NCBI GenBank assembly: GCA_945871425.1
Contig: CAMBVS010000007.1
Span: 1-64,000, forward strand
Direction of reading: 5' to 3'
DNA length: 64,000 nt
Source of the DNA: Rhizobium sp. Q54
Lineage (GTDB): Bacteria > Pseudomonadota > Alphaproteobacteria > SHVZ01
How positions within the stretch are numbered: the first letter of the stretch is position 1; each line of letters opens with the position of its first letter. The position numbers were made by a program, and so were the translations under genes. This document shows positions 1 through 64,000 of this stretch, piece by piece. The notes below the pieces were generated by a model. That model was not told the origin of the DNA and did not search any database. It saw nothing but the letters and a program-made list of their open reading frames with translations.

Positions 1-67
1 ATGGTACATCGCGCCACCCAACCGCGCCGTTGACCCCTTCCGACCTTCAGCCGTAGAGCCGTTCCAA

Positions 68-2710
68 ATGCTAGAGAAGACCTACCGACCGGATCAGGTC
101 GAGGCCAAGCATTACGCCGCCTGGGAGGGCTCGGGCGCCTTCGCCTGCCATTCCGGCTCGAATGCGAAGCCCTACACGATCATCATGCCGCCGCCGAACG
201 TGACCGGCAGCCTGCATGTCGGGCACGCGCTGACCTTCACCGTCCAGGACGTGATGATCCGCTACCGGCGGATGCAGGGCCGTGACACGCTGTGGCAGCC
301 GGGCACGGACCATGCCGGCATTGCCACCCAGATGGTGGTCGAGCGCGAGCTGGGGAAGGAAGGGAAGTCCCGCCAGGATCTCGGCCGCGAGACGTTCCTG
401 GAGAAGGTGTGGGCGTGGAAGGCGGAGTCCGGCGGCACCATCCTGGGCCAGCTTCGTCGCCTCGGCGCCTCGGCCGACTGGGCCCGCGAGGTCTTCACCA
501 TGGATGACGGCCCCAACGCCGCCGTCCGCAAGGTCTTCGTCGACCTGTTCAAGCAGGGCCTGATCTACAAGGCCAAGCGCCTGGTCAACTGGGATCCCAA
601 GCTCAAGACCGCGATCTCCGATCTCGAGGTCGAGCAGAAGGTGGTCAGGGGGAACCTCTGGTACCTCAAATATCCGATCGAGGGCGAGGAGGGGCGCTTC
701 ATCGTCGTCGCCACCACGCGCCCTGAGACCATGCTGGGCGACACCGGCGTCGCCGTGCATCCCGACGATGCGCGCTACAAGGACCTGGTCGGCAAGCACG
801 CCATCCTGCCGCTGGTCGGCCGGCGGTTGCCGATCGTCGCCGACGAGTATTCCGATCCCGAGAAGGGCTCGGGCGCGGTCAAGATGACGCCGGCGCACGA
901 CTTCAACGACTTCGAGGTCGGCAAGCGCCACACGCTCGATCTCGTCAACATCATGGACGAGACCGCGCATCTGAACGACGCGGTGCCGGAGGCCTATCGC
1001 GGCCTCGAACGCTTCGCCGCGCGGAAGAAGGTGGTCGCCGACCTGGAGGCGCTGGGCGTCGTCGAGAAGATCGAGCCCAACACCCACATGGTCCCGCATG
1101 GCGACCGCTCGGGCGTGCCGATCGAGCCCTGGCTCTCCGATCAGTGGTATCTCGACGCGCACACCCTGGCGCAGCCGGCGATCAAGGCGGTCGAGGAGGG
1201 GCGGACCCGCTTCGTGCCGAAGCAGTACGAGAACGTGTTCTTCGAATGGATGCGTAACATCCAGCCCTGGAACATCTCGCGCCAGCTCTGGTGGGGCCAC
1301 CAGATCCCGGCCTGGTACGGGCCCGACGGCAAGGTCTTCGTCGAGCTGACGGAAGCCCAGGCTCATGACGCCGCCAAGGCGCATTACAACGCCCAGGTCA
1401 CGCTCAGGCGCGACACCGACGTGCTCGACACCTGGTTCTCCTCGGGGCTCTGGCCGTTCTCGACTCTCGGCTGGCCCGACCAGACGCCGGAGCTGAAGCG
1501 CTACTACCCCGGCGACGTGCTGGTCACCGGCTTCGACATCATCTTCTTCTGGGTCGCCCGAATGATGATGTTCGGCATCCACTTCATGGGCGATGTGCCG
1601 TTCCGCGACGTCTACATCCACGGCCTGGTCCGCGACGAGAAGGGCCAGAAAATGTCGAAGACCAAGGGTAACGTCATCGATCCGCTCGAGCTGGTCGATG
1701 CCTACGGCGCCGATGCGCTCCGCTTCACCATCGCCGCATCGATCTCACAGGGCCGCGACATCAAGCTCGCCAAGACCAAGGTCGAGAGCTATCGCAACTT
1801 CGCGACCAAGATCTGGAACGTCGCCCGCTTCGCCGAGATGAACGGCTGCAAGCCGGTCGTTGGATTCGATCCGGCGAATGCGAAGCTGACGCTGAACCGC
1901 TGGCTGATGACGGAGATCGCCGACCTCGCAGCCAAGGTCACCGCCAGCCTGGACGACTACCGGATCAACGAGGCGGCGATGGGCCTCTATCACGGGCTCT
2001 GGGGCACCTTCTGCGATTGGTATGTCGAGTTCGCCAAGCCGGTGTTGACCGGCGAAGACGCGGCCGCCGCGGCCGAGACCAAGGCGATGACCGCCTGGGC
2101 CCTCGATACGCTGATGCATCTGCTGCATCCGATCATGCCGTTCCTGACCGAAGAGATCCACGAGCAGTCGGGCGCCGGAGGGCAGCTGATCACCGGCCAC
2201 TGGCCGGAGCCGACGCCGGCCTGGATCGACCGCAAGGCGCAGGCGGAGATGGCCTGGGTGATCAAGCTGGTCTCGGAGATCCGCTCGGTGCGTTCGGAGA
2301 TGAACGTGCCGCCGGCGACCGTGCTCAAGCTGCAGGTGAGGGATTCCGGCCCGGAGACGACCCGCCGGCTCTCGTCATATGGCGATCTCGTCCGCCGCCT
2401 CGCGCGCGTCGAAGGCCCGTCGGCGGTCACCGAGGTCGAGAAGACCGCGGCCCAGGTCGTGGTCGACGAGGCCACCTTCGCCCTGCCGCTGGCCGGCGTC
2501 ATCGATCTCGCCGCCGAGCGCCAGCGGCTGTCCAAGGAGATCGACAAGCTCGCCGGCGAGATCGGCAAGATCGACGCCAAGCTCGGCAATGCCGGCTTCG
2601 TCGCCAAGGCGCCGCCGGAGGTGGTCGACGAGCAGCGCGAGCGCCGGACCGAGACCGACCAGGCGCTGACCCGGCTCCGCCAGGCGCTGGACCGCATCAG
2701 AGCCGCGTAG
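68..2710 (+). CDS. valS: Valyl-tRNA synthetase
   Basis: Cytoplasmic class I aminoacyl-tRNA synthetase that charges tRNA-Val. The 880-residue length is normal. The HIGH signature reads HVGH at residues 50-53, inside PPPNVTGSLHVGH. The KMSKS loop reads KMSKT near residue 528. The editing domain motif TTRPETMLGDTGVAVHP lies near residue 218. The C-terminal 70 residues form the coiled-coil arm typical of ValRS (AERQRLSKEIDKLAGEI region). The ATG follows 67 bases with no recognisable gene. The stop codon overlaps the GTG of the truncated PAS-type fragment downstream. Identification is certain from the motifs and length. Confidence 0.98.
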   Translation: MLEKTYRPDQVEAKHYAAWEGSGAFACHSGSNAKPYTIIMPPPNVTGSLHVGHALTFTVQDVMIRYRRMQGRDTLWQPGTDHAGIATQMVVERELGKEGKSRQDLGRETFLEKVWAWKAESGGTILGQLRRLGASADWAREVFTMDDGPNAAVRKVFVDLFKQGLIYKAKRLVNWDPKLKTAISDLEVEQKVVRGNLWYLKYPIEGEEGRFIVVATTRPETMLGDTGVAVHPDDARYKDLVGKHAILPLVGRRLPIVADEYSDPEKGSGAVKMTPAHDFNDFEVGKRHTLDLVNIMDETAHLNDAVPEAYRGLERFAARKKVVADLEALGVVEKIEPNTHMVPHGDRSGVPIEPWLSDQWYLDAHTLAQPAIKAVEEGRTRFVPKQYENVFFEWMRNIQPWNISRQLWWGHQIPAWYGPDGKVFVELTEAQAHDAAKAHYNAQVTLRRDTDVLDTWFSSGLWPFSTLGWPDQTPELKRYYPGDVLVTGFDIIFFWVARMMMFGIHFMGDVPFRDVYIHGLVRDEKGQKMSKTKGNVIDPLELVDAYGADALRFTIAASISQGRDIKLAKTKVESYRNFATKIWNVARFAEMNGCKPVVGFDPANAKLTLNRWLMTEIADLAAKVTASLDDYRINEAAMGLYHGLWGTFCDWYVEFAKPVLTGEDAAAAAETKAMTAWALDTLMHLLHPIMPFLTEEIHEQSGAGGQLITGHWPEPTPAWIDRKAQAEMAWVIKLVSEIRSVRSEMNVPPATVLKLQVRDSGPETTRRLSSYGDLVRRLARVEGPSAVTEVEKTAAQVVVDEATFALPLAGVIDLAAERQRLSKEIDKLAGEIGKIDAKLGNAGFVAKAPPEVVDEQRERRTETDQALTRLRQALDRIRAA

Positions 2711-2895
2711 TGTCCTTCCGCGACGCGCTCTCGCCGGGGCTCGCAAAGAAAACCTTCGATCAGTGGTGTGCGCTTCGTGTCGGCGGCAAGGTGCCGAAGA
2801 AGGACGATCTCTGCCCGCTCGGCCTGCCGCCGGCGACGCTGCCTTTCCTGATGCTGATGGAGTGGATGGGCGAGGGCGAGGAGTTCCGCTGTCGT
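2710..2895 (+). pseudogene. Truncated PAS-type (PAS_5-like) protein remnant
   Basis: A GTG overlapping the valS stop opens a frame reading VSFRDALSPGLAKKTFDQWCA, then PKKDDLCPLGLPPATLPFLM and EFRCRL. This resembles the first third of the alphaproteobacterial PAS_5 family (alternating Leu/Pro helix, then the first beta strand). Family proteins continue for another 100 or so residues. Here homology stops exactly where the convergent glutathione transferase gene ends, and the frame then reads low-quality sequence. It looks like the 5' stump of a gene that lost its remainder in a deletion or rearrangement. The family assignment is from recognition only and needs a profile search. Confidence 0.5.
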
Positions 2896-2896
2896 C

Positions 2897-3589
2897 TCAG
2901 CCTTTCAACATCGCCCGCATCCGCTCGGCATAGGCGACCAGGTTGGCGTGCTTCGCCGTTTCCGCCTTGAGCCCGGTCTCCAGCGGCGCGTGCAGGATGT
3001 TGACCAGGAAGCCGGTCGCGGTTGCGTCCAGCGAGGTCGGCTTGTCGCCCAGCATGTAGGGGCGGTCGCCGAGCAGCGTTGCCAATGCTCCGACGTCGCG
3101 GCCGCCGAAGGCGTAGATCTCGTCCCGGCTATGGCGGGTGGTGCCCTGGCCGTGGAGAGTGCGCGCCACACGCTTCCTGATCAGCGGCGGCACGATCCAG
3201 CGGAGCGGCGGCGGCAGGAAGCCGAAGACCCTGGGGCCGAACACCGACCACCCGGCAACGTCGATCCAGCGGGAATAGACGATGGTCCAATAGAGGCTCT
3301 CTTCCACCATCCGCTACCAGGCATGCTGGTCCGCCTTCTCGAGCGTGGTCAGGTGGCCGTCGAGCGGATCGCCATAGGTCGCCTTCAGATAGTCGATGAT
3401 GACCCGGCTGTCGGCGACCGTCTTGCCGTTGTCCTCGATGTAGGGGAGCTGGCCCTTCGGCGCCTTCCGGACGTCGGCGCGGCGCTTCTCGAAGGGCAGG
3501 CCGGCGAGCCTTAGATACGCCTCCATCTTCAGGCAGAAGGGGCTGGGGTCGAAGCCGAAGGTGTCGCCGTAGTGGTAGAGCGTGATCAT
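2897..3589 (-). pseudogene. Glutathione S-transferase family protein, interrupted by an in-frame TAG
   Basis: The thioredoxin-like N-terminal domain is intact: MITLYHYGDTFGFDPSPFCL, then QLPYIEDNG with the cis-Pro, then ADSRVIIDYL (E/D-S glutathione contact). It stops at TAG (3314-3316). The same frame resumes at once as R-MVEESLYWTIVYSRW and runs 137 residues through an all-helical GST C-terminal domain ending ERMRAMLKG. Rejoined, the protein is about 229 residues, a normal length for metaxin-like bacterial GSTs. No base is gained or lost, so a single substitution (for example CAG or TGG to TAG) explains the break. It is a recent pseudogene, a sequencing error, or two separately translated halves; the first is most likely. 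Confidence 0.8.
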
Positions 3590-3689
3590 CGAGCCTCCTC
3601 GAGCCGCAACACGCGGCTAGGCAACCGACGGCAGAGGAGGCTATCGTTCCGATCCCTCCTTGAGCAACAGCCGCGAGCGCAACAGAACC

Positions 3690-5429
3690 ATGGCCGTGAA
3701 GAAGTCCAAGTCGACCGGCTTCGACAAGTCGAAGCTGCCGTCGCGCTACACCAGTGTCGGGCCGGAGTCCGCCCCGCACCGTGCGTTCTACTACGCCATG
3801 GGCATGACCGATAAGGAGGTGTCGCAGCCCTTCGTCGGCGTCGCCACCACCTGGAACGAGGCCGCCCCCTGCAACATCGCCCTCATGCGCCAGGCGCAGG
3901 CGGTGAAGAAGGGAGTGAAGGCGGCGGGCGGCACGCCCCGCGAGTTCACCACCATCACCGTGACCGACGGCATCGCCATGGGCCATGCCGGGATGAAATC
4001 CTCGTTGATCAGCCGCGAGATCATCGCGGATTCGGTCGAGCTGACCATGCGCGGGCACTGCTACGACGCCCTGGTCGGCGTCGCCGGCTGCGACAAGTCT
4101 CTGCCCGGCATGATGATGGTGATGGCGCGGCTCAACGTCCCGTCGGTGTTCATCTATGGCGGCTCGATCATGCCGGGCCGCTACAAGGGCAGAGACATCA
4201 CCATCCAGGACGTGTTCGAGGCGGTCGGCAGCCACGCCGCCGGCACGATCACCGACCAGGAGCTGAGCGACGTCGAGCACGCCGCCTGCCCGAGCTCCGG
4301 CTCCTGCGGCGGCCAGTTCACCGCCAACACCATGGCCTGCGTCTCCGAGGCGATCGGCCTTGCGCTTCCCGGTTCCGCGGGCGCGCCCGCGCCCTATGAC
4401 AGCCGCGACGCGCTCTGCGAGCAGTCGGGCCTGGCGGTGATGAACCTGCTCAAGCTCAACCTCCGCCCTCGTGACATCATCACTCGGAAGGCGCTGGAGA
4501 ACGCCGCGAGGGTGGTCGCCGCGTCCGGCGGCTCGACCAACGGCGCGCTGCACCTGCCGGCGATCGCACATGAGGTCGGCATCGACTTCGACCTGCACGC
4601 CGTCGCCAAGATCTTCAAGTCGACGCCCTACATCGCCGACCTGAAGCCGGGCGGCCGCTACGTCGCCAAGGACCTCTACGAGGTCGGCGGCGTGCCGATC
4701 CTGATGAAGGCGCTGCTCGACGGCGGCTTCCTCCACGGCGACTGCATGACGGTGACCGGCAAGACCATCGCCGAGAACCTGAGGAAGGTCGTCGTGCCGA
4801 AGAATCAGGACGTGATCCGCACCACCAAGAAGCCGATCACGGCGACCGGCGGCGTCGTCGGCCTCAAGGGCAACCTCGCCCCGCAGGGTGCGATCGTGAA
4901 GGTCGCGGGCATGAAGAACCTCAAGTTCTCGGGTCCGGCGCGGGTCTTCGACTGCGAGGAGGACTGCTTCGAGACCGTGCTGAAGCGGAAGTACAAGAAG
5001 GGCGAGGTGCTGGTGATCCGCTACGAGGGGCCGAGAGGCGGTCCCGGCATGCGTGAGATGCTGTCGACGACGGCGGCGCTCTACGGCCAGGGCGCCGGCG
5101 ACAGCGTGGCGCTGATCACCGACGGTCGCTTCTCTGGTGCCACGCGCGGCTTCTGCATCGGCCATGTCGGCCCGGAGGCGGCGGTCGGCGGCCCGATCGC
5201 GCTGATCAGGAGCGGCGACATCATCACCATCGACGCGGTCAAGGGCACGCTCGACGTCGAGCTCAGCAAGGCCGAGCTGGCCAAGCGCCGCAAGGCCTGG
5301 AAGCCGCGCCAGCACGACTCCCGCTCCGGTACGCTGTGGAAATACGCGCAGACCGTCGGCGACGCCGAGAAGGGCGCCGTGACCCACCCCGGCGCCGCCA
5401 AGGAAGTCCGCGCCTTCGCCGACATCTGA
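3690..5429 (+). CDS. ilvD: Dihydroxy-acid dehydratase
   Basis: Converts 2,3-dihydroxy-isovalerate or -methylvalerate to the 2-oxo acid in valine, leucine and isoleucine synthesis. Cluster-ligand cysteines are visible in [16 protein letters not shown] and [17 protein letters not shown]. The C-terminal half has [11 protein letters not shown] and GHVGPEA. The ATG at 3690 (MAVKKSKS) gives 579 residues; a TTG 30 bases upstream is also in frame but less likely. The gene is divergent from the GST remnant and is followed at once by a strong hairpin terminator, so it is probably transcribed alone. Confidence 0.97.
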
Positions 5430-5444
5430 GATAAGTCACAACAG

Positions 5445-5477
5445 AAGGGCGGCAGCGATGCCGCCCTTCGCGTTTTC
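5445..5477 (+). terminator. Rho-independent terminator of ilvD
   Basis: A perfect 10-bp stem (AAGGGCGGCA at 5445-5454 with TGCCGCCCTT at 5459-5468) has a GCGA tetraloop and is followed by CGCGTTTT. It begins 16 bases after the ilvD stop. Confidence 0.85.
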
Positions 5478-5504
5478 CCGAGTTCCCTATTGCGAGAGAC
5501 TGAC

Positions 5505-7025
5505 ATGGCCCGCATCGCCGTCGGCGGCTTCCAGCACGAGACCAATACCTTCGCCCCCTCGCTCGCGACATATGACGAGTTCGCCAAGGGCGGCGGCTGG
5601 CCGGGGCTGAGCCGAGGCGCCGATCTGGAGCCGGCGACCAAGGGGATGAACCTGCCGGTCGCCGGATTCATCGAGGAGGCAAGGAAGCGCGGACACGAGA
5701 TCGCGCCGCTCGCCTGGGCCGCGGCCTCGCCCTGCTCCTATGTGACATCCGACGCCTATGAGCGCATCGCCGGGATGATCTGCGAGGACTTGAGGAAGGC
5801 GCTGCCGGTCGACGCGGTCTATCTCTGCCTCCACGGCGCCATGGTGGTCGAAACCTACGAGGACGGCGAGGGCGAGCTGCTGGAGCGCGTCCGCAAGATC
5901 GTCGGCCCCGGCATCCCGGTGGTCGCCAGCCTCGACCTACACGCGAACACCACCCAGAAGATGATGGACAACGCCGACGTCCTCATCGCCTACCGGACGT
6001 ACCCGCATGTCGACATGGCCAACACCGGCAAGATGACGGCCGAGCACCTGGACGGGCTGCTGAAGGGTTCGGGCGCGGTCTACAAGGCGTTCCGCCAGGC
6101 ACCGTTCATCATCCCGATCAACTTCCAGTGCACCTACATGGAGCCGTCGAAGACCATCTACAAAATGGTCGAGGACGCCGAGACCGGCGACGTCGCCTCC
6201 GTCAGCTTCACGCCGGGGTTCCCCGCCGCCGACATCTGGGACTGCGGTCCGGCGGTGATGGCCTATGGCACCACGCAGGAAGCCGCCGACCGCGCCGCCG
6301 ACAGGATCATCGGCGAGGTGATCGGGCGCGAAGGGGACTGGTCCGACAAGTTCTACGATCCGACCGGCGCCGTCGCCTACGCCATCCGCAAGGGCAACCA
6401 GGCGACCAAACCGATCGTCATTGCGGACACCCAGGACAACCCCGGCACCGGCGGTGACGGCGACACCACCGGCTTCCTGCATGCGCTGGTCGCCCAGAAC
6501 GCCCAGGAAGCGGCGCTGGCGCTGATGTGCGACCCCGCGGCGGCAGCGGCGGCGCACAAGGCCGGCGTCGGCGCCGAGATCACCATCAACCTCGGCAACA
6601 TCTCGAAGGTCGCCGGCGACAAGCCGTTCCGCGGCACCTTCCTCGTGGAAAAGCTCTCAGACGGCAACGTCGTCGGCACCGGGCCGATGTATGGCGGAGC
6701 GCGGATGAAGCTGGGGCCGATGGCGTGCCTGAAGATCGGCGGCGTCCGCGTCGCCGTCTCGTCCCGCAAGGTGCAGGCGGCCGACCAGGCGCTGTTCCGC
6801 GCCGTCGGCATCGAGCCCAGCCGGCAGAAGATCCTGGTGCTGAAGAGCTCGGTGCATTTCCGCGCCGATTTCCAGCCGATCGCCGAGGAGGTGATCGTCG
6901 GCATCGCGCCCGGGCCCTTCGTCGCCGATACCCGCGCGCTGCCGTGGAAGAAGCTCCGGCCCGGCCTCAAGGTCTCGCCGAATGGCCCCGTCTACCAGCC
7001 GGGCTGGCAACCTCAGGCGAGTTGA
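5505..7025 (+). CDS. M81 family metallopeptidase (MlrC / microcystinase C-like)
   Basis: A 506-residue protein beginning MARIAVGGFQHETNTFAP, the signature start of the DUF1485/MlrC family, with the metal-binding H-x-E pair (QHETN). Further family motifs are LDLHANT (residues ~145), YRTYPHVDM, ADTQDNPGTGGDGDT and GARMKLGPMA. MlrC was named for degradation of linearised microcystin, but most homologues are of unknown substrate and often sit with amino-acid or peptide catabolism genes, so the substrate here is not known. The ATG at 5505 is preferred over an in-frame TTG 15 bases upstream. No operon partner is evident: a terminator precedes it and a convergent gene follows. Confidence 0.9.
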   Translation: MARIAVGGFQHETNTFAPSLATYDEFAKGGGWPGLSRGADLEPATKGMNLPVAGFIEEARKRGHEIAPLAWAAASPCSYVTSDAYERIAGMICEDLRKALPVDAVYLCLHGAMVVETYEDGEGELLERVRKIVGPGIPVVASLDLHANTTQKMMDNADVLIAYRTYPHVDMANTGKMTAEHLDGLLKGSGAVYKAFRQAPFIIPINFQCTYMEPSKTIYKMVEDAETGDVASVSFTPGFPAADIWDCGPAVMAYGTTQEAADRAADRIIGEVIGREGDWSDKFYDPTGAVAYAIRKGNQATKPIVIADTQDNPGTGGDGDTTGFLHALVAQNAQEAALALMCDPAAAAAAHKAGVGAEITINLGNISKVAGDKPFRGTFLVEKLSDGNVVGTGPMYGGARMKLGPMACLKIGGVRVAVSSRKVQAADQALFRAVGIEPSRQKILVLKSSVHFRADFQPIAEEVIVGIAPGPFVADTRALPWKKLRPGLKVSPNGPVYQPGWQPQAS

Positions 7026-7079
7026 GGCGAGGCCATCCGCTGGCCGATGACGGCCGGACCATCAACATGATTCTCAGTT

Positions 7080-7119
7080 ACCAGGAGAGCGAGGTCCTGG
7101 TGCACCCGAGCAATCGGGT
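7080..7119. terminator. Pair of hairpins between convergent genes
   Basis: Two adjacent inverted repeats, ACCAGGA/TCCTGGT (7080-7101) and ACCCGA/TCGGGT with a GCAA loop (7104-7119), separate the MlrC gene from the convergent MFS gene. Neither has a long T tract. A role as bidirectional terminators is inferred from position. Confidence 0.4.
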
Positions 7120-8339
7120 CAGGTAGAGTCGGCCTGACGCCTGAAGCTGGCGCCGATGATTGCGATCGACACCAGGATAAGTCCTGCGCCCACGAAGAAC
7201 GAGGCCCCCGGCAGCAGGAACGGCGCCGTCGGTCCGATGAAATAGGCGAAGACGGTCGTCGCCAGCGGCGGGCCGACGATGGCGGTTCCGGTATTGACGC
7301 TTGAGAGAGCGCCCTGCAGCAGGCCCTGCTCGTCGGGCGGGGTTGCGCCGGTCAGGAGCGCCTGGAGCGACGGCATCACCAGCGCCCAGCCGGGTATGTG
7401 GATGACCATGATGACGTAGGCCATCCACCCCTCCCAGGCGAAGCCGTAGAGGGTGAGGCCGAAGGCGCTGACCGCGAGGCCGAGAACCAGCGAGCGGCGT
7501 TCGCCGAGGCGAGGAACCACGGCTCGAACGACGAAGCCCTGCGACAGCGCGAACATGAGGCCGACCGCGGTCAGCGACAGGCCGACCTCGACCGTCGACC
7601 AGGCGTAGCGGTAGCCGGCGTAGAGGACCCAGATGTTCTCGAGGCCGCGCTGGGCCATGGCCGACAGGATGTAGCCGCCGATCATCAGAATGCCGCGATG
7701 GGCATGGGCAAAGACCGGGAAGGCGCCGATCGGATTGGCCCGCCGGAGATCGATCGACCGCCGGTGCTCTGGCTTCAGCGATTCCGGCAGGGCAAAGAAG
7801 CCGAAGACGAGATTGGCGAAGGCGAGCCCGCCGGCGGCGAGAAAGGGAAGGCGGAGATCGACCTCACCGAGCAGGCCGCCGAGGAAGGGGCCGGCGATGA
7901 AGCCGATGCCGAAGGCGACGCCGACCAGGCCGAAGTTCTGCGCCCGCTGCTCCGGCGGCGAGACGTCGGCAATATAAGCATTGGCGACCGGAAACGTCGA
8001 CGCCATGAGCCCGGTGAGCGCGCGCAGGGCGACGAACCAGCCGAGGTTGGGCGCGAAGGCCGAGAGAACGTAGGTCGCGCCGAGCCCGCCGAGCGAGATC
8101 AGCAGCACGGGACGGCGCCCGAAGCGGTCGGAGAGGCTGCCGGTCAACGGTCCGAACGCGAACTGCATGACCGCGTAGAGCGCCGTCAGCAATCCGAGGA
8201 CATGGGCGGCCGCGGCGACGTCGCCGCCGGTGAAGCTCTCGATCAGCTTCGGCAGGATCGGCAGGATCAGGCCGATGCCCAGCATGTCGAGGACCAGCGT
8301 GACGACGATGAAGATCAGGCTCGCCGGACGCGCGCTCAT
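7119..8339 (-). CDS. MFS transporter, TetA/TCR-like drug exporter family
   Basis: A 406-residue inner-membrane protein with about 12 hydrophobic helices. The N terminus VVTLVLDMLGIGLILPILP is characteristic of the tetracycline-resistance-like TCR branch. Motif A is present as GSLSDRFGRRPVL after TM2, and ALTGLMASTFPVANAYIAD matches the motif around TM4-5 (ADVSPPEQRAQNFG follows). Likely a proton-driven efflux pump, but the substrate cannot be read from sequence and drug resistance should not be assumed. The gene is divergent from fluC, with a 111-base gap between them. Confidence 0.88.
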   Translation of the reverse strand: MSARPASLIFIVVTLVLDMLGIGLILPILPKLIESFTGGDVAAAAHVLGLLTALYAVMQFAFGPLTGSLSDRFGRRPVLLISLGGLGATYVLSAFAPNLGWFVALRALTGLMASTFPVANAYIADVSPPEQRAQNFGLVGVAFGIGFIAGPFLGGLLGEVDLRLPFLAAGGLAFANLVFGFFALPESLKPEHRRSIDLRRANPIGAFPVFAHAHRGILMIGGYILSAMAQRGLENIWVLYAGYRYAWSTVEVGLSLTAVGLMFALSQGFVVRAVVPRLGERRSLVLGLAVSAFGLTLYGFAWEGWMAYVIMVIHIPGWALVMPSLQALLTGATPPDEQGLLQGALSSVNTGTAIVGPPLATTVFAYFIGPTAPFLLPGASFFVGAGLILVSIAIIGASFRRQADST

Positions 8340-8450
8340 CGGCCCCTCGGAAAGTGAGCGGCGAGAGTATGCCGATGCGACCCGACGGTCCTCTCAAAAC
8401 AACACGCCGAGGCGGCTCGACCCGGCCGGTTCCGCAGGGCAGAATGCGAC

Positions 8451-8840
8451 GTGATGATGAATTACCTGCTCGTTGCCCTCGGTAGCGCCATCGGCGGCAT
8501 GGGGCGCCACGCCATCGGGCTGCAGTTTCCGTTCGATCCGGCGGTTCATGACGTCGCGCTCGGCACGCTTGCGGTCAACATCCTGGGCTCGTTCGTCGCC
8601 GGGTTGCTGGTCGCCTGGAGCCTGCCCGGCGGCTTCCTGCAGGGACAGGGCGGCTGGCAGCTGTTCCTCATCGTCGGCATCTGCGGCGGCTTCACCACCT
8701 TCTCCGCCTTCAGCCTGGACACCTTCGCGCTGCTTCAGCAGGGCGAGCCCTACGCGGCGATGGTGAACAGCCTGCTCTCAGTCGGCGGAGCGCTGGCCGC
8801 GGTGACGGCGGGAGTCGCCGTCGGCTGGGCCACAGGTTGA
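8451..8840 (+). CDS. crcB: Fluoride ion exporter FluC/CrcB
   Basis: A small membrane protein (about 128 residues, four hydrophobic segments) that dimerises into a dual-topology fluoride channel. Diagnostic motifs are GSAIGGMGRH at the start, GTLAVNILGSFVAG in TM2, and GGFTTFSAFSLDT with the Phe-box/Na+ site in TM3. The first codon is GTG, with ATGs at 8454 and 8457 immediately after; any of the three could be used. I looked for a crcB fluoride riboswitch in the 110 bases upstream and found no convincing one. The gene is convergent with xth. Confidence 0.95.
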   Translation: MMMNYLLVALGSAIGGMGRHAIGLQFPFDPAVHDVALGTLAVNILGSFVAGLLVAWSLPGGFLQGQGGWQLFLIVGICGGFTTFSAFSLDTFALLQQGEPYAAMVNSLLSVGGALAAVTAGVAVGWATG

Positions 8841-8844
8841 GGTC

Positions 8845-9615
8845 TTAGGTCAGCTCGCACCAGGCGGGCGTGTGGTCGGATGCCTTCTCTTCGCCACGCG
8901 GTGTGCGGTCGACGCCGGCGGCGATGAGCCGGTCGGCGGCCTGGGGCGAGAGCAGCAGGTGGTCGATTCGAAGGCCGAGGTCGCGTTGCCAGGCGCCGGC
9001 CTGATAGTCCCAATAGGTGTAGAGGTGCTCGGTCGGGTTCAGGGCGCGGATCGCGTCGGTGTAGCCGAGATTGACCAGCGTGCGGAACCGGGCGCGCGAC
9101 TGCGGCTGGCACAGCGCGTCGCCGGCCAGCGCCGCCGGGTCGTAGACGTCGACGTCGGTCGGGCAGACGTTGTAGTCGCCGGCGAGGATCACCGGCTCCT
9201 CGCTCGCCAGCAGCTCGCGGGCCCGCGCGGTCAGCCGGTCCATCCATCCCAGCTTGTAGGTGAACTTGTCGGTGCCGACCGGATTGCCGTTCGGCAGGTA
9301 GATCGAGGCGACGCGGACGCCGCCGGTCTTCACCTCGACATAGCGCGCCTGCGGATCGCCGTCGTCGCCGGGAAGCCGGTCGATGACGTCCGTGATCGGC
9401 TGGGTCGAGAGCAGGGCGACGCCGTTATAGGCCTTCTGGCCGACGGCGACGCCTTCGTAGCCCAAGGCCTTGATGTCGAGGATGGGAAAATCCTCGGTCA
9501 GGCACTTGATCTCCTGCAGCATCACGATGTCCGGCTTGAACCTGCCGAGCCAGCGGATCAGGTGCGAGGAGCGCGCCTTGACCGAATTGACGTTCCAGGT
9601 GGCGATCTTGACCAG
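8845..9615 (-). CDS. xth: Exodeoxyribonuclease III, apparently with a CTG start
   Basis: AP endonuclease and 3'-5' exonuclease of base-excision repair. Catalytic motifs are KIATWNVNS (Asn7 equivalent), MLQEIK (metal Glu), LAGDYNVCP (Asp/Asn) and ASDHTPAW (Asp/His at the C terminus). The first ATG in frame lies after the Asn motif and would remove the first beta strand. Upstream of KIATWN the frame runs GGT-CTT-CGC-CTG-GTC back to a TGA that is itself the erpA stop codon. No ATG, GTG or TTG is therefore available, and CTG at 9613-9615 is the best start (256 residues). The gene follows erpA by 9 bases, so translation is probably coupled. Confidence 0.88.
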   Translation of the reverse strand: MVKIATWNVNSVKARSSHLIRWLGRFKPDIVMLQEIKCLTEDFPILDIKALGYEGVAVGQKAYNGVALLSTQPITDVIDRLPGDDGDPQARYVEVKTGGVRVASIYLPNGNPVGTDKFTYKLGWMDRLTARARELLASEEPVILAGDYNVCPTDVDVYDPAALAGDALCQPQSRARFRTLVNLGYTDAIRALNPTEHLYTYWDYQAGAWQRDLGLRIDHLLLSPQAADRLIAAGVDRTPRGEEKASDHTPAWCELT

Positions 9616-9624
9616 GCGAAGACC

Positions 9625-9981
9625 TCAGACGGCGAAGGACTTGCCGCAGCCGCAGCCGGACGAGGCGTTCGGGTTCTTCACCTGGAACGACGACCCCACC
9701 ATGTCCTCGACCCAATCGAGCTCGGAGCCGGCGAGGAGGTCGAGCGAGGTCTCGTCGATCACCACCTCGACCTCGCCGTTCCTGAACAGGCGGTCGTCGC
9801 CGGTGGTCTGGTCGTCGAAGCTGAAGCCGTACTGGAAACCGGAACAGCCGCCGCCGGAGACGGCGAGGCGGAGCCGCGTGCCCGGTCCGGCGTTCTCCTG
9901 CTGGATCAGCGCCGCGATGCGTTTGGCAGCGTTGTCGCTGACGGTGAAGTTACGGTTCTCGGCGACGGACGTATCGGCCAT
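9625..9981 (-). CDS. erpA: Iron-sulfur cluster insertion protein (ErpA/IscA A-type)
   Basis: A 118-residue A-type carrier that delivers Fe-S clusters to apoproteins. The three conserved cysteines are present: GGGCSGFQYGF and the C-terminal SSGCGCGKSF. The start is placed at the ATG at 9981 (MADTSVAEN); a longer frame to 10038 exists but adds residues foreign to the family. It lies upstream of and nearly touches xth, an operon arrangement common in Alphaproteobacteria, and is divergent from dgt. Confidence 0.94.
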   Translation of the reverse strand: MADTSVAENRNFTVSDNAAKRIAALIQQENAGPGTRLRLAVSGGGCSGFQYGFSFDDQTTGDDRLFRNGEVEVVIDETSLDLLAGSELDWVEDMVGSSFQVKNPNASSGCGCGKSFAV

Positions 9982-10084
9982 GATCTGGGCCCCTCGTATG
10001 ACATATCCACCATGTAGGCGATGCGGGGCAGAAGTCAATTTGCTGCTTTGCCCAAGCCCCTACGGCTTGTAGGGTCCGGCCGCC

Positions 10085-11269
10085 ATGCCGCTCGCGCCCT
10101 ATGCCTGCCACGCCGAGGCCTCCCGCGGCCGCCGGCACCCGGAACCGCCTCCGGCCGAGCGCAGCGAATTCCAGCGCGACCGAGACCGCATCATCCACTC
10201 CGTCGCCTTCCGGCGCTTGAAGCACAAGACCCAGGTGTTCATCGAGCACGAGGGCGACCATTTCCGCACGCGCCTGACCCATTCCCTTGAAGTTGCCCAG
10301 ATCGCCCGCTCGATCGCCCGTTCACTCGGCCTGGATGAGGATCTTTCGGAGGCGCTGGCGCTTGCCCACGACCTCGGCCACACCTGCTTCGGCCATGCCG
10401 GCGAGGACGTTCTGGATGCGGCGATGGCGCCCTATGGCGGCTTCGACCACAACGACCAGACCTTCCGTATCCTGACGCGGCTGGAGCGGCGCTATGCCGA
10501 GTTCGATGGGCTCAACCTCACCTGGGAGGCCCTAGAAGGCACGGTGAAGCACAACGGCCCGCTGACCGGCGGGACGTCGACGAAACCGGTGCCGCCGACC
10601 ATCGCCGCCTACGACGTCGCTCTCTGGCTCGACAGCTATCCCTCGGCCGAGGCCCAGGTCGCCTCGCTCTCCGACGACATCGCCTACAACAACCACGACA
10701 TCGACGACGGCCTTCGTGCCGGGCTGTTCCAGCTCGATGAGATCGAGCATGTCGGTTTGATCCGCGACGTACTGGCCGGGATCCGCGCTGCCCACCCCGG
10801 ATTGGAGACGGTGCGCCTGCATGGCGAGCTGGTGCGCCAGATGATCGGACGGATGGTCGCCGACGTGCTGGCGGAGAGCCGGCGGCTGCTCGCCGACGCC
10901 CGGCCGGGCTCGGCTGACGAGCTTCGCCGCCTCGGGCGGCCGGTAATCGCCTTCTCGTCCACGATGCGCGCGTATGACACGCAGTTGAAGGCGTTTCTGC
11001 ATGAGCGTATGTACCGGCACGACCGGGTGCGGCTCGCGCGTGAAGACGCCCATGCCGTGGTGAAGGATCTCTTCCACTTGTTCCTCGCCGAGCCCGGGCG
11101 GCTTCCGGCAGAGTGGGCGGAGGCGACGCGGGGCCTGGACCAGCCGGGCCGGGCCCGGGTCGTCGCCGACTACATCGCCGGGATGACAGACCGTTACGCC
11201 TTTGCCGAGCACCTTCGGCTTGTGAAGAATAGAACGATTAAAAATGAATCTTTACAATTATTTCCGTGA
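10085..11269 (+). CDS. dgt: dGTP triphosphohydrolase-like protein (HD superfamily)
   Basis: A 394-residue deoxynucleoside triphosphate triphosphohydrolase-like enzyme expected to cleave dNTPs to nucleoside plus triphosphate. Key features are [20 protein letters not shown], the first metal His in [11 protein letters not shown], the HD dyad in [15 protein letters not shown] (about residues 94-108) and the second half [17 protein letters not shown]. Its last 26 bases overlap the start of argS, so the two are translated as a unit. This dgt-argS order is common in Alphaproteobacteria. Confidence 0.93.
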
Positions 11270-12986
11270 CATAGTTCTGAAAGAGCTTCAGGCAATCGAG
11301 CTTCCGCCCGGCCTGGACATGTCGCGCGTGATGGTTGAGCCCACCCGGGATCCCAGGCACGGCGACATCGCCACCAACGCCGCCATGGTTCTGGCCAAGC
11401 CGGCGGGCAAGAACCCCCGACAGCTCGCCGAGGCGCTGAGGACGCGGCTCGTCGGCCATCCCGACGTCGTCAATGCCGAGGTCGCGGGGCCGGGATTCCT
11501 CAACCTGACGCTCTCGCCGGGATTCTGGCACCTCCAGCTCAAGGATCTGCTGGAGACCGGCATCGCCTATGGCGACTCGCGGGCCGGTGCCGGCCGCAAG
11601 GTGAACGTCGAATACGTCTCGGCCAACCCGACCGGGCCTATGCATATCGGCCACGCCCGGGGGGCGGTCTTCGGTGACGCGCTGGCCGCCCTGATGCAGA
11701 AGACCGGCTTCGAGGTGACGCGCGAGTACTACATCAACGACGCCGGCGCCCAGGTCGACCAGCTCGCGCGCTCGGCCTATCTCCGCTACCTCGAGGCCCA
11801 TGGCGAGTCGATCGAGATCCCGTCCGGCCTCTACCCCGGCGAGTACCTTAAGGAGACCGGCGCGGCCCTGAAGGCGCGCGACGGCGGCAAGTGGCGGGGA
11901 CAGGCCGAGGAGGATTGGCTGCCCCCGGTCCGCGACTTCGCCATCGACCACATGATGGCGATGATCAAGGAGGACCTTGCCGCGCTCGGCGTGCGTCAGG
12001 AAGTCTTCTCAAGCGAGCGAGCGCTGGTGCAGGCCGGCGCGGTCGAGCGGGTGCTGAAGACGCTCAAGGACAAGGGCCTGATCTATGTCGGCACGCTCGA
12101 GTCGCCGAAAGGCAAGGCGCCCGAAGACTGGGAGCCCAGGCCGCAGACCTTGTTCCGGGCGACCCAGTTCGGCGACGACGTCGACCGGCCACTGATGAAG
12201 TCCGACGGCACCTGGACCTACTTCGCCAGCGACATCGCCTACCACTACGACAAGCTCGAACGCGGCTCGACAGAACTGATCGACGTGCTGGGCGCCGACC
12301 ATGGCGGCTACGTCAAGCGCATGTCCGCGGCAGTGAAGGCGCTGTCCGACGGCAAGGCCCATCTCGACTGCAAAATCTGTCAGATGGTCAACCTGACCGA
12401 GGGTGGACAGCCGGTGAAGATGTCGAAGCGGGCAGGGACCTTCGTCACGCTTCGCGACGTCGTCGACCGGGTCGGCAAGGACGTGGTCCGTTTCATCATG
12501 CTGACCCGCAAGAACGACCAGGCCATCGACTTCGACTTCCAGAAAGTGACCGAGCAGAGCCGGGACAACCCGGTCTTCTACGTCCAGTACGCCCATGCCC
12601 GGTCGCGGTCGGTGATGCGGCTCGCAGGCGAATCGATTCCTAAGAATCTGCTGACTCCCCAGGCGCTAACCCAAGGAAACCTGGGGCGCTTGACCGACCC
12701 GAGCGAGATTGGTCTCATCAGGACGCTGGCTAACTGGCCGCGCATCGTCGAGGGTGCGGCGGAAGCGCACGAACCGCACCGTCTGGCTTTCTACCTCTAC
12801 GACCTCGCAGCCGAATTCCACCAGCTCTGGAACAAGGGCAAGGATGACGCCACGCTTCGTTTCATCATCGCCGGCGAGGACGAGATCACCCGAGCCCGCC
12901 TGGCGCTGGTGCAGGCGGTGGCGACGGTGATCGCTTCCGGACTTGCCGTCTTCGGCGTCGAGCCGGTCGAGGAGATGCGTGCATGA
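11244..12986 (+). CDS. argS: Arginyl-tRNA synthetase
   Basis: Class I synthetase of 580 residues charging tRNA-Arg. The N-terminal Add-1 domain ([15 protein letters not shown]) precedes the HIGH motif HIGHARGA near residue 135. The KMSK loop is KMSKRAGTF near residue 393. The C-terminal anticodon-binding domain ends [10 protein letters not shown]. The start codon lies within the dgt reading frame (26-base overlap). The first 60 bases are markedly AT-richer than the rest of the gene. The stop codon overlaps the ATG of the SPOR protein (ATGA). Confidence 0.97.
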
Positions 12987-13885
12987 GCATTCGGGACCGC
13001 GATCGCGACGACGACGAGGAGTTCGAGATCGAAGACGCCGAGCCGCCAAAGCGGCGAGGGCGGCTCCTCGCCGCGATGATCGCGCTGTTCGCGATCGGCG
13101 GCTTCGGCGGCGTCCTCTGGTACGCCTACAGCCAGGGCCAGCGCTCCGCCGATGCGGTGGCGCCGATCCTCAAGGCCGATGGCGAGCCCAGCCGGGTCAA
13201 GCCCGACCAGCCCGGCGGCATGATCGTGCCCCACCAGGACAAGCTGGTGCTGAACAGCATGCAGCAGGCGGCGCGTCCCGGTCAGCAGGCCGAGCGCCTG
13301 CTGCCGCCGGCCGAGGCTCCGCTGCCGCAGACCACCCGCACGCCGCCACCGGCCGCCTCGGTGACGCTCGCCCCACCGCCGGCGCCTGCTCCGATCCCGC
13401 CGCCGCCTCCGGTGCCGCCGCCGGCGCCTCCTGCCGTTTCGGCGTCGCCGCCGCCGACGCCCGCGCCGGCAATGCTGGCCCCGCCGGCGCCGCCTCCGGT
13501 GCCTCCGGCTGCGTCGGCCTCGGCGCCCTCGTTCCCGACCACGCCGGCCCCCGCCGCGGCTCCGCCGCAGATGGCCGCGCGGCCGCCGGCACCTCCGCCG
13601 CCGGCACCTCCGCCGCCGGCTGCTGCCCCCCGTGTCGGCAGCGGCGAGTGGCGGGTGCAGCTGGGATCCTTCCCGGCGGCCGAACAGGCCTCCGCGCAAT
13701 GGGACCGGCTGAAGAAGGCCCATGCCGAGCTTCAGCCTCTGGGCCTCACCACCGTCCGGGTCGATCTCGGCGACAAGGGTGTCTGGTACCGGCTCCAGGC
13801 CGGGCCGCTCAACGAGCCGGGCGCACGTGCGCTTTGCGACGACCTCAAATCGAAGAAGCGGGATTGCCTCGTTGTCCGACCGTAG
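12983..13885 (+). CDS. SPOR domain membrane protein
   Basis: A single-pass inner-membrane protein of 300 residues. It has an acidic cytoplasmic N terminus ([13 protein letters not shown]), one transmembrane helix ([20 protein letters not shown], residues ~30-50) and a long Pro/Ala-rich periplasmic linker (residues ~105-210). The C-terminal SPOR domain runs from [14 protein letters not shown] to DCLVVRP. SPOR domains bind glycan strands lacking peptide side chains and target proteins to the septum, so a cell-division role akin to FtsN/DamX is inferred. It sits between argS and nagZ, a conserved alphaproteobacterial position, and overlaps both neighbours. Confidence 0.9.
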
Positions 13886-14894
13886 CCGGCCGTCGGCCGT
13901 CATCTACGGGGTCTCGGGAACGACGCTGACGGCAGCCGAGCGCGATTTTCTTGCTCGCGCCAATCCGCTCGGATTCATCGTCTTCAAGCGCAACTGCGAG
14001 ACCCCGGCCCAGGTCAGGACGCTGGTCGATGCCATGCGGGATGCGGTCGGGCGCCCGGATGCTCCGGTCCTGGTCGACCAGGAGGGCGGCCGCGTCACCC
14101 GCTTCAAGCCGCCGCATTGGCGTCCGGCGCCGGCTGCCGGACGTTTCGCCCGGCTCGCCCGCCGCGACCTCAGGGAGGCGACGGAGGCGACGCGGCTGAA
14201 CGCCCGGCTGATCGCGGCCGAGCTGGCGGAGGTGGGCGTCACCGTGAACTGCCTGCCGGTGCTCGACCTCGCTCTCGAAGGCGCTCACGACGTCATCGGC
14301 GACCGCGCCTTCGGCGGCGATCCGAAGACGGTGACCGCTCTCGGCGGCGCCACCGCGGCGGGGCTTCTCGACGGTGGCGTGCTGCCGGTGATGAAGCACA
14401 TGCCCGGCCACGGCCGCTCGCTGGTCGACAGCCACGAGAAGCTGCCGGTCGTGGACGCCGACTTCGCCACCTTGGAAGCGACCGACTTCGTGCCGTTCCG
14501 GGCGCTCGCGACGCTGCCCTGGGGCATGACCGGCCACATCGTCTACACCGCCATCGACGAGCGCCCGGCGACGCTCTCCCCGGTCGTCATCGACCGGGTG
14601 ATCCGCGGCCATATCGGCTTCAAGGGATTGCTGCTCACCGACGACATCGGCATGGGCGCGCTCCCCGGCCGGCTCGGCGAACGGACCCGGGCCTCGCTGG
14701 CCGCCGGCTGCGACGCCGTGGTTCACTGCACGGGGGACATGGCGGAGATGGTCGAGGTGGCGGCCGCGGCGCCGCCGCTGACCGACGCCGCGCTCGCCAG
14801 GGTCGCCGAGGGCGAGCGCCGCCGGGGCCGGCCCCAGCCGATCGACTTCAGCGCCATTGCCGCCCGTGTCGACCAGCTCCTGGCTGCGGCCTGA
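13872..14894 (+). CDS. nagZ: Beta-N-acetylhexosaminidase NagZ (GH3)
   Basis: Cytoplasmic glycosidase that removes N-acetylglucosamine from anhydro-muropeptides in peptidoglycan recycling. GH3 motifs are LVDQEGGRVTRF, NCLPVLDL, KHMPGHGRS (catalytic His on the mobile loop) and LLLTDDIGMGAL (Asp nucleophile). The start is set at TTG 13872 ([16 protein letters not shown]), giving 340 residues and a 14-base overlap with the SPOR gene. The longer open frame to 13722 is only a shadow of that gene. Confidence 0.93.
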   Translation: MSDRSRPSAVIYGVSGTTLTAAERDFLARANPLGFIVFKRNCETPAQVRTLVDAMRDAVGRPDAPVLVDQEGGRVTRFKPPHWRPAPAAGRFARLARRDLREATEATRLNARLIAAELAEVGVTVNCLPVLDLALEGAHDVIGDRAFGGDPKTVTALGGATAAGLLDGGVLPVMKHMPGHGRSLVDSHEKLPVVDADFATLEATDFVPFRALATLPWGMTGHIVYTAIDERPATLSPVVIDRVIRGHIGFKGLLLTDDIGMGALPGRLGERTRASLAAGCDAVVHCTGDMAEMVEVAAAAPPLTDAALARVAEGERRRGRPQPIDFSAIAARVDQLLAAA

Positions 14895-14903
14895 GGGCAC
14901 TTC

Positions 14904-15593
14904 ATGGACGCGCTTTATGACGGCCTCTACCGGGCCTCGGTCTGGGTCCTGCCGGCGCTGATCGCGATCACGCTGCACGAGGCCGCCCATGGCTTCGCCG
15001 CCTACATGTTCGGCGACGACACGGCCAAGCGGATGGGCCGGATGAGCCTGAACCCGCTCCGCCACGTCGACCCGTTCGGCACCATCGTGCTTCCGGGCCT
15101 GTTGCTGCTGCTGCGTTCGCCCTTCCTGTTCGGCTACGCCAAGCCGGTGCCGGTCAACTTCTACCGGCTGAACCCGGCAAGGCTCGGCATGATCCTGGTG
15201 GCCGCCGCGGGGCCGGCGATGAACATCGTCCTGGCGTTTCTCGCCGCGCTCGGGCTCCACTTCGTCGGCGACATGCCGGACGGCTGGGCGATGTGGACGG
15301 AAGACAACCTCAAGAACGCCGCTGTCCTCAACGCCGTGCTGGCGGTCTTCAACATGCTGCCGATCCCGCCGCTCGACGGCGGCCGGGTCCTGGTCGGCCT
15401 GCTGCCGCGCCCGCTGGCCTGGCAGCTGGCGAAGCTGGAGCGGTTCGGCATCCTGATCGTGCTGGGAGCGCTGGTGCTGCTGCCGACGATCGGGAGCCAG
15501 ATCGGCGTCGATCTCTCGATTTCACCCTGGCTGATCGGGGGCCCGGTCGAGTATCTGTTGGACGTGATCGCCTCCCTTGCCGGCCTGGAATGA
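14904..15593 (+). CDS. Site-2 protease family (M50) membrane metallopeptidase
   Basis: A polytopic membrane protease of 229 residues. The zinc motif HEAAH is at residues 25-29 in the first helix, and the third ligand motif reads NMLPIPPLDGGRV. There are no PDZ or CBS domains, so it is the short Rip3/YwhC-like type, whose substrates are mostly unknown. Its stop overlaps the scpA ATG (ATGA), and the nagZ-M50-scpA-scpB order is conserved in Alphaproteobacteria. Confidence 0.92.
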   Translation: MDALYDGLYRASVWVLPALIAITLHEAAHGFAAYMFGDDTAKRMGRMSLNPLRHVDPFGTIVLPGLLLLLRSPFLFGYAKPVPVNFYRLNPARLGMILVAAAGPAMNIVLAFLAALGLHFVGDMPDGWAMWTEDNLKNAAVLNAVLAVFNMLPIPPLDGGRVLVGLLPRPLAWQLAKLERFGILIVLGALVLLPTIGSQIGVDLSISPWLIGGPVEYLLDVIASLAGLE

Positions 15594-16372
15594 GCACCGC
15601 CGCCGAAACCTTCGAAGAACAGCAGAACGCCGTCCCTGACGGCGAACGGCTGGTCGTCGACGTCGACGGCTACGAGGGCCCCATCGACGTCCTCCTGGCG
15701 CTCGCGCGCGAGCAGAAGGTCGATCTCAAGAAGATCTCGATCCTGGCCCTGGTCGAGCAATACTTGGTCTTCGTCCAGGCGGCGCGGCGCGTGCGCCTGG
15801 AGCTGGCGGCCGACTACCTGGTGATGGCCGCCTGGCTGGCCTACCTCAAGTCGCGCCTCCTGCTGCCAGAGCCGGCCGAGGACGACGAGCCGTCCGGCGA
15901 GGCGATGGCCGAGGCGCTGGCCTTCCAGCTGCTGCGCCTGGAGGCGATGCAGCAGATGGCGGTCAAGCTGATGTCGCGGCCCCGGCTCGGCCGCGACACC
16001 TTCCCTCGCGGCGAGACCATCGACGTCCGCGTGAAGACCAGGACCGTGTTCGAGGTCACGCTCTACGAGCTGCTTTCGGCCTATGGCGAGCACAAGTTGC
16101 GGGAAGAGACCCATGTGCTGCACATCGCGCCGACCGAATTGCATGCCGTCGAGGACGCGATGAAGCGCCTGGAGGCGCTGCTCGGCCACATGGTCGACTG
16201 GCAGAGCATCACCGCCTTCCTGCCCGAGGCGCTCAAGCCCGGCATCGTTACCCGCTCGGCGATCGCCGCCACGCTGATCGCCAGCCTCGAGATGGCCAAG
16301 AGCGGCATGATCGAGATCAAGCAGACCGAACCCTTCGGCCCGATCTATCTCCGGGCCGCCAAGCCGTCATGA
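15590..16372 (+). CDS. scpA: Segregation and condensation protein A
   Basis: Kleisin subunit of the SMC-ScpAB condensin that organises and segregates the chromosome. A 260-residue protein starting MSTAAETFEEQ. The ScpA signature follows: YEGPIDVLLALAREQKVDL, then ADYLVMAAWLAYLKSRLLLP. The C-terminal winged helix ends EIKQTEPFGPIYLR. The ATG overlaps the stop of the M50 gene and scpB follows 7 bases downstream, so both are co-translated. Confidence 0.95.
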   Translation: MSTAAETFEEQQNAVPDGERLVVDVDGYEGPIDVLLALAREQKVDLKKISILALVEQYLVFVQAARRVRLELAADYLVMAAWLAYLKSRLLLPEPAEDDEPSGEAMAEALAFQLLRLEAMQQMAVKLMSRPRLGRDTFPRGETIDVRVKTRTVFEVTLYELLSAYGEHKLREETHVLHIAPTELHAVEDAMKRLEALLGHMVDWQSITAFLPEALKPGIVTRSAIAATLIASLEMAKSGMIEIKQTEPFGPIYLRAAKPS

Positions 16373-16379
16373 GTTGCCG

Positions 16380-17258
16380 ATGACCGAGCCATCTCCCGCC
16401 GCCCGCCTGATCGAGGCCGTCCTGTTCGCGTCCGCGCATCCGGTTGCCGAGGAGGACCTGTCGGCGCGCCTTCCCGAGGGCTCCAACCTCACGGCGATCC
16501 TGACCGAGATCGGGGCGCTCTACGAGGGCCGCGGCATCACCTTGACGAAGGTCTCGGGCAAATGGGCGATGCGCACCGCGCCGGACCTGGCGGCGGCGCT
16601 GCGCCCGGAGCAGACCGTGCAGCGCAAGCTCTCGCGTGCCGCGATCGAGACGCTGGCGATCATCGCCTACCATCAGCCGATCACGCGTGCCGAGGTCGAG
16701 CAGGTGCGCGGCGTCGCCTTGAGCAAGGGCACGCTCGACATGCTGATGGAAGCCGGCTGGATCAAGCCCAAGGGCCGCCGCCAGGCCCCCGGCCGTCCGG
16801 TCACCTGGGTCACCACCGAGGACTTCCTCCAGCATTTCGGCATCGACCGGATCGAGGACCTGCCGAACCTCGAAGAGCTGCGCGCCGCCGGCCTCCTCGA
16901 CCACCGACCGGGCATCGCCACCATGGCGATGCGCCAGGAGGAGGCGGAGGCCGTCGAGGCCATGGCCGAGCGCGAGCGGGACGAGGAGGATGCGCGCGAC
17001 CGCGCCGAGCGCCGCCGCGCCCAACTCGAGGACGACGAGGTTCCCGCCGCGGCCGCCGAGGCCACCGCGAGCGCCGACGCCGCGACCGACGGCGCCGAGG
17101 AAGACGAGGACGCGGAAGACGACGACGACGAAGGCGAAGACGCGGAAGACGACGAAGAGGACGACGACGACGAGGAGGAAGAGGAAGAGGAAGAGGAAGA
17201 GGAAAAGGACGGCAAAGACGTCCCGCCATCGCCACCGAAACCGTCATCCGCGGGATAG
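16380..17258 (+). CDS. scpB: Segregation and condensation protein B with long acidic tail
   Basis: Partner of ScpA in the SMC condensin. The conserved core (residues 1-190) has two winged helices: LIEAVLFASAHPVAEEDL, IETLAIIAYHQPITRAEVEQ, RGVALSKGTLDMLMEAGWI and TEDFLQHFGIDRIEDLP. Beyond it lies a tail of about 100 residues that ends in an almost pure Asp/Glu stretch and is absent from textbook ScpB proteins (about 180-200 residues). The DNA there contains a hexamer repeat. The tail is expected to be disordered. The ATG at 16380 is chosen over TTG at 16374. Confidence 0.95.
   Translation: MTEPSPAARLIEAVLFASAHPVAEEDLSARLPEGSNLTAILTEIGALYEGRGITLTKVSGKWAMRTAPDLAAALRPEQTVQRKLSRAAIETLAIIAYHQPITRAEVEQVRGVALSKGTLDMLMEAGWIKPKGRRQAPGRPVTWVTTEDFLQHFGIDRIEDLPNLEELRAAGLLDHRPGIATMAMRQEEAEAVEAMAERERDEEDARDRAERRRAQLEDDEVPAAAAEATASADAATDGAEEDEDAEDDDDEGEDAEDDEEDDDDEEEEEEEEEEEKDGKDVPPSPPKPSSAG
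17175..17204 (+). repeat. (GAGGAA)5 tandem repeat in scpB
   Basis: Five perfect copies of GAGGAA encode Glu-Glu pairs in the ScpB acidic tail. GAC/GAG triplet repeats surround them. This is a likely site of replication slippage and length variation, always in whole codons if hexamers are gained or lost. Confidence 0.9.
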
Positions 17259-17261
17259 CCG

Positions 17262-17906
17262 ATGCGCGCGGGGCAGGGCAGGGTGGCGACGCTTCTCCTG
17301 GCTCTCGCGACGATCCTCTGCCTTTCGACCGGCGCCGAGGCCGGCCAGGTCCGGGACGAGGTTCCCGATCAGATCGATCCCAAGGCGCGCTACCTGATCT
17401 TCATCCAGGGGCCGGCGCCGGGCGAGCTCGTCGCCACCGCCTTCGCCAATCGGGGCTTCGAAGTGGTGACCGAGCGCCGGAAGCCCAATCCCGACCCGTT
17501 CGACCTCGCCCGGAAGGCGATCGGACAGATCCGCAAGCTGCGCGAGGCCGGGGTGGCGCCGCCCCGCATCGCGCTGATGGGCTTCGACCAGGGCGGGGCG
17601 GCGGTGCTGATCGCCTCGGCGCTGATGCGGGATCCCGAGCTTTCCTACGTGGTGCTCGCCGGCTGCGGCCTCGACGACCGCTATCGCCGCTTTGCCACCC
17701 AGCTCGCCGACCAGATGACCGGGCGCCTGCTGCATCTTTGGGAGAAGACCGACACCCAGGCGGAGAGCTGCCAGTTCGCCCTCTCCAAGGCGCGTGAGCT
17801 CGACAGCGACGAGAAGCTGCTGTCCAACGGCGGCGGCCACGAGATGTTCGGCGAGGTCGATGCGTTCTGGATCGACCTGGTCATGGCCTTCCTCGATCGC
17901 CGGTAG
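17262..17906 (+). CDS. Secreted alpha/beta-hydrolase-fold protein with altered nucleophile
   Basis: A 214-residue protein with a Sec signal peptide (VATLLLALATILCLSTGAEA). It is similar to the small alpha/beta hydrolases that begin YLIFIQGP and continue GFEVVTERR. The nucleophile elbow, GxSxG in most relatives, reads MGFDQGGAA, so Ser is replaced by Asp. The C-terminal His region NGGGHEMFGEVDAFW is kept. Asp nucleophiles occur in dehalogenases and epoxide hydrolases, so activity may be changed or lost. It sits 3 bases after scpB. Function is unknown. Confidence 0.75.
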   Translation: MRAGQGRVATLLLALATILCLSTGAEAGQVRDEVPDQIDPKARYLIFIQGPAPGELVATAFANRGFEVVTERRKPNPDPFDLARKAIGQIRKLREAGVAPPRIALMGFDQGGAAVLIASALMRDPELSYVVLAGCGLDDRYRRFATQLADQMTGRLLHLWEKTDTQAESCQFALSKARELDSDEKLLSNGGGHEMFGEVDAFWIDLVMAFLDRR

Positions 17907-17968
17907 GCGGGTCTGGCTGCGACAGTTCGCCCATCCGGCGCCGGACGGCGCCATTTGCACCTGAGAAT

Positions 17969-19687
17969 GTGACGCAACAGAATGGCGGGCGACAACCACG
18001 TCGAGCCCGCTTGACCGACCTCGTCCAGCCATCCCAAGGCGCGATCCGCCGCCCCCTCGTCGACCGCTGGACGCTTGCGACCGCGGCGATCGCCGCCGTG
18101 ATCGCGGTTCCGATCGTCGTCGTGCTCTCCTATCTCGCGGTTCCGACCGGCGATATCTGGCAGCACCTGGCCTCGACCGTGCTGCCGCGCTACGTCGCCA
18201 ACACGGTCTGGCTCATGACCGGCGTCGGCGTCGGGACCCTGGTGATCGGCGCCGGCACCGCCTGGCTGGTGACGCTTCACCGCTTTCCCGGCCGGGATCT
18301 GTTCCAGTGGCTGCTGCTTCTGCCGATGGCGGTTCCCGGGTACATCATCGCCTACACCTATGGCGGACTGATGGATTTCGCCGGGCCGGTGCAGTCGGGC
18401 CTGCGTGCCTATTTCGGCTGGAGCCGGCGCGACTACTGGTTCCCGGAGATCCGCTCGCTGGGCGGGGCCATCACGGTGATGACGCTGGTCCTCTACCCCT
18501 ATGTCTACCTCCTGGCCCGCGCCGCCTTCACCGAGCAGTCGGTCTGCGTGCTGGAGGCGAGCCGCACGCTCGGCGCCGGGCCCTGGCGCCGTTTCCTCCG
18601 CGTCGGGCTGCCGCTGGCCCGCCCGGCGATCGCGGCCGGCGTGGCGCTGGCCCTCATGGAGACGCTGAACGACCTCGGGACCGTGCAGCATTTCGCCGTC
18701 GACACCTTCACCACCGGCATCTTCCGCACCTGGCTCGGCCTCGGCGAGCTTGCAGCCGCCGCCCAGCTCGCGGCGATCCTGCTCCTCTTCGTCATCGCCC
18801 TCCTTCTGTTCGAGCGGTGGTCGCGGGGCGACGCCCGCTACCACCAGACCTCCGGCCGCTACCGCCAGCTTCCGAGCCTTCGCCTTCGCGGCATCAGGGC
18901 CGGCCTGACCGTCGTCGCCTGTTCCCTTCCGGTTTTGCTCGGCTTCCTCGTTCCCGTCGGCGTGCTGGTCTGGTGGGCGATCCGCTCCGAGGCGCTGGGC
19001 TTCGACGCCCGGTTCCTCCAGCTCACCCTTCACAGCGTCAGCCTCGGCGCGCTCGCCGCCGTCCTGGCGGTCGTGCTCTCGCTGATCCTGGCCTATGGCG
19101 CGCGCCTTAGGCCGACCCCGGTGGTCCGCGGCTTCGTCCGCCTGGCGAGCATCGGCTATGCGGTTCCAGGCGCGGTCATCGCCGTCGGCGTCATGCTTCC
19201 CTTCGCTGCCATCGACCGGACCATCGATGCCTGGGCCAGGGCCAGCTTCGGCGTCTCCACCGGGCTGATCCTCTCGGGCACGGTGGTCGCCGTCACCTTC
19301 GCCTATCTGGTCCGCTTTCTCGCCATCTCCTTCAACGCCGCCGAGGCGAGCCTCGCCAAGGTCGGCCGCAGCATGGACGATGCCGGCCGCGTGCTCGGCC
19401 GCCGGCCGCTCGAGATCCTGGCTACGATCCATCTGCCGTTGCTGAGGCCGAGCCTGCTGGCCGCCGCGCTGCTGGTCTTCGTCGACGTCATCAAAGAGCT
19501 GCCGGCGACGCTGATCCTCCGGCCCTTCAACTTCGACACGCTCGCCATCTACGCCTACGACCTCGCCCGCGACGAGCGGCTGGCCGAGGTCGCGGCGCCG
19601 GCGCTCGCCATCCTCGCGGCCGGCCTGGGGCCGGTCATCCTGCTCGCCCGGTCGATCGGCCGCAGCCGTCCGGGGCATTCCGCATGA
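17969..19687 (+). CDS. ABC transporter permease, ferric iron (FbpB/AfuB) type
   Basis: A 572-residue fused permease with two BPD_transp_1 domains, as in Fe3+ uptake systems. Two EAA loops are visible: EASRTLGAGPWRRFLRVGLP (~residue 190) and DAGRVLGRRPLEILATIHLP (~residue 470). The N-terminal motif AVPGYIIAYTYGGLMDF and the paired GTVQHFAVDTFTTGIF segment are typical of FbpB-like proteins. Translation starts at GTG. The ATPase gene overlaps its stop. No periplasmic binding protein gene is nearby, and no clear Fur or Irr box was recognised in the 62-base gap upstream. The iron substrate is inferred from family resemblance. Confidence 0.88.
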   Translation: MTQQNGGRQPRRARLTDLVQPSQGAIRRPLVDRWTLATAAIAAVIAVPIVVVLSYLAVPTGDIWQHLASTVLPRYVANTVWLMTGVGVGTLVIGAGTAWLVTLHRFPGRDLFQWLLLLPMAVPGYIIAYTYGGLMDFAGPVQSGLRAYFGWSRRDYWFPEIRSLGGAITVMTLVLYPYVYLLARAAFTEQSVCVLEASRTLGAGPWRRFLRVGLPLARPAIAAGVALALMETLNDLGTVQHFAVDTFTTGIFRTWLGLGELAAAAQLAAILLLFVIALLLFERWSRGDARYHQTSGRYRQLPSLRLRGIRAGLTVVACSLPVLLGFLVPVGVLVWWAIRSEALGFDARFLQLTLHSVSLGALAAVLAVVLSLILAYGARLRPTPVVRGFVRLASIGYAVPGAVIAVGVMLPFAAIDRTIDAWARASFGVSTGLILSGTVVAVTFAYLVRFLAISFNAAEASLAKVGRSMDDAGRVLGRRPLEILATIHLPLLRPSLLAAALLVFVDVIKELPATLILRPFNFDTLAIYAYDLARDERLAEVAAPALAILAAGLGPVILLARSIGRSRPGHSA

Positions 19688-20727
19688 GCGCGCTCTCGAT
19701 CGAGGGCGTGAGCCACGCCTATGGCGCGACCCAGGCGGTCTCCGGCCTGTCCCTGGCCGTTGCGCCGGGAGAGGTGGTCTGCCTTCTTGGGCCTTCGGGC
19801 TGCGGCAAGAGCACGGTGCTTCGCCTCGCCGCCGGCCTCGAGGAGGTGCAGTCGGGGCGGATTGCGATCAACGAGGTTCTCGTCGGCGCGCCGAACGTTC
19901 ACGTGCCGCCGGAGAGCCGGAACGTCGGCCTGGTCTTCCAGGACTTCGCCCTCTTTCCGCACCTCAGCATCTGCAACAATGTCGGCTTCGGCCTGAATGC
20001 GCGCGATCCGGCCGTTCGCCGCGAGCGGATACTGGCGGCGCTCGGCGATGTCGGCCTTGCCCATGCCGAGCAGGCGTTCCCGCACATGCTGTCCGGCGGC
20101 GAGCAGCAGCGCGTCGCGCTCGCCCGCGCGCTCGCTCCCCGGCCACGGCTCGTCCTTCTCGACGAGCCGTTCTCCGGCCTCGATACACGTCTTCGCGAGC
20201 AGGTCCGCGACGTCACCCTGGAGGCCCTGCGGAAAAGCGGGACGGCGACCCTCATGGTCACCCACGACGCCGAGGAAGCGATGTTCATGGCCGACCGCAT
20301 CGCGGTCATGCGTGCAGGCCGGATCGTCCAGGCGGGGACGCCGATAGACCTCTACCGTCATCCGTCCTCGATGTTCGTCGCCGCCTTCTTCGGGGAGATC
20401 AACCGGCTCCCCGGCGTCGCCGGGAACGGCAAGGTGGGTACGCTGTTCGGCCCGGTTCCGACCGATCTGCCGGACGGCACCCGGGCCGAGGTGGTGATCC
20501 GCCCGGAAGCGCTCGGGGTCGCCCTCGAGGGCGAGGGCGGGGCGGGAACCGTGCCGGCGCATGTCGTCAGCGCCCATCCGCTGGGACGCTCGACCCGCCT
20601 GGTGCTGGCGCTCGACGACGGTTCCCGGCTGAAGGCGCGGATCTGGGGCCTCTACCACCCGGCGATCGGCGCGCCGGTCATGCTCGCCCTCGACCACCGC
20701 CAGGCGTTTGTATTTCGGACCGACTGA
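19684..20727 (+). CDS. ABC transporter ATP-binding protein, FbpC/PotA type
   Basis: Nucleotide-binding partner of the permease encoded just upstream (ATGA overlap). Walker A is GPSGCGKST (residues 36-44), the signature is LSGGEQQRVALARAL, Walker B is RLVLLDEP with D-loop SGLD, and the switch His is in MVTHDAEEA. A C-terminal TOBE domain (residues ~240-347) is typical of iron, polyamine and sugar importers. The pair forms a two-gene import module without its solute-binding protein. Confidence 0.92.
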   Translation: MSALSIEGVSHAYGATQAVSGLSLAVAPGEVVCLLGPSGCGKSTVLRLAAGLEEVQSGRIAINEVLVGAPNVHVPPESRNVGLVFQDFALFPHLSICNNVGFGLNARDPAVRRERILAALGDVGLAHAEQAFPHMLSGGEQQRVALARALAPRPRLVLLDEPFSGLDTRLREQVRDVTLEALRKSGTATLMVTHDAEEAMFMADRIAVMRAGRIVQAGTPIDLYRHPSSMFVAAFFGEINRLPGVAGNGKVGTLFGPVPTDLPDGTRAEVVIRPEALGVALEGEGGAGTVPAHVVSAHPLGRSTRLVLALDDGSRLKARIWGLYHPAIGAPVMLALDHRQAFVFRTD

Positions 20728-20755
20728 GCGTACTTAACAGGAACGGTCCGGGCGG

Positions 20756-20784
20756 TTGATGGGGCGGGGGGCTTTTGCCATGAT
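20756..20784 (+). promoter_or_regulatory. Possible sigma-70 promoter of tatABC
   Basis: TTGATG (20756-20761) and CATGAT (20779-20784) are separated by 17 bases, 40 bases before tatA. An AGGAG ribosome site precedes the tatA ATG. This is a match by eye only. Confidence 0.35.
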
Positions 20785-20823
20785 CCGCCGCCGGCAGGCA
20801 CGGCGAGCGACAGGAGCATTCCA

Positions 20824-21093
20824 ATGGGTAGCTTGAGCATTTGGCACTGGTTGATCGTCCTTGCCGTCGTGCTCATCCTTTTCGGCGGCGGCGGCAAGAT
20901 TTCCAAGCTGATGGGCGATTTCGGCAAGGGCTTGCGTTCGTTCAAGAAAGGATTGGCGGAGGAGGGCGAGGCCAAGGACGGACAGGCGCCGCCGGCCTCC
21001 CCGCAGATCAATACCGCGACGCAGTCGCCGCCGCAGGCGACGACGCACCCGGCCGGCGAGGGCTCGCACACCCCGCAAACCCCGCGCGCCTGA
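20824..21093 (+). CDS. tatA: Sec-independent protein translocase subunit TatA
   Basis: Pore-forming subunit of the twin-arginine translocase that exports folded proteins. An 89-residue protein with an N-terminal transmembrane helix ([19 protein letters not shown]), hinge, and amphipathic helix [19 protein letters not shown]. The tail is hydrophilic and Pro/Thr-rich. It is first of a tatA-tatB-tatC set, which is the usual alphaproteobacterial order. Confidence 0.95.
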
Positions 21094-21136
21094 GGCCGGA
21101 CGGCCGTCCCGGCGTCGCGGACGGGCCAGACCCCGC

Positions 21137-21622
21137 ATGCTCGACGTAAGCTGGCAGGAGATCCTGGTCGTCGCCGTGGTGGCGGTGGTCGTCATCGGGC
21201 CGAAGGATCTGCCCGTGGCGATCCGCACCGTGGCCGGGTGGGTCAAGAAGGCCCGCGAGATGGCCGGCGAGTTCCAGCGCGGCGTCGACGAGATGGTGCG
21301 CGAGGCCGAGCTCTCCGACGTCCGAAAGCAGGTCGAGCAGGCCGCCAGCGGCGTCGTCGACGACGTCAACAAGATGGCGGAGAGCGCCGTCGACGACGTC
21401 AAGAAGTCGGTCGACCCGACCGGCGAGCTCGAACGCTCGATCCAGTCGCCGGCCACCTTCGATGAGCCCGCCAGCCTGGAACCTCAGGGGCCGCCGTCAC
21501 CCGTCGAGCGGGCGCCGATCGAGCCCCTGCAGCAGCTCGCGGGCGAGCCGGAGCCTCCCCCGTCGGCCCCGGCTGCAGCGGCCGAGACCGCCAAGCCATC
21601 GCCCCCGCCGGCTGCGGCCTGA
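21137..21622 (+). CDS. tatB: Sec-independent protein translocase subunit TatB
   Basis: Substrate-receptor component of the Tat system. The 161-residue protein starts MLDVSWQEILVVAVVAVVVI and continues GPKDLPVAIRTVAGW, the TatB signature with the conserved Glu in the membrane helix and Gly-Pro hinge. A long amphipathic helix (KKAREMAGEFQRGVDEMV) and a Pro/Ala-rich tail follow. Only 7 bases separate it from tatC. Confidence 0.95.
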   Translation: MLDVSWQEILVVAVVAVVVIGPKDLPVAIRTVAGWVKKAREMAGEFQRGVDEMVREAELSDVRKQVEQAASGVVDDVNKMAESAVDDVKKSVDPTGELERSIQSPATFDEPASLEPQGPPSPVERAPIEPLQQLAGEPEPPPSAPAAAAETAKPSPPPAAA

Positions 21623-21629
21623 GCCTCCG

Positions 21630-22439
21630 ATGACCGACGTCAAGGAAGAGATCGACGACACCAAGATGCCGCTGCTCGACCATCTGGTCGAGCTGCGCGG
21701 GCGCATGCTGAAGGCGTTCATCGCCTTCATCATCTGCTTCATCGCCTGCTACTCGGTCGCCGAGTACATCTTCGCCTTCCTGACCCACCCGCTGGCCGAG
21801 GCATTCCATGGCGAGAACCGGCGGCTGATCTACACGGCGCTGCACGAGGCGTTCTTCACCTACCTCAAGGTCGCCTTCTTCGCCGCCGCCTTCGTCAGCT
21901 TCCCGATTGTCGCAGGCCAGCTCTGGATGTTCATCGCCCCCGGCCTCTACAAGCAGGAGCGACGCGCCTTTCTGCCGTTCCTGGTGGCGACGCCGGTGCT
22001 GTTCTTCATGGGCGGGGCGCTCGTCTACTACTTCATAATTCCGATGGCCTGGAACTTCTTCCTCTCCTTCGAGACGCCCGGCGGCCCCGGCGAGCTGCCG
22101 ATCCAGCTCGAGGCCAAGGTCGACCAATACCTGTCGCTGGTGATGCAGCTGATCTTCGCCTTCGGGCTCGCCTTCGAGCTGCCGGTGCTGCTGACCCTGA
22201 TGGCCAGGGTCGGCATGGTGACCGCAGCCGGACTCGCCGAGAAGCGCCGCTACGCCATCGTGCTCGCCTTCGTCGCCGCTGCCATCCTGACCCCGCCCGA
22301 TGTCATCAGCCAGGTCGGCCTCGCCGTGCCGATCATGATCCTCTACGAGATCTCCATCGTCTGCGCCCGCATGATCGAGAGGCAGAAGGCCCGGCGCGAG
22401 GCCGAGGAAGAGGCGGCGGAGAAGGCGGAGTCGGCCTAG
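21630..22439 (+). CDS. tatC: Sec-independent protein translocase subunit TatC
   Basis: Six-helix membrane protein that binds twin-arginine signal peptides. It is 269 residues from the ATG at 21630 (MTDVKEEIDD). Diagnostic segments are PLLDHLVELRGRMLKA, the periplasmic-loop motif WMFIAPGLYKQERRAFLPF and LTPPDVISQVGLAVP. The C-terminal tail is charged. The open frame continues upstream into tatB, but that part is a shadow. Confidence 0.97.
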   Translation: MTDVKEEIDDTKMPLLDHLVELRGRMLKAFIAFIICFIACYSVAEYIFAFLTHPLAEAFHGENRRLIYTALHEAFFTYLKVAFFAAAFVSFPIVAGQLWMFIAPGLYKQERRAFLPFLVATPVLFFMGGALVYYFIIPMAWNFFLSFETPGGPGELPIQLEAKVDQYLSLVMQLIFAFGLAFELPVLLTLMARVGMVTAAGLAEKRRYAIVLAFVAAAILTPPDVISQVGLAVPIMILYEISIVCARMIERQKARREAEEEAAEKAESA

Positions 22440-22482
22440 ACCGGTGACGGCGCGCCGCTTATAACGGGCGCCCATTCGTTAA

Positions 22483-24555
<2,073 letters not shown>

Positions 24556-24559
<4 letters not shown>

Positions 24560-25200
24560 CCCAGGCGGCGCGCAAGATCCGGCTCGTCCTGGAGCTTCGC
24601 CGCGCCGGCGTGACCGACACCCGGGTCCTTTCCGCCATCGAGCGCGTGCCGCGCGAGCTGTTCGTGCCGGAAGCCTTCCAGGACCAGGCCTACGAGAACA
24701 CCGCGCTCCCGATCGCCTGCAGCCAGACCATCAGCCAGCCGCTGATCGTCGGACTGATGACCCAGCTGATCGAGCCCGACAAGCGCATCCGGGTGCTTGA
24801 GATCGGCACCGGGTCCGGCTATCAGACCGCCGTCCTCTGCCAGCTGTTCCGCCGGGTCTACACCATCGAGCGGCACCGCGAGCTGCTCAAGGAGGCGGAG
24901 GCGCGTCTGGCCCAGCTGAAATGCCACAACGTCACCACGCTTTGCGGCGACGGCACCAAGGGCTGGCCGGAGCAGGCGCCGTTCCCGCGCATCCTGGTGA
25001 CGGCGGCGGCGCCCGAGATGCCGGCGAAGCTCGCCGACCAGCTCGACGAGGGCGGCATCATGATCGTTCCGATCGGCGCCTCCGTCGCCGACCAGTGGAT
25101 CTACAAGATCACCCGCGAGGGTGCCGGCTTCCGCGAGGAGCGGGTGACCCAGGTGCGCTTCGTGCCGCTGGTGGCGGGAGCCTTGCCGGAGGCGTCGTGA
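24556..25200 (+). CDS. pcm: Protein-L-isoaspartate O-methyltransferase
   Basis: SAM-dependent enzyme that methylates isoaspartyl residues to start repair of aged proteins. It is 214 residues from the TTG at 24556, which overlaps the surE TGA. Motifs are IERVPRELFVPEAFQDQAYE, the substrate loop ACSQTISQP, SAM motif I VLEIGTGSGYQTAVL and the C-terminal VRFVPLVAG. The stop overlaps the GTG of the next GNAT gene. Confidence 0.95.
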
Positions 25201-25748
25201 CGCTCCGGGTGTCGCGCATCGGATCGTCCGACGAACCCGGGCTGGTGTTGTCGGCGCTCGGCGAAAACGACTTGCCGATGATCCGCCGCTGGCTTGCCGA
25301 GCCTCATGTCGCCCGCGTATGGGCTGCGCCGGAGGATGGTGTCGCGGAAATTGCCTCGCATCTGTCGCAGGCGCATGTCGCGCCCTACCTGATCGTCGAA
25401 GACGAGCAGCCGGCCGGCTACATCCAGCTCTATCACGCCAATCCCGACGAGTTCTGGTCGGCGCATGACCTGCCTCGGGAGACCTACGGCCTCGATCTCT
25501 TCATCGGCCTGCCGGAGCTGACCGGCCGCGGGCTCGGCACGCGCGCGATCCGTCTCGCCGTTCGCTACCTGTCGGCACTGCCGGAGGCAGCGCGTCTCCA
25601 CGTCGATCCGTCTCCGGACAATGCCGCCGCAATTTGCGCCTATGGGAAGGCCGGTTTCGTACCGGTCGGCGAGATCGAGACGCCGGATGGGCGTTCGCTC
25701 TACATGATCCTCGATCCGAGGCGCGGTATCCTCGGGCCGTCACCGTAA
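25197..25748 (+). CDS. GNAT acetyltransferase, aminoglycoside 6'-N-acetyltransferase-like fold
   Basis: An 183-residue protein starting at a GTG overlapping the pcm stop. It resembles the AAC(6')/IucB-like GNAT branch: NDLPMIRRWLAEPHVARVW, YIQLYHANPDEFW, then the acetyl-CoA loop ELTGRGLGTRAIRLAV and HVDPSPDNAAAICAYGKAGF. Members acetylate aminoglycosides or siderophore hydroxylysine, but many are of unknown substrate; nothing nearby decides this. It interrupts the usual pcm-nlpD adjacency. Confidence 0.85.
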   Translation: MTLRVSRIGSSDEPGLVLSALGENDLPMIRRWLAEPHVARVWAAPEDGVAEIASHLSQAHVAPYLIVEDEQPAGYIQLYHANPDEFWSAHDLPRETYGLDLFIGLPELTGRGLGTRAIRLAVRYLSALPEAARLHVDPSPDNAAAICAYGKAGFVPVGEIETPDGRSLYMILDPRRGILGPSP

Positions 25749-25761
25749 CGCAGGAGAGCCC

Positions 25762-26187
25762 ATGATCGCCGACTTCACTCCGGTTCCCGCGCTGATCGGC
25801 GGCGCGCTGATCGGCCTCGCGGCCACGCTGCTCCTGCTGGCGACCGGCCGTGTGGCCGGCGTCAGCAGCATCACCGCGGGCGCGATCGCCGCGCCCGGCC
25901 CGGAGCGCGACTGGCGGACCGCCTTCCTGGTCGGGCTGATCTTCGGCCCGATCGTCTTCGCCTTCTTCGGCGGCGAGCTGCCGCGCCCGCAGCTGCCCGA
26001 CCTGCCGATCGTCCTCGGCGCGGGGCTCCTGGTCGGCTTCGGCACCCAGCTCGGCAACGGCTGCACCAGCGGCCACGGGGTCTGCGGCCTGGCGCGGTTC
26101 TCGCCCCGCTCCCTGGCGGCGACCGCGACCTTCGTCGCCGCGGCCATGGCGACGGTATTCATCACCCACCGGCTGGCGGGAGGCTGA
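25762..26187 (+). CDS. YeeE/YedE family membrane protein, first half
   Basis: A 141-residue protein with about four transmembrane helices. The signature FGTQLGNGCTSGHGVCGLARFSPRS carries the conserved Cys pair of the YeeE/YedE sulfur-transport family (PmpA-like). It is paired with the next gene, which encodes the other half-domain. YeeE-type proteins import thiosulfate or related reduced sulfur species, so a sulfur-transport role is inferred. Confidence 0.88.
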   Translation: MIADFTPVPALIGGALIGLAATLLLLATGRVAGVSSITAGAIAAPGPERDWRTAFLVGLIFGPIVFAFFGGELPRPQLPDLPIVLGAGLLVGFGTQLGNGCTSGHGVCGLARFSPRSLAATATFVAAAMATVFITHRLAGG

Positions 26188-26188
26188 G

Positions 26189-26617
26189 ATGCGCATCGCT
26201 TCGGCAGCGATCGCCGGCCTGATCTTCGGCATCGGCCTCGCGCTTTCGGGGATGCTTGATCCCGCCCGCGTCCTGGGTTTCCTCGACGTCGCCGGCGGTC
26301 GGTGGGATCCGACCCTGATGTTCGTCCTCGGCGGCGCAGTCGGCGTTGCCGCGATCGGTTTCGGCCTGGCCCGGCTTCGTACGGCGCCGCTTTTCGACGA
26401 CCGCTTCGACCATCCGGGGGAGACCGCGGTCGACGGCAGGCTCCTCGGCGGCGCAGCGCTGTTCGGGGTCGGATGGGGGCTGGTCGGCTACTGCCCGGGT
26501 CCGGCGATCGCCTCGATCGGCTTCGCCGGGACGCCCTCGGCGCTCTTCGCACTGGCGATGGTCGGCGGCATGCTGCTTCACAAGGCGCTTCCCGACTCGG
26601 CCTCGCAACCCTCTTAA
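26189..26617 (+). CDS. YeeE/YedE family membrane protein, second half (DUF6691/PmpB-like)
   Basis: A 142-residue membrane protein whose start follows the previous stop by one base. Family motifs are GLIFGIGLALSGMLDPARVL and GVGWGLVGYCPGPAIASIG, the second with the conserved Cys in GYCPGP. Together with its neighbour it reconstructs a full-length YeeE channel, and the two presumably assemble as a heteromer in the inner membrane. A short AT-rich gap (26618-26677) follows, before the NlpD-like gene. Confidence 0.87.
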   Translation: MRIASAAIAGLIFGIGLALSGMLDPARVLGFLDVAGGRWDPTLMFVLGGAVGVAAIGFGLARLRTAPLFDDRFDHPGETAVDGRLLGGAALFGVGWGLVGYCPGPAIASIGFAGTPSALFALAMVGGMLLHKALPDSASQPS

Positions 26618-26677
26618 ATCACCCGAATCTGGCCAAGGCGCTCCTCTCGATTCGGATTTTGTTGCACGATTCGGCTT

Positions 26678-27979
26678 ATGCACATAGATTGCGCAGCCGC
26701 AATGATTCGGCATACCCGATTCGCGGTTCCCGCTCTTCTCCTCGCCCTGGTCTCGGCGTGCGCGCCTCGTGGCGAGCCGGCCGAGGTGGTCCAGCACGGC
26801 GTGACGGTCGCCGCGGTCTCCACCATGACGCCGCACCCGTCCGCCCGGCCGGGGGCCGCGACCGCACCGATGTCCCGTCTTGGCGCGACCGTGGTGGTGA
26901 ATCGCGGGGAGACGCTCAGCGCGATCGCCCGGCGCCACGGGACCGACCCGGCGACGATCGCGCGCCTCAACGGCCTGAAGCCGCCCTATGGCGTCCAGGC
27001 CGGCCAGAAGCTGACCCTGCCCGATTCGCCCCAGGCGGCGGTTGCAGCGGTCCGTCCGGTGCCGACCGTGCCTGCCGCCCAGAACCAGAAGACGAAGCCG
27101 GGCGATTCGCTGAAGCCGCTTGCGGTGAGGGCCGCATCGATCCCGCCGCCTGCGGCCGAGCCCGTCTCGCAGACCACCGTCTCCTCGGCACCGCGCTCGG
27201 GCGTGCAGTCGGCGCCGCTGGCAGCGCCGGAACCGATCAAGCCCCCGCCGACGACGCTCAAGGTCGAGAAAGCGGAGCCGACCCGGACGGAGCCGCTACC
27301 GCCGACCGTCCTCGGCTTCCCCAAGGTCGAGACGCCGAAGCCTGAGCCGGTCCCGGCGTCGATGCCCGTCGTGGCCAAGGTGGAGCCGCCGGCCCCCGTC
27401 GTCGTCGCCGGCGCCGAGCTCAAGGCGCCCGCCTCGTTGCCTGCCGTCATCGCCTCCGAGCCGCAGGCGCCCCGTCCGTCGCTGTCGCGGACCAAGCCGG
27501 TTATCGCGGCCGAGCCTGAAGCCAGGATCACGCCCGCTTCCTTCAAGGCGCCCGGGCCGAAGGCCTCGATCGACGATCCGCCGCCGCGTTCGGGCCGGCA
27601 TTTCCAGTGGCCGGTCAAAGGCCGGATGATCTCGAGCTACGGGCCGCAGCCCGGCGGTCTCCGCAACGACGGGTTCAACATCGCCGCCAGCCGCGGAAGC
27701 AACGTCGTCGCCGCCGACAATGGCGTGGTCGCCTATGCGGGTGGCGACCTCAAGGGCTTCGGCAACCTGGTGCTGATCAAGCATGCGGGTGGCTTCGTCA
27801 CCACCTACGCCCACAACGAGAAGCTGCTGGTGAAGCGCGGCGACCGGGTGCGACGGGGACAGGCGGTCGCCACCGTCGGCGACAGCGGCTCGGTCACCCA
27901 GCCGCAGGTGCATTTCCAGATCCGCCAAGGCGCGCATGTGGTCGATCCACGGCCGTTGATGGAACGCTCCGCGTCCTAG
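26678..27979 (+). CDS. NlpD-like LysM/M23 lipoprotein, amidase activator
   Basis: A 433-residue outer-membrane lipoprotein; lipobox LVSAC near residue 28. A LysM domain (VVVNRGETLSAIARRHGTDP) binds peptidoglycan. A long Pro/Ala/Lys linker leads to a C-terminal M23 fold from GRHFQWPVKGRMISSYG. The zinc site is degenerate: the usual H-x-x-x-D reads NDGFNIA, and only the last His of HxH remains (VHFQIR). This matches NlpD/EnvC activators of cell-wall amidases rather than an active endopeptidase. The first ATG is 26678; an internal ATG at 26702 (MIRHTRFAV) gives a better signal peptide. Confidence 0.9.
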   Translation: MHIDCAAAMIRHTRFAVPALLLALVSACAPRGEPAEVVQHGVTVAAVSTMTPHPSARPGAATAPMSRLGATVVVNRGETLSAIARRHGTDPATIARLNGLKPPYGVQAGQKLTLPDSPQAAVAAVRPVPTVPAAQNQKTKPGDSLKPLAVRAASIPPPAAEPVSQTTVSSAPRSGVQSAPLAAPEPIKPPPTTLKVEKAEPTRTEPLPPTVLGFPKVETPKPEPVPASMPVVAKVEPPAPVVVAGAELKAPASLPAVIASEPQAPRPSLSRTKPVIAAEPEARITPASFKAPGPKASIDDPPPRSGRHFQWPVKGRMISSYGPQPGGLRNDGFNIAASRGSNVVAADNGVVAYAGGDLKGFGNLVLIKHAGGFVTTYAHNEKLLVKRGDRVRRGQAVATVGDSGSVTQPQVHFQIRQGAHVVDPRPLMERSAS

Positions 27980-27982
27980 GCT

Positions 27983-28846
27983 TCAGCCGGCGGTCAGCGC
28001 CTTTGACATGAAGATCCGGCAGGTGCCCGGCGGGTCGCAGGGAACGCGACCGAACTCGCGCCATCCGTGACGCTCATAGAAGCCCGGAGCCTGGAAGCTG
28101 ATCGTATAGAGCACGCCAGACCGGCAGCCCCGCCGCCTCGCCTCCGCCTCCATCGCCGCCAGCATGCGGCCGCCGAGGCTGTGCCCGCGCATCTCCTTGG
28201 GCAGGAAGACCAGGTCGATGAACAGGAGGCCGAGCGAGGTCCGCCCGAGCATGCCGCCGACGGTCCCGCCACCAGCCGGGCCGCGGACCAGGACCGCGAG
28301 CGGGCGGCCGTCGACATAGCCCGCGTGCTCCCGGTTGTGGCCGGCGAGGCCCTCGTCGATCACGCGGCGGGCTGCTTCGTCAGGCGCATCCGTCACTATC
28401 AGGCCGGGAGCATCGGCCGGTGATCGTTCGTAATAGACGTCCCACTCGTCGTCGCCGGTCCGGATGAAGCCGTGGCGCTCGTAGAGCCGGGCGGCCGGGC
28501 TTTCCTTCAGCACGCTCAAGTGCACCGGCAGTCCGGCGGCATCCGCCTCCGCCAGCAGGAGGGCGAGGACCTCGCCGCCGATGCCGCGGCCCTGGTGGGT
28601 CGGGGCAAGGTAGAATTGACCGAGGGTCAGGTGATCGGCGGCGGTAGCGAGGCTGACGCAGCCGGCGAAGGCGCCATCGACCAGGATCAGCCGCATGTTT
28701 GCCGGATCGAAGGCCTCGCGGAAACGCGCCCGCGCCCGCTCCGGCTGGAAGCGGCCGATCCGCTCCAGATGCGGGCGCATCACCTGGACGCGAAGCGCCA
28801 GAAGGCGCTCGAAGTCGGCCTCGCGGGCGGCTTCGAAGGCGATCAT
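27983..28846 (-). CDS. Tandem GNAT acetyltransferase
   Basis: A 287-residue protein made of two GNAT folds. The first has IAFEAAREADFERLLALRVQ, the acetyl-CoA loop APTHQGRGIGGEVLAL and AARLYERHGF. The second has FLPKEMRGHSLGGRMLAAME and APGFYERHGWREFG. The ATG at 28846 (MIAFEAAREADF) is chosen; upstream frame is shadow. It overlaps the DUF815 gene by 4 bases, so the two are co-translated. Substrates are unknown. Confidence 0.87.
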   Translation of the reverse strand: MIAFEAAREADFERLLALRVQVMRPHLERIGRFQPERARARFREAFDPANMRLILVDGAFAGCVSLATAADHLTLGQFYLAPTHQGRGIGGEVLALLLAEADAAGLPVHLSVLKESPAARLYERHGFIRTGDDEWDVYYERSPADAPGLIVTDAPDEAARRVIDEGLAGHNREHAGYVDGRPLAVLVRGPAGGGTVGGMLGRTSLGLLFIDLVFLPKEMRGHSLGGRMLAAMEAEARRRGCRSGVLYTISFQAPGFYERHGWREFGRVPCDPPGTCRIFMSKALTAG

Positions 28847-29700
28847 CCCACCCGCTTGCCGATCCGGCCGGCGAGGTCCTGGATATATTGCCAGGCGACC
28901 CGGCCGGAGCGGGCGCCGCGGGTGATCGACCACTCGTTGGCCTCGTGGTGGAGCTGCTCGACCGGAACGTCGAGGCCATAGGCGCCGGCATAGCCATCGA
29001 CCATGGCGAAGTAGGTGTCCTGGTCGCAGGCGTGGAAGCCGAGCCAGAGCCCGAAGCGGTCGGAGAGCGACACCTTCTCCTCGACCGCCTCGCCCGGGTT
29101 GATCGCGGTCGAGCGCTCGTTCTCGATCATCTGGCGCGAGATCAGGTGGCGGCGGTTGGAAGTCGCATAGAACAGCACGTTCTCCGGACGCCCCTCGACG
29201 CCGCCTTCCAGCACCGCCTTCAAGGACTTGTAGCTGCCGTCCTCCGCCTCGAACGACAGGTCGTCGCAGAAGAGAAGGGCGCGCTTCGACTGCGCGCGCA
29301 GCAGTCCCAGCAGCTTCGGCAGGCTCGGAATGTCCTCGCGGTGGATCTCGACCAGCACCAGGCGCCCCGGCGTCTGACGGTTGATCTCGGCGTGCACCGA
29401 CTTGACCAGCGAGCTCTTGCCCATGCCGCGGGCGCCCCAGAGCAGCGCGTTGTTGGCCGGCAGCCCGTCGGCGAAGCGCCTGGTGTTGTCGAGCAGGATG
29501 TCGCGCTGGCGGTCGATGCCCTGCAGGAGGCCGATCGCCACCCGGTTGACCCGGCGGACCGGGTCGAGTGCCTCGCTCTCGGCGTGCCAGACGTAGCTTT
29601 CCGCGACCCCGAGATCGGGTGCCGGGGGCGGCGGCGGCGAGCGCCGCTCAAGGGCCTCCGCGATGCGCGTGAGCAGATCCAAGACTTTGGGATCGTTCAT
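28843..29700 (-). CDS. DUF815 family AAA+ ATP-binding protein
   Basis: A 285-residue P-loop ATPase. The start MNDPKVLDLLTRIAEALE is at 29700. Walker A reads LLWGARGMGKSSLVK and Walker B LLFCDDLSFE, followed by sensor-1 FYATSNRRHL. This is the DUF815 profile, found in most Alphaproteobacteria next to yajC-secDF; its biochemical role is unknown. Divergent from yajC, which shares the 102-base intergenic region. Confidence 0.9.
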   Translation of the reverse strand: MNDPKVLDLLTRIAEALERRSPPPPPAPDLGVAESYVWHAESEALDPVRRVNRVAIGLLQGIDRQRDILLDNTRRFADGLPANNALLWGARGMGKSSLVKSVHAEINRQTPGRLVLVEIHREDIPSLPKLLGLLRAQSKRALLFCDDLSFEAEDGSYKSLKAVLEGGVEGRPENVLFYATSNRRHLISRQMIENERSTAINPGEAVEEKVSLSDRFGLWLGFHACDQDTYFAMVDGYAGAYGLDVPVEQLHHEANEWSITRGARSGRVAWQYIQDLAGRIGKRVG

Positions 29701-29735
29701 GAAAAACCTAGTGGAGAGGCGGGGAGGGGGTATCG

Positions 29736-29763
29736 TTGCAATCCTCGGCGAGGCCGTTATAGT
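29736..29763 (+). promoter_or_regulatory. Likely sigma-70 promoter of yajC-secD-secF
   Basis: TTGCAA (29736-29741) and TATAGT (29758-29763), with 16 bases between them, lie 39 bases before the yajC ATG. The -10 matches the consensus at 5 of 6 positions. Confidence 0.55.
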
Positions 29764-29802
29764 CCGCCCACCCAAATCCGGCCAGATCGGGAGTCTCTAC
29801 AC

Positions 29803-30168
29803 ATGCTGATTTCGCCCGCCTACGCCCAGAGCGGCGCCGGCGCAGGCTTCGACATCATGGCGCTCGCGCCCCTGGTGTTGATCTTCGTCGTCTTCTATTT
29901 CCTGCTGATCCGGCCGCAGCAGAAGAAGATGAAGCAGCACCGGGACATGCTCTCGGCGGTGCGTCGCGGCGACCGGGTGGTGGTCGGCGGCATCATCGGG
30001 TCGGTGGCCAAGGTGGTGTCCGACACCGAGCTCTCGGTCGAGATCGCCGATGGCGTGCGAGTCCGTGTCGTCCGCGGCGCCGTCACCGAGGTCCTGTCCA
30101 AGACCGAGCCGGTGAAGGCGGAAAGCAGCGAGAAGGCCGGCGAGGACAAGCCGGCATCCGGCAGCTGA
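29803..30168 (+). CDS. yajC: Preprotein translocase subunit YajC
   Basis: Small inner-membrane component of the SecDF-YajC accessory complex. A 121-residue protein with one membrane helix (LAPLVLIFVVFYFLLIRPQQ) and the family motif RPQQKKMKQHRDML. A beta-rich cytoplasmic domain follows (RRGDRVVVGGIIGSVAKV). The ATG at 29803 is chosen because the long upstream frame is antisense to DUF815. secD follows after 9 bases. Confidence 0.95.
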   Translation: MLISPAYAQSGAGAGFDIMALAPLVLIFVVFYFLLIRPQQKKMKQHRDMLSAVRRGDRVVVGGIIGSVAKVVSDTELSVEIADGVRVRVVRGAVTEVLSKTEPVKAESSEKAGEDKPASGS

Positions 30169-30177
30169 TCTTCCTCG

Positions 30178-31752
30178 ATGATTCAGATCCAACGCTGGAA
30201 GCTCATCGTCGTCACGCTCCTTTGCGCCTGGGGCGTGCTGTTCGCCCTGCCGTCCTTCCTGCCGCGCGCCACGGTCGATCAGCTCCCGCGTTGGCTGCAC
30301 GCCGAACGCATCAACCTCGGCCTCGACCTGCAGGGCGGCTCGCATCTGCTGCTCGAGGTCGACACCCGCGCCGTCAAGGTCGACCGCCTGCAGAACCTGG
30401 TCGATGACGTCCGCGTCGCCTTCCGCAACCAGCGCCTGACCTACACCGATCTCGGGGTCGACGGGGATGCCGTCTCCGTGCGGCTGCGCGATCTCAACGA
30501 CCGCGAGAAGGCGCTGACGGCGCTCCGCGGCCTCGATGCGGCGGCGACGGTCACGATCTCTCCCGAAGGCCTGGCGCGCTTCACCTACACGGAGAAGGCC
30601 TGGGACGACCGTTTCAGCCTGGCCATCCAGCAATCTCTCCAGATCGTCCGCCGCCGCATCGACGAGACCGGCACGCGCGAGCCGACCATCGTTCGCCACG
30701 GCAAGGACCGGATCCTGGTCCAGCTGCCCGGCGTCGACGATCCGGAGCGGATCAAGCGCCTGCTCGGCACCACGGCGAAGATGTCCTTCCATCTGGTCGA
30801 TATGCGCGCGACGATAGCCGACGCCGAGGCCGGTCGCGCGCCGGCCGGCTCGATGATCGTCGAAAACGACCGTTCAGGCCCCGATGGGCGGCGCGAGAAG
30901 ATGGCCGTGCAGAGGCGCGTCGCCGTCTCGGGCGAGAACCTGACGGACGCTCAGCCGAGCTTCAGCAACGGCGAGCCGGTGGTCAGCATCCGCTTCGACG
31001 CCGTCGGCGCGCGCAAGTTCGGCGAGATCACCACCGAGAACATCGGCAAGCCATTCGCCATCCTGCTCGACAACCGGGTGATCTCGGCGCCCAACATCCG
31101 CGAGCCGATCATCGGCGGCTCCGGCATCATCACCGGCGGGTTCACCGTCCAGACCGCCAACGACCTGGCGCTGCTGCTTCGTGCCGGCGCGCTCCCGGCG
31201 CCGCTCAAGGTGCTGGAAGAGCGCACCGTCGGCCCCGATCTCGGCTCCGACTCGATCCGCGCCGGCACCATCGCCATCGCGATCGGCTATCTGCTGATCG
31301 CGCTCCTGATGATCGTCGGCTACGGGCTGTTCGGCATCTTCGCCAACATCACGCTGATGCTGAACATCGCCTTCACCATCGCGATCATGTCGGGCATCGG
31401 CGCGACGCTGACGTTGCCCGGCCTCGCCGGCATGGTCCTCGGCCTGGCGATGTCGATCGATGCCAACGTGCTGATCTACGAGCGCATGCGCGAAGAAGAA
31501 CGTCAGGGCCGATCGCCGTTCCCTGCGGTCGACATTTCGTTCCAGCGGGCATACGTCACCATTCTGGATTCCAATCTCACCACCCTCATCGCGGCGCTCT
31601 TCCTCTATGCGTTCGGCTCCGGCCCGGTGCGCGGCTTCGCGGTCACGCTCGGGATCGGCATCGCCTGCTCGATGCTGACCGCCGTGACGGTCACGCGCAT
31701 GCTGGTCGTCGGCTGGCTCAAATGGGCCAAGCCGAAGACGCTGCCGATCTGA
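30178..31752 (+). CDS. secD: Protein translocase subunit SecD
   Basis: Proton-driven component assisting late steps of Sec export. A 524-residue protein with six predicted helices and a large first periplasmic domain. Family motifs are INLGLDLQGGSHLLLEVD, the P1 region QQSLQIVRRRIDETGTREP and LPGVDDPERIKRLLGTTAK. Motifs continue with LLLRAGALPAPLKVLEERTV and the membrane motif GLAMSIDANVLIYERMREE. secF is 19 bases downstream. Confidence 0.97.
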   Translation: MIQIQRWKLIVVTLLCAWGVLFALPSFLPRATVDQLPRWLHAERINLGLDLQGGSHLLLEVDTRAVKVDRLQNLVDDVRVAFRNQRLTYTDLGVDGDAVSVRLRDLNDREKALTALRGLDAAATVTISPEGLARFTYTEKAWDDRFSLAIQQSLQIVRRRIDETGTREPTIVRHGKDRILVQLPGVDDPERIKRLLGTTAKMSFHLVDMRATIADAEAGRAPAGSMIVENDRSGPDGRREKMAVQRRVAVSGENLTDAQPSFSNGEPVVSIRFDAVGARKFGEITTENIGKPFAILLDNRVISAPNIREPIIGGSGIITGGFTVQTANDLALLLRAGALPAPLKVLEERTVGPDLGSDSIRAGTIAIAIGYLLIALLMIVGYGLFGIFANITLMLNIAFTIAIMSGIGATLTLPGLAGMVLGLAMSIDANVLIYERMREEERQGRSPFPAVDISFQRAYVTILDSNLTTLIAALFLYAFGSGPVRGFAVTLGIGIACSMLTAVTVTRMLVVGWLKWAKPKTLPI

Positions 31753-31771
31753 GGGACGAGGAGCACCGCGC

Positions 31772-32719
31772 ATGATCAAGCCGATCCGCCTGCTGAACCG
31801 GGTTCCGAAGGTCGACTACTTCCGCTTTCACAAGCTGTGCTTCGCCCTTTCCGTCGTGCTGTGCCTCGCCTCCGTGGTGTCGTTGGCGGTTCGCGGATTG
31901 AACTACGGGGTCGACTTCGCCGGCGGCATCCTGATCGAGGTCCGCACTCCGACGGCGCCGGACCTTGCCAGGATGCGGGCGGATATCGGTGCCCTCAACC
32001 TCGGCGACGTCGTCCTCCAGGACTTCGGCGGCAGCAACGACGTCCTCATCCGCATCGAGCGCCAGACCGGCGGAGAGGACGCGGAGATGGCGGCGGTCCT
32101 GAAGGTGCGCGAGACGCTGACCAGCACGCTCGGCGGCAGTGTCGAGTATCGCCGCGTCGAGGTGGTCGGCCCCAAGGTCGGCGGAGAGTTGGTGGTCGAC
32201 GGCATCCTCGCCGTGACCCTGTCGCTCTGCGGAATCATGGGTTACATGGGATTCCGCTTCGGCTGGCGCGCAGGCGCCTCGGGCGTCGTCGCCATCCTGC
32301 ACGACTGCCTGACCACGGTCGGGTTGTTCTCGGTGACCGGGCTGCAATTCGATCTGAATGTGCTGGCGGCGGTGGTGACCATCGCCGGCATCTCGATCAA
32401 CGACACCGTCGTCATCGACGACCGCATCCGCGAGAACTCGCGGAAATTCAAGCGTATGGATTTTCGCGACCTGATCAACCTCAGCGTCAACCAGACCATG
32501 GCCCGAACCATCGTGACCAACGGCCTGGTCTTCCTTGCCACCTTCGCTCTGGTGACTTTCGGCGGCCCCGTGCTGTTCGGCTTCTCGCTGGCCATGCTGT
32601 GGGGCGTCGTCGCGGGCACCTACTCGACGATCTACATCGCGGCGCCGCTCGAGTGGTACCTGTCCAACCGCGGCAAGGTCCAGGCCAAGGCCGCGGAAGC
32701 CGAGGCGGGCTCGGTCTGA
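31772..32719 (+). CDS. secF: Protein translocase subunit SecF
   Basis: Partner of SecD; 315 residues, six helices. Motifs are LNYGVDFAGGILIEVRTPT, VEVVGPKVGGELVVDGI and GISINDTVVIDDRIRENSRK, ending in the membrane domain NQTMARTIVTNGLVFLATFA. It completes the yajC-secD-secF operon and is followed by a small Mth938-like gene 7 bases on. Confidence 0.97.
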   Translation: MIKPIRLLNRVPKVDYFRFHKLCFALSVVLCLASVVSLAVRGLNYGVDFAGGILIEVRTPTAPDLARMRADIGALNLGDVVLQDFGGSNDVLIRIERQTGGEDAEMAAVLKVRETLTSTLGGSVEYRRVEVVGPKVGGELVVDGILAVTLSLCGIMGYMGFRFGWRAGASGVVAILHDCLTTVGLFSVTGLQFDLNVLAAVVTIAGISINDTVVIDDRIRENSRKFKRMDFRDLINLSVNQTMARTIVTNGLVFLATFALVTFGGPVLFGFSLAMLWGVVAGTYSTIYIAAPLEWYLSNRGKVQAKAAEAEAGSV

Positions 32720-32726
32720 GCCGACG

Positions 32727-33101
32727 ATGGAAATCACGCCGCTGATTCCCGAGGGGCGGCAGGTCATCGAGAGCTATGGCGATGGCCGCTTTCGGGTTTC
32801 GGGCATTCCGATCGAAGGCTCAATCCTGGTCCTGCCGACGGTCACCTTCCCGTGGTCGGCGCTCGACGTCGCCGGCGTCACCTTCGACTCGCTCGCTCCC
32901 CTGCTCGGCATCGACCCGCCGGTCGAGATCCTGCTGGTCGGTTGCGGCAGGCGGCTGGTGCCGCTGGCGCCGGCCTTGAAGGCTGCCCTCCGCGAACGCG
33001 GGATCGGCGCCGACCCGATGGACACCGGCGCCGCCTGCCGGACCTATAACGTGCTGATGGCCGAAGGCCGCCGGGTCGCGGCCGCGCTTCTCGCGGTCTA
33101 G
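32727..33101 (+). CDS. Mth938-like domain protein (DUF498)
   Basis: A 124-residue protein of the MTH938/AAMDC fold. Recognisable parts are IESYGDGRFRVSGIPIEGSI, PLLGIDPPVEILLVGCG and DTGAACRTYNVLMAEGRRVAAAL. No catalytic role is established for bacterial members. Its position directly behind secDF is conserved in many Alphaproteobacteria, suggesting co-transcription with the export genes. The next gene starts 4 bases after its stop. Confidence 0.88.
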   Translation: MEITPLIPEGRQVIESYGDGRFRVSGIPIEGSILVLPTVTFPWSALDVAGVTFDSLAPLLGIDPPVEILLVGCGRRLVPLAPALKAALRERGIGADPMDTGAACRTYNVLMAEGRRVAAALLAV

Positions 33102-33105
33102 CCCG

Positions 33106-33873
33106 ATGATGCGGCTCTCCGCCCTGGTCGTAGCTCACAACGAGGCCGCGCAGCTGGATGCCTGTCTGGCGACGCTTCGCTTCGCCGACGAGATCGTCGT
33201 CGTCCTCGATCGCACCACCGACCGCAGCCCGGCCATTGCCGAAGAACACGGCGCCCGTGTCGTCGAAGGCAGCTGGCATCTCGAAGGCGACCGCCGGTCG
33301 GCCGGCATCGAGGCCTGCCACGGCGAGTGGATCCTGGAGGTGGACGCCGACGAGCGCGTGCCGCCGGAGCTGGCGGAGGAGATCAAGCACCGCCTGCCGA
33401 CGGCGCAACGCGGCTATTTCCTCATTCCGTTCGCCAACCATATCGGCCACCGGCTCGTCCGCTGGGGGTGGGGGGCCTATAACGGCGTCAGCATGAAGCC
33501 CTGCCTGTTCGCCAAGGGCTGCAAGCACTGGGGCCGCCAGCGCGTCCATCCGAAGCTCGAGCTCTCCGGCCACCGGTACGCGATGACGCAAGCGATGACG
33601 CACTACGTCTACCGCGACGTCGCCGATGCCATTCAGCGCCTCAACCGCTATTCGAGCCTGAACGCCGAGCAGATGCGCGAGGACGGCACGATCGGGACCC
33701 TCTGGCCCAACCTTCGCCGCATGCTGTCGCGCTTCTGGAAGTCCTATGTCGCCCGGCGAGGATACCGCGAAGGCCACTACGGGCTCCTGCTCGGACTGTT
33801 CTCGGCACTCTATCCGATCCTGAGCTACCTGAAGGCGAGGCTCGCCGAGGACAACAAGGAGCCGAGCCGATGA
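33106..33873 (+). CDS. Glycosyltransferase family 2 (WaaE/KdtX-like)
   Basis: A 255-residue GT-A glycosyltransferase. The nucleotide-binding start is LSALVVAHNEAAQLDACLA; the metal-binding DxD reads EWILEVDADERVP. The middle section GDRRSAGIEACHGEW and the C-terminal basic segment RFWKSYVARRGYREGHYGLL match LPS core heptose/glucose transferases such as WaaE. It probably works on lipopolysaccharide at the cytoplasmic face of the inner membrane. The stop overlaps the ATG of the cupin gene. Confidence 0.88.
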   Translation: MMRLSALVVAHNEAAQLDACLATLRFADEIVVVLDRTTDRSPAIAEEHGARVVEGSWHLEGDRRSAGIEACHGEWILEVDADERVPPELAEEIKHRLPTAQRGYFLIPFANHIGHRLVRWGWGAYNGVSMKPCLFAKGCKHWGRQRVHPKLELSGHRYAMTQAMTHYVYRDVADAIQRLNRYSSLNAEQMREDGTIGTLWPNLRRMLSRFWKSYVARRGYREGHYGLLLGLFSALYPILSYLKARLAEDNKEPSR

Positions 33874-34199
33874 AGATGGCCGACATTCCATTCCAGACCG
33901 TCGACTGGAAGACGGTCGAGGCGACCGAACATCCCGGGACCGCCGGCAAGGCGCTGTGGCGCACCCGCCAATTCGGCGAGATCCGGGTGCGCATGGTCGA
34001 GTACACGCCGGGTTACGTCGCCGACCACTGGTGCGAGAAGGGTCATGTGCTGCTGGTGCTACAGGGTCGTCTCGACACCGAGCTCGCCGACGGCCGCAAA
34101 GTGACGCTCACTCCCGGAACCAGCTACCAGGTGGCCGATGGTGCCGAGGCGCACCGCTCGTCGACCGATATTGGCGCCAAGCTCTTCATCGTCGACTGA
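33870..34199 (+). CDS. DHCW-motif cupin fold protein
   Basis: A single-domain cupin of 109 residues. The metal-site segment reads YVADHWCEKGHVLLVLQG, the motif for which this small family is named; the second half is LTPGTSYQVADGAEAHRS. No reaction is known. It overlaps the glycosyltransferase gene by 4 bases and is followed by a methyltransferase gene one base after its stop, so the three are probably one transcript. Confidence 0.85.
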   Translation: MKMADIPFQTVDWKTVEATEHPGTAGKALWRTRQFGEIRVRMVEYTPGYVADHWCEKGHVLLVLQGRLDTELADGRKVTLTPGTSYQVADGAEAHRSSTDIGAKLFIVD

Positions 34200-34200
34200 C

Positions 34201-35016
34201 GTGGGCGGCTACCTCGCGTTCAGGGCCGATCTCGACGACCCGTCGCTTGTCGCTGCCTATGACGACCTGCCGCTGTGGTCGGCGATGGCCGGCCTGCTGC
34301 TGCTGACGCATGTACCGCTTGCGCCGGCGATCGTTGCCCTGGACATCGGCTGCGGCACCGGATTTCCGTCGATCGAGCTGGCCGAGCGCCTCGGGCCCTC
34401 GGCCCGCGTCCATGGCCTCGATCCGTGGCGGCCGGCACTGGAGCGGGCGAGGGCGAAGGCGGCGGCGCGCGGTGTGCCCCATGTCGTCTTCGACCACGGC
34501 GACGCCACCTGCATGCCATATGCAGATGCGCATTTCGACCTGATCGTCTCGAATCTCGGCCTCAACAATCTCCGCGACGCCGATGCAGCGGTGGCCGAGT
34601 GCCACCGGGTGCTCAGGCCCGGCGGGCGGCTCGCGTTGTCGACCAACCTGGTCGGGCACATGGCGGAGTTCTACGACGTCCTGGAGCGGGTCCTGGCGGA
34701 AACCGGTGCCGAGCGTGAGCCGGGCGCGCTCCGGCGCCACATCGAAGGGAGGGCGAGCGTCGCCGGCATCCGGGTTCTGCTCGAACGCCACGGCTTTCGT
34801 CTCGGCCGCGTCGAGGAGACGACGCAATCCTTGCGCTATGCCGATGGAACCGCGCTCCTGAACCACTGGTTCATCAAGCTCGGTTTTCTCGATGGCTGGC
34901 GTGCCACGATGGACGTGACGCGAGCGGCCGAGGTCTTCGGCCGGCTTGAAGCGGCCTTGCCGCGGCCGCTCCTTCTGACTGTGCCCTTCGCCTATATCGA
35001 GGCGCTCTGGCAATAA
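34201..35016 (+). CDS. Class I SAM-dependent methyltransferase
   Basis: A 271-residue protein starting at GTG 34201. SAM motif I is VALDIGCGTGFPSIELAERL, with acidic ribose-binding HGLDPW. Motif II is YADAHFDLIVSNLGLNNL, and HRVLRPGGRLALSTN is motif III. The fold is that of Methyltransf_11. Substrate cannot be inferred; small-molecule or quinone-type methylation is typical. A hairpin terminator follows the stop. Confidence 0.9.
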   Translation: MGGYLAFRADLDDPSLVAAYDDLPLWSAMAGLLLLTHVPLAPAIVALDIGCGTGFPSIELAERLGPSARVHGLDPWRPALERARAKAAARGVPHVVFDHGDATCMPYADAHFDLIVSNLGLNNLRDADAAVAECHRVLRPGGRLALSTNLVGHMAEFYDVLERVLAETGAEREPGALRRHIEGRASVAGIRVLLERHGFRLGRVEETTQSLRYADGTALLNHWFIKLGFLDGWRATMDVTRAAEVFGRLEAALPRPLLLTVPFAYIEALWQ

Positions 35017-35019
35017 GAC

Positions 35020-35041
35020 GAGGGGGCCCGAAGGCCCCCTC
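35020..35041. terminator. Hairpin between convergent genes
   Basis: A perfect 9-bp GC stem, GAGGGGGCC (35020-35028) and GGCCCCCTC (35033-35041), has a CGAA loop. It lies 4 bases after the methyltransferase stop and before the convergent membrane-protein gene. A T tract is lacking, so efficiency is uncertain. Confidence 0.65.
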
Positions 35042-35066
35042 TCGCAGACGACGGTCGAGCTTGAGG

Positions 35067-35657
35067 TCAGATGTTTTGCGCGCTGACCATGGCGTAGAGC
35101 ATCGGGATCGACAGCACCGTGTTGGTGCGCGAGACCAGCATCGCCATCCGGCCGGCGGCCTTCTTTTCGTCGGGCGTCGCCTCGACCAGGCCCAGCGCCT
35201 TCTGCTGGTTCGGCCAGATCAGGAACCAGACGTTGAAGGCCATGATCATGCCGAGCCACATGCCGATGCCGATGTTGCGGTGCATGGGCACGCCCTCGGC
35301 GCCGCCGAGCATCAGCGCCTGACCGATGTAGCCGCTCATCCAGGCCAGCAAGAGCCCGGTGACCAGCGTCGCCAGCGCGGCGTGGCGGAACCAGAAGAGC
35401 GCGGTCGGTGCGATCACCTTGGAGACCGCCGGCTTCTGCTCGTCCGGGATCTTCGGCATCGAGGGGATCTGCACGAAGTTGAAGTACCAGAGCAGGCCGA
35501 TCCACATCACGCCGCTCATCACGTGGAGCCAGCGCACCAAGAAGGTCCAGTAGCCATGGTCGAAGGCTGACGGGCGGACCAGCAACCAGAAGATGATCGC
35601 GGTAAGCACGAAGCCGGCGATCACGGCTCTCTCAAGTTTTTCGAGGACCGAAGTCAT
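35067..35657 (-). CDS. Urate hydroxylase PuuD-like membrane protein
   Basis: A 196-residue inner-membrane protein with about four or five helices. The segment VRWLHVMSGVMWIGLLWYFNF, followed by IPSMPKIPDEQ and APTALFWFRHAALATLVTGLL, is the Urate_ox_N domain of PuuD. Full PuuD proteins add a C-terminal cytochrome c, which is absent here, so this is the membrane-only form and may not oxidise urate. A strong GGGAGG ribosome site precedes the ATG. It is convergent with the methyltransferase gene. Confidence 0.82.
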   Translation of the reverse strand: MTSVLEKLERAVIAGFVLTAIIFWLLVRPSAFDHGYWTFLVRWLHVMSGVMWIGLLWYFNFVQIPSMPKIPDEQKPAVSKVIAPTALFWFRHAALATLVTGLLLAWMSGYIGQALMLGGAEGVPMHRNIGIGMWLGMIMAFNVWFLIWPNQQKALGLVEATPDEKKAAGRMAMLVSRTNTVLSIPMLYAMVSAQNI

Positions 35658-35722
35658 TTGGCATCCCTCCCGGTGATGGGGTTTCCCAGGGTTTGATTCA
35701 GCAGATAATTGTAACGCAAGAT

Positions 35723-36835
35723 CTAGTCTCTTGCCAGAGCGAGTCGCATGGCCGCCTCGCCCGAGCGGATGGCCCCCTCGAGCGTTCCAGGCAGTCCCGT
35801 CCGTGTCCAGTCGCCGGCGAGCGCGAGGTTCCGCAACCGGGTCCTGGCGGCGGGCCGCAGGCGTTCCATCGCCGAGGTGGCGGCGATCGTCGCCCGGCGT
35901 TCCTTGACGATCCGGAACGGCGGCATCGCTCCCGAAAGTCCGAAGGCGGCCGCCATCTCCCGCCAGAACCGGCCCGCCAGCGCCTCCGCGGGCTCGGCCA
36001 GCAGCGCGTCTGCCGCGCTGACCGTGACCGAGACGACATCGCCGCGCCAGAGCGCCCATTGACCGACTCCGCCAGTCATTCCGACGAGCGTCGGGACCGG
36101 CGCCACGCTGTCGACCCTGAAATGGGCGTTGACGATCGCCCGGAACGCCGTCGGCACGACCAGCCCGGGCAGAAGCTCGGCGGCGGCTCCCGGTGTAACC
36201 GCGAGAATCACCCGGTCGTCGGCAGCGAGCTCCACTGCCTCGTCGCCGAAGACCAGCGCCCGCGCCCGGTCGCCCGCGGCGTCGATGCGCGTGAGTCGCC
36301 GGCCAAGGCAGAGCCTCTCGCCGAGACGGACGACGGCCGGATCGATCAGCGCCTCGCCGACGCCCGCGCGGGCGATCCAGGGGCGGCAGGCGCGCTCGCT
36401 CGTCAGGCGACCGAAGACCGCCGCGATCAGGCGCCACGACGCCTCTTCCGGCTCGGTGTTGAGGGCGGCGAGCGCGACCAGGCGGAAGGCGGAGATCATT
36501 CCGCTGAAGGGCGGCCGTACGGTCCAGCGGCGTCCGCTCGCGAGCTCGACGAAGGGATAGGCGGCCGGCACCCCTTCGATCATCCGGTCGAGGGCTCCGA
36601 GCCGGCGGAGATAGGCGAGCGCCGAGAGATTGGCGCCGACGAGCAGATGCGTCCCGGTATCGATGCGGCGGTCGAGCACCGGGTCGTGGTAGCTGCGGCA
36701 GCGTCCGCCGGCCATCGGTGCCGCCTCGTGCACCCGCACCTCGATGCCGGCATCGGACAGCGCGACGGCCGCAGCGAGACCGGCGACGCCGGCGCCGACG
36801 ACGTGGACGGTCACCGAGCCAGCCCGAGCCGGCAT
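35723..36835 (-). CDS. hpnE: Hydroxysqualene dehydroxylase HpnE
   Basis: FAD-dependent enzyme that converts hydroxysqualene to squalene for hopanoid synthesis. The 370-residue protein begins with the dinucleotide-binding fold VHVVGAGVAGLAAAVALSDAG and the amine-oxidase-type motif APMAGGRCRSYHDP. The C-terminal FAD motif is LALAGDWTRTGLPGTLEGAI. Third gene of a hpnC-hpnD-hpnE operon (25-base overlap with hpnD). It is slightly shorter than typical HpnE proteins (about 420), with no obvious break. Confidence 0.92.
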   Translation of the reverse strand: MPARAGSVTVHVVGAGVAGLAAAVALSDAGIEVRVHEAAPMAGGRCRSYHDPVLDRRIDTGTHLLVGANLSALAYLRRLGALDRMIEGVPAAYPFVELASGRRWTVRPPFSGMISAFRLVALAALNTEPEEASWRLIAAVFGRLTSERACRPWIARAGVGEALIDPAVVRLGERLCLGRRLTRIDAAGDRARALVFGDEAVELAADDRVILAVTPGAAAELLPGLVVPTAFRAIVNAHFRVDSVAPVPTLVGMTGGVGQWALWRGDVVSVTVSAADALLAEPAEALAGRFWREMAAAFGLSGAMPPFRIVKERRATIAATSAMERLRPAARTRLRNLALAGDWTRTGLPGTLEGAIRSGEAAMRLALARD

Positions 36836-37593
36836 GCGAGCGCGATGCCGAGCGCCTCCAGCGTGCCGAGGCGCGGCCGCTCCTCGCGGGGCAGCCGGTC
36901 GAAGAGGCGCCGGTAGAGGCGGAGCATGGCGAGGCCGGGCCAGAGGCTGCGATCGCAGCGCTTGGCCAGGACCTCGGCCGCATCGTAGTGGTGCCGCGCG
37001 CGATCGGAGAGCCAGGTCTTGGCCACGGCGAGACGAGGGTCGGCGAGCACGGCGCTCGGATCGTCGGCGGCGATGCCCGCTGCCGCCAGCGCCTCGCGCG
37101 GCAGGTAGAGCCGGCCGCGTTCCGCGTCCTCGCGCACGTCGCGAAGGATGTTGGTGAGCTGCAGCGCCGTGCCGGCGGCGAAGGCGAAGTCGGCGGCCTC
37201 CGGCTCCGTGCAGCCGAATATGGCAATCGCCATGCGACCGGGCGCGCCGGCAACGCGATGGCAGTAGAGATCGAGGTCGGTCATGTCCGGTGCCGCCAGC
37301 GGTGCGGCGATGTCCGTGTCCAATCCGTCGAGCACCATGTCGAACCAGGCACGGTCGAGACGGTGGTCCCGGATCGCACGCGCGAGGCCGGAGCCGTCAT
37401 TCGCGGCGAATTTGCGGTCGAGGTCGCGGCGGGCGGCCTCGAGTCCGGACCGGCGCTCGTCGGCCGGGAGGTCGGCATCGGCGATGTCGTCGACAAGGCG
37501 GCACCAGCCATAGACCGCGAACATGGCGCTCCGCTTCGCCCGCGGCATCAGCCGCATCGCCCAGTAGAAGCTGCTCTTCCTGGCGCCGCTCAT
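36811..37593 (-). CDS. hpnD: Presqualene diphosphate synthase HpnD
   Basis: Condenses two farnesyl diphosphates to presqualene diphosphate. The 260-residue trans-isoprenyl diphosphate synthase has the first Asp-rich motif CRLVDDIADAD and the second LTNILRDVREDAERGRLYLP. The N terminus SSFYWAMRLMPRAKRSAMFA is diagnostic. The ATG overlaps the hpnC stop by 4 bases. Confidence 0.95.
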   Translation of the reverse strand: MSGARKSSFYWAMRLMPRAKRSAMFAVYGWCRLVDDIADADLPADERRSGLEAARRDLDRKFAANDGSGLARAIRDHRLDRAWFDMVLDGLDTDIAAPLAAPDMTDLDLYCHRVAGAPGRMAIAIFGCTEPEAADFAFAAGTALQLTNILRDVREDAERGRLYLPREALAAAGIAADDPSAVLADPRLAVAKTWLSDRARHHYDAAEVLAKRCDRSLWPGLAMLRLYRRLFDRLPREERPRLGTLEALGIALACRLGLAR

Positions 37594-38363
37594 CGGCGGA
37601 CGAGCCAGCGCGCGGTGCCGACCAGGCAGACCCAGGCGTAGTCGAGCCTGGATAGGCGGACGCGTCGGGCCAGCGGATCCCGCCGTCGCAGCTTCGCCGC
37701 CAGCCGCCCGGCGACGGCGACGGTGACCTCGGCCTGCAACCGCAGGCGGCGGTCGACGATCCGCCGGCCGAGCGGGCGGGCCTGGATCAGCAGCTCGGCG
37801 ACGCGCTCCAGCGTGCGGTCGAAGACACGTCGGAGCGCTGGCGAGGCACGGCTGCCAAGCAACTCGTCGACCATCGCACCCTCCGCCTCGATCCAGGCGA
37901 GCGGCAGGTAGACGCGATCGAGCTGGCGGAAATCGTCGCCGCAGTCCTGCAGGTGGTTCAGCACCTGGAGCGCAGCGCAAAGCGCATCGGAGGACACCTG
38001 TGCCTCGCGACTTTCGCCATGCAGGTCGAGAAGGAAACGGCCGACCGGCACGGCCGAGAAGCGGCAGTAGAGCAGCAGCTCGCTCCAGTCGCGGTAGCGG
38101 CTCTTGGTCGCGTCCTGGCGGAAGGCCTGGAACAGCTGCGTCAGGTGCGGGCTGGCGATCCGCTCGGCCGCCATCGCGTCCAGGCGCCGGATCTTCTCTT
38201 CAGGTGCCAAGGCCGGGTCGTCGGCGATGTCGTCGGCCGCACGCGCTTGGCGGTAGAAGGCGAGGACGGCGGCGCGGCGCCCGGGCGCGAGGAGGCGGAG
38301 CGCGACCGGGAAGTTCTCGGTCGCCTCGGATTTTCCCGATCCGGCCCCGGCAAGGTCCTCCAT
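37590..38363 (-). CDS. hpnC: Hydroxysqualene synthase HpnC
   Basis: Converts presqualene diphosphate to hydroxysqualene. A 257-residue protein beginning MEDLAGAGSGKSEATENFPV, with motifs ENFPVALRLLAPGRRAAVLA, ARAADDIADDPAL and VLNHLQDCGDDFRQLDRVYL. With hpnD and hpnE it makes the three-step bacterial squalene route. The cyclase gene (shc/hpnF) is not in the window. The MFS gene ends 4 bases upstream of its start and may be cotranscribed. Confidence 0.94.
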   Translation of the reverse strand: MEDLAGAGSGKSEATENFPVALRLLAPGRRAAVLAFYRQARAADDIADDPALAPEEKIRRLDAMAAERIASPHLTQLFQAFRQDATKSRYRDWSELLLYCRFSAVPVGRFLLDLHGESREAQVSSDALCAALQVLNHLQDCGDDFRQLDRVYLPLAWIEAEGAMVDELLGSRASPALRRVFDRTLERVAELLIQARPLGRRIVDRRLRLQAEVTVAVAGRLAAKLRRRDPLARRVRLSRLDYAWVCLVGTARWLVRR

Positions 38364-38367
38364 CCGC

Positions 38368-39597
38368 CTATCGTCGCTCGCGGAAGCCGAGATACCAGAG
38401 ATAAGTGGCGACCTGAATGGCGAGCGCGCCGGCGAAGGCGGCGCGGTAGCCATCCGGGTGATAGCCGCCCCCGGGACCGGGCGGCCAGAAGTCGATGACC
38501 CAGCCGACTGCATACTGGCAGGCGAAGGCGAGCACGAAGGCGACGAGATTGGCGGCGGTCGAGGCGCGGCCGGCGAGGGCGATACCGAAATGCTCGGCGA
38601 ACTTCGCGTGCACGATGATCGCCACCTGGCCGGTCAAGCCATAGAGGACGACGACGATCAGGAGCGCGTCGGTCGTCCATCCGAAGACCATCAGCGCCTG
38701 GACGGCTAGGAATGGCACGACGGCGAAGGTGAGGACCGTGAGCGTGTCGACGCCGCGCCGGCCGAGCCAGCTGGCCAGCGTGCCGATGCTGGCGACGCCG
38801 ACGCCGAAGCCGAGAGAGCAGGCCATCAGGTAGTTCGCCGCATCGGCCCGCGAGAGCCCGCCGACGTCGACCAGCCAGGGGCCGAGCCACAGCGACTGGA
38901 CCGCGAGCGCCGCGGCATTGGTGGCGGAGACGATCGGCGTCACCTTCCAGAACAGGCGATCCTTGACCACCCCGGCGAGGCCGCGGAGCTGCTCGGGGAA
39001 GGTCTCGATCCTGCCGCCGCCGCCGCGTTCCGGCACTACCAGGTGGATGACGGCTGAGACCGCGAACATGACCAGGCCGAGAAGCACGAAGGCCGGCCGC
39101 CAGCCGATCGCCTCCACCAGCAGCTGGGTCGGTGTCGCCGCCAGGATCGCACCGACGCCGCCGACCGCCATGTAGCAGCCATTGCCCATCGGCACCTTGT
39201 CGCGCGGAAGCCAGAGGGCGACCGTCTTGAATCCCGCCATCAGCCCGCCCGCAAGGCCGAGGCCGATCAGGGCGCGGGCGAGCGTGAGCGTCAGCTCGTT
39301 CTGGGCGACGGCGAAGCCGAGGCAGCCGACGGCGGTGAAGAGGAAGAGGCCGGCCTGGGTGCGCCGGGGACCGTAGCGGTCGAGCATCAGCCCGACCGGA
39401 AGCTGCATCGCCGCATAGGTGAAGAAATAGGCCGAGGTGAGGAGGCCGAGGCCGCCGGCGGTGAGGCCGAGGTCGCGCACCAGATCCGGCGCGACGACGG
39501 CGTTCACCGAGCGCAGCAGCCAGGTCATCACGTAGCCGGCGGCGAACGGCACCAGCACCTGCAGCACGATGCGGGGCGTCGTTAGAGCAATGCTCAT
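38368..39597 (-). CDS. MFS transporter
   Basis: A 409-residue, 12-helix major facilitator. Motif A reads LPVGLMLDRYGPRRTQAGL; a second conserved segment is GLAGGLMAGFKTVALWLPR. This resembles the NNP/OFA-like MFS branch, but no substrate can be named. It is upstream of hpnC in the same direction with a 4-base gap. That contiguity hints at a shared transcript, but MFS genes are not regular members of hopanoid operons. Confidence 0.85.
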   Translation of the reverse strand: MSIALTTPRIVLQVLVPFAAGYVMTWLLRSVNAVVAPDLVRDLGLTAGGLGLLTSAYFFTYAAMQLPVGLMLDRYGPRRTQAGLFLFTAVGCLGFAVAQNELTLTLARALIGLGLAGGLMAGFKTVALWLPRDKVPMGNGCYMAVGGVGAILAATPTQLLVEAIGWRPAFVLLGLVMFAVSAVIHLVVPERGGGGRIETFPEQLRGLAGVVKDRLFWKVTPIVSATNAAALAVQSLWLGPWLVDVGGLSRADAANYLMACSLGFGVGVASIGTLASWLGRRGVDTLTVLTFAVVPFLAVQALMVFGWTTDALLIVVVLYGLTGQVAIIVHAKFAEHFGIALAGRASTAANLVAFVLAFACQYAVGWVIDFWPPGPGGGYHPDGYRAAFAGALAIQVATYLWYLGFRERR

Positions 39598-39621
39598 GAG
39601 GGTCGGAACTCTCGCCCGCCT

Positions 39622-39745
39622 TCTCTTCCTTCCCTCCCCTTGATGGGGGAGGGGCGGGGTGGGGGTGAGGCAGCGACGAGGCGGTCATCACCCAGATCCC
39701 CCCGCCCTGACCCTCCCCGACAGAAGAGGGAGGGGATACGAGGAG
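39622..39745. repeat. GC-rich palindromic intergenic repeat (REP-like)
   Basis: The 187-base gap upstream of the MFS gene contains CTTCCCTCCCC-TTGATGGGGGAGGGG and GGGGTGGGGGTGAGG, then the complementary CCCCCCGCCCTGACCCTCCCC and GAAGAGGGAGGGGAT. The halves pair with each other to form a long imperfect hairpin. Similar 'CCCTCCCC' palindromes are dispersed many times in alphaproteobacterial genomes. No convincing gene is present; the small ORF there is low complexity. Confidence 0.7.
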
Positions 39746-39784
39746 CGGGGGGAAGGGACGCGAGGGCGAGGCGAGCCATCGCCT

Positions 39785-40768
39785 TCATCCGAGCTCGATC
39801 CGGTCGGCCAGGGCCTCGCCGTTCCGGAAGCGCTCGATGTTGGCGAAGATGTCGATCATCTTCAGCTTCATCGCCTCGACCGTGCCGGGCGCGTTATGCG
39901 GGGTCAGTACGACGTTGCGGAACTTGCCGAGCGGCGTCGGCTCCGGCGGCGGCTCGACCTCGAAGACGTCGAGGCCGGCGCCGGCGAGATGGCCGCTGGC
40001 CAATGCATCGACCAAGGCTTTCTCCGAGACCACCGGGCCGCGGGCGCAGTTGATCAGGATGGCGCCCCGCTTCAGGCGCTTCACCGACTCGGCGTTGATC
40101 AGGTGCTTCGTCTCCTTGGTCAGAGGCACGTGAAGCGTGACGTAGTCGCTGCGGGCCAAGAGCTCGTCCAGCGGCACGCGCGTCACCTTGAGCTCGCGCT
40201 CGAGCTCGGCCGGCATCTCCAGGATGTCGTGGTAGAGCACGGTGGTGCGGAACACTGTCAGCAGCCGCGCCAGCTCCTTGCCGATGCGCCCGAGACCGAC
40301 GATGCCGACGGTGGCGCCGCCGAGCTGGCGGGATTCGGCGCGGAGGTCGTTGGAATGCCAGCGCCCCTGGCGCAGCTCGGCGTCGATGAAGGAGAGCCGC
40401 TTGCCGACCGCGAGCATCAGCATCAGCGCATGCTCGGCGACGCCGACCGATGTGCCACCGGGAGCGATAGCGAGCGCGATCTGGCGCTCGCGAAGCGCAT
40501 TGGTGTCGACGGTGTCGTGGTAGCCGACGCCCTGGTGCTGGACGAAGCGGAGCCTGGGCGCCGCATCGATGTATTGCCGCTCCAGCCGGTAGCCGCCGAC
40601 GATCACCGCCTCGCAGTCGACGATCTTGGCCAGCCGTTCCTTGGGATCGCCCGACTCCAGCGTCACAAGCTCGACGGTGGGCGGCGCCATGCCGCGCACC
40701 AGGTCGTAGAGGTCTTCGCCGCCGTGGTTGAAGTAGAGGACCTTCGTCGGCGCCGGCTCAGTCGACAT
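39785..40768 (-). CDS. D-2-hydroxyacid dehydrogenase
   Basis: A 327-residue NAD(P)-dependent oxidoreductase of the 2-hydroxyacid dehydrogenase family. The Rossmann motif is VGIVGLGRIGKELARLL. Catalytic residues are visible: Arg in INCARGPVVSEKAL, Glu in DVFEVEPP and His in VLTPHNAPGT. It overlaps the RraA-like gene by 11 bases, and a second dehydrogenase of the same family lies beyond, suggesting a small pathway for a branched or aromatic hydroxyacid. The substrate is unknown. Confidence 0.9.
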   Translation of the reverse strand: MSTEPAPTKVLYFNHGGEDLYDLVRGMAPPTVELVTLESGDPKERLAKIVDCEAVIVGGYRLERQYIDAAPRLRFVQHQGVGYHDTVDTNALRERQIALAIAPGGTSVGVAEHALMLMLAVGKRLSFIDAELRQGRWHSNDLRAESRQLGGATVGIVGLGRIGKELARLLTVFRTTVLYHDILEMPAELERELKVTRVPLDELLARSDYVTLHVPLTKETKHLINAESVKRLKRGAILINCARGPVVSEKALVDALASGHLAGAGLDVFEVEPPPEPTPLGKFRNVVLTPHNAPGTVEAMKLKMIDIFANIERFRNGEALADRIELG

Positions 40769-41453
40769 AGTGGACTCCGCCGCGGGCCTTGGTCTGCTCT
40801 TCGTTCCAGAACGAGCGTGTCCTGGCCGCCGCGGTTGCCATCACCGCCTCCATCTCCGCTTCCTTCTTTTTTACCGCCTCCAGGCGGTCGGCGACCGCCT
40901 CGGCCTGCAGGCGCGGCACGACGACGACGCCGTCGCGGTCGCCGACGACGATGTCGCCGGGCTCGACCGAGACGCCGCCGCAGGAGATCGGCAGGTTGAT
41001 GGTGCCCGGGCCGTTCTTGAAGGCCGAGTTCGGGTTGTAGCCGAGGGCGAAGACCGGAAGCCCGACCTTGAGCAGGCCGGTCACGTCGCGGACGAGTCCG
41101 TCGGTGACCAGCGCGACCACGCCGCGGGCCTTGGCGCTCGAGGCCCACAGGTCGCCGATCATGCCGGCGGCTTCGGAGAACTGCGCGCCGACGACGAGGA
41201 CGTCGCCGGGCTGCACGTAGTCGAGGGCGGCCATCACCGCGAGATTGTCCATCGGCGGGCAGAGCGCGGTGACGGCGCTGCCGTGGAAGATCGACGACGG
41301 GTCGATCGGCTTGACCCGCCAGCTCATCGCCCCGCCGCCATTGAGGGCATCGGTGACGAATCCGGTTGGGATGCCGGCGAAGCGGGCGAGAAGGCTGGCG
41401 GACGGGCGCTCGATGCGCCGCCGCACGGTGAGTGCGACCGGATCGCCGATCAT
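40758..41453 (-). CDS. RraA family / HMG-aldolase-like protein
   Basis: A 231-residue protein of the RraA/dimethylmenaquinone-methyltransferase-like fold. It has the active-site segments GDLWASSAKARGVVALVTDG and VRDVTGLLKVGLPVFA, and the C-terminal GDIVVGDRDGVVVVPR. Members include 4-hydroxy-4-methyl-2-oxoglutarate / carboxy-hydroxy-oxoadipate aldolases as well as RNase E regulators. Placement between two hydroxyacid dehydrogenases favours the aldolase-type role in catabolism (inference). Confidence 0.85.
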   Translation of the reverse strand: MIGDPVALTVRRRIERPSASLLARFAGIPTGFVTDALNGGGAMSWRVKPIDPSSIFHGSAVTALCPPMDNLAVMAALDYVQPGDVLVVGAQFSEAAGMIGDLWASSAKARGVVALVTDGLVRDVTGLLKVGLPVFALGYNPNSAFKNGPGTINLPISCGGVSVEPGDIVVGDRDGVVVVPRLQAEAVADRLEAVKKKEAEMEAVMATAAARTRSFWNEEQTKARGGVHYVD

Positions 41454-41504
41454 GAGGAGCTCCTTGGGATTCGCGACTTCAGGGACGGGCGGGAGGACGC
41501 GGCA

Positions 41505-42506
41505 TTATGGCACCGGCGGACGGCGGCGGGCGAGCCGTGTCGCCGCGTCCGGATTGACCGCGTATTTCGGCATCCGGCCGCCGAGGACCGCTGCCGCCTG
41601 CTCGACCGTGTCGGCGGCCTGCGAGGTGACCGCTTCCGGCACCATGCCGCCGACATGCGGCGTCGCCAGCACCTTCGGGTGGCGGCCGAGGATCAGCGGC
41701 GGGGTGTCGTCCGGCGGCGCGCGGCCGACGTCGAGGGCGGCGCCGGCGATCCAGTTCTCGTCCAGCGCGCGCTTCAAGTCGTCCTCGTCGACGAGGCCGC
41801 CGCGCGAATGGTTGAGGAAGAAGGCGGTCGGCTTCATCTGCCGGAAGACCTTGGCGTTCATCAGCTTCTCGGTCTTCGGCGAGTGGATGACGAGGCAGAT
41901 GACGAAGTCGGAGGCGCCCGCCAGCCGGTCGAGCTCGACCCGCTCATAGGCGTCGGGAACGTTGGCCTGCGGATCGGCGACCAGCACGCGCATGCCCATG
42001 AAAGCCAGGATCTCGGCCATGCGCCGGCCGAGATTGCCGAATCCGACGATCCCCGCGGTGCGGCCGGCGAGCTGGAGGCCGGGCCGCTGCGGCGGCACGT
42101 TGCCGGCGCGGTATTCGGCGACGTGGCGGCTCATGCCGCGTCCGAGGTCGATCATCTGGCCGAGGATCAGCTCGGTCACCGCCGCGATGAAGCCAGGGCC
42201 GGCGCGGGTGATCAGCACGCCTGCGGCCGAGGCGGCGGCGATGTCGATATTGCGGATGTCCATCGCCGCCCGGTGGACCGCGACCAGGCGGGGAAGGGCG
42301 GCGAACAGCCGGGCTTCGCCGGGGACGGCGCGGTCGAGGACGATGACCTCGGCATCGGCGGCGAGTCGGATCAGCCCGTCGACGGTGAGCGGCGAGTCGC
42401 CTTCGTTCAGCACCAGCTCACCCAGCGCCTTCAGGCCGGCGACGGCGCTGTCACCGTATTTATCCTTGAGATCGGGCCGGGGATGAGTGAGGACGATACG
42501 AGTCAT
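41505..42506 (-). CDS. D-2-hydroxyacid dehydrogenase, second copy
   Basis: A 333-residue paralogue of the 39785-40768 gene but clearly diverged. The nucleotide-binding motif is AGIVGFGNLGRRMAEIL; the Arg motif is FFLNHSRGGLVDEDDL. The Glu position reads DVGRAPPDDTPPL, so the usual E of D-x-F-x-x-E-P is not evident. The His is kept in LATPHVGGMVPEAV. The start is at MTRIVLTHPRPDL (42506); an ATG 12 bases upstream is also possible. It probably heads the three-gene group. Confidence 0.87.
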   Translation of the reverse strand: MTRIVLTHPRPDLKDKYGDSAVAGLKALGELVLNEGDSPLTVDGLIRLAADAEVIVLDRAVPGEARLFAALPRLVAVHRAAMDIRNIDIAAASAAGVLITRAGPGFIAAVTELILGQMIDLGRGMSRHVAEYRAGNVPPQRPGLQLAGRTAGIVGFGNLGRRMAEILAFMGMRVLVADPQANVPDAYERVELDRLAGASDFVICLVIHSPKTEKLMNAKVFRQMKPTAFFLNHSRGGLVDEDDLKRALDENWIAGAALDVGRAPPDDTPPLILGRHPKVLATPHVGGMVPEAVTSQAADTVEQAAAVLGGRMPKYAVNPDAATRLARRRPPVP

Positions 42507-42584
42507 GGCAGGTTCCACTGATGTTCTTGTGCAGGCCCTGCCATGGTGCCATACAGGCCCTTCGCCATCGCAACCGGAACGTCG

Positions 42585-43556
42585 ATGCGTGCAATCCTTT
42601 TTCGGCTTCTCGTCTCTCTAGCGATCCTCGCGCCCGGCCTCGGCCATGCAGCGGAGACGGATTTCCCGACCTGGCTCCAGCAGTTCCGCACCGAGGCGCT
42701 CGGGCGGGGCATCAAGCCGGACACCCTCAACCGCTCGCTTGCCGGCGTCGTCCTGATTCCGCGGGTGATCGAGCTCGACAGGCGTCAGCCAGAGTCGACG
42801 CTCACCTTCGCCCAGTACATCGAGCGGGTGATCAACGACCGCCGGATCGAGACCGCGCGTCAGATGGTGGTGACCCACAAGGATCTGCTCGACCAGGTCT
42901 CCGCCAAGTTCGGCGTGCAGCCGCGCTTCATCGTGGCGCTGTGGGGGATCGAGACCGATTTCGGCCGCATCACCGGCGATTTCCCGATCTTCTCGGCCCT
43001 GGCGACGCTTGCCTATGACGGCCGCCGGTCGGCGTTCTTTCGCGGCGAGCTCTTGAACGCACTTCGCATGGTCGACCGCGGCCTCGCCGATCCCCAGCGT
43101 ATGCGGGGATCCTGGGCGGGTGCCATGGGCCAGAGCCAGTTCATGCCGTCGAGCTTCTTGGCATACGCCGTCGATCATGACGGCGACGGCAAGCCCGACC
43201 TCTGGGGCTCGCTCCCCGACGTCTTCGCCTCGATCGCCAACTATCTCGCGAAGAGCGGCTGGAAGGGCGACCAGACCTGGGGCCGGCAGGTCCGCCTGCC
43301 GCCCGGAATCGACCCTGCCCAGCTCGACCTCAAGGTCGAGAAGCCGGTGGCGGACTGGGCGGCGATGGGCATCCGCCGGGCCGACGGCAGCGAGCTCGCC
43401 GGCCGCGAGATGATCGGCTCGATCGTCCTGCCGGGCGGCGCCCAGGGCCCGAGCTACCTCGTCTACACCAACTACAAAACGATCATGCGCTGGAACCGGT
43501 CGCTCTACTTCGCGACGGCCGTCGGACAACTTGCGGATAAGGTCGCCGGCAGCTAG
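42585..43556 (+). CDS. Lytic murein transglycosylase, MltB family
   Basis: A periplasmic glycan-cleaving enzyme of 323 residues with signal peptide MRAILFRLLVSLAILAPGLG. Domain motifs are TFAQYIERVINDRRIETAR, the catalytic Glu in VALWGIETDFGRITGDFP, and GSWAGAMGQSQFMPSSFLAY with AVDHDGDGKPDLW. It belongs to the SLT_2 family, with the lipobox of E. coli MltB absent. It is divergent from the dehydrogenase group and upstream of other cell-wall genes. Confidence 0.92.
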   Translation: MRAILFRLLVSLAILAPGLGHAAETDFPTWLQQFRTEALGRGIKPDTLNRSLAGVVLIPRVIELDRRQPESTLTFAQYIERVINDRRIETARQMVVTHKDLLDQVSAKFGVQPRFIVALWGIETDFGRITGDFPIFSALATLAYDGRRSAFFRGELLNALRMVDRGLADPQRMRGSWAGAMGQSQFMPSSFLAYAVDHDGDGKPDLWGSLPDVFASIANYLAKSGWKGDQTWGRQVRLPPGIDPAQLDLKVEKPVADWAAMGIRRADGSELAGREMIGSIVLPGGAQGPSYLVYTNYKTIMRWNRSLYFATAVGQLADKVAGS

Positions 43557-43595
43557 GTTACAAAATATTGGTGAACTAACCGGACGACCCACAAG

Positions 43596-44633
43596 ATGAT
43601 GCGGAAGGCCTGTTCCCTGCCGGTGCTGGGAACGATGGCGGCGATGCTGCTGCTGCAAGGGTGCAACGGCCTGCAGCTGGCATCTCATGCCGCCAAGACC
43701 GTCGGCGAGCGATCCGGCGCGACCACCAAGCCCAAGGGCTACTACAAAATCGGCGAGCCGTATCAGATCAATGGGGTCTGGTATTATCCTAAAGTAGATT
43801 ATGAATACGACGAGACAGGCATCGCCTCCTGGTACGGCGAGCAGTTCCACGCCAAGCTGACGGCCAACGGCGAGATCTTCGACATGAACGACGTGTCGGC
43901 GGCGCACCGGACATTGCCGCTGCCGAGCCTCGTCCGCGTGACCAATCTCGACAATGGCCGGTCGATGATCGTCCGGGTCAATGATCGCGGGCCGTTCGCG
44001 GCCGGGCGCATCATCGATCTGTCGCGCCGGACGGCGCAGCTGATGGGGATGGACCGGGCCGGCACGGCCAAGGTCCGGGTCCAGATTCTCGCCGACGAGA
44101 GCCGGAGCATCGCCGAGGCGCTGACCAAGGGCCGCCCGGAGCCGACCATGGTCGCCTCCGCTGCCGGCACGGCGACCGACGCCGTCCAGGTGCGTCCGGA
44201 CGCGCCGAACGCCTCGCCCAGAGCCTCGGTCGCGGTCCAGGCGCTGCCGCTCCCCGGCAGCGCGCCGGCGCCGGTCCAGGCGCCGCCGCCGCCGGTCGCC
44301 GCAGCAGGGGTCGCGAGCGAGGCGGCCAAGGCGGCGGCCGAGCGCCAGGTCGCCGCGCTGCAGCCGGCCCTGCCGGTGGTGACGACGGTGCCGGTGGTGC
44401 CGACCGAGATCTACATCCAGGCCGGCGCCTTCCAGAACGTCAACAACGCGGTCAGGTTGTCTGCCCAGCTCACCGAATTCGGGCGGGCGACGGTTGCACC
44501 GAAGCAGATCGGGAACCAGCTTCTCTATCGGGTCCGCTTCGGGCCGTTCACGTCTGTGGAAGACGCCGATCGCATGCTTGCCCGCATGATCGCCGCAGGC
44601 TATCCCGACACACGGGTGGTCGTCGATCAATGA
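43596..44633 (+). CDS. rlpA: Septal ring lytic transglycosylase RlpA (lipoprotein with SPOR domain)
   Basis: A 345-residue lipoprotein; lipobox LLLQGC near residue 23. The double-psi beta-barrel runs from GIASWYGEQFHAKLTANGE through VRVNDRGPFAAGRIIDLSRR and carries the catalytic acid region. After an Ala/Pro-rich linker comes a C-terminal SPOR domain (YIQAGAFQNVNNAVRLSAQL ... YRVRFGPF). RlpA cuts denuded glycans at the division site. The stop overlaps the dacA start (ATGA). An AT-rich leader precedes the ATG. Confidence 0.95.
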   Translation: MMRKACSLPVLGTMAAMLLLQGCNGLQLASHAAKTVGERSGATTKPKGYYKIGEPYQINGVWYYPKVDYEYDETGIASWYGEQFHAKLTANGEIFDMNDVSAAHRTLPLPSLVRVTNLDNGRSMIVRVNDRGPFAAGRIIDLSRRTAQLMGMDRAGTAKVRVQILADESRSIAEALTKGRPEPTMVASAAGTATDAVQVRPDAPNASPRASVAVQALPLPGSAPAPVQAPPPPVAAAGVASEAAKAAAERQVAALQPALPVVTTVPVVPTEIYIQAGAFQNVNNAVRLSAQLTEFGRATVAPKQIGNQLLYRVRFGPFTSVEDADRMLARMIAAGYPDTRVVVDQ

Positions 44634-45799
44634 TGGCCGGAGGTATCGCCATGATCCGTCGCCTCGCTCTCGCCGCGGTCTTCGTCGCCTCGGCGCTGCC
44701 TGCCCTGGCCCAGACCATGGAGACCCAGGCCCGGCAGGCCTACATCGTCGACATGAAGACCGGCGCCGTGCTTCTGGAGAAGAACGCCGACGAGGTCATG
44801 CCGCCGTCGTCGATGAGCAAGATGATGACCGTCCACATGCTGTTCGAGAAGCTGCAGAAGGGCGAGATCAAGCTCACCGACGAGTTCCCGGTGAGCGAGA
44901 AGGCCTGGCGGATCCAGGGCTCGAAGATGTTCGTGCCGCTCGGCGGCCGGGTGAAGGTCGAGGACCTGATCCGCGGCATCGTCATCCAGTCGGGCAACGA
45001 CGCCTGCATCGTCGTCGCCGAGGGGCTGGCCGGCAGCGAAGAGGCCTTCGCCGAGCAGATGACCAAGCGGGCGCGCGAGCTCGGCCTCACCAAGACGGTG
45101 TTCAAGAACGCCAGCGGCTGGCCGCATCCCGAGCACGTCACCACGGCGCGCGAGCTGGCGATCATCGCCAAGCACACGATCGAAAGCTTCCCCGAGCACT
45201 ACAAGTACTATTCGGAGATCAACTACACCTTCAACGGCATCAAGCAGGGCAACCGCAACCCGCTGCTCTACAAGCAGACGGGCGCCGACGGCCTCAAGAC
45301 CGGCCACACCGAGGCCGGCGGCTACGGGCTCACCGCTTCGGTCAAGCGCGGTGATCGCCGCATCATCATGGTGGTCAACGGCATCATGGTGCCGAACAGC
45401 CCCGCCGGCCTGAAGGCCCGTGCGCAGGAGACCGAGAATCTGATCGAATGGGCGTTCCGGGAGTTCGAGAACTACAACCTGTTCAAGTCGGGTGAGGCCG
45501 TGCAGTCGGCCGGCGTCTGGCTCGGCGACGCCAAGACCGTGCCGCTGGTCGCCGGCGACGACATGGTGGTGACGCTTCCCCGGAAGGCGCGTCAGGGCAT
45601 GAAGGTGACCGCGGTCTACCAGGAGCCGATCGCGGCCCCGATCCAGAAGGGCCAGCAGGTCGGCAAGCTGGTGATCGCCGCGCCGGGCGTGCCGAACCGC
45701 GAGCTGCCGCTGATCGCCGGCGAGTCCGTGCGCCAGCTCGGTCCCGCCGGGCGCATCACCGCCGCTGTCTCCTATCTGATCTTCGGCGCGCAGAAGTGA
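44630..45799 (+). CDS. dacA: D-alanyl-D-alanine carboxypeptidase (PBP5/6 type)
   Basis: A low-molecular-weight penicillin-binding protein of 389 residues that trims the terminal D-Ala from pentapeptides. The three catalytic boxes are intact: SMSK in PPSSMSKMMT, SGN in VIQSGNDACI and KTG in DGLKTGHTEAGG. A signal peptide is best read from the ATG at 44651 (MIRRLALAAVFVASALPALA), since the first ATG adds seven residues. The C-terminal beta domain and amphipathic anchor end VSYLIFGAQK. It overlaps rlpA and tmk. Confidence 0.95.
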   Translation: MMAGGIAMIRRLALAAVFVASALPALAQTMETQARQAYIVDMKTGAVLLEKNADEVMPPSSMSKMMTVHMLFEKLQKGEIKLTDEFPVSEKAWRIQGSKMFVPLGGRVKVEDLIRGIVIQSGNDACIVVAEGLAGSEEAFAEQMTKRARELGLTKTVFKNASGWPHPEHVTTARELAIIAKHTIESFPEHYKYYSEINYTFNGIKQGNRNPLLYKQTGADGLKTGHTEAGGYGLTASVKRGDRRIIMVVNGIMVPNSPAGLKARAQETENLIEWAFREFENYNLFKSGEAVQSAGVWLGDAKTVPLVAGDDMVVTLPRKARQGMKVTAVYQEPIAAPIQKGQQVGKLVIAAPGVPNRELPLIAGESVRQLGPAGRITAAVSYLIFGAQK

Positions 45800-46452
45800 C
45801 GTCTGCCGCTCGCTTCGTCACCTTCGAAGGCGGCGAAGGGGCGGGCAAGTCCACCCAGATCAAGCGTCTCGGCGACCGGCTGACGGCTGTCGGCGAGAGA
45901 GTTCTTCTGACGCGCGAACCTGGCGGATCGCCGGGCGCGGAAGCTATCCGTACCCTGGTCGTTTCAGGCGATCCGACGCGTTGGGATGCCATGACAGAGG
46001 CGCTTCTCGTGATGTCGGCACGCCGAGACCATGTTCGGCGAACGATTGATCCGGCATTGAGCGATGGGCAATGGGTGCTTTGCGATCGGTTTCACGACTC
46101 CACGGTTGCCTATCAGGGCTACGGCGGGGGGATACCCTTGTCCGATCTGGCGACGCTCTACCGAATTGCGATCGGTAGCCTTCAACCGGCCCTCACATTG
46201 ATTCTGGATCTGCCTGTGGCCAAGGGCTTGGAGAGGGCGAGAGCCCGAAGCGAGTTGCGTCCAGGGGGGGGGCGTGAGGATCGCTTCGAGAGAATGGGGA
46301 CGAAGTTCCACGAGCAGCTGCGCTCGGCGTTTCTCAAGATCGCCGAGGCTGAACCCGCCCGATGTGTGGTCATCGACGCCGGCCCCGACGCCGACACCGT
46401 CCACGCCGCGATCGTCGCCGCCGTCTCCGAGCGGCTGGGCGTCCGTCTGTGA
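45796..46452 (+). CDS. tmk: Thymidylate kinase
   Basis: Phosphorylates dTMP to dTDP. A 218-residue P-loop kinase beginning at a GTG overlapping the dacA stop. Motifs are FVTFEGGEGAGKSTQ (Walker A), LLTREPGGSPGAEAIR and CDRFHDSTVAYQGYGGG. From about 45895 to 46370 the codon use departs from the neighbours: AGA, CGA, TTG, ATA, ACA, GCA and CAA codons are frequent. A run of nine G residues occurs at 46264-46272. The frame is open throughout and the motifs are intact. Confidence 0.95.
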   Translation: MTSAARFVTFEGGEGAGKSTQIKRLGDRLTAVGERVLLTREPGGSPGAEAIRTLVVSGDPTRWDAMTEALLVMSARRDHVRRTIDPALSDGQWVLCDRFHDSTVAYQGYGGGIPLSDLATLYRIAIGSLQPALTLILDLPVAKGLERARARSELRPGGGREDRFERMGTKFHEQLRSAFLKIAEAEPARCVVIDAGPDADTVHAAIVAAVSERLGVRL

Positions 46453-47561
46453 CCGGCAAACGCGCGGCCGAGGCCGACGAGCGCCCGCATCCGCGCTTTT
46501 GTCCGCCGCTGCTCGGGCACGAGACCGCCGAGGCGCAGATGGTCGAGGCCGCCCGGTCGGGCCGTCTGGCTCATGCTTGGCTGATCGAGGGGCCGCGCGG
46601 TATCGGCAAGGCGACGCTGGCCTACCGTTTCGCCCGCTTCCTCCTGTCCGGAGCCCATGGCGGAGAGGGCGGGGGGCTGTTCGGTGACGCAGCGCCCTCC
46701 CTCGACGTCGCCCAGGATCACCGGACCTCGCGGCTGATCGCCGCCGGCAGCCATCCCGACCTCCTGGCGCTCGAGCGCAGCTATGACGAAAAGGCGAAGC
46801 GGCTGCGCAAGGTGATCACCGCCGAGGAGGCGCGCAGCGTCGCCGACTTCATGCATCTGACGCCGGCCGAGGGCGGCTGGCGGGTCGCCATCGTCGACAG
46901 CGTCGACGACCTCAACCCGACCTCGATGAACGCCCTCCTGAAGATCCTGGAGGAGCCGCCGAAGCGTGCCGTCCTGCTGCTGGTCTATCACGGCGCCGGA
47001 CGCATCCTGCCGACCATCCGGTCGCGCTGCCGCCGCCTGGTGCTGAAACCGCTCGATGCCGGCGTCCTCGACCGGCTGCTGGCGGCCCAGGCGCCGGACC
47101 TGCCGGCGGAGGAGCGGGGGCCCTTGGCCCAGCTCGCCCGCGGCAGCCTGGGCCGCGCCCTCGACCTGATCGAGGCGGGCGGCCTCGACCTCTACCGCCA
47201 GGTGTTCCAGCTCGCCAGCGTCACCCAGCCGGACGCCGTGCAGATGCAGGGCTTTGCCGACAAGCTGGCCCGCAAGGGTGCTGAAGCCTCGTATCTCGCT
47301 GCCGTCGACATGCATGTCGACCTGCTGGCGAGGCTTGCCCGCGCCGCCGCCGATCCCAGGCCGCCGGCTGAGGTGGTGCCGGGGGAAGCGGCCGCGCTGA
47401 AGCGCCTCGCCGGCCGGCGCAGCCTTGATCGCTGGCGCGAGCTATGGGAGAACAGCCGCCGTCTGGTCCAGCGTTCCGAGGCCGTCAACATCGACCGCAA
47501 GCAGGTCCTGTTGACCCTTCTTCTGGCACTCGACGACGATCGCCTCCTCGCGCAGTCCTAG
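46449..47561 (+). CDS. holB: DNA polymerase III subunit delta'
   Basis: Clamp-loader subunit of the replicative polymerase. A 370-residue AAA+ protein starting at GTG 46449, which overlaps the tmk stop. Motifs are LAHAWLIEGPRGIGKATLAY, HPDLLALE, VDSVDDLNPTSMNALLKILE and the sensor region TIRSRCRRLVLKPL. No zinc-finger cysteines are present, as is usual for alphaproteobacterial delta'. tmk-holB-metG-tatD is a conserved gene order. Confidence 0.95.
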   Translation: MTGKRAAEADERPHPRFCPPLLGHETAEAQMVEAARSGRLAHAWLIEGPRGIGKATLAYRFARFLLSGAHGGEGGGLFGDAAPSLDVAQDHRTSRLIAAGSHPDLLALERSYDEKAKRLRKVITAEEARSVADFMHLTPAEGGWRVAIVDSVDDLNPTSMNALLKILEEPPKRAVLLLVYHGAGRILPTIRSRCRRLVLKPLDAGVLDRLLAAQAPDLPAEERGPLAQLARGSLGRALDLIEAGGLDLYRQVFQLASVTQPDAVQMQGFADKLARKGAEASYLAAVDMHVDLLARLARAAADPRPPAEVVPGEAAALKRLAGRRSLDRWRELWENSRRLVQRSEAVNIDRKQVLLTLLLALDDDRLLAQS

Positions 47562-47573
47562 GAGTTCCGGCCG

Positions 47574-49130
47574 ATGGCCGCGGCCAAGCGTTACTACCTG
47601 ACGACGCCGATCTACTACGTGAACGCCGCGCCCCATATCGGGCACGCGTACACCTCGCTCGCCTGCGACGCGCTGGCGCGCTTCAAGCGGCTGGACGGCT
47701 ACGAGGTCAAGTTCCTGACCGGCACCGACGAGCATGGCCAGAAGGTGGCCAAGGCCGCCGCCGATGCGGGCGTCGATCCGCAGGCTTTCACCGACCGGGT
47801 GAGCCAGACCTTCCGCGATCTCTCGCCGGTGATGAACCTGTCTAACGACGACTTCATCCGCACCACCGAGCCCCGCCACATCCGTGCCTGCCAGGAGCTG
47901 TGGCGGCGCATCAAGGCCAACGGCCACATCTATCTCGGCAAGTTCGCCGGCTGGTACGCCGTCCGCGACGAGGCCTTCTATGACGAGAGCGAGCTCGTCG
48001 ACGGCAAAGCGCCGACCGGTGCCGAGGTCGAGTGGTTCGAGGAGGAGAACTACTTCTTCGACCTGTCGAAGTGGCAGCAGCCGCTGCTCGACTTCTACGA
48101 AGCCAATCCGGGATTCCTGGCGCCCCGGACTCGGAGGAACGAGGTCGTCAGCTTCGTCTCCTCCGGGCTCCGCGACCTCTCCGTGTCGCGCACGACCTTC
48201 ACCTGGGGCGTTCCGGTGCCGGACGATCCGAAGCACGTCATGTATGTCTGGATCGACGCGCTGACCAACTACATGAGCGCTGCCGGCTTCCCCGAAGAGA
48301 GCGGCGAGTACGCCAAGTTCTGGCCGGCCGACCTGCACATGGTCGGCAAGGACATCATCCGCTTCCACACGGTCTACTGGCCGGCCTTCCTGATGGCTGC
48401 CGGCCTGAAGCCGCCGAAGCGCGTCTTCGCCCATGGCTGGTGGACAGCCGTGGGCCAGAAGATGTCGAAATCGCTCGGCAACTTCATCACGCCGAAGGAC
48501 CTGATCGACCTCTACGGGCTCGATCCGGTGCGCTACTTCCTCTTGCGCGAGCTGCCCTTCGGCCAGGACGGCAACCTCAGCCATGAGGCAATAATCCGAC
48601 GGATCAACACCGACCTCGCCAACGATTTCGGCAACCTGGCGCAGCGGGTCCTGACCCAGATCAACAAGAACTGCGAAGCCAAGGTGCCGGAGCCGGGGCC
48701 CTTGAGCGCGGCCGATGGCGCGCTCCTCGGCACCGCGCACGGGCTCCTCGAGCGCGTGCGGGCCGAGTATGACGAGCAGCAGTTCCACCGGGCGCTCGAG
48801 GCCCAGTGGGAGGTGGTGAGCGCCGCCAACCGCTATGTCGACGAGCACGCCCCCTGGGCCTTGAAGAAGACCGACCCGGCGCGGATGGCGACCGTGCTCT
48901 ACGTCCTGGCCGAGACCATCCGCCATCTGGCGATCCTGGCGCAGCCGGCGATGCCGCAGTCGGCGGCGCGCATGCTCGATCTCCTGGCGGTGCCGGCGGA
49001 TGCCAGAAGCTTCGCAGCCCTGGGGGCCGACGGCGCGCTGAAGGCGGGGACGCCGCTGCCGAAGCCGGAGGGCATCTTCCCGCGCCATGTCGTCGAAGAG
49101 GGGCAGGCGGCGGGCAAGGCGGGCGGCTGA
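47574..49130 (+). CDS. metG: Methionyl-tRNA synthetase
   Basis: Class I synthetase of 518 residues. The HIGH motif is in YYVNAAPHIGHAYTSLA, and KMSKS in GQKMSKSLGNFI. The anticodon-binding helices follow (DLANDFGNLAQRVLTQINKN). It lacks the knuckle cysteines and the C-terminal EMAP domain, which matches the MetG2 form seen in Alphaproteobacteria. Its final A is shared with the tatD start (TGATG). Confidence 0.97.
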   Translation: MAAAKRYYLTTPIYYVNAAPHIGHAYTSLACDALARFKRLDGYEVKFLTGTDEHGQKVAKAAADAGVDPQAFTDRVSQTFRDLSPVMNLSNDDFIRTTEPRHIRACQELWRRIKANGHIYLGKFAGWYAVRDEAFYDESELVDGKAPTGAEVEWFEEENYFFDLSKWQQPLLDFYEANPGFLAPRTRRNEVVSFVSSGLRDLSVSRTTFTWGVPVPDDPKHVMYVWIDALTNYMSAAGFPEESGEYAKFWPADLHMVGKDIIRFHTVYWPAFLMAAGLKPPKRVFAHGWWTAVGQKMSKSLGNFITPKDLIDLYGLDPVRYFLLRELPFGQDGNLSHEAIIRRINTDLANDFGNLAQRVLTQINKNCEAKVPEPGPLSAADGALLGTAHGLLERVRAEYDEQQFHRALEAQWEVVSAANRYVDEHAPWALKKTDPARMATVLYVLAETIRHLAILAQPAMPQSAARMLDLLAVPADARSFAALGADGALKAGTPLPKPEGIFPRHVVEEGQAAGKAGG

Positions 49131-49924
49131 TGCTGGTCGACAGCCACTGCCATCTCGACTTCCCCGAGCTGTCGGCGGAGCTGGACGAGGTCGTCGCCCG
49201 TGCGCGTCGGGCCGGCATCGGCCTGATGATCACCATCGGCACCAAGCTGACCGAGTTCGACCGGGTGCGCGCCATCGCCGAGCGCTATGACGACATCTAC
49301 TGCTCGGTCGGCATCCATCCGCACGAGGCCGGGGCCGAGCCGGAGGCGGACGCCGAGCGCCTGGCCAGGCTGGCCGAGCACCCGAAGGTGGTGGCGATCG
49401 GCGAGACCGGGCTCGACTATTTCTACGACCACAGCCCGAGGGACGCCCAGGCCCGGAGTTTCAGGGCCCATGTCGGGGCGGCACGGCTAACCGGCCTGCC
49501 GGTGATCGTGCACACCCGCGATGCCGACGACGACACCGCCCGGATCCTGACCGAGGAGACGGAGAAGGGCGCCTATCCCGGCCTCATCCATTGCTTCACC
49601 GCCAGCCAGCTTCTCGCTGAAAAAGCAGTAGATCTCGGTCTGACCATTTCGCTTTCCGGGATCGTCACCTTCAAGAGCGCGGCGGCGCTGCAGGCGACGG
49701 CCGCCTGGGTCCCGGCCGACCGCCTGCTGGTCGAGACCGATGCGCCCTACCTGGCGCCGATCCCGATGCGGGGCAGGCGGAACGAGCCCGCCTTCGTCGT
49801 CCACACGGCGGCCAAGGTGGCCGCTCTGCGGGGCACCTCGATCGAAGATCTCGCCGCAACGACGACCGCCAACGTCCGGCGTCTGTTCACGAAGATCCCG
49901 GCGACGGCCTTCGGGGCGCCGTGA
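49130..49924 (+). CDS. tatD: TatD family metal-dependent deoxyribonuclease
   Basis: A 264-residue TIM-barrel hydrolase. Metal ligands are seen in MLVDSHCHLDFPEL, AIGETGLDYFYD, VIVHTRDADDD, LIHCFTAS and VETDAPYLAPIP. TatD proteins act as 3'-5' DNases in DNA repair and fragmentation; the link to Tat export is historical. ATG 49130 overlaps the metG stop, and the MBL gene starts 4 bases before its end. Confidence 0.95.
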   Translation: MLVDSHCHLDFPELSAELDEVVARARRAGIGLMITIGTKLTEFDRVRAIAERYDDIYCSVGIHPHEAGAEPEADAERLARLAEHPKVVAIGETGLDYFYDHSPRDAQARSFRAHVGAARLTGLPVIVHTRDADDDTARILTEETEKGAYPGLIHCFTASQLLAEKAVDLGLTISLSGIVTFKSAAALQATAAWVPADRLLVETDAPYLAPIPMRGRRNEPAFVVHTAAKVAALRGTSIEDLAATTTANVRRLFTKIPATAFGAP

Positions 49925-50685
49925 AGATCACCATCCTCGGCTGCGGCAGCTCGATGGGCGTGCCGCTGGTGGGCGAGGGGTGGGGTGACTGCGATCCCAA
50001 CGAACCCAAGAACCGGCGGCTCCGTGCCTCGATCCTGGTGGAGGAGGGCGCGACCCGCCTTCTGGTCGACACCTCGCCGGACCTCCGCCAGCAGTTGCTT
50101 TCGGCCGGGATCAACCGGTTGGATGCGGTTCTTTATACCCACGCGCATGCCGACCATCTGCACGGCATCGACGATGTCCGCGCCATCAACGTGACGCTGA
50201 AGGGCCCGCTCGACGTCTATGCGGACGCCGAGACCCTAGGGATTATCCAGGATCGTTTCGGTTATGTTTTCCAGCCGCTTAAGGGCGATTATTACTACAA
50301 GCCGACACTGGTGCCGCACGTCATCGACGGCCCGTTCCGGATCGGTGACATCGCCATCCGCTCATTCCGGCAGGATCATGGGTTTTCCAAGTCCCTGGGT
50401 TTCCGTTTCGGCCGGGTCGCGTATTCGACCGACGTGCTCACTCTGGACGAGCAAGCCTTTGAGATCCTTGAGGGTGTCGATCTCTGGATCGTCGATGCCT
50501 TCCGCAAGCTGCCGCATGCGACCCACACCCATCTGGAGCGCACTCTGGGTTGGATCGAGCGGGTTAGGCCGAAGCGCGCGGTGCTGACCCACATGACCCA
50601 GTGGCTCGACTACAACTGGCTCAAATCCGTGCTGCCGGCCCATGTCGAGCCGGCCTATGACGGTATGGTCCTGGAAAGCCCGTGA
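49921..50685 (+). CDS. MBL-fold metallohydrolase (PhnP-like)
   Basis: A 254-residue zinc hydrolase starting at GTG. The N terminus ITILGCGSSMGVPLVG and metal motif YTHAHADHLHGIDDVRAIN identify the PhnP/RNase Z-like branch; later ligands are RQDHGFSKSLGFRFG and THMTQWLDY. PhnP is a cyclic phosphodiesterase, and this role is possible here. It normally precedes mazG in Alphaproteobacteria; in this genome the mobile island separates them. Confidence 0.9.
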   Translation: MKITILGCGSSMGVPLVGEGWGDCDPNEPKNRRLRASILVEEGATRLLVDTSPDLRQQLLSAGINRLDAVLYTHAHADHLHGIDDVRAINVTLKGPLDVYADAETLGIIQDRFGYVFQPLKGDYYYKPTLVPHVIDGPFRIGDIAIRSFRQDHGFSKSLGFRFGRVAYSTDVLTLDEQAFEILEGVDLWIVDAFRKLPHATHTHLERTLGWIERVRPKRAVLTHMTQWLDYNWLKSVLPAHVEPAYDGMVLESP

Positions 50686-50958
50686 CCGACACCTGGCGCC
50701 GCGCGGACGGCTACGAGGTCTCGACCGACAAGGCCCGGATCGACCTCGACGTGGTCCACGGCTTCCTCGAGACCGCCTATTGGTCGGAGAAGGCGCCGCG
50801 CGAGGTGGTGGCCCGGTCGATTTAGGGTGCGTTCTGTTTCGAGGTCTTCGATCCGGCCGGCGCCCAGGTCGGCTTCGAGGACGTGCCGGCCGGCCGGCTG
50901 ATGGGGCGCCGGGGGCTGCCGGAAGGCCCGTTATCCGTCAATCGGTTAGGTCATCCAT
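50682..50958 (+). pseudogene. GNAT acetyltransferase remnant, nonsense-mutated and truncated
   Basis: A GTG overlapping the MBL stop opens VTDTWRRADGYEVSTDKARI and continues DLDVVHGFLETAYWSEKAPR, the start of a small GNAT family (ligand-binding N-terminal helix). A TAG at 50823-50825 interrupts it, after which GAFCFEVFDPAGAQVGF continues the fold in the same frame. The remaining acetyl-CoA-binding half is missing. The sequence becomes AT-rich from about 50926 and the IS element begins at 50967. The gene was disabled by a stop codon and by loss of its 3' half. Confidence 0.7.
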
Positions 50959-50966
50959 ACGATATT

Positions 50967-50989
50967 GGCAATAACATACTTGACTCAAC
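50967..50989 (+). repeat. Left terminal inverted repeat of element 1
   Basis: Begins GGCAATAACATACTTGAC and ends TCAAC. It pairs with 53239-53261 at 17 of 23 positions and contains the -35 box of the transposase promoter. Confidence 0.75.
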
Positions 50990-51008
50990 AAGCCTGATCC
51001 GGTAGGTT
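50980..51008 (+). promoter_or_regulatory. Promoter of the element 1 transposase
   Basis: TTGACT (50980-50985) lies inside the left terminal repeat, with TAGGTT (51003-51008) 17 bases away. The expected start of transcription is at or within a base or two of the ATG at 51015, so the mRNA may be leaderless; no Shine-Dalgarno sequence is seen. Confidence 0.5.
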
Positions 51009-51014
51009 TCGGTC

Positions 51015-51986
51015 ATGAGCAAGACCGAGCCGACCACCCTCCTCGAAGCCATCAAGCATTTCAGTGACCCGGACGTGGCGCTTGCCACGATGGTTGAGCT
51101 TCGCTGGCCGTCTGGCGTCCATTGCCCGGGCTGCGGCCGGACGGACGTGACCTTCATCCCGACCCGCCGGGTCTGGACCTGCAAGACCCGCCATCCCAAG
51201 TGGCAGTTCTCAGCCAAAGTCGGGACGATCTTTGAGGACTCGCCCCTCGGCCTCGACAAGTGGTTCGCCGCGATCTGGATGGTCGCCAACTGCAAGAACG
51301 GCATTTCCAGCTACGAGGTCGGGCGCGACCTGGGCGTCACCCAGAAGTCGGCTTGGTTCATGCTTCACCGTATCCGGCTGGCGATGAAGGCCGGTTCGAT
51401 CCTCAAGATGACGGGCGAGGTCGAGGCCGACGAAAGCTATCTCGGCGGCAAGCTCGGCAACATGTCGCTGTCCAAGCGGAAGACGTTCGGTAAGGGCGCG
51501 GTCGGCCGGGGCAACAGCGGCAAGCGGGCCGTCGTCGGCATCCTTGAGCGGAAGTCCGGCAAGAAGCCGAGCAAGGTCAAGGCGACCCACGTCGGCGATG
51601 TTCGCGGCGTCACCCTCAAGGGCCTGATCCGTGACGCCGTCGAGCCCGGCACCCGGCTCCTGACCGATAGCTTTGCCGCATATCGCGGCCTCCGGGGCGA
51701 GTACCTGCATGAGGTCGTCGACCACGCCGTCACCTACGTCCAGGGCACCGTCCATACCAACGGGATCGAGAACTTCTGGTCGCTGCTCAAGCGGACGATC
51801 AAGGGCACCTACGTCTCGGTCGAGCCCTTCCATCTTGACCGCTATCTGGACGAGCAGTCGTTCCGCTTCAACGAGCGGACGGACGTGGACAGCGGTCGTT
51901 TCCGCTCCGTGCTACGCTCGGTCACCGGCCGCCGGCTGACCTACAAGGAGTTGACCGGACATGGTGAAGCCCAAGCCCCCGACTGA
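51015..51986 (+). CDS. IS1595-family transposase (ISXO2-like), element 1
   Basis: A 323-residue DDE-type transposase. The N-terminal zinc ribbon reads VHCPGCGRTDVTF with a second half WTCKTRHPKWQFSAKVGTIF. A helix-turn-helix region (SSYEVGRDLGVTQKSAWFML) follows. Catalytic-core segments are GEVEADESYLGGK, TRLLTDSFAAYRGL and TVHTNGIENFWSLLKRTIKG. The frame is intact, so this copy may be active and could in principle mobilise related ends. The last 26 bases overlap the small passenger ORF. Confidence 0.93.
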   Translation: MSKTEPTTLLEAIKHFSDPDVALATMVELRWPSGVHCPGCGRTDVTFIPTRRVWTCKTRHPKWQFSAKVGTIFEDSPLGLDKWFAAIWMVANCKNGISSYEVGRDLGVTQKSAWFMLHRIRLAMKAGSILKMTGEVEADESYLGGKLGNMSLSKRKTFGKGAVGRGNSGKRAVVGILERKSGKKPSKVKATHVGDVRGVTLKGLIRDAVEPGTRLLTDSFAAYRGLRGEYLHEVVDHAVTYVQGTVHTNGIENFWSLLKRTIKGTYVSVEPFHLDRYLDEQSFRFNERTDVDSGRFRSVLRSVTGRRLTYKELTGHGEAQAPD

Positions 51987-52167
51987 ATGCCGGCCAGACA
52001 GGGACGAGGAAGGCGCCGTGCCCGCCGTGGCCGGCGCTAGTCCCATGGCCCGCTTCAAGACGCTGACGAAGCAGCTGCTCAACGTTTCGCCCGAACAGGT
52101 GAGGGAGGAGCGAAGAGAGTTTGTGGAGAAGCGCTCTAGTCGATCCGAGAAGGAGCCGGGGGCCTGA
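51961..52167 (+). CDS. Small passenger protein of element 1
   Basis: A 68-residue ORF whose ATG lies inside the transposase gene (26-base overlap). The C-terminal part PMARFKTLTKQLLNVSPEQV, then REERREFVEKR, resembles small helical proteins often found behind IS1595 transposases. No function is known. Its 3' end overlaps the convergent protease gene by 32 bases. Confidence 0.6.
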   Translation: MVKPKPPTECRPDRDEEGAVPAVAGASPMARFKTLTKQLLNVSPEQVREERREFVEKRSSRSEKEPGA

Positions 52168-53156
52168 GCCTCGACGGCACGGGCTCCTTGCCTCGCAACT
52201 CGACATACATCGCTTCTGCCTTGGCGTGTTCGGCCAGCAACGGCGCAGTTTCAAGCACTTCCAGAATCTTCCAGGCCGGCACAACGCCGTTCAGCCAAGA
52301 GTTTTCGCCGTCCTCGTCGTGGATGTATCCCCAGTTCACGCCCAAGAGCGCCCAGAATGAGTTATTGCGCACGCTCGTACACCGTATTGGGCGTCCGGTA
52401 GACTGCGACAGGAGATCCCGAGAATCCGGTGCGGGACCTCATTTCGACTGAGTAGCTAAGCTGATCTTGTCCGATCGCACTGTTGGAGATCGGACGGTCC
52501 ATAACGCTGATACTGCCGAAGCGAACCGCCGGTTGGTTGTGCAAGCGCCCCTGATGGTTGATGAAGCGTCCGATCATCAAGACTTCGTCACCGATGCCCA
52601 CCTCATAATCCTGGGCCATCGCCCGGGTGAGGAGTTGTTGGGTCGGAATGTGGGAGTGTCGGTGAATACCGATCATCACCTTCCGGAACACGCTGGCGAC
52701 GGCGAGATCATCGCCATCCGGGTGAACGATCCACTGGTGTTGGTCGAGATCGATGACATCCGGCTTCCCGCCATCCACCCGGTTGACACGAGCTATCGGA
52801 GATCCGCCCGACCAAACGACGTGCCGATTACTGACCAAATATGGGCAATATGCCCCGGTCACTTCGCCGTTGATCACAATGGGCTTGCCGATGAAGAACG
52901 CGGTTCCCCCGAGCCTGGCATGGTTCTCGGCATCTTCCGGGGTGGGATATAGGAAGACCACGCCGTCCAAAAGAGTGTCCGCAATCCGTGGCACTTCATC
53001 TCCCGACAAAGAGTCAGGAAGATTGCACTTCCATGCTTGTCGGTCACTGAAGAAGCCGGGCGGGCAGACTGAAATTCTGCGTCCGCGCCACTCATCGGCC
53101 AGACCACACTGGGCGTCTTCGCGCGTCATCGCTACGGTCGGGGCATCGGTGCCCAT
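52136..53156 (-). pseudogene. Trypsin-like serine protease (cargo of element 1), frameshifted near the 3' end
   Basis: The first frame (52362-53156, 264 residues) holds a complete S1 chymotrypsin fold triad: His in YLVSNRHVVW, Asp in GDDLAVASVF and Ser in SRTGFSGSPVAVY. No signal peptide is seen, so it would be cytoplasmic. It ends TPNTVYERAQ at TAA, but one base over the sequence resumes NNSFWALLGVNWGYIHDED and GVVPAWKILEVL. This is the last strand and helix of the same family, open to 52136. One extra base at about 52366-52370 would explain this. A truncated but triad-bearing protein could still be made. A strong AGGAGG site lies 8 bases before the ATG. Confidence 0.8.
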
Positions 53157-53163
53157 TTTGGCA

Positions 53164-53191
53164 ACCTCCTGAAGCCTGAATCCTAGGAGGT
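53164..53191 (-). promoter_or_regulatory. Hairpin that can sequester the protease ribosome site
   Basis: On the minus strand ACCTCCT (53191-53185) is perfectly complementary to AGGAGGT (53170-53164), which contains the Shine-Dalgarno sequence of the protease gene; the loop is 14 bases. Pairing would hide the ribosome site in a transcript that includes both arms. Confidence 0.5.
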
Positions 53192-53238
53192 CTAGCGTGA
53201 CGTGGCAAAAAACCTTGCTAACGCACTGAAATTCTTAT

Positions 53239-53261
53239 GTTGAGCCATCTATATTAACGCC
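53239..53261 (-). repeat. Right terminal inverted repeat of element 1
   Basis: Read inward on the minus strand it starts GGCGTTAATATAGATGGC and ends TCAAC. It is followed outward by ACAATATT, the near-identical copy of the left flank ACGATATT. Confidence 0.72.
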
Positions 53262-53299
53262 ACAATATTTTCCATAATATACATTATGCGATATAGAGG

Positions 53300-53323
53300 G
53301 GCGAAGTTACGGTTCGCATACCC
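53300..53323 (+). repeat. Left terminal inverted repeat of element 2
   Basis: Begins GGCGAAGTTACGGTTCGC and ends ATACCC. It is preceded by the target copy TATAGAGG and pairs with 55351-55374 at 21 of 24 positions. Confidence 0.85.
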
Positions 53324-53358
53324 AATATCGCATAGGTGAGTTATGATAGCCCCTGTTC

Positions 53359-53380
53359 GGCCCGGCTTTACCGGGCCTTT
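53359..53380 (+). terminator. Terminator-like hairpin just inside element 2
   Basis: GGCCCGG (53359-53365) and CCGGGCC (53371-53377) form a perfect stem around CTTTA, followed by TTTAGTT. It lies between the left end of the element and the DUF3800 coding region. It could block read-through from outside the element or attenuate the cargo gene. Confidence 0.55.
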
Positions 53381-53450
53381 AGTTCAAGCGAAACCGCTGG
53401 GGCTCCAAAGTTTGGTCCCCCGTTCGCTTATCACCGGGAGATGGCTCGCC

Positions 53451-54245
53451 GTGCTGGTCTGCTATCTGGACGACAGCGGCAAGAACCCACAAAGCGCATT
53501 CACCTGCTTGGCGGGATATGTCGCGCTTGAGGAGGTCTGGGCCGAATTCGAGAAGAACGTCGAGCCGATCTTCCAAGAATACAAGGTGCCTGTACTACAT
53601 ACCAAAGAGCTGCATCACAGCGACGGGCCGTTCAAGGGCTGGACCGTCGCCAGGAAACAGGCATTCGTCTTCAAAATCTGCCGCGAAATGACTCCGCTTA
53701 TTCCGTTAGGCGTGGCGATGGCCGCGTCGAAGGCCGCTTATCGCGATGGCCTCAAACACAGAAAGTCCAAGCGAACCGTCAGCCCCTATACCCATTGCTT
53801 CACTGTCGCGGTGAATTGGCTCACCACCGACGTGCGCGTTGGGCATGACATTCATGCCCAAGGGCTCGCTTTCATTTTGGAACAAGGGCACCAAAACAAT
53901 GCCGAGGCAGGGAAGCAGATGCACGGCCTCAGGAAGAAGTATCCCAATGACCTGAAGTGTCTCCGGTCGATTTCGGAGGCTCCCAAGGAAGAATGCCGGG
54001 CCATTCAGATGGCCGACCTCCTGGCCTTCTATACCCGCAGAATGACCGCGCTTAGCCCAGGAGAGAGACGCATAGACGGCCCGGACACCTTGTCTGTTCA
54101 GATGGTGAACATCATCCGCGCGAGCGTCCCCCACCGTTCGCTCGCGGCGGAGGTTTTTGGGGACGACTACGCGTCACTTCCCGGAATGCCCGGTCCCCCT
54201 CTTCCGGGTCTTCCGATGCCCCGACTTCGCGGGCCATCTCAATGA
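53451..54245 (+). CDS. DUF3800 domain protein (cargo of element 2)
   Basis: A 264-residue protein of the DUF3800 family, an RNase-H-like fold of unproven activity common in mobile elements. The hallmark YLDDSGKN lies at the N terminus. Other motifs are VLHTKELHH, an EQGHQNN segment near the middle and the C-terminal IQMADLLAFYTRR. The GTG at 53451 starts just before the first family strand (VLVCYLDDSG). An ATG at 53343 would prepend 36 residues encoded across a terminator-like hairpin, so I disfavour it. The 3' end overlaps the antisense small ORF. Confidence 0.82.
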   Translation: MLVCYLDDSGKNPQSAFTCLAGYVALEEVWAEFEKNVEPIFQEYKVPVLHTKELHHSDGPFKGWTVARKQAFVFKICREMTPLIPLGVAMAASKAAYRDGLKHRKSKRTVSPYTHCFTVAVNWLTTDVRVGHDIHAQGLAFILEQGHQNNAEAGKQMHGLRKKYPNDLKCLRSISEAPKEECRAIQMADLLAFYTRRMTALSPGERRIDGPDTLSVQMVNIIRASVPHRSLAAEVFGDDYASLPGMPGPPLPGLPMPRLRGPSQ

Positions 54246-54315
54246 AGCGCTTGGATTGCTCCGGGTCGTCCGCCTTCGCGGGCGGTTTCGGCAGCGGCTT
54301 TGGCTTGTCCGCCAT
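54112..54315 (-). CDS. Small passenger protein of element 2
   Basis: A 67-residue, highly charged protein starting MADKPKPLPKPPAKADDPEQ, followed by SKRFIEMAREVGASEDPEEG. The D-D-P-x-Q-S-x-R-F-I core resembles a small uncharacterised family seen in many alphaproteobacterial genomes. It lies downstream of and in the same direction as the transposase, the same position as the small ORF of element 1, though the two are not obviously alike. It overlaps the 3' end of the DUF3800 gene on the other strand. Confidence 0.6.
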   Translation of the reverse strand: MADKPKPLPKPPAKADDPEQSKRFIEMAREVGASEDPEEGDRAFREVTRSRPQKPPPRANGGGRSRG

Positions 54316-54398
54316 GGGCCGGTCACTCCTCTTTCAGCGGCAGCCGTAGCTGCCTGAAACGGCGCCGTCGCAAGCGCCGCCAATGCGACCTCTTAGGG

Positions 54399-55318
54399 TT
54401 ACGAGTTACGAGCCGTTTCGTAGGTCAGGCGCTTGCCGGCGGCACCGGCCACGGCACGAGCGGTGCGCTCCTCGTCACAGATGCCGAGCTTCGCGCGGTT
54501 GTTCCGGCGGAAATCAAACTCTGCCAGATACCGGTCGAGGTGCTGAGCATCGACATGCTGGTAGATGCCGACCATGCCCCGCTTGAAGACGCTGAAGAAG
54601 CCTTCGACGGTGTTGGTGTGGACCTCGCCTCGGACGTATTCACCCTTGGCGTGGATGACGACCTCATGAGAGGCGGCGTAGGGCGGGAAAACCTCATGCC
54701 GGTGGCGCCATCGGTCATGACGTGGCTGCCCTTGGCGAGGTGCCGGTACATCTCGGCGCCAGCGCTGGTGCCGTCCATGGAAAGGGTCCGGCTGTCGCCG
54801 TTCCGGTCCACCAGGGACATGATCCGCTGGTAGCGGCGCTTACCGTCCGCCCGCTTCTTGGTCTTGGGCGAGTTGGTGACGAAAGTCTCGTCGATCTCCA
54901 CGGTGTGACCCTCGCCGCCGATCCGGCCCGAGCCCTTGGCCGGAGCCATGGCTTCCCGGATGCGGTGGGTAAGGAACCAAGCGGTGGTCATGCTGCCGCC
55001 GATGGCCCGATGGATCTGGCGGGTGCTGATGCCCTTCTTGGACGAGCAAAGCAGGTGGATCACCTGAAGCCAGATGCGGAGGGCCACGTGGCTGGACTCG
55101 AAAACGGTTCCGACCCGGACGGTGAAGGGCTTGCGGCACGCATAGCACTTGCGGAGCCCCGGACGGGTGGTCTTGCCCTTAAGGCGGCCGATCCGCTCGC
55201 ACTCACCGCAGAACGGGCAAGTCGGGCCGGACGGCCAAAGCCGCGCCTCGACGTACTCGAAAGCGGCGGTTTCGTCGTGGAAGTGGGGGGCGGAGAGCAG
55301 CGACATGGGCGACACCAT
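54399..55318 (-). pseudogene. IS1595-family transposase, element 2, frameshifted
   Basis: Starts MVSPMSLLSAPHFHDETAAF (or at MSLLSAPHF, ATG 55306). A zinc ribbon (TCPFCGECERIG ... LRKCYACRKPF) and DDE segments VEIDETFVTNSP and SHVMTDGATG are intact. After MRF the frame degenerates into Ser/Thr-rich sequence ending at 54425. The correct continuation is one frame over: PPYAASHEVVIHAKGEYVRG, EVHTNTVEGFFSVFKRGM and LDRYLAEFDFRRNNRAK, to TAA at 54399-54401. A one-base deletion in the AAAA run at 54688-54691 (TTTT on the coding strand) accounts for it. The last catalytic residue is lost, so this copy is probably inactive unless complemented. Confidence 0.85.
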
Positions 55319-55332
55319 CAGGTTATGCCCAG

Positions 55333-55361
55333 AATATGCGCCTTGCCGCTGGGTATGTCAA
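55333..55361 (-). promoter_or_regulatory. Promoter of the element 2 transposase
   Basis: On the minus strand TTGACA (55361-55356) is a perfect -35 box inside the right terminal repeat, and CATATT (55338-55333) is 17 bases away. Transcription would start about 8 bases before the ATG at 55318. Confidence 0.6.
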
Positions 55362-55374
55362 CCGTAACATCGCC
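55351..55374 (-). repeat. Right terminal inverted repeat of element 2
   Basis: Read inward on the minus strand it begins GGCGATGTTACGGTTGAC and ends ATACCC. It is flanked outward by TATAGAGG, identical to the left flank. Confidence 0.85.
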
Positions 55375-55382
55375 TATAGAGG

Positions 55383-55406
55383 GGCGATGTTTCACTTCGC
55401 GTACCC
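55383..55406 (+). repeat. Solo terminal repeat of a third related IS1595-type element
   Basis: GGCGATGTTTCACTTCGC then GTACCC matches the left terminal repeat of element 2 at 19 of 24 positions, in the same orientation, and is likewise preceded by TATAGAGG. No transposase or opposite end follows in the next 500 bases, so it is the remnant left end of a deleted element. Element 2 inserted into the flank of this older end. Confidence 0.65.
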
Positions 55407-55490
55407 AACGCGCCGACTCCAGTTGGCGCCACCGACTTCGCCCTCCTCACCCTCGGCTAGTTAGCGATGACGTCGCCGGCAGGCGACGCC

Positions 55491-55724
55491 TCAAGAGGCC
55501 GTGTCGATCAGGTCCATGCTTTCCGGGTGGGCCAGGAGCCACTCGACGGCTTGAGAGGTCTTCCGCCAGGAGCGCGCGCCCTTCTCGTCGCCCTCGAACG
55601 CGAGCGCGCTCCAGGCGTTTCTGGCGACGTGCAAGGCTCCCGGGCCGCGGCGTCTGATGATCCGCTTGGCGGAGCGCCAGACGACCAAGTCCGCTGACGA
55701 GATCTGATCGGACAACATGGCCAT
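55491..55724 (-). CDS. Small hypothetical protein
   Basis: A 77-residue ORF, MAMLSDQISSADLVVWRSAK then RIIRRRGPGALHVARNAWSA. It resembles the short helical proteins (DUF6961-like) of Alphaproteobacteria, which pair an alternating 'WRSAK..I.R.G..A..VA' helix with a later 'WRK' segment (here GARSWRKTSQAVEWLL). Function is unknown. It lies between the mobile island and the epoxide-hydrolase gene. Confidence 0.55.
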   Translation of the reverse strand: MAMLSDQISSADLVVWRSAKRIIRRRGPGALHVARNAWSALAFEGDEKGARSWRKTSQAVEWLLAHPESMDLIDTAS

Positions 55725-55919
55725 GAAATCCCCCGGTTCTGTTGGTTAAGCCTAGATGTTCGTGTTTTGTTCTATCTGATGCCGACAGGCTGCGCAAGGG
55801 CGTCCTTCGCCGGCTCCGTCGACATGTGGCAGTGCGGGCGCGGCCGCCGCCACAAGGAAGGTCGCGGCCAAGTGGCCTTTCGCGAACCTCATCGGGAAAC
55901 TCCCTCTCTGGAGATCATG

Positions 55920-56888
55920 ATGAAAATCGAGGTCGAGGCCTCCCGGGTTCCCGGCGGCTATCATGGCCCGTTCAATTGCGAAGGACGGGTCGTCATGCTG
56001 AAACGGATCGAGGCCGGCGTCCTCGACGTCGCCTACGAGGAAACCGGACCGGCCTCGGGCCTGCCTGTCATCCTTCTGCACGGCTTTCCCTACGACATCC
56101 GGGCCTATGACGAGGTTGCGCCGATCCTGGCGGCGGCCGGGCACCGGGTGCTGGTGCCCTATCTCCGGGGCTATGGGCCGACCCGCTTCCTCTCGGCCGG
56201 CACGCCGAGATCCGGAGAGCAGGCGGTCCTCGGCGCCGATCTCAAGGCGTTCATGGACGCGCTCGCGATCCCGTCGGCCCTCCTCGCCGGTTACGACTGG
56301 GGCGGACGGGCGGCCTGCATCGTGGCGGCGCTCTGGCCGGAGCGCGCACGCGGCCTGGTCACCGTCAACGGCTACAACATCCAGAACATCGCCGCCTCGG
56401 GCGAGCCGGCGGCACCGGAGGACGAGCACCGATACTGGTATCAGTATTACTTCCACAGCGAGCGCGGCCGCACCGGCCTCTCCCGCAACCGCCGCGCGCT
56501 CTGCCGGCTCTTGTGGCGGCTGTGGTCGCCGAACTGGCGCTTCGACGACGCCACCTTCGAGCGGACCGCCCCCTCCTTCGACACTGCCGACTTCGTCGAT
56601 GTGGTGATCCATTCCTATCGCCACCGCTTCGCGTTGGTGCCAGGCGATCCGGCGGTCGCGGAGATCGAGCGGCGGCTTGGGGAGCGGCCCCGGATCACGG
56701 TGCCGACCGTGGCGATGGACGGCGGCGGCGACGGCGTCTCGGCTGCAGGCAGCGCCGGAAGCGGTGCCCGCTTCTTCACCGGCCCCTATCGGCACCGGCT
56801 GGTCCCGCTGGTCGGCCACAACCTGCCGCAGGAGGCGCCGCGAGACTTCGCCGACGCAATCCTGTCGCTTGCTGCAGGACGGCTATAG
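55920..56888 (+). CDS. Alpha/beta hydrolase, epoxide hydrolase-like
   Basis: A 322-residue protein. The oxyanion motif is VILLHGFPYDIRAYDEV. The nucleophile elbow AGYDWGGRAACIVAAL has Asp, as in epoxide hydrolases and haloalkane dehalogenases. The catalytic His is in PLVGHNLPQEAPRDFA. A cap region rich in Trp/Arg (RYWYQYYFHSERGRTGLS) lies between. The ATG at 55920 (or 55917) follows a GGAG ribosome site; longer frames upstream lack support. mazG follows 8 bases after the stop, so they are probably cotranscribed. Confidence 0.85.
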   Translation: MKIEVEASRVPGGYHGPFNCEGRVVMLKRIEAGVLDVAYEETGPASGLPVILLHGFPYDIRAYDEVAPILAAAGHRVLVPYLRGYGPTRFLSAGTPRSGEQAVLGADLKAFMDALAIPSALLAGYDWGGRAACIVAALWPERARGLVTVNGYNIQNIAASGEPAAPEDEHRYWYQYYFHSERGRTGLSRNRRALCRLLWRLWSPNWRFDDATFERTAPSFDTADFVDVVIHSYRHRFALVPGDPAVAEIERRLGERPRITVPTVAMDGGGDGVSAAGSAGSGARFFTGPYRHRLVPLVGHNLPQEAPRDFADAILSLAAGRL

Positions 56889-56896
56889 TGCGGCCC

Positions 56897-57706
56897 ATGA
56901 CCCGCAACATCGACCGCCTGATCGAGATCATGGCCAAGCTCCGGGCACCCGAGGGCGGCTGCCCCTGGGACAAGGAGCAGACCTTCTCGACCATCGCCCC
57001 CTACACCGTCGAGGAAGCCTACGAGGTCGCCGACGCGATCGCCCGCGACGACCTCCGCGACCTCAAGGACGAGCTCGGCGACCTCCTGTTCCAGGTGGTG
57101 TTTCACGCCCGCATGGCCGAGGAGAAAGGCGCCTTCGCCTTCGACGACGTCGCCCGCGCGATCGCCGACAAGATGATCCGCCGCCATCCGCATGTCTTCG
57201 GCGATGCCGCGGAGCGCGACGCCGCCAGCCAGACCGTCGCCTGGGAAACGACCAAGGCGGCCGAGCGCGCCCTGAAGGGCAAGGCGGCTCCCTCCTCCGC
57301 CCTCGACGGCGTCGCCCTTGCCCTCCCCGCCCTGATGCGCGCCGACAAGCTGCAGCGCCGTGCCGCGCGTGTCGGCTTCGACTGGCCGGAAGCACGCCAG
57401 GTCCTGGATAAGATCGAGGAGGAGATCGGCGAGCTGCGCGCCGAGCTGGATGACGGGGCGAAGCCGGAGGCGGTCAAGGACGAGGTCGGCGACCTCCTGT
57501 TCGCGCTCGCCAACCTCGCCCGCCATCTCGGCGTCGACCCCGAGGCGGCGCTCCGCGGCGGCAACGCCAAGTTCGAGCGGCGTTTCCGCTCGATCGAGGC
57601 GGCGCTGGCGGCCGAGGGACGCCGGCCGGAGCAGGCGAGCCTCGAGGAGATGGAGGCGCTGTGGGTCGAGGCCAAGGCAGAGGAGCGGCGGAAGCCCGCT
57701 ACCTGA
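56897..57706 (+). CDS. mazG: Nucleoside triphosphate pyrophosphohydrolase
   Basis: House-cleaning enzyme that hydrolyses (deoxy)NTPs to monophosphates. A 269-residue tandem MazG: the first domain has PEGGCPWDKEQTFSTIAPYT and VEEAYEVADAI with DELGDLLFQVVFHARM. The second has RVGFDWPEARQVLDKIEEE and DEVGDLLFALANLARH. The ExxE-x(n)-ExxD metal motifs are complete in both. The ATG at 56897 is chosen over an in-frame GTG nine bases upstream. Confidence 0.95.
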   Translation: MTRNIDRLIEIMAKLRAPEGGCPWDKEQTFSTIAPYTVEEAYEVADAIARDDLRDLKDELGDLLFQVVFHARMAEEKGAFAFDDVARAIADKMIRRHPHVFGDAAERDAASQTVAWETTKAAERALKGKAAPSSALDGVALALPALMRADKLQRRAARVGFDWPEARQVLDKIEEEIGELRAELDDGAKPEAVKDEVGDLLFALANLARHLGVDPEAALRGGNAKFERRFRSIEAALAAEGRRPEQASLEEMEALWVEAKAEERRKPAT

Positions 57707-57725
57707 GCGGAAGGATCGACTTATT

Positions 57726-57759
57726 TTGCACTCGAAAGGTGATCCCTCTAAGGTGATCC
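57726..57759 (+). promoter_or_regulatory. Candidate promoter with overlapping 10-bp direct repeat
   Basis: TTGCAC (57726-57731) and TAAGGT (57749-57754) are spaced by 17 bases. AAGGTGATCC occurs twice, at 57736-57745 and 57750-57759, a 14-base period that overlaps the spacer and -10. A GAAGGC/GCCTTC hairpin (57767-57782) follows before the kinase ATG. The repeat may be a regulator site; this is inference. Confidence 0.4.
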
Positions 57760-57802
57760 ATCCACCGAAGGCGAGTGCCTTCCCAACGCCCTAAAGTAAA
57801 GC

Positions 57803-59287
57803 ATGCGCCTCGGAAAGTTGGGCACGGTCAACGAAGGCGCGTTCCTTGCCGCCGGCTTCGCCGTACTCCTGGCCGCGATCTTGGCCTCGCTCGGGCTCAT
57901 CCGGGAATCCGAGACGCTCGGCGATCGCATCGCCGCCTCACTGACGGCGACCAACATCATCGCCAGTTTTCCGGCCGACACACGGCGGGCCGAAAGCGGC
58001 CAGCGCGGCTACCTGCTCACCGGCGACGAGCGCTATCGCGCCGACTACGGCGCGGCCGCGGCCAGGGTGATGCCGGCTCTCGACCGGCTCGCCCTTCTCC
58101 TCAAGGACAACCCGGCGCAGCTGGCGCACCTCTCGGAGATCCGCACCCTGTCCCAGGCGAAGATGTCGGAGTTCGCCGAGAGCATCGTTCTGCAGGACAA
58201 GGGCCAAAGGGCCGCGGCGATCGACGGCCTCATTGCCAGTCGCGGGCTCGACCACATGGAACGGATCCTCCAGCACGTCGTCGCCATGACGGACGCGGAA
58301 CAGCAGGTGCTCGACCGGTACCTGGAGCAGTCCGACCGCACCCTGATCCAGCTCTTCGTCATCAACGGCCTCGCCGGCGCGATCGTCGCCGGCCTTGCGA
58401 CGCTGTCGATCTTCCTGGTGCGCCGATCCATCCGCGAGGCGAAAGCCGCGCAGGACGCCTTGGAGACCCTGAACGTCGACCTCGAGCGCCGCGTCGCCGA
58501 GCGGACGGCGAACCTCAGGGAGGCCAACGAGGAGATCCAGCGCTTCGCCGACATCGTCAGCAACGACCTGCGTTCGCCGCTGGTCAACATCATGGGCTTC
58601 ACCGGCGAGCTCGAGGCGCTCCGCAACGACGTGCTGACCCGCTCGGCCGCGGCGAACCGCATGCTGGGCCAGAACGACGGCGGCCGTCCGGAGGCGGCGG
58701 ACAAGGCGATCGGGCAGGACTTCGACGAGGCGCTCTGGTTCATCCGCTCGTCGATCACCAAGATGGACCGGCTGATCAACGCCATCCTCGAGCTGTCCCG
58801 GATCGGCCGGCGGGAGTTCAAGCCGGAAACCATCGACCTCGACAAGCTGGTGCGGACGCTCGCCGCCGATTTCAGCCACCGTGCCGAGAAAGGAAGCATC
58901 CGGCTGTCGGTCGGCAGGCTGCCGACCATCGTCGGCGACCGCCTGGCGATCGAGCAGATCCTCTCCAATCTCCTGGACAACGCGGTCAAGTACGTCCGCG
59001 ACGACGTCCCCGGCCAGATCGCCGTCACCGCCGCCGTCGCCGTCGCCGACCTGCCGATGGTCGAGATCTCGATCGCCGACAACGGCCGCGGCATCGCCGA
59101 GCGCGACCTGGAACGCATCTTCGATCTGTTCCGGCGCTCCGGCGCCCAGGATCTCCCGGGCGACGGCATCGGCCTCGCCTCTGTCCGCACCCTGGTCCGC
59201 CGGCTGGGCGGGACGATCCGGGTCAAGAGCCGCCTCGGCGAGGGCTCGACCTTCACGATCGTGCTCCCTAGGTCCCGGACGCCATGA
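57803..59287 (+). CDS. CHASE3 sensor histidine-kinase-like protein lacking the phospho-acceptor His
   Basis: A 494-residue membrane sensor. TM1 is near residues 12-33; a CHASE3 domain (RRAESGQRGYLLTGDERYRA) faces the periplasm; TM2 is near 182-205; a coiled coil leads to a HisKA domain. The H-box, normally FADIVSHDLRSPL, reads FADIVSNDLRSPL: codon AAC at 58562-58564 gives Asn254 in place of the phosphorylated His. The ATPase domain is complete: N-box SNLLDNAVKY, G1 ADNGRGIAE, G2 GDGIGLASV. A partner receiver gene, now decayed, follows at once. The kinase cannot autophosphorylate by the normal route. Confidence 0.88.
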   Translation: MRLGKLGTVNEGAFLAAGFAVLLAAILASLGLIRESETLGDRIAASLTATNIIASFPADTRRAESGQRGYLLTGDERYRADYGAAAARVMPALDRLALLLKDNPAQLAHLSEIRTLSQAKMSEFAESIVLQDKGQRAAAIDGLIASRGLDHMERILQHVVAMTDAEQQVLDRYLEQSDRTLIQLFVINGLAGAIVAGLATLSIFLVRRSIREAKAAQDALETLNVDLERRVAERTANLREANEEIQRFADIVSNDLRSPLVNIMGFTGELEALRNDVLTRSAAANRMLGQNDGGRPEAADKAIGQDFDEALWFIRSSITKMDRLINAILELSRIGRREFKPETIDLDKLVRTLAADFSHRAEKGSIRLSVGRLPTIVGDRLAIEQILSNLLDNAVKYVRDDVPGQIAVTAAVAVADLPMVEISIADNGRGIAERDLERIFDLFRRSGAQDLPGDGIGLASVRTLVRRLGGTIRVKSRLGEGSTFTIVLPRSRTP

Positions 59288-59646
59288 CATCCTTCGCCGG
59301 CTTAAGGAGACACAGTCCGCCAAGTCCATTCCGGTCGTGGTGCTGACGACGACCGACCGTGCCGACTCCATCGGCATCATCGTCACCGAGCTTGTGATCA
59401 ATGCGCTGAAGCACGCCTATCCCTAAGGAGCGCGGGGCGAGGTCCGCGTCGTCTGCCGGCAAGGGCATGCCGGCGAACCCGCCGGCCACCGGCAAGGGCG
59501 GGCTCGGTCAGCGCATCATCCGGATGATGACGACCAATCTGGGGGCCCGTCTCGACCATGACGCGTCCCACAAGGGCACGCCCATCGTCATCGACATCCC
59601 GGTCGAGCAGGACGGCCCGGCGAAACGGCCTGACGATGGATCGTGA
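59283..59646 (+). pseudogene. Composite remnant: response-regulator fragment joined to HisKA_2-type kinase fragments
   Basis: In one frame, HDILRRLKETQSAKSIPVVV then LTTTDRADS matches the last third of a Rcp1-like receiver (VLRRIK...IPVVVLTTSD). It then runs straight into IGIIVTELVINALKHAYP, the N-box of a HWE/HisKA_2 histidine kinase, and stops at TAA. GEVRVVCRQG continues after that stop. In a second frame GKGGLGQRIIRMMTTNLGAR and GTPIVIDIPVEQDGP give the C-terminal G2 box and last strand of the kinase, to TGA at 59644-59646. The middle is missing. It records deletion of at least two genes next to the His-less kinase. Confidence 0.75.
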
Positions 59647-59670
59647 GCCGGCGGCCCGGCTGAACGGCGG

Positions 59671-60168
59671 CTAGCTCGACTGCTGCCCGCCGCCACCGAC
59701 GGCGGCAACCGGCGACGGCTTGACCGCCTCGACCGGCGGCTTCCGAGGCATGGTCGGCGCCACCAGCGCCTCGACCTTGCGGGGGGCAGAGGCGACCACG
59801 GCGTCGCGGCTGTAGTGCCGGCAGTTGCCCTCGAAGGAGGCGCCGGGCTCGACCGCGATCGACTCCTGCATGACGTCGGCGACGACCTTGGCCGACTTGA
59901 GCAGGGTCACCTGGCGGGCCTTGATCTGGCCGGTGACCTTGCCCGAGATGCGCACGGTCTCGGCCTCGAGAGCGCCTTTGACCACCGCGGTCTCGCTGAC
60001 GGTGATGCGCCCGGAGCGGATGTCGCCATCGACCGTGCCGTCGATCTGAATGTCGCCGTCGCTCTCCAGGTTGCCGGTGATGCGCAGATCGGCGCTGATA
60101 ATGGAAGGCACCGTCGACTTCTGGACGGAAGGCCCACTTTCGGTGTGTTTGCTAGCCTTTGAAAACAT
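59671..60168 (-). CDS. Bactofilin
   Basis: A 165-residue polymer-forming cytoskeletal protein. The right-handed beta-helix core runs from TVPSIISADLRITGNLESDG to SIAVEPGASFEGNCRH, with hydrophobic/Gly periodicity (GDIQIDGTVDGDIRSGRITV). The tails are short and Pro-rich. Bactofilins localise cell-wall enzymes and shape cell curvature or stalks. Its ATG overlaps the 3' end of the M23 gene by 17 bases, the usual bactofilin-M23 pairing. Confidence 0.93.
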   Translation of the reverse strand: MFSKASKHTESGPSVQKSTVPSIISADLRITGNLESDGDIQIDGTVDGDIRSGRITVSETAVVKGALEAETVRISGKVTGQIKARQVTLLKSAKVVADVMQESIAVEPGASFEGNCRHYSRDAVVASAPRKVEALVAPTMPRKPPVEAVKPSPVAAVGGGGQQSS

Positions 60169-61651
60169 CCTTGCCCGCCCTGAGAAACTTGTTCGGATCG
60201 GTCGGCTCGCCGTTGATCAGGACCTCGTAGTGAACATGAGGCCCGGTCGACCGGCCGGAAGAACCCAGGAGCCCGATGGTCTCCCGGAAGTCCACCTTCT
60301 GTCCGCGCCGGACATTGATCTTATACAAATGTCCGTAGCGCGTCCTCAGGCCATTGCCATGGTCGATCTCGACCATCCGGCCGTAGCGGCTGCGCCAGCC
60401 GGCAACGACGACCGTCCCAGGGGCGGTCGACATCACCGGCGTCCGCATCGGCGCCGACAGATCCAAACCGTAATGCATCGCGGCCTGACCGAGGAACGGA
60501 TCGGAACGAGCCCCGAAGCCACTCATCAGCGTGAAGGAATCCAGAGGCGGGAACAAGGGGATGGACCGCAGCACGCCGTGGATCTTGTCGAGTCGGCGGA
60601 GCTGCGTTCCGAGCGAGAACGACATCGCGTCGAGGTTGGTCGTGGCGTCCGAGCTGGGCGCCACGTCGCGGAACAGCGGCACGAACGGACCGCCCTGCCC
60701 GCCCAACTTGGCGGCACCGGCTCGCGGCGCCGGCGGGTCCTTCGGCAGGAGGGTGTCGAGGTTGAGGCCGGTACGGCTGACGATCTTCTGCACCTCGGCG
60801 ATATCGGCCCGGGTCCGGTCGTTCAGCTTGATCATCACCTCGCGGTGGACGCGCTGGATCTCGGTGATGCGGGCTTCGAGGTCGCGGACCCTCACCTGGG
60901 AGATCTGCCCGTCTTCCTGCATGCGGTCGCGCTGGTGGGAGGCCAGCTGGAGATCGTTCCGGGTCGAGTCGAGCTGGGCTTCGACCTGGGCGGTCCGTGC
61001 CAGCGAGACCTTGAGCTCGTTTTGGAGCTGGGACATGCGGCGCGACATGGCGGAGCGCTGGGCGGCGATCTCCTCTTTCTCGGCCTCGATCGAGGCGAGC
61101 TGGCCGCGAAGCCCGGAGATGTGCTTCTCCAGCGAGCCGTTCTCGCCCCACATGCTGCGGACCGTCTGCTCGAGCTCGGACATCTTCTCGGCGACGGCCT
61201 GACGGGTCTGGGCGACCTTGGTGCGCTCGGCCTCCGACTGGCGGCGCTGGGTCTCGGTCACCTTCAGGTCGGCCCGGAGGTTCTCGTTCTGGTCGAACAG
61301 GCGCCGGAGAGGGCCCTGCTTCGATTCCAGGTCCCGGGTGATGGCCATGACGGCGAGCTGGTGGTTCGCCATCTGGTTCAGGAGGTCGCGATAGGCGTCG
61401 TGGGCCTGGTCGAGGGCGGCGGTGCGGGTATCCAGCACCCGGTTGATCTCGAAATAGCTGGTCGAGGCGAAGCTGAGCCAGCCCGTGGTCACGGCCCAGA
61501 CGCCGAGCGCGATGAACTGAAATCGCCGCGAGACGCGCAGCAACTTGGTGGAGTGATCGCTTCTGAGGATGATTTCCCGGTCTACGATCCAGCGGCCAGG
61601 AAGGGCCGCAAGGCGCTGATACCAGGGACGCGGGCTGTGGAAGGTGTCCAC
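60152..61651 (-). CDS. M23 family metallopeptidase, bactofilin-associated
   Basis: A membrane-anchored peptidoglycan endopeptidase of about 499 residues. One transmembrane helix (FIALGVWAVTTGWLSFA) is followed by a long coiled coil (residues ~100-290). The C-terminal M23 domain has both zinc motifs complete: HYGLDLSAP and HVHYEVLING. No ATG exists near the N terminus; GTG at 61651 (VDTFHSPRPWYQRL) is my best start, and a TTG at 61765 is an alternative. It is expected to act in the periplasm under control of the overlapping bactofilin gene. Confidence 0.88.
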   Translation of the reverse strand: MDTFHSPRPWYQRLAALPGRWIVDREIILRSDHSTKLLRVSRRFQFIALGVWAVTTGWLSFASTSYFEINRVLDTRTAALDQAHDAYRDLLNQMANHQLAVMAITRDLESKQGPLRRLFDQNENLRADLKVTETQRRQSEAERTKVAQTRQAVAEKMSELEQTVRSMWGENGSLEKHISGLRGQLASIEAEKEEIAAQRSAMSRRMSQLQNELKVSLARTAQVEAQLDSTRNDLQLASHQRDRMQEDGQISQVRVRDLEARITEIQRVHREVMIKLNDRTRADIAEVQKIVSRTGLNLDTLLPKDPPAPRAGAAKLGGQGGPFVPLFRDVAPSSDATTNLDAMSFSLGTQLRRLDKIHGVLRSIPLFPPLDSFTLMSGFGARSDPFLGQAAMHYGLDLSAPMRTPVMSTAPGTVVVAGWRSRYGRMVEIDHGNGLRTRYGHLYKINVRRGQKVDFRETIGLLGSSGRSTGPHVHYEVLINGEPTDPNKFLRAGKDVFKG

Positions 61652-61860
61652 CTGCAGGCCTGCTCCTCGTCGGGTTGCTTCGTCGGAGAGCGGCTTGGCC
61701 CCGGCGAACGGCCCCGACCCCTTAGGTCGACGCCCCCCTTCGTCCGCGACAGTTCCGTCCCCCAAGTTGCCCGTTCCGGGTCTGCTTGGGGAGGCACCCT
61801 AACCTCGTCCCTTCCGGCGTGCAACCCTGAAGGCGGCGGCGAATCTGCTATCTTGCACAC

Positions 61861-62538
61861 ATGGATCAGGGCACAGAACCCCGGCTGGAAGATTACCAGG
61901 CGATGGCCAAGGCATTGATTCATTGGTTCGATATGGCCGAGACCGCCGACCTGCTGAAAGAGGTCGGCATCCTTCCGAAATCCCGCGAGAAGATCGACAA
62001 GGGCTATGACCGCCGGGCCCAGGCCTTCGCCAAGCACGCGCTTCCGGCCCAGATCGTCCGGCTCAAATCCGATGCTCCGATGGCCTCCCTCCATATCTTC
62101 TCCGAGATCTACGACAACGGCTTCCTCAGGGCCGATCCCTGGCGCTGGTGGTTCGCCTGGATTGCGCTCGAGCTGATCGCCGAGACCGGGCCCGATCCCA
62201 CCGGCCGCCACATCAAGACATTCCTCAAGGACAGCGAAACCCATCCGCTGACCGACGAGAGCGCCGCCCGCTGGCTCGCCTGCAACCCCCTCAGGGTGCG
62301 CTACTGGAGCCGCGGGATCGAGCGCGACATCGTGCTCGCCCAGACCCACCACGCCTCGGATACGGCCAACGCCGCGGTCAAGGCCGAGCACCACCTGGCG
62401 CTGGCCCTGCGGAAGCCGATCGAGGTCTTGAAGGACGCCCTGCTGGAGGAGGCGGCCGAGGTCGCCGGGGCCCTGACCATGCGGATCGAAGAGCGGGTGC
62501 GCCGGAACTTTAAGAGCCAGATGCCCCTCCGGGCCTGA
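61861..62538 (+). CDS. Conserved hypothetical protein
   Basis: A 225-residue soluble protein that I do not recognise. Visible features are MAKALIHWFDMAETADLLKE at the N terminus, a Trp-rich PWRWWFAWIALELIAETGP segment and a C-terminal helix KEALLEE-like stretch (VLKDALLEEAAEVAGALTMR). No signal peptide or membrane helix is evident. It is divergent from the M23-bactofilin pair and convergent with the MacB-type transporter, with a 3-base gap. Codon use matches the neighbours, so it is probably native. Confidence 0.7.
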   Translation: MDQGTEPRLEDYQAMAKALIHWFDMAETADLLKEVGILPKSREKIDKGYDRRAQAFAKHALPAQIVRLKSDAPMASLHIFSEIYDNGFLRADPWRWWFAWIALELIAETGPDPTGRHIKTFLKDSETHPLTDESAARWLACNPLRVRYWSRGIERDIVLAQTHHASDTANAAVKAEHHLALALRKPIEVLKDALLEEAAEVAGALTMRIEERVRRNFKSQMPLRA

Positions 62539-62541
62539 GCC

Positions 62542-63843
62542 CTACTCGAAGCGGAGCGCCTCGATCGGATCGAGGCGAGAGGCCTTCTTCGCCGGGTAGA
62601 AGCCGAAGAAAACGCCGACCGCGCCCGAAAAGAGGAAGGCGACGACGATCGCCCAGGGCTGTATCAGCGTCGGCCAGCCGGCGAAGGCCGCGATCGCGAT
62701 CGATCCGCCGACGCCGAGCACGATGCCGACGGTGCCCCCGATCAACGACAAAGTCACCGCCTCCACCAGGAACTGGACCAGGATGTCCCGACCGCGGGCT
62801 CCCACCGCCATCCTGAGCCCGATCTCGCGGGTGCGTTCGGTCACGCTCACCAGCATGATGTTCATGATGCCGATGCCGCCGACGATCAGCGACACCGAGG
62901 CGACGGCGGCCAGCAGCAGCGACAGGATGCGGGAGGAGGCCTCGCGGGTCTCCATGATGTCGGCGAGGTTCCGGATGTTGACGTCGTCCTCGTCCCTCGC
63001 CTGCAGCTTGTGGCGCTGGCGGAGCAGGTCGCGGATCTGCTCCTCCGCATCCTTCATCGACTCCCCTTCCACCACCTTGACCATGACCGAGCCGACCGCC
63101 CGCGCCCGCGTGCCGCTGAAGCCCAGGAGGCGGCGCTTGGCGGTGGTCATCGGGGTCAGGAGGACGTCGTCCTGGTCGGCGCCCTGGGTCGATTGGCCCT
63201 TCTTGTCGAGGACGCCGATGATGGTGAAAGGCACGTGCCGGACCCGGATCACCTGCCCGATCGGGTCGGTGTCGCCGAACAGCTTCTCGGCCACCGTCCT
63301 GCCGACGAGCGTCACCTTGGCCGCGGCCGACATCTCTTCCGGGGTGAACAGCCGCCCCTCGGTGATGTCCCATTCGCGGGCGGTCAGGTAGTCGAGGGTG
63401 ACGCCGAGCGCCCAGCTCGACCAGTTCTGATTGCCGAACACCACCTGGACCTGGCCGCGGACGATCGGCGCCGCCACCTCGATGATCGGCAGCTCGCGGG
63501 CGATCGCCGCCGCGTCCTCCTCGGTGAGCGTCGGCCGCGTGCCGGTGCCGAGCCGGGCCCCGCCCGAGGTCACCGCCCCCGGCAGCAGGATGATCAGGTT
63601 GGCGCCGAGGCTGCGGATCTGCTCGGCCACCCGCTGATGCGCGCCGGAGCCGATCGAGACCATGACGATCACCGCGCCGACGCCGATGATGATGCCGAGC
63701 ATGGTGAGCGCGCTGCGGAGCGCATTGACCCGGAGCGCCTTCAGCGCCACCAGCAGGCTGTCGAGGGAGAAGGCCCCTTTCGGCGCGGCCGCACGGAAAG
63801 CGCCGGCCTGGGCGGCGACGGGCTCGGCGAGGATCGCGGTCAT
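62542..63843 (-). CDS. ABC transporter permease, MacB family
   Basis: A 433-residue FtsX-like permease with four membrane helices. TM1 (MLGIIIGVGAVIVMVSIGSG) precedes a large periplasmic MacB_PCD domain (residues ~65-290), then the FtsX domain with VGGIGIMNIMLVSVTERTRE and AVGARGRDILVQFLVEAVTL. The C terminus YPAKKASRLDPIEALRFE is the classic MacB ending. It works with the ATPase gene upstream (4-base overlap) as a mechanotransmitting exporter of lipoproteins, peptides or drugs; no periplasmic adaptor is visible in the window. Confidence 0.93.
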   Translation of the reverse strand: MTAILAEPVAAQAGAFRAAAPKGAFSLDSLLVALKALRVNALRSALTMLGIIIGVGAVIVMVSIGSGAHQRVAEQIRSLGANLIILLPGAVTSGGARLGTGTRPTLTEEDAAAIARELPIIEVAAPIVRGQVQVVFGNQNWSSWALGVTLDYLTAREWDITEGRLFTPEEMSAAAKVTLVGRTVAEKLFGDTDPIGQVIRVRHVPFTIIGVLDKKGQSTQGADQDDVLLTPMTTAKRRLLGFSGTRARAVGSVMVKVVEGESMKDAEEQIRDLLRQRHKLQARDEDDVNIRNLADIMETREASSRILSLLLAAVASVSLIVGGIGIMNIMLVSVTERTREIGLRMAVGARGRDILVQFLVEAVTLSLIGGTVGIVLGVGGSIAIAAFAGWPTLIQPWAIVVAFLFSGAVGVFFGFYPAKKASRLDPIEALRFE

Positions 63844-64000
63844 GCGGCCACCGCCTGGCGCGGGTGCGGGTTGGTGCGGTCGGCGACCAGCTTGCCGTCG
63901 TGGAACTGCAGGACCCGCCCGGCATGGTCGGCGACGCCCTCCTCGTGGGTGACCACGACGATGGTCAGGCCCTGGCGGTTGAGCGACTGGAACAGCGCCA
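63840..64000 (-). CDS. ABC transporter ATP-binding protein, MacB type (3' end only)
   Basis: The last 52 or so residues of a nucleotide-binding subunit: ALFQSLNRQGLTIVVVTHEE with the switch His, then GVADHAGRVLQFHDGKLVAD. The rest lies beyond the right edge. Its TGA overlaps the ATG of the permease gene. Confidence 0.88.
   Translation of the reverse strand, partial: ALFQSLNRQGLTIVVVTHEEGVADHAGRVLQFHDGKLVADRTNPHPRQAVAA

Follow-up and report, generated by a model that had tools for sequence, protein, structure and literature searches.

Next to an IS1595-type transposase gene, and facing it, the window (the 64,000-nucleotide stretch of Rhizobium sp. Q54 DNA analysed here) contains a gene for a trypsin-like serine protease. 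The arrangement raises the question of whether the protease is carried by the transposon, and what such a passenger would do for the element or its host. The features on which the answer is based are listed in Table 1.

Element 1 moved as a complete unit

The transposon, hereafter element 1, ends in inverted repeats (GGCAATAACATACTTGACTCAACA from position 50967 and GGCGTTAATATAGATGGCTCAACA from position 53261) that are alike at 18 of 24 positions. The first-pass annotation had paired 17 of 23. When 25 positions are compared, the match is 18, relative to a best value of 16 among 150 shuffles of the flanks. Element 1 occurs once in the 3.56-Mb genome assembly. Its 8-bp flanks differ at a single base, as was originally described. 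The corresponding locus of G004, a genome from the same genus (L143), is empty: an intact acetyltransferase gene is followed by CACACAATATTTTCCATAATATACATTATGCGATATA, between genes for an MBL-hydrolase and an alpha/beta-hydrolase, and the locus contains ACAATATT only once and neither the transposase nor the protease. Therefore, the flanks of element 1 are a true duplication, the left copy of which mutated later, and the element was inserted, and hence moved, as a whole. The insertion is on the downstream side of the GNAT-like gene at 50686–50958. The MBL gene (49921–50685) is outside the element and is present in six of six relatives, including the one with the empty site.

The assignment to the IS1595 type made from the letters alone is confirmed by the DDE_Tnp_IS1595 domain (PF12762) and the N-terminal IS1595 zinc ribbon (PF12760) of the transposase. 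The unit indeed holds the transposase, a small overlapping ORF and a facing protease with His, Asp and Ser. The small ORF (51961–52167) has no match in a Pfam scan. The first-pass annotation had not recorded that the reading frame of the protease is broken, nor that a second IS1595 element and a dif site are located immediately to the right.

Table 1 Features of element 1, the dif-like site and element 2 in the window
Feature	Position	Strand	Description
Decayed acetyltransferase (GNAT-like) gene	50686–50958	+	In-frame stop and deletion relative to the intact G004 homologue (L143 1594–2049)
Left target-duplication copy, element 1	50959–50966	.	ACGATATT; 7/8 relative to right copy
Element 1, IS1595-family transposon	50967–53261		Inverted repeats and 8-bp target duplication
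Left inverted repeat, element 1	50967–50990	+	18/24 match to right repeat
IS1595-family transposase, 323 aa, intact	51015–51986	+	PF12762 1.6e-37, PF12760 2e-9, NF033547 1.6e-52
Small ORF, 68 aa, overlaps transposase end	51961–52167	+	Open frame
Shifted-frame ORF, final part of protease domain (LLGVNWGYI...VVPAWKI)	52136–52372	-	tblastn with L065 and L073 sequences
Trypsin-like serine protease, main ORF with His/Asp/Ser	52362–53156	-	51–55% identity to L065 cargo protease
Right inverted repeat, element 1	53238–53261	-	18/24 match to left repeat
Right target-duplication copy, element 1	53262–53269	.	ACAATATT; final 3 bp shared with the start of dif
Chromosomal dif-like site	53267–53294	.	ATTTTCCATAA-TATACA-TTATGCGATAT
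Left duplication copy, element 2	53292–53299	.	TATAGAGG; first 3 bp shared with the end of dif
Inverted repeat, cargo end, element 2	53300–53324	+	22/25 match to 55350–55374
DUF3800 protein, cargo of element 2	53343–54245	+	PF12686 7.2e-10
Small ORF, element 2, 67 aa	54112–54315	-	Open frame
IS1595 transposase of element 2, frameshifted	54425–55318	-	Domain split over two frames
Inverted repeat, transposase end, element 2	55350–55374	-	Pairs with 53300–53324
Right duplication copy, element 2	55375–55382	.	TATAGAGG, perfect
Solitary IS1595-type end, originally 5 bp from dif	55383–55410	+	Also in G003 and G004

Protease cargo of element 1 and its relatives

His, Asp and Ser are all present in 16 of 16 protease sequences. 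The model of the L067 homologue (mean pLDDT 81.6) has a chymotrypsin fold, with HtrA/Deg proteases DegQ and MamO as the nearest solved folds (Z 18.8 over 199 residues), a separate C-terminal helix and no PDZ domain. As judged from the sequences and this model, the family is predicted to consist of active chymotrypsin-fold serine proteases. Unlike HtrA/Deg proteases, the window protease and its homologues have no PDZ match in Pfam scans, and a simple hydropathy test of the protease detects neither a signal-like N-terminus nor a strong hydrophobic N-terminal stretch. The cargo proteases also differ from HtrA/Deg in an extra conserved C-terminal tail, NPxHREDFxxLLxAA, which matches the C-terminal helix of the L067 model. 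The window protease has no match in a Pfam scan, and several homologues match Trypsin_2. The PADLOC profile PDC-S45, a predicted single-gene candidate, matches the protease domain of the window protein (3e-7), L044 (1.1e-13), and L045 and L047 (0.001), no curated cut-off being given for the profile. The match of the window protein is thus modest, and the profile represents a candidate family. We know of no element context for PDC-S45.

Short peptides resembling the tail are encoded by small convergent ORFs at the transposase end of other IS1595 elements, with weak scores and mostly at the same position. Small stand-alone ORFs with the motif ExFxxLLxxA face IS1595 transposases in L099:4860–5009, L036:2309–2602, L095:4854–5039, L094:4746–4934 and L034:2264–2512, all on the minus strand.

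The reading frame of the window protease is broken relative to its homologues; the ORF at 52362–53156 is continued in another frame at 52136–52372, and the conserved tail is missing. This copy may have become a pseudogene, may be recoded or may owe the break to an assembly error, and, given the frameshift, the protein it encodes could already be inactive. The possibility that element 1 in the window is a dead relic, a decayed element in which the protease is a pseudogene with no present function, is evenly poised. The frameshift and the lost tail, the mutated target duplication and the frameshifted transposase of the neighbouring element 2 are in line with decay. However, the transposase of element 1 is intact, both parts of the protease are still similar to homologues, and the frameshift is possibly an assembly error, the genome being a draft assembly of 100 contigs. 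A relic in the window would concern this copy and not the kind of element, and it can be compatible with the explanation of the protease as a mobile defence or stability gene that is discussed below.

Protease homologues convergent with IS1595 transposases are present in G000 contig 12, G003, G010 and G059, each pair lying between inverted repeats that are flanked by a perfect 8-bp duplication. The ends of the relatives were missed by a search limited to GG starts and found by an unrestricted one. With only the window protease as query, no locus was found in the genome contigs; the protease alignment was too divergent as a query, and the transposase alignment worked. Scanning by transposase motifs only, derived from these four loci, yielded 44 loci. 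In one related transposase clade, 18 of 18 loci carry the protease, convergent with the transposase. Three of them repeat the loci of G003, G010 and G059, which leaves 15 new ones; contig ends truncate three of the 18, and 17 have a transposase long enough for placement in the clade tree. Ends matching at 16 or more of 25 positions and a perfect 8-bp duplication surround both genes at 13 of the 15 uncut loci (shuffled probability 0.0007). The annotated protease start in L069 runs 12 bp past the end of the element; the true start is likely to be a later one. In almost all loci of the clade, the transposase and protease genes overlap at their 3′ ends by 50–59 bp. More distant relatives have no protease and carry other genes in the same slot. 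The relatives are mostly metagenome assemblies; a search of a phage collection with the protease as query gave no match, and matches among plasmids are very few.

The first-pass annotation had called the protease cargo and suggested comparisons with homologous copies and with the empty site of a close relative. Both comparisons agree with it: the repeats enclose the protease both in element 1 and in 13 of 15 full-length relatives, and the locus in G004 has neither gene. It is practically certain that the protease is real cargo of element 1. Members with passenger genes are known from the ISNwi1 and ISNha5 groups of IS1595. Insertion sequence families include passenger-carrying members (PMC7986276). 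Passenger-carrying IS1595 elements, or transporter IS (tIS), have the same transposase domains, inverted repeats, 8-bp duplication and a gene inside the ends, which is where the putative passenger is positioned here. In the literature searched, outside of which are the primary description of the IS1595 family and key IS1595 and IS reviews, neither a trypsin-like protease cargo nor a dif insertion was found described for IS1595, and the family was not found named together with DUF3800 or with a dif site.

The mean identity within the clade is 63% for transposases and 31% for proteases, and the divergences of the two proteins are uncorrelated (Mantel r −0.04, p 0.59). Transposases of L060 and L047 are 82% identical and their proteases 35%; the values for L063 and L064, the latter with an intact protease from Mesorhizobium neociceri, are 80% and 27%. 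A protease tree that groups these pairs is rejected by the AU test (p 4e-5 and 3e-4, respectively), the pairs having been chosen after the identities were known. The window transposase falls outside the protease-bearing clade, and the window protease groups with those of L065 and L073 with full support in the protease tree. The window and L065 elements share 51–55% identity in the protease and 36% in the transposase; therefore, the protease has passed between IS1595 lineages. By its place in the tree, the window protease stems from the cargo of a different IS1595 lineage, and the comparisons make it very likely that cargo is exchanged among IS1595 elements.

The independent evolution of the two proteins bears on the alternative that the protease belongs to the machinery or control of transposition (it might cleave the transposase or a host regulator, for instance) and is not a passenger with an outside function. 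Such a role would account for the protease in 18 of 18 loci of one transposase clade, for the 50–59-bp overlap of the 3′ ends in almost all of them, and for the conserved tail in common with small ORFs of other IS1595 elements. However, related transposases function with quite different cargo, and stand-alone homologues of the protease occur away from any transposase. Together with the uncoupled divergence, this makes a function in transposition quite unlikely.

Insertion beside the chromosomal dif site

The target of element 1 is at the chromosomal dif site, where copies of the chromosome are separated. The sequence between elements 1 and 2, ATTTTCCATAATATACATTATGCGATAT (53267–53294), is dif-like, is the only such site in the 3.56-Mb genome (the chance expectation in the window is none), and is conserved in G001–G006. 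It is close to the published dif sites of Magnetospirillum and Bartonella (PMC2731167). The assignment of one arm to XerC and the other to XerD is presumptive and follows the sequence. The cumulative GC skew of the 64-kb window, a size at which it is uninformative, has no clear switch at dif.

Element 2 (53300–55374), with DUF3800 cargo, is on the other side of dif from element 1. The intact G002 homologue of its transposase is 86% identical over residues 1–212. At the same locus in G002 and G006, relatives of element 2 encode other proteins in place of DUF3800; that of G006 has a HEPN match (1.3e-4), and that of G002 has no match in Pfam. Cargo has thus been exchanged in the element-2 type as well. 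Element 1 is positioned 5 bp outside one dif arm and element 2 is 5 bp outside the other, and 3 bp of each 8-bp duplication fall within the adjacent arm. The 5-bp register is repeated in G002, G005, G006, G127 and G323, with one element end only in G005 and G127 and an imperfect dif-like site in G323. A solitary IS1595-type end is positioned 5 bp from dif in G001, G003 and G004, and some of these ends may be inherited from one old insertion. All five members of the element-2 type with at least 66% identity (G000 included) are placed at dif. About 35 other IS1595 elements, including those of the protease clade with defined ends, are not at dif. Therefore, dif placement is limited to the element-2 type and element 1 and is not family-wide. 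A survey of 385 genomes for dif followed by GGCG found no new occupied site and one other 5-bp match, in G086, without an IS.

Targeting of dif by the element is highly probable. The insertions beside dif could instead be a coincidence or the product of a tolerant terminus region, in keeping with the many IS1595 elements located elsewhere and with the single occurrence of dif, 5 bp and GGCG without an IS in G086. However, two elements of different lineages in one genome, as well as those in five other genomes, are exactly 5 bp from a dif or dif-like arm, and the duplications are distinct where both ends are known, which makes coincidence very improbable. Under dif targeting, the transposase would recognize dif, or XerC/XerD bound there, and insert at the fixed 5-bp offset, and dif would offer a conserved, harmless landing site. 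Most circular chromosomes must keep dif, and the placement of the elements raises the testable question of whether their transposases read DNA-bound XerC/XerD. Elements of the IS1202 family (ISAjo2 group) likewise lie 5 bp away from dif and pdif sites (PMC10132070). The placement is alike; however, the IS1202 transposase is unrelated, larger and Tn7-like, and its dif-targeting group makes 3–5-bp duplications, whereas the elements described here have an IS1595 transposase and an 8-bp duplication and use either arm of dif. Insertion at a fixed distance from dif, if shared by two unrelated IS families, would represent convergent evolution.

IS1595-type ends are found exactly 5 bp from dif in all genus members examined. 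The end at 55383–55410 was considered as the start of a third element and rejected; no third full element is claimed, because in relatives the same type of end stands alone next to dif.

Possible function of the protease

The explanation that fits best is that of a dif-targeting IS1595 transposon that mobilises one cytoplasmic chymotrypsin-fold protease as a swappable defence or stability gene. Taken whole, with the function included, it has about an even chance of being correct. The functional part is just as finely balanced; its support is indirect and comes from the exchange of cargo, the PDC-S45 match, defence-type genes next to stand-alone homologues and the other cargo of the slot. As a single-gene defence or stability module, the protease would be quiet until triggered by an invader; the triggered proteolysis would stop the growth of a phage or plasmid and thereby favour keeping the element. 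A stand-alone protease homologue directly precedes a HEPN_AbiV gene, apparently in one operon (G119, L125:4851–6330), another adjoins a TIR-domain gene on plasmid pAt2 of Agrobacterium pusense (L130:4659–6773), and a third, on an Acetobacter plasmid, is beside methyltransferase, helicase and GIY-YIG genes. The stand-alone homologues in G002, G006 and G204 have no defence-type neighbours.

Trypsin-like proteases have a part in bacterial immunity as partners of pro-nucleases, as in Hachiman, AVAST and Lamassu (PMC12799240). The protease of those pairs is, as here, cytoplasmic and trypsin-like; however, it is fused to a defence enzyme and has an upstream MBL nuclease partner. The protease described here stands alone as a single domain with a tail, and there is no MBL pro-nuclease inside the repeats of the window element or of protease-clade elements.

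In related elements, the position of the protease is taken, among others, by type II and IIG restriction-modification, a GmrSD-type nuclease, PIN and Panacea proteins, an SDH-type protease and an aspartic protease. One slot (L106) holds an EamA-like transporter, identified by eye, and several cargo proteins of related elements have no match to any defence model. The restriction-modification and the PIN and Panacea toxin-antitoxin-like genes are also what an addiction or toxin module would lead one to expect. In such a module, the protease would harm cells from which the element has been lost, or be held in check by a partner that the element also encodes, and the compact, retained cargo suits this. 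However, the protease-clade elements have no separate antitoxin-like gene, and only the C-terminal tail or the small ORF could serve as one; addiction is therefore regarded as unlikely, if not far-fetched. Defence or element stability is judged the most likely function and addiction the next; a role in transposition is less likely, given the separate evolution of the protease and its transposase.

The best-known transposons with defence genes are large, the Tn7-like transposons among them. PMC8649781 describes these as targeted transposons that carry many defence systems, whereas the elements described here are 2–4 kb long, contain a single transposase gene plus one or two genes of cargo, and move and swap single proteases, restriction-modification pairs and toxin-like genes. 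A broader proposal, somewhat less probable than even, is that a branch of IS1595 targets dif at a fixed 5-bp offset, inserting to the left or right of it and in stacks, and provides a platform for exchangeable immunity modules of one or two genes, with the tailed trypsin-like protease, shuffled independently of the transposase, as a new single-gene defence effector.

Two further kinds of cargo were observed. The IS1595 elements of L079, L091, L094 and L107 have perfect 8-bp duplications and carry complete-looking type II restriction-modification pairs. In L101 (4568–5300), from a Gottesmanbacteria MAG, and L119 (4974–5739, minus strand), from an alphaproteobacterium, the IS1595 cargo consists of a small ORF and, after it, a gene for a retropepsin-like aspartic protease, and the L101 protein matches PADLOC PDC-M08B.

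Follow-up and report, generated by a model that had tools for sequence, protein, structure and literature searches.

The window, that is, the whole stretch of 64,000 nucleotides analysed here, comes from a draft genome of 100 contigs that is 83% complete. At positions 53300-55374 it holds a transposon of the IS1595 family (element A) with 24-bp ends and a DUF3800 gene between them, flanked by the 8-bp target duplication TATAGAGG on the left (53292-53299) and on the right (55375-55382). The far-side terminal repeat (53300-53323, plus strand) and the transposase-side one (55351-55374, minus strand) match at 21 of 24 positions, and the mismatches include a TTCGCA variant on the far side against TTGACA on the side of the transposase. 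When we scanned 47-60 kb for exact 8-bp duplications accompanied by inverted ends, this pair reached 21/24 and the sole other match 15/24. The end pattern is present at three places in the window, with 0.01 expected. The earlier note had placed an IS1595-type element with a perfect duplication and 21 matching end positions at exactly these coordinates, and the scan and the profile matches agree with it. We were not able to find an Rfam explanation for the region; the best match, Hrs13, was far below the gathering score.

The transposase gene of A (54405-55318, minus strand) is frameshifted near 54687-54692. Its product matches the zinc ribbon PF12760 with 35.9 bits (cut-off 25.4) and, in the C-terminal fragment, the ISXO2-like DDE domain PF12762 with 60.3 bits (cut-off 27). 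Together with the terminal inverted repeats and the 8-bp duplication, a length stated in the literature for the IS1595 family, the two domains place A in this family. Both fragments match the transposase of locus L045 (85% and 91%), the nearest intact relative, which belongs to a genome of the same genus (G002). Given the frameshift, A may be an inactive copy, or else the frameshift may be an error of the assembly.

The asymmetry of the two ends can probably be read as a transposase promoter. On the minus strand we see a promoter-like pair, TTGACA-17-CATATT, at 55333-55361, with the -35 box within the terminal repeat, so that it reads from the transposase-side end. Furthermore, among the 78 elements delimited as described below, TTGAC is found in 70 of the transposase-side ends and in 19 of the far ends.

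Two further genes lie between the ends. A small basic ORF of 67 amino acids (54112-54315, minus strand; cluster c0) is conserved in the lineage. The DUF3800 ORF (300 amino acids, 53343-54245, plus strand) matches PF12686 over residues 40-233 (E = 7e-10, 40.2 bits, cut-off 21); its true start is probably the GTG at 53451, and residues 1-30 have low confidence in the structure model. The gene is thus inside the transposon and convergent to the transposase, as had been claimed earlier. Just inside the far end there is a terminator-like hairpin (53359-53377, plus strand), which may shield the cargo against transcription from outside. The segment around it has been retained in G002, and terminator-like hairpins as such are only weakly enriched in the region (5 found, 3.9 expected from shuffles).

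On the left of A lies element B, also of the IS1595 family (50967-53261), with the duplications ACGATATT (50959-50966) and ACAATATT (53262-53269). It contains a transposase gene (51015-51986, plus strand; PF12762, E = 1.6e-37), a small ORF of 68 amino acids for which no family was found (51961-52167, plus strand), and a trypsin-like cargo gene (52362-53156, minus strand) that clusters with the cargo of two other elements, L044 and L085; the L044 cargo weakly matches Trypsin_2 (E = 0.0085). Note that B is less well delimited than A: its ends are 76% complementary over 25 nt, and its duplications agree at 7 of 8 positions. Next to B, the gene at 50683-50966, which follows an MBL-fold gene, looks like a decayed relic, with a stop codon and a missing internal segment compared with the intact-looking copy in genome G004.

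The dif site is the single chromosomal site where linked daughter chromosomes separate. The only dif of this genome, the 28-bp ATTTTCCATAATATACATTATGCGATAT, lies at 53267-53294, with the XerD arm on the left and the XerC arm on the right. We used the C and D sites of the ISAjo2 paper (PMC10132070) to tell the arms apart. The 28-mer resembles published alphaproteobacterial dif sites. Its core is formed by the 22 bp that separate the duplication of B from that of A, and the genome has no second copy even when three mismatches are allowed; of 385 genomes of the class, 139 have the core pattern, at about one copy each. The GC skew within the window has no clear sign change at dif. A ends 5 bp outside the XerC arm and the far end of B lies 5 bp outside the XerD arm. 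The outer 3 bp of dif are part of the 8-bp duplication on either side (in A, they are the first 3 bp of the left copy), so that dif is intact after the insertion. The view that A and B are neighbours built on a common plan stands, but it had missed that dif is their common target.

Is this position specific to the transposase of A? In the transposase tree, A falls into a clade of 14 rows (SH-aLRT 99), 12 of which lie directly at dif; one of the others (L093_t) is stacked behind a second element and one (L090) is not at dif. The identical offset to dif is seen for L045-L048, L085-L089, L100, L136 and the second element of L093, and as solo ends in genomes G003 and G004; of these, L048 has a truncated transposase that belongs to a sister clade. 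Among the delimited elements, 9 of 10 in the clade of A are at the exact dif offset versus 1 of 68 outside it, which is B (Fisher test, 5e-10). Members of the clade use both arms of dif and both orientations. When we looked for such ends at 70 dif sites from other genomes, we found none; the best match, 14/24, was equal to that at control positions. For the distant transposase of B, we found no relatives above 43% identity in the 385 genomes that would show its own specificity.

Potentially, the association could go back to common descent: an IS1595 element beside dif in the common ancestor would have been inherited, and history together with conservation around dif, not targeting, would account for the pattern. 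Within the window's own family, every dif site that we recovered (G000, G002-G006) does have an IS1595 end so placed, and the solo end persists in G003 and G004. We nevertheless consider this very improbable, since the clade occupies both arms in both orientations, the 8-bp duplications are not the same, A and B are both absent from G004, and clade members sit at dif outside this family too, for instance in Bradyrhizobium (L089) and a Steroidobacteraceae MAG (L088). Hardly any weight should be given to the idea that the elements merely prefer non-coding, AT-rich DNA around the terminus. Although the target duplications have 74% A+T across the lineage, and other clades use the T-tracts of terminators, a preference of this kind does not fit an offset to dif that does not vary by a single base among 12 clade members, nor the lack of ends at the 70 other dif sites, nor the fact that outside the clade only B and L048 are at dif.

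Directly behind the right duplication of A there is a third end, the solo far-type end GGCGATGTTTCACTTCGCGTACCC of an older related element (55383-55406, plus strand), which agrees at 23 of 24 positions with the far end of L087. It is explained if A entered between dif and the end of the older element. Genome G004, a sister genome in which the site is empty, reads ACAATATTTTCCATAATATACATTATGCGATATAAAGC and then GGCGATGTTTCACTTCCCGTACCC, that is, it has dif without A and B but with an old end equivalent to the one at 55383. That an older end follows the right duplication points to more than one insertion at the same place. The L093 locus is a stack of two elements in the same order as in the window: dif, AGCACTGG, E2, AGCACTGG, E1. 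We also asked whether the 8-bp repeat of A could be an artefact of a 34-bp direct repeat that comes with the third end, and rejected this, since G004 has the old end without A.

Stacking at dif accounts for A and L093 and does not account for abutting cases away from dif, in which, on the side of the transposase, relatives' ends abut the duplication at an offset of 0 or 1 with no dif near (L068 4372-9015, L116 5947, L127 5947, L149 5946, L159 5948). L068 consists of two back-to-back elements with overlapping duplications. Targeting of the ends of relatives was considered for the abutting ends and discarded, as the flanks of 61 elements that are not at dif have no clear likeness to element ends.

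To see how general the cargo is, we took IS1595 transposase loci from the class genomes and from GTDB species genomes (the best 80 of 581) and searched each locus for inverted ends with an 8-bp duplication. In this way 78 distinct elements were delimited, A and B included, with a length of 1831-4097 bp (median 2344). None of the 78 is a bare insertion sequence of about 1.1 kb; all have room for cargo, a statement that is valid for the sampled clades and not for the IS1595 family as a whole. The automatic scan made no call for 24 of the 80 GTDB loci, many because the contig ends. Note that the cargo ORFs were called mechanically, that the coding strand of family c6 is uncertain, and that cluster c1, probably for the most part the antisense reading of the small ORF, has not been counted except for L097 and L154, which match PF12686.

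The general cargo slot that had been suspected from two neighbours is borne out by this tabulation, in which varied genes lie between transposase and far end. A DUF3800 gene is inside the ends, as cargo and not as a flanking gene, in 12 elements according to an all-against-all comparison of cargo ORFs, and in 16 with four additions from Pfam, one of which (L087) is just below the cut-off. Two HEPN-like families occur in 9 and 6 elements, GmrSD_N with HNH in 4, and the trypsin-like family in 3 (B, L085 and L044, the last from the window's own genome). Further cargo includes PIN, NYN, RelA_SpoT, NTP_transf_8, GIY-YIG, Beta protein, SocA/Panacea and nameless families. The same plan, with ends and duplications, is also found on annotated plasmids, with VapC cargo in Methylobacterium oryzae pMOC1 and PIN cargo in Roseomonas marmotae. 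A cargo family of about 220-350 amino acids (c4) is convergent to the transposase in 8 elements (L096, L098, L109, L112, L114, L132, L144, L148); no Pfam family was found in the two copies scanned.

The plan of transposase, small ORF and opposing cargo held in part: a small co-directional ORF is common, but the cargo is not always convergent, some families being co-directional. Small basic ORFs of families c0 and c8 are present in 36 of the 78 elements. The family represented in the window stands beside very different cargo, behind the transposase or behind the cargo (L045, L047, L089, L098, L116 and others). We found no Pfam or NCBIfam match for it in the copy tested, that of L098.

Next, we compared the cargo with the phylogeny of the transposases. 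A tree of 115 transposases has 59 rows with a cargo label; the 11 different labels require 35 changes, where the minimum is 10 and the mean for shuffled labels is 39.4; 1 of 200 shuffles was as low as 35. DUF3800 is fully scattered on the tree, and one HEPN family clusters. As the observed number is this close to that of shuffled labels, the cargo is almost unlinked to the transposase phylogeny, and the slot is exchangeable. The closest relative of A (L045 in G002, transposase 88% identical) gives an example: it shares the backbone and has a HEPN cargo instead. The backbones are 85-88% identical at both ends, and the DNA between about 53389 and 54181 has been replaced; we infer that the cargo was replaced by recombination within the conserved backbone.

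What could the cargo do? In the literature, DUF3800 is described as an RNase H-fold domain that accompanies some CRISPR systems. The model of the DUF3800 protein of A is of middling quality (pLDDT 69), and its best match in the PDB, RNase HII, is weak (E = 0.008, probability 0.97, TM 0.34-0.42) but agrees with this description; an RNase H-like fold is probable. With the DUF3800 proteins of type V-A2 and VI-F CRISPR loci (PMC10910872, PMC12669027) it shares the Pfam family and conserved positions, namely D43 and the region Q222-D225. Unlike those copies, it stands alone within a transposon and has no CRISPR partner. Its identity to the other cargo copies is only 15-24%, and it has no plasmid match. 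In the HEPN-like cargo of L045, the model matches HEPN structures with high probability (1ufb 0.99, 1o3u 0.97) but with E values of 0.4-1. The R-x4-H motif is at its position in most HEPN copies of family c3 that reach that far, with a variant in L047.

Judging from the families found as cargo, the DUF3800 protein of A is most likely a nuclease that acts as a defence or toxin-type module and favours retention of the element. On the other hand, the cargo genes are maybe neutral hitchhikers, captured at random and of no use for defence, as toxins or for retention; many cargo ORFs have no family, and the trypsin-like cargo is not nuclease-like. We think this unlikely, as the recurrent cargo is of nuclease, toxin or restriction type (DUF3800, HEPN, PIN/VapC, NYN, GmrSD-HNH, GIY-YIG, SocA/Panacea) and two cargo genes match defence models of PADLOC, the RelA/SpoT-type gene of L058 (5852-7030) PDC-S33 with E = 4e-100 and the Beta protein of L159 (8876-9880) PD-Lambda-2_C with E = 6e-20. 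A defence or toxin role is the reading suggested by the family assignments.

Taken together, we consider it likely that a lineage of IS1595 cargo transposons is present here, that the clade of A inserts beside dif, and that the DUF3800 cargo is a probable nuclease module. The members would be small transposons rather than bare insertion sequences. Between its two 24-bp ends, each would have an exchangeable cargo module, a transposase whose -35 box lies in the terminal repeat and, in many cases, a small basic ORF. The clade of A would insert at either arm of the chromosomal dif and in either orientation, with an end 5 bp outside the 28-bp site. Stacks would arise when elements insert again and again between dif and a previous one; here A would have followed the element of the old end, and B occupies the opposite arm. 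The transposase might recognise the palindromic dif core, directly or via bound XerC/XerD, and a nuclease-type cargo such as DUF3800 would favour that the element is kept. In this reading, the lineage carries swappable genes and has a fixed address on the chromosome. More tentatively, and with somewhat less than even confidence, we suggest that the clade gives rise to islands at the terminus in which single-gene immunity or toxin modules can be swapped. The transposase would use dif or the bound Xer proteins as a site that exists once per chromosome, and elements would stack at the same spot on both arms and leave dif unharmed.

To our knowledge, site-specific targeting by small DDE elements is uncommon, and we know of dif targeting for one unrelated family only. 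These are the IS1202-family or ISAjo2-type "dif site hunters" (PMC10132070), which likewise leave dif intact and, like A, end 5 bp from its XerC side. They are confined to the XerC side and to one orientation, whereas the clade of A uses both arms and both orientations; and they have a TnsB-like transposase of 441-457 amino acids with a 5-bp duplication, in contrast to the unrelated IS1595-type transposase of about 300 amino acids, the 8-bp duplication and the cargo gene of the clade of A.

IS1595 members with passenger genes ("tIS", Siguier et al. 2009) have already been described, and ISNha5, of an IS1595 subgroup, is cited as carrying a transcription regulator (PMC11891212). The transposase domains, the 8-bp duplications and a plan with passenger genes outside transposition are common to these and to our elements, and A likewise has a gene that is not for transposition, DUF3800 at 53343-54245, between its ends. 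The differences from tIS as described there are that all delimited members of a broad set, mostly from Alphaproteobacteria, have cargo, that it is swapped between transposase lineages, and that one clade is tied to dif. Toxin-type genes also recur in Tn3-family transposons with toxin-antitoxin passengers (PMC7157771); our elements differ from these in the transposase family, in the single slot with many cargo types and in the dif address. In the literature open without subscription, we found no paper that names both IS1595 and a dif site, and no report of IS1595 at dif. As far as this literature goes, what is new here is an IS1595 clade that works like a dif hunter without belonging to IS1202, together with the exchangeable cargo slot.

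A further dif hunter, independent of the first and using both arms, would suggest that dif is a safe landing site in general, and makes it testable whether the DNA or the Xer protein is recognised. Furthermore, the slot would allow single genes of the nuclease, toxin or defence-like kind, many of them without a family, to pass between genomes, and could therefore be mined for new ones.

Finally, we see that other IS1595 clades seem to insert into the T-tracts of intrinsic terminators (L112, L117, L050, L052, L106, L144, L135, L157, L158). In 16 of 68 cases, the target duplication has at least six T or at least six A, and a stable hairpin lies beside the A-tract sites (mean -15.0 versus -5.0 kcal/mol).
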